A program made the position numbers and the translations under genes. From NCBI GenBank assembly GCA_014382915.1, contig JACNIV010000275.1, forward strand, positions 1 to 14,146: 14,146 nt of DNA, read 5' to 3'. Source of the DNA: Candidatus Cloacimonadota bacterium. Lineage in GTDB: Bacteria > Cloacimonadota > Cloacimonadia > Cloacimonadales > TCS61. The first letter of the stretch is position 1, and the number at the start of each line of letters is the position of its first letter. Below, piece after piece: positions 1 through 14,146 of the stretch. The notes under the pieces are model-generated. The model did not search any database. It saw nothing but the letters and a program-made list of their open reading frames with translations, and was not told where the DNA came from.

Positions 1-82
1 CTTGGGCTGGCTGCATAAAGTCATTAGCCAGCAATGTACAAACAAACAAACTTAGTACAAAAAGAATTAAAATTCTTTTCAT
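1..82 (-). CDS. N-terminus of a secreted protein, paralogue of the neighbouring T9SS cargo (partial)
   Basis: Only the first 27 codons lie in the window; the gene runs off the low-coordinate edge. It opens with a signal peptide (MKR, then a hydrophobic core ending TLLAND, likely cut after Ala19). It matches the first 27 residues of the 732-residue protein encoded at 273-2471 at 24 positions, and the two stretches agree at 74 of 82 bases. A strong Shine-Dalgarno (AAGGAGG, about 90-96) precedes the ATG by a normal spacing. It lies downstream of its paralogue but beyond a strong terminator-like hairpin (233-264), so it probably has its own promoter. By analogy it is an exported, possibly T9SS-sorted protein, but nothing beyond the signal peptide can be checked here. 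Confidence 0.8.
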   Translation of the reverse strand, partial: MKRILILFVLSLFVCTLLANDFMQPAQ

Positions 83-127
83 TTCCCCTCCTTTTTATGC
101 GTTTATTTACGCTTAATTAATAAAATA

Positions 128-147
128 ACATGAATACAAATTCATGT
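128..147. other. Perfect 8-bp inverted repeat upstream of the partial paralogue
   Basis: ACATGAAT, a 4-base spacer (ACAA), then ATTCATGT form a perfect inverted repeat, with its nearer edge 45 bases before the ATG of the partial gene at 82. It sits in the 150-base AT-rich gap between the terminator-like hairpin (233-264) and that gene. It could be an operator for a dimeric regulator or a 5'-UTR hairpin. There is no T-run, so a terminator is unlikely. I see no convincing -35/-10 pair around it. In a region this AT-rich such a repeat can arise by chance. Confidence 0.35.
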
Positions 148-232
148 AGCACTTATTGAAATTATTTATTTAAAATCACTCACATTTGTAAACGAATAAC
201 ACAAGGTTCATAACAATGGGCAAGTTATAGAA

Positions 233-264
233 ATGAGAAACAGGGCATTTGCCCTGTTTCTCAT
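233..264 (-). terminator. Perfect 14-bp hairpin at the end of the large operon
   Basis: ATGAGAAACAGGGC and GCCCTGTTTCTCAT form a perfect 14-bp stem around a 4-base loop. The hairpin begins 8 bases after the stop codon of the 732-residue cargo gene. On the minus strand it is followed by TTCTATAACTTG, a short and interrupted T-rich tail. Position and stem quality fit an intrinsic terminator or a 3' mRNA-stabilising hairpin for the long upstream transcript. The weak U tract leaves termination efficiency open. Confidence 0.75.
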
Positions 265-272
265 ATTTGTGT

Positions 273-2471
273 TTATTTCATAAGGATCATTTTCTTTGTA
301 GAAACGTAGTTACCTGTTTTCATTTTATAGAAATAGATACCACTGGAAACAGACTTGTTGTTAGTATCTTTTCCATCCCAGGTAACATCATGGTTACCAG
401 CTGTCATCTGCTCGTTTATAAGAGTTTTAACTTTCTGCCCTTTTATATTGAACACTTCGATGGAAACCTTGCCAGCTTCTATCATGTTGTAAGCTATTGT
501 AGTAGATGGATTAAATGGATTGGGATAGTTCTGAGAAAGATGACCGGCAACAGGAGTTATAGTGTTTTCATGTATTGAAGTTGTATTTGGTTCCTGGAAT
601 TCAAGATCGAGAGCAGCGTAACGAAGTGAACTACCATTTATTGTACCACCACCGGGAGTTGCAACTGCAGCTGAGCCGTAATCATTATCGTCCATGAACA
701 CAAAGTGCAATTTGGCATGATAATTGCCAGATGTATTGCTGAGGATCTCAAGCTTATCACCAAGACAAGCGTCAACAGCTATCATATCTTCTAATTCCGG
801 TGCGTAGTTACCATCATAATGATTAACAGGATCAATTATATTGTCATTCGGATTGGCATTGAAGTATCTGATATCTGACCAGGTTTCACCATTATCGTCT
901 GAAATTATTATACAGAATTCAGATTCCTTTACCCAGCCATCGTATCCTGGTTCTTCATAAAATGCAGCCTGAAGTTTTGCGCTATCGTGCCATACACATA
1001 CAACCCAGTTTTCATTAGCAACCATCTTACAGATGCTCTCATGGAAATAAGCATCCTGCCAGCCACCCTCTGTGTTAAAGAACCAGCTCGGGCAGCTCAT
1101 AACAACAATAGGCCAGCCTTCATCGTCATACTCATCTACAATGCCGTCATCATTAAGGTCGAAGGCAACAGCCAGGTGATCATCACCAGGATCGGTATCC
1201 TGAACATCCAGATCGTAAAAACTGAATTCACCTGTTACAGTATCAAAAGTGAATATTTTAGGATACATATAAGCAGGCCAATATACTCCTTGGCTTATAT
1301 TCTCTGCCGAGTTATAATTTACACCGGTCATCCATTGTATTTTTGTATTATTGTCTGTGAATACACCATTGTAATGACTCATATCGTTTGAAGGAAGGAT
1401 GAACATTTCAGCAGCACTTCCATCATCATTTTCCCAAAGGGGAGCATAGGGAGGATTTTGATTCGTAGGATTATCCATCGGTTGTTTTAGTTGTTGTGTG
1501 TATTTTGTAAATGTATCACCGTAGTCATCACTATACATAGCCATCAGAGAATCCCCTGCACTACCGAAGAAAGCAACTTTTCCATCAACTTTACTTACGA
1601 TCAAGTCTTTATTTACACGGTCGATGTCATTATAGTGCATGTAATCAAAATATTCGAAAGTTTTCATAGTCCAATCAAGATGTGCTGAATATAATAGAGA
1701 GTCGGCATTGAAATCCGCATATCCATAAAGGCTGTTATAATTTGAGCCGGTATAGTTGTTTCCATAGGCATGAACTCTTCGATGTCCTGCTAGTGGAGAT
1801 GGTCCGATCCATACCTGAGGCCAGATAAATTCATCATCTGCATGTCCTGTAAGTGGTGCACTCATTTCAGGATTATCAAAAATTATAAATGGCTCTATCC
1901 AGTTTGATGGAGAGCCAGAAGCATGATACAGTTCATACGTGATGGAACTGTCATAGCTGTTATCCGGCTCAACTACAGAGTGCCAAATAATGAACGGGTC
2001 ACCTGTAACAGGATCGATTGCAATACCCGTGAAACCTTCACGATCGATAGTATAAACATTAGATGCACCACTGTAATAAAGAGTGCCATCCGGATTCAGA
2101 TAACTGTAGAATGCTCTTCGGTCTATGTCAGGAACTGATGTTTCTGAGCACATGTAACTTACAAACATTCCATCTGCCGGATAACCGTATGGCATTGAAA
2201 TCTCAGGTTGAAATCTTAAGTTGTGACCATTATAACTGAAAGGCATGTAATCATAGTACGAATCGATCAGGTAAGTGGTATTTTCACTATTACCATTTTG
2301 AATAAAGAAATACTCCGGTGCAGGATCTTGATCTCTAAATGCAGACCTGTAACCAAAGCGCATTCCTTGATAGTAGCCACCCTTGGCAATTTGTGCCGGC
2401 TGCATTAGGTCATTAGCCAGCAATGTACAAACAAACAAACTTAGAACTAAAAGAATAAAAATTCTTTTCAT
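273..2471 (-). CDS. Secreted 732-residue protein with Asp-box repeats and a C-terminal type IX sorting domain
   Basis: This is an exported, probably surface-attached or released protein of unknown substrate. Residues 1-19 are a signal peptide (cut likely TLLA|ND). The middle contains two Asp-box (BNR) motifs, SDDYGDTF (314-321) and SDDNGETW (524-531), typical of beta-propellers such as sialidases and related proteins. An Asp-rich EF-hand/dockerin-like loop (DLNDDGIVDEYDDEG) lies at 438-452. The last ~85 residues form a canonical T9SS type A sorting domain: NYPNPFNPSTT at 648-658, then VFNIKGQKVKTL, WDGKD, SGIYFYKM and a final KKMILMK. I see no catalytic signature, so glycosidase activity should not be assumed. 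It is the last gene of the operon, 35 bases after the PorV/Q-like gene, with a GGGAGG Shine-Dalgarno, and is followed by a 14-bp hairpin. A paralogue starts just beyond (1-82). Export class is well supported; function is unknown. Confidence 0.9.
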   Translation of the reverse strand: MKRIFILLVLSLFVCTLLANDLMQPAQIAKGGYYQGMRFGYRSAFRDQDPAPEYFFIQNGNSENTTYLIDSYYDYMPFSYNGHNLRFQPEISMPYGYPADGMFVSYMCSETSVPDIDRRAFYSYLNPDGTLYYSGASNVYTIDREGFTGIAIDPVTGDPFIIWHSVVEPDNSYDSSITYELYHASGSPSNWIEPFIIFDNPEMSAPLTGHADDEFIWPQVWIGPSPLAGHRRVHAYGNNYTGSNYNSLYGYADFNADSLLYSAHLDWTMKTFEYFDYMHYNDIDRVNKDLIVSKVDGKVAFFGSAGDSLMAMYSDDYGDTFTKYTQQLKQPMDNPTNQNPPYAPLWENDDGSAAEMFILPSNDMSHYNGVFTDNNTKIQWMTGVNYNSAENISQGVYWPAYMYPKIFTFDTVTGEFSFYDLDVQDTDPGDDHLAVAFDLNDDGIVDEYDDEGWPIVVMSCPSWFFNTEGGWQDAYFHESICKMVANENWVVCVWHDSAKLQAAFYEEPGYDGWVKESEFCIIISDDNGETWSDIRYFNANPNDNIIDPVNHYDGNYAPELEDMIAVDACLGDKLEILSNTSGNYHAKLHFVFMDDNDYGSAAVATPGGGTINGSSLRYAALDLEFQEPNTTSIHENTITPVAGHLSQNYPNPFNPSTTIAYNMIEAGKVSIEVFNIKGQKVKTLINEQMTAGNHDVTWDGKDTNNKSVSSGIYFYKMKTGNYVSTKKMILMK

Positions 2472-2506
2472 TTTTCCCTCCCTTAATTTTTTTGGTTTAT
2501 TTTACA

Positions 2507-3532
2507 CTAATAAGAAAATTTTAAGGATAATCTGTGAGGAGTTTTTAAGAAACTCTCAGTAAGATCTCCCATATTTGTATATGAATAATCAACATCAATT
2601 ATTGCAAAACTGGTAGGAATACTCCAGCCAAAACCAGCCGAATAACTTGCTGCATCATAATTAATTTGATACCCTGATCTAATTTTAAAAGTACCAATCT
2701 TATATTCCATTCCTATATTATAAGTTTCCTGTCTATCTACACAGTTATCAAGCTGAGCAGAAGCCAACAATAATTGATTATCCCTTGCATATAGATCCAT
2801 TGCAACTCCAAGAGAGAAACCCATCGGGATCTTAAATGGGAATTCATCCTGATCTTCATCGATCAATCCATCACCATCGTTATCTAAAAGATCGAAAGGA
2901 TCTTCATTTAAATGACCATCGCCATCCTCATCAACTTTATATTCAAGGTCAGGTCCAAAATTCTTGATTGCCATCCCAATTGTTAAATTGTTCCAACCTG
3001 TATTATATAACGAACCTATATCAACAGCAAAGCCATTCACATCATACTCATCAAGCTGTTCGCGCAAAAACTTGATATTTGTTCCAAACGAGAATTTATC
3101 AGTAAACGAATTAGAATACGTAATGCCCACCATTAAATCATAGCATGTAAAAAGCTCACCTGTGAACCCAAAAGTTTCTTCCTCGGTTACTTCCATATAA
3201 TCCATATGTAGCAAAGCTGTGCTGAGTGCAAAAGTTCCCATTGTTGTAATTTTCGATATAGCTACATATTCATAGCGAATACCGGCAAGCCATTCTGTAT
3301 GAGCAAACATAACTTGATTCTGTGATTTTAAGGCAAGACCGGCAGGATTCCAATACACCGATGAAATGTCATCAGAAACTGCTGTGTATGCCTCTCCCAT
3401 ACCAATAGCTCGAGCATCGATACCAATTTTTAGGAACTGAAGACCAGCAGTTCCTGATTTTGGAAATATATCGGCAAATATTATTCCGGGAATAACTGTA
3501 AGAATTATAAGGATAACAACACTTTTTTTCAT
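2507..3532 (-). CDS. PorV/PorQ-family outer-membrane beta-barrel protein
   Basis: 341 residues. A signal peptide (1-20, IIFA|D) is followed by the family's N-terminal hallmark: SGTAGLQFLKIGIDARAIGMG, then AVSDDISSVYWNPAGLA. The rest is alternating aromatic/hydrophobic strands ending in Tyr (LSLKFSY), as expected of a barrel. PorV in Bacteroidota is the shuttle that carries type IX substrates to the attachment complex; many FCB paralogues have no proven role. An unusual Asp-rich insertion at 201-228 holds two EF-hand/thrombospondin-3-like motifs, DEDGDGHLNED and DNDGDGLIDED, probably in a loop. The gene sits between two secreted proteins with sorting-type C-termini, which makes a cargo-handling role plausible. 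An AGAGG Shine-Dalgarno lies 9 bases before the ATG. Family assignment is good; T9SS function is inferred. Confidence 0.85.
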   Translation of the reverse strand: MKKSVVILIILTVIPGIIFADIFPKSGTAGLQFLKIGIDARAIGMGEAYTAVSDDISSVYWNPAGLALKSQNQVMFAHTEWLAGIRYEYVAISKITTMGTFALSTALLHMDYMEVTEEETFGFTGELFTCYDLMVGITYSNSFTDKFSFGTNIKFLREQLDEYDVNGFAVDIGSLYNTGWNNLTIGMAIKNFGPDLEYKVDEDGDGHLNEDPFDLLDNDGDGLIDEDQDEFPFKIPMGFSLGVAMDLYARDNQLLLASAQLDNCVDRQETYNIGMEYKIGTFKIRSGYQINYDAASYSAGFGWSIPTSFAIIDVDYSYTNMGDLTESFLKTPHRLSLKFSY

Positions 3533-3564
3533 AAATTTTACCTCTCATTCATAATTATGAGTTC

Positions 3565-3592
3565 GGTTCACAGGCTTTATTGCCCGTGAACC
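3565..3592 (-). other. Intercistronic hairpin between the 1027-residue protein gene and the PorV/Q-like gene
   Basis: GGTTCAC/GTGAACC pair (7 bp); inside them, after one mismatch, GGC/GCC pair (3 bp) around a 6-base loop. The hairpin begins about 12 bases after the stop codon at 3604. No T-run follows on the minus strand (it continues CGAACTCATAATTATG), so it is not a classical intrinsic terminator. A short palindrome, CATAATTATG (3550-3559), lies between it and the next start codon. The likely role is mRNA stabilisation or partial attenuation that sets the ratio of upstream to downstream products. This is the longest gap inside the operon (71 bases). Confidence 0.5.
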
Positions 3593-3603
3593 TGCATACT
3601 CAA

Positions 3604-6600
3604 TTACTTGATTATAACAAACTTACCAACCTTGTTATCCCCGGTTTTATGGTCTTTTACCGAGAATAGATACACACCGGCTGCAATGATTTGATTGTTT
3701 TTTGATAAAAGATCCCAGGATGCCATGCCTGATGCTGTGATATCACTTTTCTTTAGTTTATCTTTATTAAGAGCTGCTCCTACAGTGATAATATCTTCAC
3801 CTTCCGTTCCATGATGTACAACTTTATCAACAAGATCACCAGCGAGTGTATAGATTTTAATTGTACAATCCTCTGGTAAATTCACAAACCACAATCTTCG
3901 GCTTCTATCACCGGTGAAATCATCTTCCCTTCGTCCGTCGAATGCACTCTGTCCCACATAAGGATTTGGAACCACATAAATGTTATTCATATTAGTTTTT
4001 GCTGAAGGTCCAGGGAATATTATCTTCATATTTGCATCAGCGTCCCTGCCGGATTCGAGTGAACGAATCCACTGGGATGGGTAACCTCTATCCCAGGTTG
4101 TTACTGCTATGTAATACTCGATTCCTTTGGGCGGATAATTAATTATACGATGATAGTATCTTCGAGATAATCTTTTCTGTCTTATTTCCTCGATTTTTTC
4201 TGGTTCCTCTAAAACTACCGAGCTTACAAAACCGTCCAATGGAATAAGTCCTCTTGAATACAACTCAAGATAAACATCTTCACCAAGAGGCAATGCTTGA
4301 AGATTTGGATTAATAAAGTATAAAGCTTTGTCATTATCAGACCAATTTTCTAATCCTTCTACTGCCAACGCTGTTGCCCGTGTCTTTGTGTAGTCATAAA
4401 GAGGTTCACCAAATACATAATCATCCGCTATATCAAATGGGATTAACTCATAATGTTCGTTATAATGATAATAATCCAGATCATCTTCAATAATTTGTCT
4501 TCTATTGGGAAGTGATTTATTATAAGTACCAATTCCGATATCACCTTTATAATCTACATAAAACGTATCACCATGATTTACTTCATAATCAATTAAGTCC
4601 TGATCAGTTTCGTATTTATCCCATTTTCCTTTTTCTACCCAGTCTTCCTGAGATCCGCTTCCCGATCTGCCATAAAGTGTGTAACCCTGGAAATCATGCC
4701 TTAGCCTGAATGCAGTCCAAGGATTTATAATAGCATTTTCATTTCTGTTTTGAGGATTTCCGAGAGAATCATAAGGTGCATATTCTATTGGAAAATAACC
4801 ATATAAAGCTAATTGATCATCATATTTATCGATGTGGCTGTCAATATTTTCATATATTTCTTGCCATCCAACACCACGTTGAGGAACAAAATCTATATCA
4901 ATAGTAAATTCAGATTTATTATCCCAATACACTCCAATCGCATTGCCATTATCAATAAGATTAGCATACATTTGGGGATAGTCTGGTGGTTCTGGAGCCT
5001 GGTAATGAGGGAATGTATCAGGTTCCACAACTGTAGTTAAGGTTTGAGCTTCTCCATAAATAAATTTGGCAAATCCGGCAGTTTGCATTAATTCAGGAAT
5101 TGTTTCACCCGGGAATACGGCAATAACGATCTTCATTGTTTTCCCCGGGGCAAGGTTCCAGGAGCCTGCTGTTGGATTTGTCATGCCCAGCATATCACCA
5201 TAGAAAGCAAACAGGTATCTTGTATCTGTACCACCAGGAAAATGGTCCGGTTGATAATTTGGGTCAGCTTTAACATCAAAACAAAATTCATCATCAGGAT
5301 TTCTTCCCGTTAAAAGCCAGTATTTCTCATTTGGCGTATCATTGGCAGTTGTTGAAAAATAAGCCAATGGGTTCCAATCATCGGGACCCCAACCTACATC
5401 CCATGTCCAGCAGGCGAAAACTAATTGCTCGGGATCAGGTGTACAAACACGAGATCCAACAAATCCGGTGGTTAGTCCACCATCAGTATCTGCATCATAA
5501 GTATAGGCAAATTCGTATCCTTCGCCGGAAACATAACTACTGAGATCATCCGGTGCTATAGCAGATGCACCAAAAGATTGCGGACCAACATCGGAATCCA
5601 TATAAATACCCATAGCACAATCAAAAAGCGTATCGCCATACTCAATGTTCATATTTGTAATATTAAACTCTACGTAGCAGAGGTTTTTTATATATTCATA
5701 GCTCCACTGGTAGCTCATCTGACGAACACGAATATTAAGAGGAACGTGTGTATTCGAACCGGCGCTTGAGCTATAATCTCTATCCGGATCAGGATTTCCA
5801 TTCGGGAAAGGACTATAGTCGTAATAATATGATATAAAATCTTGTTCAGAAACAGGATAACCATCCTCATCAGCTATTCCATCTCCATCATCATCTTTTG
5901 TTTCTGAGAAATTATATAGATCATTTGAGTCATCACTCAAGTCTAAAAAACCCAAGGGATACCAGATAGACTGGTTGTCTTCATCGGTAATGATATCTGT
6001 TCCGTAAGGTCCTTGTGAATTATGAAGCCAGTCACCGCCATAAACAGAGAATACTGCAGGTAGTTCATCCCCTGCTCTGAATGGAAAAGCATATCCTACC
6101 GGATCTTCATCTATAAGATTATCATTGTCATCATCTACACCCTTTCTTTGCTCCCTTATAGAAGCTGAGATGATTTTGTCCTGGTAGTTATGAGCAGTAT
6201 ATTGCGCTCCCAGGTGAGAAGTTTCCAAAGGATTATATGCCGGCAAAAGTTCATTGATCCGGTGCCATCCGTCACAACCTATACTTACTAAAGTATCAAC
6301 TACTACAGGCAAAGTATCGTTCCACAGAGAATCACTTTCGAGAACATAATCATTATCTGCTACTGGTGGAAAGTGAAGCCAAAAGTACTTTCTTCCCAGG
6401 TGATCTCTTTTTACCTTTTTTGCACCAAACCATAATCCACCGAGGTATAGATAATCTATAGACGAACCTCCCGGATATTCAAGTGAAGGCCACTTCGGAT
6501 CTGTTTCACCTGAACCAAAGAATCCATAATTACTAACACGTAGCCAGATGTTTCCAATGTTGTGTACACCTGAAGTATCAAATTTCCTATTCCCTATTGT

Positions 6601-6687
6601 ACTATCTTTGTGCATAGAAAAAAGAAAGCTGCTAATGGTTAGAATAGCCAGCATAATAACAAGGAATCTAACATTTTTTAAATTCAT
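3604..6687 (-). CDS. Large secreted protein (1027 aa) with Asp-rich motifs and a sorting-type C-terminal domain
   Basis: No enzyme family is recognised. Residues 1-24 are a signal peptide (MNLKNVRFLVIMLAILTISS and a few more). The N-terminal segment at about 43-90 (NIGNIWLRVSNYGFFG ... YPGGSSIDYLYLGGLWFGAK) resembles a class of large secreted hypothetical proteins of FCB bacteria. Two calcium-type motifs are visible: DDDNDNLIDED (185-195) and DDDGDGIADED (265-275). The last ~127 residues look like a sorting/FlgD-Ig-type domain, with VVPNPYVGQ (about 905-913), KIYTLAGDLV, WDLLSKNNQ, AAGVYLFSV and a final KFVIIK. The PNPY form and a longer internal loop differ from the canonical YPNPFNPS domain downstream. 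The start at 6687 is preferred over an in-frame ATG at 6702 because only 6687 has a Shine-Dalgarno at good spacing, and it gives a cleaner signal peptide. It follows tonB by 17 bases. Exported status is likely; role unknown. Confidence 0.85.
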   Translation of the reverse strand: MNLKNVRFLVIMLAILTISSFLFSMHKDSTIGNRKFDTSGVHNIGNIWLRVSNYGFFGSGETDPKWPSLEYPGGSSIDYLYLGGLWFGAKKVKRDHLGRKYFWLHFPPVADNDYVLESDSLWNDTLPVVVDTLVSIGCDGWHRINELLPAYNPLETSHLGAQYTAHNYQDKIISASIREQRKGVDDDNDNLIDEDPVGYAFPFRAGDELPAVFSVYGGDWLHNSQGPYGTDIITDEDNQSIWYPLGFLDLSDDSNDLYNFSETKDDDGDGIADEDGYPVSEQDFISYYYDYSPFPNGNPDPDRDYSSSAGSNTHVPLNIRVRQMSYQWSYEYIKNLCYVEFNITNMNIEYGDTLFDCAMGIYMDSDVGPQSFGASAIAPDDLSSYVSGEGYEFAYTYDADTDGGLTTGFVGSRVCTPDPEQLVFACWTWDVGWGPDDWNPLAYFSTTANDTPNEKYWLLTGRNPDDEFCFDVKADPNYQPDHFPGGTDTRYLFAFYGDMLGMTNPTAGSWNLAPGKTMKIVIAVFPGETIPELMQTAGFAKFIYGEAQTLTTVVEPDTFPHYQAPEPPDYPQMYANLIDNGNAIGVYWDNKSEFTIDIDFVPQRGVGWQEIYENIDSHIDKYDDQLALYGYFPIEYAPYDSLGNPQNRNENAIINPWTAFRLRHDFQGYTLYGRSGSGSQEDWVEKGKWDKYETDQDLIDYEVNHGDTFYVDYKGDIGIGTYNKSLPNRRQIIEDDLDYYHYNEHYELIPFDIADDYVFGEPLYDYTKTRATALAVEGLENWSDNDKALYFINPNLQALPLGEDVYLELYSRGLIPLDGFVSSVVLEEPEKIEEIRQKRLSRRYYHRIINYPPKGIEYYIAVTTWDRGYPSQWIRSLESGRDADANMKIIFPGPSAKTNMNNIYVVPNPYVGQSAFDGRREDDFTGDRSRRLWFVNLPEDCTIKIYTLAGDLVDKVVHHGTEGEDIITVGAALNKDKLKKSDITASGMASWDLLSKNNQIIAAGVYLFSVKDHKTGDNKVGKFVIIK

Positions 6688-6694
6688 ATTACGT

Positions 6695-6700
6695 CTCCCC
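6695..6700 (-). promoter_or_regulatory. Ribosome binding site that decides the start of the 1027-residue protein
   Basis: GGGGAG lies 7 bases before the ATG at 6687. The alternative in-frame ATG at 6702 is preceded only by A/T bases (GAATTAAATTAAAG) and would add MGRRN before the signal peptide. The internal start is therefore the better choice. Confidence 0.6.
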
Positions 6701-6704
6701 ATCT

Positions 6705-7340
6705 TTAATTTAATTCAAAATCTATAGGGAATACTACCCAACAGGCAACAGCCCGTCCCCCGCTCTTGGCAGGTTGAAATTCCCACTTTTTTACAGCATC
6801 AATTGCTATTTCATCCAAACCACCAGGTCCTGCTTGTAACGATTTTACAATTTCAATAGCGCCTACAGTACCATCGGCAAATACTTCAACTTCAAGAACA
6901 ACTTGACCTTCAATTCCAGCGTTTTTCGCAAATTGTGAATATTCAGGTCTAGTTTGTCTTATTGGAAAAGGTGCATCTTCGTAAATAACGAATTTATCAG
7001 TTTTTCCAAGAACTCTAGTTTGTATATCATCATAGGGATCGAGTGTGGTTTTGTCGATTGTATCGATCACTTCGATATCTTCGTCATCATCACCTTCCAG
7101 ATCATCTTCCACTACAATTACCACAACAGGTTTCACTGTCTCTTCCGGTGGTTTGATCTTTTCCCTGATCTCAGGTGGAATATCTATTGCTTCTGTTATA
7201 TTTATTACCCTTTTAAATGGTTTTATTTCAATTTTGGGAGATACAATAAACGCAAAAAGAAGAATCAGGATCGCCAGGCTGACCGACTTATCGTAATAAG
7301 TTTGAGCAATATCTTTCCAATCAATATTTTCTTTATGCAT
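6705..7340 (-). CDS. tonB: TonB energy-transducing protein
   Basis: 211 residues. It has a short cytoplasmic N-terminus, one membrane anchor (about 19-35, SLAILILLFAFIVS), a periplasmic linker, and a TonB C-terminal domain (about 123-211) with PEYSQFAKNAGIEGQVVLEV, FADGTVGAIEIVKS, AIDAVKKWEFQPA and FPIDFEL. It links the ExbB/ExbD proton-driven motor to outer-membrane receptors, most obviously the one encoded upstream. Only a short Pro/Glu/Lys stretch is present (55-71); it is followed by a strongly acidic block, EDDLEGDDDEDIE (78-90), where many TonB proteins keep Pro-Lys/Pro-Glu repeats. A GTG at 7346 lies immediately after the exbD stop and is an alternative start. ATG 7340 is preferred because AAAAGG (7350-7355) sits 9 bases before it. 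Confidence 0.93.
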   Translation of the reverse strand: MHKENIDWKDIAQTYYDKSVSLAILILLFAFIVSPKIEIKPFKRVINITEAIDIPPEIREKIKPPEETVKPVVVIVVEDDLEGDDDEDIEVIDTIDKTTLDPYDDIQTRVLGKTDKFVIYEDAPFPIRQTRPEYSQFAKNAGIEGQVVLEVEVFADGTVGAIEIVKSLQAGPGGLDEIAIDAVKKWEFQPAKSGGRAVACWVVFPIDFELN

Positions 7341-7346
7341 TGCCAC

Positions 7347-7754
7347 CTACCTTTTCAGCTTAGCTTCAAAATATACACGGAGAGCATTTGCTTCCCGCAA
7401 TTGATTTAAGATGTCGGACATGATGCCATAATTCGTTTCTCTGTCTGTCCTGAAGCAAGCGAGCAAATTAAAATCTTCCGATAGTTTTTTCTGCATAACC
7501 CATTTAACATCGGGAATTGAAACTATAAAATCATCGATCGAGATGATACCGTTTCGATTCACGTAAATAGTTGAAGAGTGAGTGCGCGGTATCTTTTCTA
7601 TACTGGCAGCTCGCGGCATACTTACCGGTAAGCCTTTTTCTCTAACGAACACTGTGGAAACCATAAAAAACAATAGAAGTAAAAAGGCAATGTCAGACAT
7701 GGAAGCTGTAGGGATCATCGTTTCAGGTTTGTTGGTTTTCTTTATTTTTGCCAT
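7347..7754 (-). CDS. exbD: ExbD/TolR-family biopolymer transport protein (second copy)
   Basis: 135 residues with the ExbD plan: basic cytoplasmic tail, single helix (MIPTASMSDIAFLLLLFFMVST, about 13-34) carrying the essential membrane Asp (D21), and a periplasmic domain ending in LNQLREANALRVYFEAKLKR. The Asp is the proton-carrying residue that works against ExbB. It differs clearly from the ExbD just upstream, especially in the periplasmic domain, so the two are diverged paralogues. The AGGA of its Shine-Dalgarno overlaps the stop of the preceding exbD; ATG 7754 has 7-base spacing and is chosen over ATG 7757 and GTG 7760. tonB follows 6 bases after its stop. Confidence 0.93.
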   Translation of the reverse strand: MAKIKKTNKPETMIPTASMSDIAFLLLLFFMVSTVFVREKGLPVSMPRAASIEKIPRTHSSTIYVNRNGIISIDDFIVSIPDVKWVMQKKLSEDFNLLACFRTDRETNYGIMSDILNQLREANALRVYFEAKLKR

Positions 7755-7763
7755 CATCACTTC

Positions 7764-8180
7764 CTAATTTGTTGATAGAGATATCTTTTCTGCACCAGAC
7801 GCCTGGATCTTATCAAGAGCCATAACCATAAACTGGTATTTGCTTTTTCTATCTGTCTTTAATGAAATAACCATATCGGGATTTTGAGTAACAAGCCTTT
7901 TGATCTTGGCTTCTAATTGATTCATGGGAACCTGTTCTTCGATACCACCGGAAATAACGGTTACCAAACCTTCTTTATCAATCCAGACTTTTGTAAGGTT
8001 CTCATCCTTCAGTTTCACCTTTTTCATATCTGCTTGTGCGACTGCCGGTAAAACTATACCAAGACCTTTTTTAATATCGAACTTGGTTGTTGACAGAAAG
8101 AAAACAAGCAACAGAAAAGCCACATCAGACATTGATGCAGTGGGAATTCCACCCATATCTTTTCTTTTTCTGCGAAACAT
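7764..8180 (-). CDS. exbD: ExbD/TolR-family biopolymer transport protein (first copy)
   Basis: 138 residues. It has a basic N-terminus (MFRRKRKDMGG), one membrane helix (IPTASMSDVAFLLLVFFLST, about 12-31) with the conserved Asp at D19, then a periplasmic domain (VAQADMKKVKLKDENLTKVWI ... ALDKIQASGAEKISL). It partners ExbB in the inner-membrane stator. It starts 9 bases after the exbB stop with an AAGGTGG Shine-Dalgarno. Paired exbD genes next to exbB are common in FCB bacteria, and the two products may form a heterodimer. Confidence 0.94.
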   Translation of the reverse strand: MFRRKRKDMGGIPTASMSDVAFLLLVFFLSTTKFDIKKGLGIVLPAVAQADMKKVKLKDENLTKVWIDKEGLVTVISGGIEEQVPMNQLEAKIKRLVTQNPDMVISLKTDRKSKYQFMVMALDKIQASGAEKISLSTN

Positions 8181-8189
8181 TAATCCACC

Positions 8190-9008
8190 TTATTTGGATT
8201 CAACAAGGGTTTCTACGAGTTTTTCTGAACCTCTCTGCATATCCATTACAAGCCCATCGACCATTCCCAGGAACATATTGTTGAAAAATTGCATGGGAAT
8301 AGCAACGGCAAGACCGGCTGCTGTTGTGATAAGTGCAATCTGGATACCGGTAGCAACAATTGTGGGCTCAACTTCACCTGCAGCAGCAATATCGCGGAAA
8401 GCTTTGATCATACCAACGATTGTTCCAAAGAAACCGAACATTGGTGCAAGGTTTATAGTTGTGGAAAGAGGAATAAAACCTTTTTCCAGGAAAGCCATTT
8501 CGATAACACCAGCATTTTCGATAGCCTTTTCAACAGCATCAATACCTTTATCAACTTTTAAAAGACCCAGATGCATAACAGCTGCAACAGGTCCTTTGGT
8601 TTCTTCACAAAGTCTGATTGCTTCATCATATTTTTTATCTGCAACCAAAGGGATCAACTTATCAAGAAAATCTTTCAGGTTAATTTTAGCATAGTTCAAG
8701 GAAATTATTTTCCAGATAACTGTAGCCAAACCCCAGATAACAAGAAGAAGAATTGGATACATAACAAATCCACCCTGAATGAATATGTCCACAAGGCCGC
8801 TACCTACGATCTTACGGGCAAACATTTCCAGGCCACCAGACTCGGGTGCTTCCTCAAATGGCAATTCTTCTTCAACAACAGCTTCTTCAGTAAGAGTTTC
8901 TTCAGCTATAGCTTCACCTGTTGATTCTTCCTGAGCAAAAGCCATAACTGTAAATGTCAAATTAACTAAAGCTATTAATGAGATTATTATCAAAAACCTT
9001 TTTCTCAT
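8190..9008 (-). CDS. exbB: ExbB/TolQ/MotA-family proton channel protein
   Basis: 272 residues, longer than the E. coli ExbB of about 244. The extra length is N-terminal: a probable signal peptide (1-25, cut after AFA) and a Glu-rich periplasmic stretch (27-57). Helices follow at about 78-103 (FIQGGFVMYPILLLVIWGLA), 180-205 and 220-245. The family core is clear: LAPMFGFFGTIVGMIKAF (187-204) and ALITTAAGLAVAIP (225-238), including the channel threonines. It forms the pentameric channel that powers TonB. AGGAGG lies 8-9 bases before the ATG. The gene follows the receptor gene by 44 bases with no terminator between. Confidence 0.95.
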   Translation of the reverse strand: MRKRFLIIISLIALVNLTFTVMAFAQEESTGEAIAEETLTEEAVVEEELPFEEAPESGGLEMFARKIVGSGLVDIFIQGGFVMYPILLLVIWGLATVIWKIISLNYAKINLKDFLDKLIPLVADKKYDEAIRLCEETKGPVAAVMHLGLLKVDKGIDAVEKAIENAGVIEMAFLEKGFIPLSTTINLAPMFGFFGTIVGMIKAFRDIAAAGEVEPTIVATGIQIALITTAAGLAVAIPMQFFNNMFLGMVDGLVMDMQRGSEKLVETLVESK

Positions 9009-9052
9009 TACTATTTCCTCCTAATTTTTATACATCCTTATTTTATTTGATA

Positions 9053-12000
9053 TTACCAAAGGAAGGCTAAACCAAACGAAATAGTTCTGCCAACCGATAC
9101 ATTCGATGGATTTCTGTCTAATGCTGAATATACTGAAGAAGTACTCGGATCAATATAACCATCATTATTGAAATCCAACTCTGTACCACTGTTAAATGGG
9201 TTTCCAGTTTTTCCATAAACTGTATTATGGTTTGGTCTATTAAACAGATTATTTATATTTGCATAAAACTTCAACTTCATATTCTTCCCAAAACTAAAGT
9301 TCTTGGAAAATTTCAAATTAGCATTTTCGGTAAAGGGTCTTGTTGCACTGTTAGTTTCAAGAACAGCGTCATCTTCACTAATTGGAGTATAAGGTGCGCC
9401 CGAAGAAATTCCATAGAGGAAATTAATAGCAAAATCATGAAGCGGAAGAACTGTTTCCGTGAATGGAATATAGAACTCTTCTCCAGCGCCTACTTTGAAA
9501 ACAAGGTTCAAATTGAAGCTATGCCTTAAATCCCATGTCAATGGAAACTCTCGCAAGCTTTCATCACCAGTAGTAGTAGTCTCGGAATGATTACCATATG
9601 CCCATGATAGCGAATATGAAGCTGATCCCTGGATAAAGTTTGAAAGTAATTTCTGAAGGTTCAAATCAAGTCCGCGGATACTGCCGTAATCTTCCGAAAT
9701 ATATTCATTCCATTTTAATGAAGGATCTGCAGGATCAACCTTTTCCTCGGTGCTTACATAATTATAAATATTTTTGTAATAAGTGGTAATATCCATTATA
9801 TAATCTTCATGAAGCTGATATTGCAAACCTGCCTCATAAGTGATAGTAGTTTGGTCTTTGAGTTCCGGGTTACCTACTACTATATCTGCACCTGGGTTTA
9901 CTATAACATCCTGTGGTCTTCCAGTTGTAAAGATATATTGCATCTGCGGTAACTGCCTTTGATAATTGTAAACAAAATGTAATACACTTCTTTCTGAAAT
10001 TGGATGAGAAACACCTAAACGAGGTGAAATCATGTATTGTGGTTTACTGAATCGATCACTGATAGTCTCATGGTAGTCAGCTGCACTGATATATTTCGCA
10101 TACGCTTCAGGGTACAATTCTGGAGGCGGCACTATCAGAATACCTGATCCAGGAGGATCTTCAATCTTATAAGTACTTTCATTAATTGGATTATCGGGAT
10201 CGATCGATTCCAGATATGATCCGCTGTAACTTGCTGTTTTAATATCATAATCCCCACCAAGATACCAGACATCGCATCTGATACCAGCATTTATGATCAA
10301 GCCTTCCCATACCATTGCATCCTGAATATATAAACCGCCTTGCCAGGGATCAGCTTCATAGCCATCTGTTAAGCCAGAAGCAGCAATCGTAGCTGCTAAA
10401 AGGTCTTCTCTTGCATAGAAATCTAAGCCACCTGCTGGAACAATAATTTCTTCTTCATTGATAATAATTGTGTCTCCTGCAGCATAAGATTCTTCAGGAA
10501 CGCAATCTTGCAGATAATCTTCATATCGAGCATCTGATAGGTCCCAGGGATTTCTCCATTGATCTTTTTTAATATGATGCTTGATTACTTCAAATCCACT
10601 CTTCAGTCCATGAGTTTCATTCACTTGATATTCAACATCTGATCTTAATTGATAAACCTGATTTTCATCATCTATGTATGTGCCCCAAACAGTTCCCGGT
10701 TCAACAAATGGCACAGCAATTACAGTGCCTTCTCCGGTTTCATAAACCCATGCATAATCTTCTACATTACTGACTATATTATTATCTTCAGCTGTTAAGT
10801 AGAGAATTCCATCAGTATTTCCAAGTTGATTATCACCATAAAGATCAAACGCATCAGAATCAGGATTAAGTGTAAACCAGTCATCTCTGGAAATGTCTCG
10901 AGGAGCTTGATTTACAATATTTTCGTACATGCTTGCTTTTACTTTTATATTGATCTGTGATCCTATTGTGTGATCGTATGTAGTAATATACTGACGTTGA
11001 TCACTAGAAGTTTTTGCATAATGTTCAAGGGCATATCTCCAACCATGACTAAATGGAAGATGATCATAACTATCACCCCGTATAGCAAATGTGAGATTCT
11101 GGCGTTCATTAAATTTATATTTTAGTTTCAAGTTTGCATTATAATCATTATAGTTTCTATCACCCAGATCGAATCCAATAAAATCCTCTCTGCCTTCATA
11201 TGGTGTGTATGGTTCATAATCGGACCAACTACTAACCAATCCCTCAATCTCATCATAAGGTTTTAAATCGTAATAATCATGATACCTGGTATCATGCCAG
11301 TTTCCTGCGCAGTTAAAATAAAAAGTAAATTTATCTCTCAGGGATGAAACAAATGAAGTAAAAACAGGACCACCCATCGCAAACTTAAAAATATCGCTAT
11401 TCGAATTATCGAAAGAATCAATCAAATGATCTGTATTCAGTTCGATTTTTCCAGAATAATCACGTGATCCACTTTTAGTTACAATGTTTACCATACCCGA
11501 TTGAGCATTACCATATTCAGCAGTAAGTCCACCTGTCATTACATCCATATTTGCAATTGCATCTGTGTCTATAGTAAGGGCTGCCCCGCCATCTACAGGG
11601 TCAGAAACCGACATACCATCCACAGTATATGCCACTTCGTTTGACCTGCCACCACGAATATGAATTTCACCATTAGTAAGAGTCACACCAGCCTGGATCG
11701 CAATAATATCTTCAATATCGGAAACCGAGATATCCTCGATTGTCTCAGAAGTTACTGTATTTCCCGATGAAGTTTTCATCTTCTGCACCATTTGCACACT
11801 AGCTTCAACTACGCTGTACCCTTCAATTTCTACAGCTTGTGTTTTAAGCTGGAAATTTTGCATTGTAGTAAGGTCAAGATTAATTACTACTCCAACAGTT
11901 TTACCCGGGCGAAAACCTCCACGCATACAAAAAACATCGTATTTGCCAGGTGGAATATTGATAATATAATATGAACCGTTTTCTTTGGCCCGTATACCGG

Positions 12001-12160
12001 CAATAAGAGTCTCACCATCCATAACAGTTATATTTGCAAAAGGGATAGGATTTCCCTCATTATCAGTAACTTTCCCGGCAAGTTTACCGGTGGTACCAGC
12101 AGTTAATGAAGTAGATATAATAAAAGTTACTAACAGCAAAAAAATAATTCTTCTTTGCAT
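9053..12160 (-). CDS. TonB-dependent outer-membrane receptor with N-terminal carboxypeptidase-regulatory-like domain
   Basis: 1035 residues. A signal peptide (1-21) is followed by a CarboxypepD_reg-like beta-sandwich (about 25-108: GKLAGKVTDNEGNPIPFANI ... INIPPGKYDVF). The plug domain is at about 130-230, with IHIRGGRSNEVAYTVDGMSV (167-186) and GGLTAEYGNAQSGMVNIVTK (210-229). A beta-barrel fills the rest and ends in the aromatic signature FGLAFLW. This is a SusC/RagA-like architecture, but no SusD-like lipoprotein gene is nearby and the substrate is unknown. An Asp-rich loop (DFNNDGYID, about 996-1004) lies near the C-terminus. ATG 12160 is chosen over a TTG at 12163 because GGGGGAG sits 6 bases before it. 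Encoding the receptor directly ahead of exbB-exbD-exbD-tonB suggests a dedicated energiser. Confidence 0.94.
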   Translation of the reverse strand: MQRRIIFLLLVTFIISTSLTAGTTGKLAGKVTDNEGNPIPFANITVMDGETLIAGIRAKENGSYYIINIPPGKYDVFCMRGGFRPGKTVGVVINLDLTTMQNFQLKTQAVEIEGYSVVEASVQMVQKMKTSSGNTVTSETIEDISVSDIEDIIAIQAGVTLTNGEIHIRGGRSNEVAYTVDGMSVSDPVDGGAALTIDTDAIANMDVMTGGLTAEYGNAQSGMVNIVTKSGSRDYSGKIELNTDHLIDSFDNSNSDIFKFAMGGPVFTSFVSSLRDKFTFYFNCAGNWHDTRYHDYYDLKPYDEIEGLVSSWSDYEPYTPYEGREDFIGFDLGDRNYNDYNANLKLKYKFNERQNLTFAIRGDSYDHLPFSHGWRYALEHYAKTSSDQRQYITTYDHTIGSQINIKVKASMYENIVNQAPRDISRDDWFTLNPDSDAFDLYGDNQLGNTDGILYLTAEDNNIVSNVEDYAWVYETGEGTVIAVPFVEPGTVWGTYIDDENQVYQLRSDVEYQVNETHGLKSGFEVIKHHIKKDQWRNPWDLSDARYEDYLQDCVPEESYAAGDTIIINEEEIIVPAGGLDFYAREDLLAATIAASGLTDGYEADPWQGGLYIQDAMVWEGLIINAGIRCDVWYLGGDYDIKTASYSGSYLESIDPDNPINESTYKIEDPPGSGILIVPPPELYPEAYAKYISAADYHETISDRFSKPQYMISPRLGVSHPISERSVLHFVYNYQRQLPQMQYIFTTGRPQDVIVNPGADIVVGNPELKDQTTITYEAGLQYQLHEDYIMDITTYYKNIYNYVSTEEKVDPADPSLKWNEYISEDYGSIRGLDLNLQKLLSNFIQGSASYSLSWAYGNHSETTTTGDESLREFPLTWDLRHSFNLNLVFKVGAGEEFYIPFTETVLPLHDFAINFLYGISSGAPYTPISEDDAVLETNSATRPFTENANLKFSKNFSFGKNMKLKFYANINNLFNRPNHNTVYGKTGNPFNSGTELDFNNDGYIDPSTSSVYSALDRNPSNVSVGRTISFGLAFLW

Positions 12161-12197
12161 CAATTTCTCCCCCTATGGTTTATATTTTTGCATCGAA

Positions 12198-12227
12198 CAA
12201 AAACAATATCGAGAAAATTCATGTCAA
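12198..12227 (-). promoter_or_regulatory. Candidate promoter for the receptor-TonB-cargo operon
   Basis: In the 98-base gap before the receptor gene, the minus strand has a perfect TTGACA (12227-12222) directly preceded by a run of nine A (12236-12228) that looks like an UP element. No good TATAAT follows at 16-18 bases. Instead TATTGTTTTTG (12208-12198) loosely resembles the Bacteroidota TAnnTTTG box, with three extra bases. No terminator separates lipM from the receptor gene, so read-through from lipM is also possible. Confidence 0.35.
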
Positions 12228-12258
12228 TTTTTTTTTGCCCAAATTTATTTTCTCATTC

Positions 12259-13080
12259 TTAATTTCTTTTATCCCACTCACCTGTCAAGTATTTAGTACT
12301 TGCCAGAAATTTTGCTTTCTCCTTTTCCCATGTTTCAATATCTTCACTGACCATAAATTCATCAGTTTGCCAGGTCATTTTAAAGCCACTTATCAATGCT
12401 GAAACAGCATCATCGAAATTCACAGATTCCTTCAATATTTCATTGATAGCGATAGTTTTTTTTGAAAGATACACTGCCAATCTTTTGCGTTGCTCATTAC
12501 TCAGGTTTGGTATAACATACGCTAATTTACTTTGATTTTTCTGTAACAGGATCGATCCGTGTTGTAAGAAAGTGTTATCTTTTCGAACCTGTGCGCTCCC
12601 TACTATCTTTTTTTTCTGATAATTTAACTCGAATCTGGAGCTACTGGAGAAACACGGATTTACTGCCTGTCTTTGATGATGGGAAGAAAGTTCACTCTTT
12701 TCAAATTCTACTTCTATTCCCAGGTTTTTTAATCCTTGTGCAAGTGCTCGGCTGATCTCGGAATACGACTCCAGAATATTACCACTCAAGTTCTCTGAAA
12801 TTGGGGCTATTACAGAATAGGTTACTTCTTCATCGTGCAGAATAGCTCTACCCCCAGTGGGTCGGCGAACATATCCAAAACCGATTTTTTTTAATGCCTC
12901 TAAATCGATCTCTTTAGAGAATTCCTGGTTATAACCAAATGAGACTGCAGGAGGATCCCACCCGTAAAAGCGTATCGTAGGCAATGAACGCTTCTCCTTC
13001 ACTCCAATGAAAATGGCTTCATCGATCGCCATATTCATGGCAGGTGACATTTTACCGGTGTTTAAAATCCTCCACTTCAT
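12259..13080 (-). CDS. lipM: Octanoyltransferase/lipoate ligase-family protein, LipM-like
   Basis: 273 residues, close to the length of Bacillus LipM (about 278) and similar along its whole length as I recall that sequence: SPAMNMAIDEA (12-22), RFYGWDPPAVSFGY (37-50), RRPTGGRAILHDEEVTYSV (72-90), NPCFSSSSRFEL (141-152), KIVGSAQVR (158-166), LQHGSILL (172-179) and a C-terminal KYLTGEWDKR. Cys143 aligns with the LipM acyl-thioester cysteine, and Lys158 is the conserved ligand-binding lysine. LipM moves octanoate from acyl-carrier protein to a lipoyl domain, the first step in making lipoyl cofactor. The cysteine favours LipM over a true LplA ligase, but substrate choice is not proven. The start at 13080 has AAGGAG 10 bases upstream. 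It is functionally unrelated to the genes downstream. Confidence 0.85.
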   Translation of the reverse strand: MKWRILNTGKMSPAMNMAIDEAIFIGVKEKRSLPTIRFYGWDPPAVSFGYNQEFSKEIDLEALKKIGFGYVRRPTGGRAILHDEEVTYSVIAPISENLSGNILESYSEISRALAQGLKNLGIEVEFEKSELSSHHQRQAVNPCFSSSSRFELNYQKKKIVGSAQVRKDNTFLQHGSILLQKNQSKLAYVIPNLSNEQRKRLAVYLSKKTIAINEILKESVNFDDAVSALISGFKMTWQTDEFMVSEDIETWEKEKAKFLASTKYLTGEWDKRN

Positions 13081-13273
13081 CCTTCATGTGCTCCTTATAA
13101 ATCTTTTCCGAATCATTTAAAATGCAATTCACATTCCTTTTACAATATTGAATATATAAAATAATCTATTCTGTTACTTATTATTATATATCCATTAATT
13201 CCAAACAATTACACCGACATAAAAAAATCTTCAAATTTTCATCCACAATCATTTTCAATTCAAATAAATGCAA
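13081..13273 (-). promoter_or_regulatory. AT-rich upstream region of lipM with a candidate -10 box
   Basis: This stretch holds no convincing gene and is noticeably AT-richer than the genes around it. On the minus strand a perfect TATAAT (13188-13183) lies about 100 bases before the lipM ATG, but no good -35 is at 16-18 bases (the nearest, TTGTTT, is at 14). AAGGAG (13096-13091) is the lipM ribosome binding site. In DNA this AT-rich a TATAAT is expected by chance, so the promoter call is tentative. Confidence 0.3.
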
Positions 13274-13316
13274 ATTGCGGAATAGATCCCGCATTCTGCA
13301 GGGTAAACTCCGCAAT
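13274..13316 (-). terminator. Terminator-like hairpin after the DUF975 gene
   Basis: ATTGCGGA and TCCGCAAT form a perfect 8-bp outer stem. Inside it CCC/GGG and GCA/TGC can pair further around a small loop, with an internal loop between the two parts. It lies about 30 bases after the stop codon at 13344. On the minus strand it is followed by TTGCATTTATTTG, which is T-rich but broken. This fits a weak intrinsic terminator isolating the lipM region; a structured regulatory RNA element is the alternative. Confidence 0.45.
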
Positions 13317-13343
13317 ATTAGCATAATTGGTTTTAATTTTTTT

Positions 13344-14022
13344 TTACTCGGCAACTACGCCACCGATTTTTATAGGTTCTGTTTCATCTGGTTTTTCATC
13401 ATTCTTTTGATCTATTTCTGTACTTATTCCACGTTCTTTTTTCAGGTCTTCATAAAACAGAACCATAGAAGTCATCATATATGGTTGAAGCCAGAGAAAG
13501 CCGATTCCGAACGATAATACGCTCAGGAACATCCAGCCGATGAAGCTCAAATTGAGCATAAATAATTTACTTTTATACCCGTACATCATTTCCTTGCTTT
13601 TACGAAGTGCTTCCGAAATCCCAATATCGGGATTGTCTATAAACAGAAAGAAAGCCATGCTGTAACCGTACGCTGCTACCGGGAATTATAAGTAGTAAAC
13701 TCCACAAGAAAACATACAGGTTCATCAACCAATATAAACCCAGACTTCTTCCAAAAAGTCCCAAATTTGGACCGGAGAAATTGAAAGCCTTGAAAATAAA
13801 ATTAAAATCAGTAATATTTTTTCGTACCAGCTTCACAAAGAAAAGTAAAAATCCATACATGAGTGGTCCCATAATGGCAATAAACGCAATCTGCCCCAAG
13901 CCTGGAATGGACGCAATTACTGAAATGATTCCCATATAAATAAGCACAGCAACGATTGCATTTCCCCAACTACCTGCCAATGTCTCTCTGGCAGCTTTTC
14001 TAATTTCAAAATTCTGTTTCAT
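13344..14022 (-). pseudogene. DUF975-family integral membrane protein, interrupted by a frameshift
   Basis: Two overlapping reading frames together make one DUF975-type protein of about 225 residues. The first (from ATG 14022, AAGGAG 5 bases upstream) gives MKQNFEIRKAARETLAGSWG, several membrane helices and SLLLIIPG. It then loses the family sequence and stops at 13600. The family sequence resumes in the other frame as AAYGYSMAFFLFIDNPDIG, SEALRKSKEMM, FIGWMFLSVLSFGIGFLW and VLFYEDLK, ending at 13344. The switch lies at about 13675-13680. Family members usually read IPGII(K/A)AY here, so loss of 5 bases (or an equivalent change) would explain it. Possible causes are a genuine mutation, an assembly error, or (less likely) programmed frameshifting. 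The function of the family is unknown. Confidence 0.8.
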
Positions 14023-14034
14023 TAGTTCTCCTTT

Positions 14035-14146
14035 TTAGAATTTTATGCTTTTAATAACACTCTCTTTTCTTGCTTCAATATCTTTCAAATCAATCTCTAT
14101 TAATTTATTCAAACTGAAAGATTCAATATTGAATGATGCCATAACT
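14035..14146 (-). CDS. 3' end of an unidentified gene (or a complete 35-aa small protein)
   Basis: An open frame enters from the high-coordinate edge and ends with TAA at 14035-14037. The visible 36 residues (VMASFNIESFSLNKLIEIDL, then KDIEARKESVIKSIKF) are mostly charged and helical-looking, with no recognisable domain. An ATG at 14142 could start a 35-residue protein, but the region that would hold its ribosome binding site lies outside the window, so the tail of a longer gene is more likely. The stop lies 12 bases before the DUF975 start, whose AAGGAG sits in the gap. The two genes are probably co-transcribed. Confidence 0.55.
   Translation of the reverse strand, partial: VMASFNIESFSLNKLIEIDLKDIEARKESVIKSIKF

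Follow-up and report, generated by a model that had tools for sequence, protein, structure and literature searches.

The cluster studied here lies in a window of 14,146 nucleotides (the whole stretch of DNA that was analysed) from a Candidatus Cloacimonadota bacterium, and appears to be a conserved TonB-powered outer-membrane uptake module with type-IX-displayed partner proteins, one of which, the exported 1027-residue protein P1027, is probably held by a barrel. We put the probability of this reading at about one half. In such a module, the ExbB-ExbD-ExbD-TonB motor would give force, probably to several receptors, and the TonB-dependent receptor (TBDR) would take in a ligand. P1027 and a β-propeller cargo protein would leave by type IX secretion, for which the phylum has the SprA translocon, and would capture the ligand on the cell surface as partners of the TBDR. 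P1027, which is PorZ-like at its C-terminus, would probably remain attached to the adjacent PorV-type barrel, as PorZ reportedly does to PorQ and SprB to SprF. The TBDR, P1027, the barrel and, more loosely, the cargo would form a specificity half that is exchanged jointly, next to a conserved motor half. The gene order, the protein families, the SprA gene and the co-inheritance are observed directly, whereas we infer the surface location of P1027 and the cargo, the complex of P1027 with the PorV-like barrel, and the contact with the TBDR.

Organization and conservation of the gene run

The eight same-strand genes proposed in the preliminary description are borne out by the ORF table and the profile matches, all on the minus strand. 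The run follows a lipoate-protein ligase gene (LPL, 12259..13080 (-), LplA-B_cat 128.2 bits), which belongs to the left flank, lies outside the module and borders the stretch that was exchanged. It begins with the TBDR (9053..12160 (-)), whose Pfam matches at E 0.001 are a CarboxypepD_reg-like N-terminal domain (48.1 bits) and a Plug domain (42 bits, cut-off 23.9), with no barrel model among them. The energy-system genes all exceed their profile cut-offs: ExbB (8190..9008 (-), MotA_ExbB 91.5 vs 22.9 bits), two copies of ExbD (7764..8180 (-) and 7347..7760 (-), 77.4 and 63.8 vs 25.4 bits) and TonB (6705..7340 (-), TonB_C 67 vs 24.6 bits), read here from the ATG at 7340, with a GTG at 7346 as a possible alternative start. 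P1027 (3604..6687 (-)), the PorV/PorQ-family outer-membrane barrel (2507..3532 (-)) and the exported 732-residue cargo A (273..2471 (-)) complete the run. From the TBDR to cargo A the intergenic gaps are 44, 9, 3, 0 or 6, 17, 71 and 35 bases, the choice of TonB start setting the ExbD-TonB gap to 0 or 6.

A hairpin of 14 pairs (233..264) had been taken as the end of the run. This did not hold, as the head of a second cargo gene, cargo B (2..82 (-), 27 residues with 89% identity to cargo A before the contig ends), starts beyond it on the same strand. Contigs C24 and C232 of this genome carry more tandem cargo copies, and between the C24 copies there is a hairpin as well.

Conservation of gene order in relatives, the check on which the preliminary description had staked its proposal, was found throughout the phylum. 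A relative of P1027 is present in 113 of 124 phylum genomes, and 100 regions were fetched from 90 of these 113. Sixty-three regions were fully visible, and setting aside six second P1027 copies (L059, L084, L088, L089, L126, and L127), whose genomes hold the cluster on another contig, leaves 57 main loci; in one of these genomes, G026, the main cluster on the other contig is cut by the contig end. The order TBDR-ExbB-ExbD-ExbD-TonB-P1027-PorV is kept in 57/57 main loci, and cargo follows in 53 and is lacking in 4. The 53 cargo-bearing loci were checked by script and the remaining four were read by hand from the locus rows, and the counts were taken from tblastn because an antisense ORF sometimes won in ORF calling. 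Median gaps among the relatives are 7-30 bases at the seven junctions. With 57 of 57 loci keeping it, the order of the cluster is beyond chance. Our literature search returned no paper pairing "Cloacimonetes" with "type IX secretion" or "Cloacimonadota" with "TonB".

The exported proteins and the PorV-like barrel

P1027 has no Pfam match, and a sequence search against solved structures found nothing at E up to 1. The top Foldseek row, an insulin-receptor family protein, was rejected (TM about 0.1, rmsd 27). Residues 46-564 (4996..6552 (-)) show a β supersandwich fold, and fold comparison indicates that the C-terminal domain, residues 897-1027 (3604..3999 (-)), resembles that of PorZ. For both P1027 and cargo, a family missing from the VIA-align rows of the fold comparisons was not counted as evidence. 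Over 569 columns, P1027 is homologous to an unnamed surface-protein family (an hhalign probability of 100 and an E-value of 5e-102, from an alignment built with 27 of the 120 matches listed, of 2,965), whose source names are Ignavibacteria, Bacteroidota, Fidelibacterota, and Neomarinimicrobiota, all FCB-group phyla. These proteins differ from P1027 in length, being mostly 600-820 residues among the 120 matches listed of 2,965. A search of viral contigs for this outside-phylum family matched 13 stretches, none of them a relative.

P1027 and the barrel share an acidic loop, D.D.DG..DED, which in P1027 (5863..5895 (-)) holds invariant residues and which occurs twice in the barrel (2852..2932 (-)). 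The motif is found in 99/99 P1027 proteins, 84/86 cluster PorV proteins and 0/704 other ORFs, and is missing from all six other PorV-family loci of the same genome. The barrel, previously described as PorV/PorQ-like, is indeed a member of PorV_fam (201.5 bits, cut-off 90), but it falls under the equivalog cut-offs of PorV (77.7 vs 250 bits), PorQ (105.4 vs 220), and PorV2 (72.3 vs 325). A protein on contig C16 of the same genome outscores it with the PorV model (173.1 vs 77.7 bits), both staying below the cut-off of 250. Two other barrels of this genome, on contigs C308 and C334, likewise come after genes whose C-terminal ends are PorU-like and M6i-like.

C-terminal-domain (CTD) proteins are described as held by cognate barrels, PorZ by PorQ and SprB by SprF (PMC10202324, PMC9143113). 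The Cloacimonadota pair is alike in combining a PorV/PorQ-family barrel with a putative CTD protein, as PorQ-PorZ, PorV-PorU, and SprF-SprB combine a barrel of this family, or of FadL type, with a CTD protein. It differs in that its barrel lies under the equivalog cut-offs, P1027 has a supersandwich, and the pair sits within a TonB operon. By analogy with these pairs, P1027 is probably bound by its cognate, adjacent PorV-type barrel.

The 732-residue protein carries a type IX sorting domain, as had been proposed: it is of type A (285..527 (-), TIGR04183 44.4 bits vs cut-off 23). The AlphaFold2 model of cargo A (mean pLDDT 84.6) matches β-propellers, with unrelated WD-repeat propellers scoring almost as high.

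Joint exchange around a conserved motor

Comparison of the window with a near-identical relative, G076, reveals a mosaic. The flank and the motor are 96-98% identical in DNA, whereas the TBDR, P1027, PorV and cargo are 55-69% identical and group with another genus in trees; the TBDR, P1027 and cargo of G076 group with genera g1, g3 or g17. The TBDR on one side and P1027-PorV-cargo on the other were thus exchanged either side of a 98%-identical motor, and in the motor tree the window and G076 stand together beside genus g18 (96/96). A recent swap was observed only once. That the mosaic arose from a chimeric assembly was considered and is thought unlikely. At the LPL-TBDR border, where the LPL gene is 97.2% identical in DNA to G076, there is little scope for a false join because the LPL proteins of the window and g18 are only 58-61% identical; the right flank, found on C24, is 97.9% identical to G076, which also argues against a chimera. 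A protein cluster containing the window's P1027 stands for two contigs, of which the longer has 55,250 bases.

Divergence across the phylum was compared in sets of 59 loci (1,711 pairs), 49 loci, and 26 loci, from which nine second-copy loci were excluded along with any locus whose ORFs were cut or miscalled. TBDR divergence follows that of P1027 and PorV beyond the motor, TonB and two flanking controls (26 loci), co-variation of the TBDR with P1027 and PorV being seen in the 49 loci too, and the TBDR-P1027 correlation stays at 0.65-0.70 in the 49-locus and 26-locus sets. The flanking PfkB gene, given the motor, also correlates with the TBDR (0.57) and P1027 (0.58) in the 26 loci, and part of the co-variation is therefore general. 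TonB does not co-vary with the TBDR phylum-wide (-0.22 in 59 loci, -0.20 in 49 loci), even if within family f2 alone the value is 0.26 (p 0.0165), nor does it co-vary with P1027 (49 loci), though their genes adjoin.

These data bear on whether the linkage merely reflects co-expression, a general TonB motor lying in a long operon with abundant outer-membrane proteins for dosage and timing and with no joint function. The short gaps throughout the cluster would fit such an arrangement. So would G110, G113, G114 and G120, where ExbB-family profiles match once per genome and ExbD twice, as expected of a housekeeping motor. We nevertheless consider it unlikely: it is the non-adjacent TBDR that co-varies with P1027 and PorV, while TonB, which adjoins P1027, does not, and the TBDR and P1027-PorV stayed together in exchange across the motor genes between them.

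Alternatively, the surface proteins might vary and swap through exposure to phages or predators rather than through mutual fit. The differences between the window and G076 do fall in genes predicted to encode outer-membrane or exported proteins, the inner-membrane motor genes being alike, and the cargo is tandemly amplified and was replaced on its own in G114. This explanation seems improbable to us, given that the C-terminal, periplasmic part of TonB differs as well and that separate replacement of the TBDR and P1027 would lower their correlation from the value observed. The diverged TonB part (6705..6995 (-)) is unlike that of G076, while the N-terminal part is near-identical (alignment, sliding identity). 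It is 64-68% identical to genus g18 and 71% to G076; since it is not nearer g18 than G076 and lacks co-variation with the TBDR, we considered the TonB C-terminal domain as a member of the exchanged set but do not claim it as one.

The earlier proposal that the locus may couple TonB-powered uptake or sensing to surface display is supported in part: joint allele exchange and co-variation favour a link between the receptor and the displayed proteins, but neither a private motor nor the hairpin end finds support. A motor serving this TBDR alone is at odds with the up to eight Plug proteins per genome and with the single ExbB-family match in four relatives.

Comparison with known systems and power source

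ExbB-ExbD-ExbD-TonB operons with two ExbD are known from Xanthomonas-type systems. The Cloacimonadota locus has the same motor components, and differs in their fixed, phylum-wide linkage to P1027, a PorV-like barrel and, mostly, a type IX cargo.

SusC/SusD-type uptake loci are Bacteroidota systems. As in Sus loci, the TonB-dependent receptor of the Cloacimonadota cluster has a carboxypeptidase-regulatory-like N-terminal domain and is encoded beside exported partners, and these partners have carbohydrate-related folds. Unlike Sus loci, the cluster has motor genes inside the locus, partners carrying a type A sorting domain (cargo A) or a PorZ-like C-terminus (P1027), and neither a SusD nor a SusC/RagA-family match. 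There is no SusD in the window, and SusD_RagB is found in 2/121 phylum genomes (the Bacteroides ihuae control matched). The TBDR matches seven NCBIfam models at E 0.001, none of which, judged by model name, is a SusC/RagA model. The best reading is that the module is Sus-like in logic, minus SusD. A carbohydrate-type ligand is a guess from the folds; a propeller or supersandwich does not show function. Vitamin B12 or siderophore uptake was not supported as the general function: BtuF/FecCD-type transport genes occur in at least 8 of 100 regions, a lower bound since fetched regions often end early, and neither the window nor seven relative loci gave an Rfam match at the gathering score.

SprA is found in 113/121 genomes and in 70/70 well-completed ones; 108 of the 113 are over the cut-off, and the window's own genome scores 203.6 bits. 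GldM matched 0/121 genomes and GldL 1/121 (19.5 vs cut-off 68.3 bits), with no control genome matched for either, so that absence is not established. The single sub-cut-off ORF matching GldL looks, from its motif, like a chemotaxis coiled coil. These counts raise the question of whether the cluster motor, replacing GldL-GldM, powers not only TonB-dependent uptake but also the receptor's partner proteins in their type IX export or handling at the surface. GldLM is described as homologous to ExbBD (PMC10202324, PMC8986121), and in four genomes that bear SprA the ExbB family is matched just once. We regard a motor of this dual kind as very unlikely: the missing GldL and GldM matches carry the caveat given above, TonB and P1027 do not co-vary in the 49 loci, the SprA places listed for the 121 genomes lie away from the cluster except for shared contigs in a few genomes of family f13, and a second job is superfluous for a motor that serves several TBDRs. 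If true, the receptor, the PorV-type carrier and the displayed proteins would be one swappable surface machine on a single proton motor. The locus also sharpens the question of how type IX secretion is powered where searches find no GldL-GldM.

Knowledge of TonB uptake partners and of type IX cargo comes mostly from Bacteroidota. In Cloacimonadota, a neighbouring phylum, a receptor, a motor, and proteins displayed by type IX secretion occur in one locus without SusD, and the cluster draws attention to a large protein family, as yet unannotated, that other FCB-group phyla share. The receptor and its neighbours appear to evolve, and to be exchanged, as matched parts around a motor left in place, suggesting an uptake machine not yet described. 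The natural exchange, which altered the receptor and the displayed proteins and left the motor half as it was, offers a ready-made genetic test of which parts are matched.

Conservation of the gene order

The window, which is one entire contig (C275, 14,146 bases) of a draft genome (1.98 Mb, 78% complete), carries a minus-strand series of genes for a lipoate-protein ligase (LPL), a TonB-dependent receptor (TBDR), ExbB, ExbD, ExbD, TonB, the exported 1027-residue protein (P1027), a PorV-family barrel, and a 732-residue type IX cargo (cargo A, 273..2471); the head of a second cargo (cargo B) lies at the contig start. A relative of P1027 is present in 113 of the 124 genomes of the phylum Cloacimonadota, and in 66 of the 70 with at least 90% completeness and at most 5% contamination. 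From 90 genomes, 100 regions were fetched, 63 of which show the whole span; second P1027 copies account for six of the 63 and were set aside, leaving 57 main loci. All 57 keep TBDR-ExbB-ExbD-ExbD-TonB-P1027-PorV, the order noted for the window in the preliminary description, and 53 also keep the cargo, the four without it belonging to genomes G050, G102, G103, and G105. From the first junction to the seventh, the median gap is 24, 10, 9, 7, 18, 10, and 30 bases. The run is not an artefact and is more than a TonB operon.

Second P1027 copies without an adjoining motor cluster occur at loci L059, L074, L084, L089, L109, L126, L127, and L143. In L074, L084, L089, and L109 the next gene is unannotated and encodes about 412-428 residues; the L074 example has no Pfam match. 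BtuF/FecCD-type transport genes are found in the cluster region of L077, L080, L082, L095, L097, L098, L111, and L118 and, where read, run convergent to the cargo. Genes for an AIR-synthase-like protein and a PfkB-type kinase often persist upstream of the TBDR (e.g. L080, 16783-18714), in 41 and 40 loci, respectively, at the length thresholds used. A DUF975-type gene in the window (13344-14022, minus strand) is split into two overlapping short ORFs, the first covering family positions 1-119 of 243 and no more, which may indicate a broken gene or a sequencing error.

The cargo array

A hairpin at 233-264, previously taken as the end of the run, sits between cargo A and cargo B, so that the head of a second cargo lies beyond it and the run does not end there. 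Elsewhere in the same genome, contig C24 holds two cargo copies, one full (82% identical to A in protein) and one represented by its tail (81%), with a hairpin likewise contained in the gap between them. C275 and C24 probably form opposite ends of a single array, because bases 1-1779 of C24 match the cluster's right flank in G076, a near-identical relative, at 97.9% identity. A remnant similar to the 3' end of cargo A follows the full C24 cargo (L009, C24 4335-4575) and looks as if cargo genes had recombined. A third cargo type, 71% identical to A in protein, is found on contig C232 (L003, 1-3223), which consists of a 2,274-base cargo unit in perfect tandem repetition (477/477 and 409/409 compared bases identical); the sequence does not decide between true identical tandem genes and an assembly loop. 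The propeller cargo would widen the range of captured ligand, a role that its amplification fits.

A general motor and a proposed matched set

Plug-domain proteins were matched in 120 of 121 genomes, with one to eight per genome and six in that of the window. ExbD matches number five in many genomes and two in eight genomes of family f13. Four genomes that are 93-98% complete (G110, G113, G114, and G120) each have one MotA/TolQ/ExbB-family match, two ExbD matches, and two to three Plug matches, which implies that a single motor must serve all receptors found there. This sole ExbB-family match and both ExbD are located in the cluster in G113 and G114, ExbB and both ExbD adjoin on one contig in G110, and ExbB shares a contig with P1027 in G120. 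Judged by gene content, the motor appears to be general and not private to this TBDR, contrary to the dedicated motor first suggested.

With motor divergence removed, TBDR identity over 59 loci (1,711 pairs) correlates with that of P1027 (0.78) and PorV (0.83), less with that of the cargo (0.54), and does not correlate with that of TonB (-0.22). In a permutation test on 49 loci the TBDR-P1027 and TBDR-PorV values were 0.70 and 0.72 (p 0.0005), or 0.68 and 0.72 with the window left out. As flanking controls, the AIRS-like gene gave 0.16 with the TBDR and 0.34 with P1027, and PfkB 0.57 and 0.58; given the motor, TonB, and both controls (26 loci), TBDR-P1027 remained at 0.65 and TBDR-PorV at 0.89 (p 0.001). 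Although some of this signal is general, the module rises above it. The cargo is tied to the module more loosely than P1027 and PorV are; that of G114 is 35% alike to those of G111 and G112, while P1027 is 84-85% alike.

Comparison of the window with G076, which belongs to the same genus, shows near-identical DNA in LPL (97.2%), the LPL-TBDR gap (95.8%), ExbB (98.0%), and the two ExbD genes (98.3% and 97.8%), with 61.6% in the TBDR, 84.4% in TonB, 62.1% in P1027, 69.3% in PorV, and 55.0% in the cargo. In TonB the first ~117 residues are near-identical, and divergence starts a little ahead of the TonB_C domain (residues 133-212). Trees of the motor and LPL join the window with G076 (support 100/100), whereas it is joined with genus g18 in those of the TBDR, P1027, and cargo (each 100/100) and PorV (100/99). 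For the gene that lies past the cargo on C24, the closest match is in G100 of genus g18 (69.5% DNA identity over a stretch including the gene), with weak relatives in L079, L081, L143, and L149 and none in the region of G076. Together, these observations show that the motor was conserved while the genes on both sides of it changed, the TBDR on one and P1027-PorV-cargo on the other, in an exchange that could have run in either direction. The TonB C-terminus cannot be assigned, as it shares 71% identity with G076 and 64-68% with g18.

P1027 and PorV also share an acidic motif, D.D.DG..DED, composed after viewing the window. It occurs in all 99 P1027 proteins longer than 900 residues and in 84 of the 86 PorV proteins encoded in the cluster; the other 704 ORFs of 200 residues or more in the fetched regions lack it, and it was not found around the six other PorV-family loci of the window's genome. 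This loop may bind calcium and bridge P1027 and the PorV-like protein.

Type IX context and proposed mechanism

SprA was matched in 113 of 121 genomes, in 108 over the cut-off. GldM was matched in none of the 121 and GldL in one, below cut-off, and no control genome matched either model, which keeps these negatives from proving absence. The single GldL-matching ORF resembles a chemotaxis coiled coil. SprA is nearly universal in the phylum, with GldL and GldM unmatched over the cut-off. Since six other contigs of the window's genome have PorV-family matches (C16, C334, C308, C33, C80, and C92), the cluster barrel is a further member of this family. The proteins on the first three (loci L015, L017, and L018) all stay below the equivalog cut-offs: that on C16 reaches 173.1 bits with the PorV model, that on C334 is PorQ-like and follows a gene with an M6i-cargo-like end, and that on C308 is PorV2-like and lies 6 bases past a PorU-like C-terminal piece. 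The barrel genes at these loci have T9SS-type neighbours; in the remaining pairing, a PorV-like barrel is followed by an M6i-like gene. Cognate pairs of barrel and cargo may be commonplace in this genome.

We propose a machine in two parts, a conserved proton motor and a matched set of TBDR, P1027, and PorV-type barrel, to which the cargo would belong more loosely. P1027 would be exported through SprA and collected by its own PorV-type barrel, which would retain it by a PorZ-like C-terminal domain. Two papers offer precedents for a C-terminal-domain protein held by a barrel, namely PorZ on PorQ (PMC10202324) and SprB on SprF (PMC9143113). P1027 would present ligand to the TBDR, through contacts that, like the ligand, we infer. 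A Sus-type uptake locus may work alike, but the cluster tests negative for SusD and SusC; we file the locus as TonB-dependent uptake with type-IX-displayed partners, not as a Sus-type locus.
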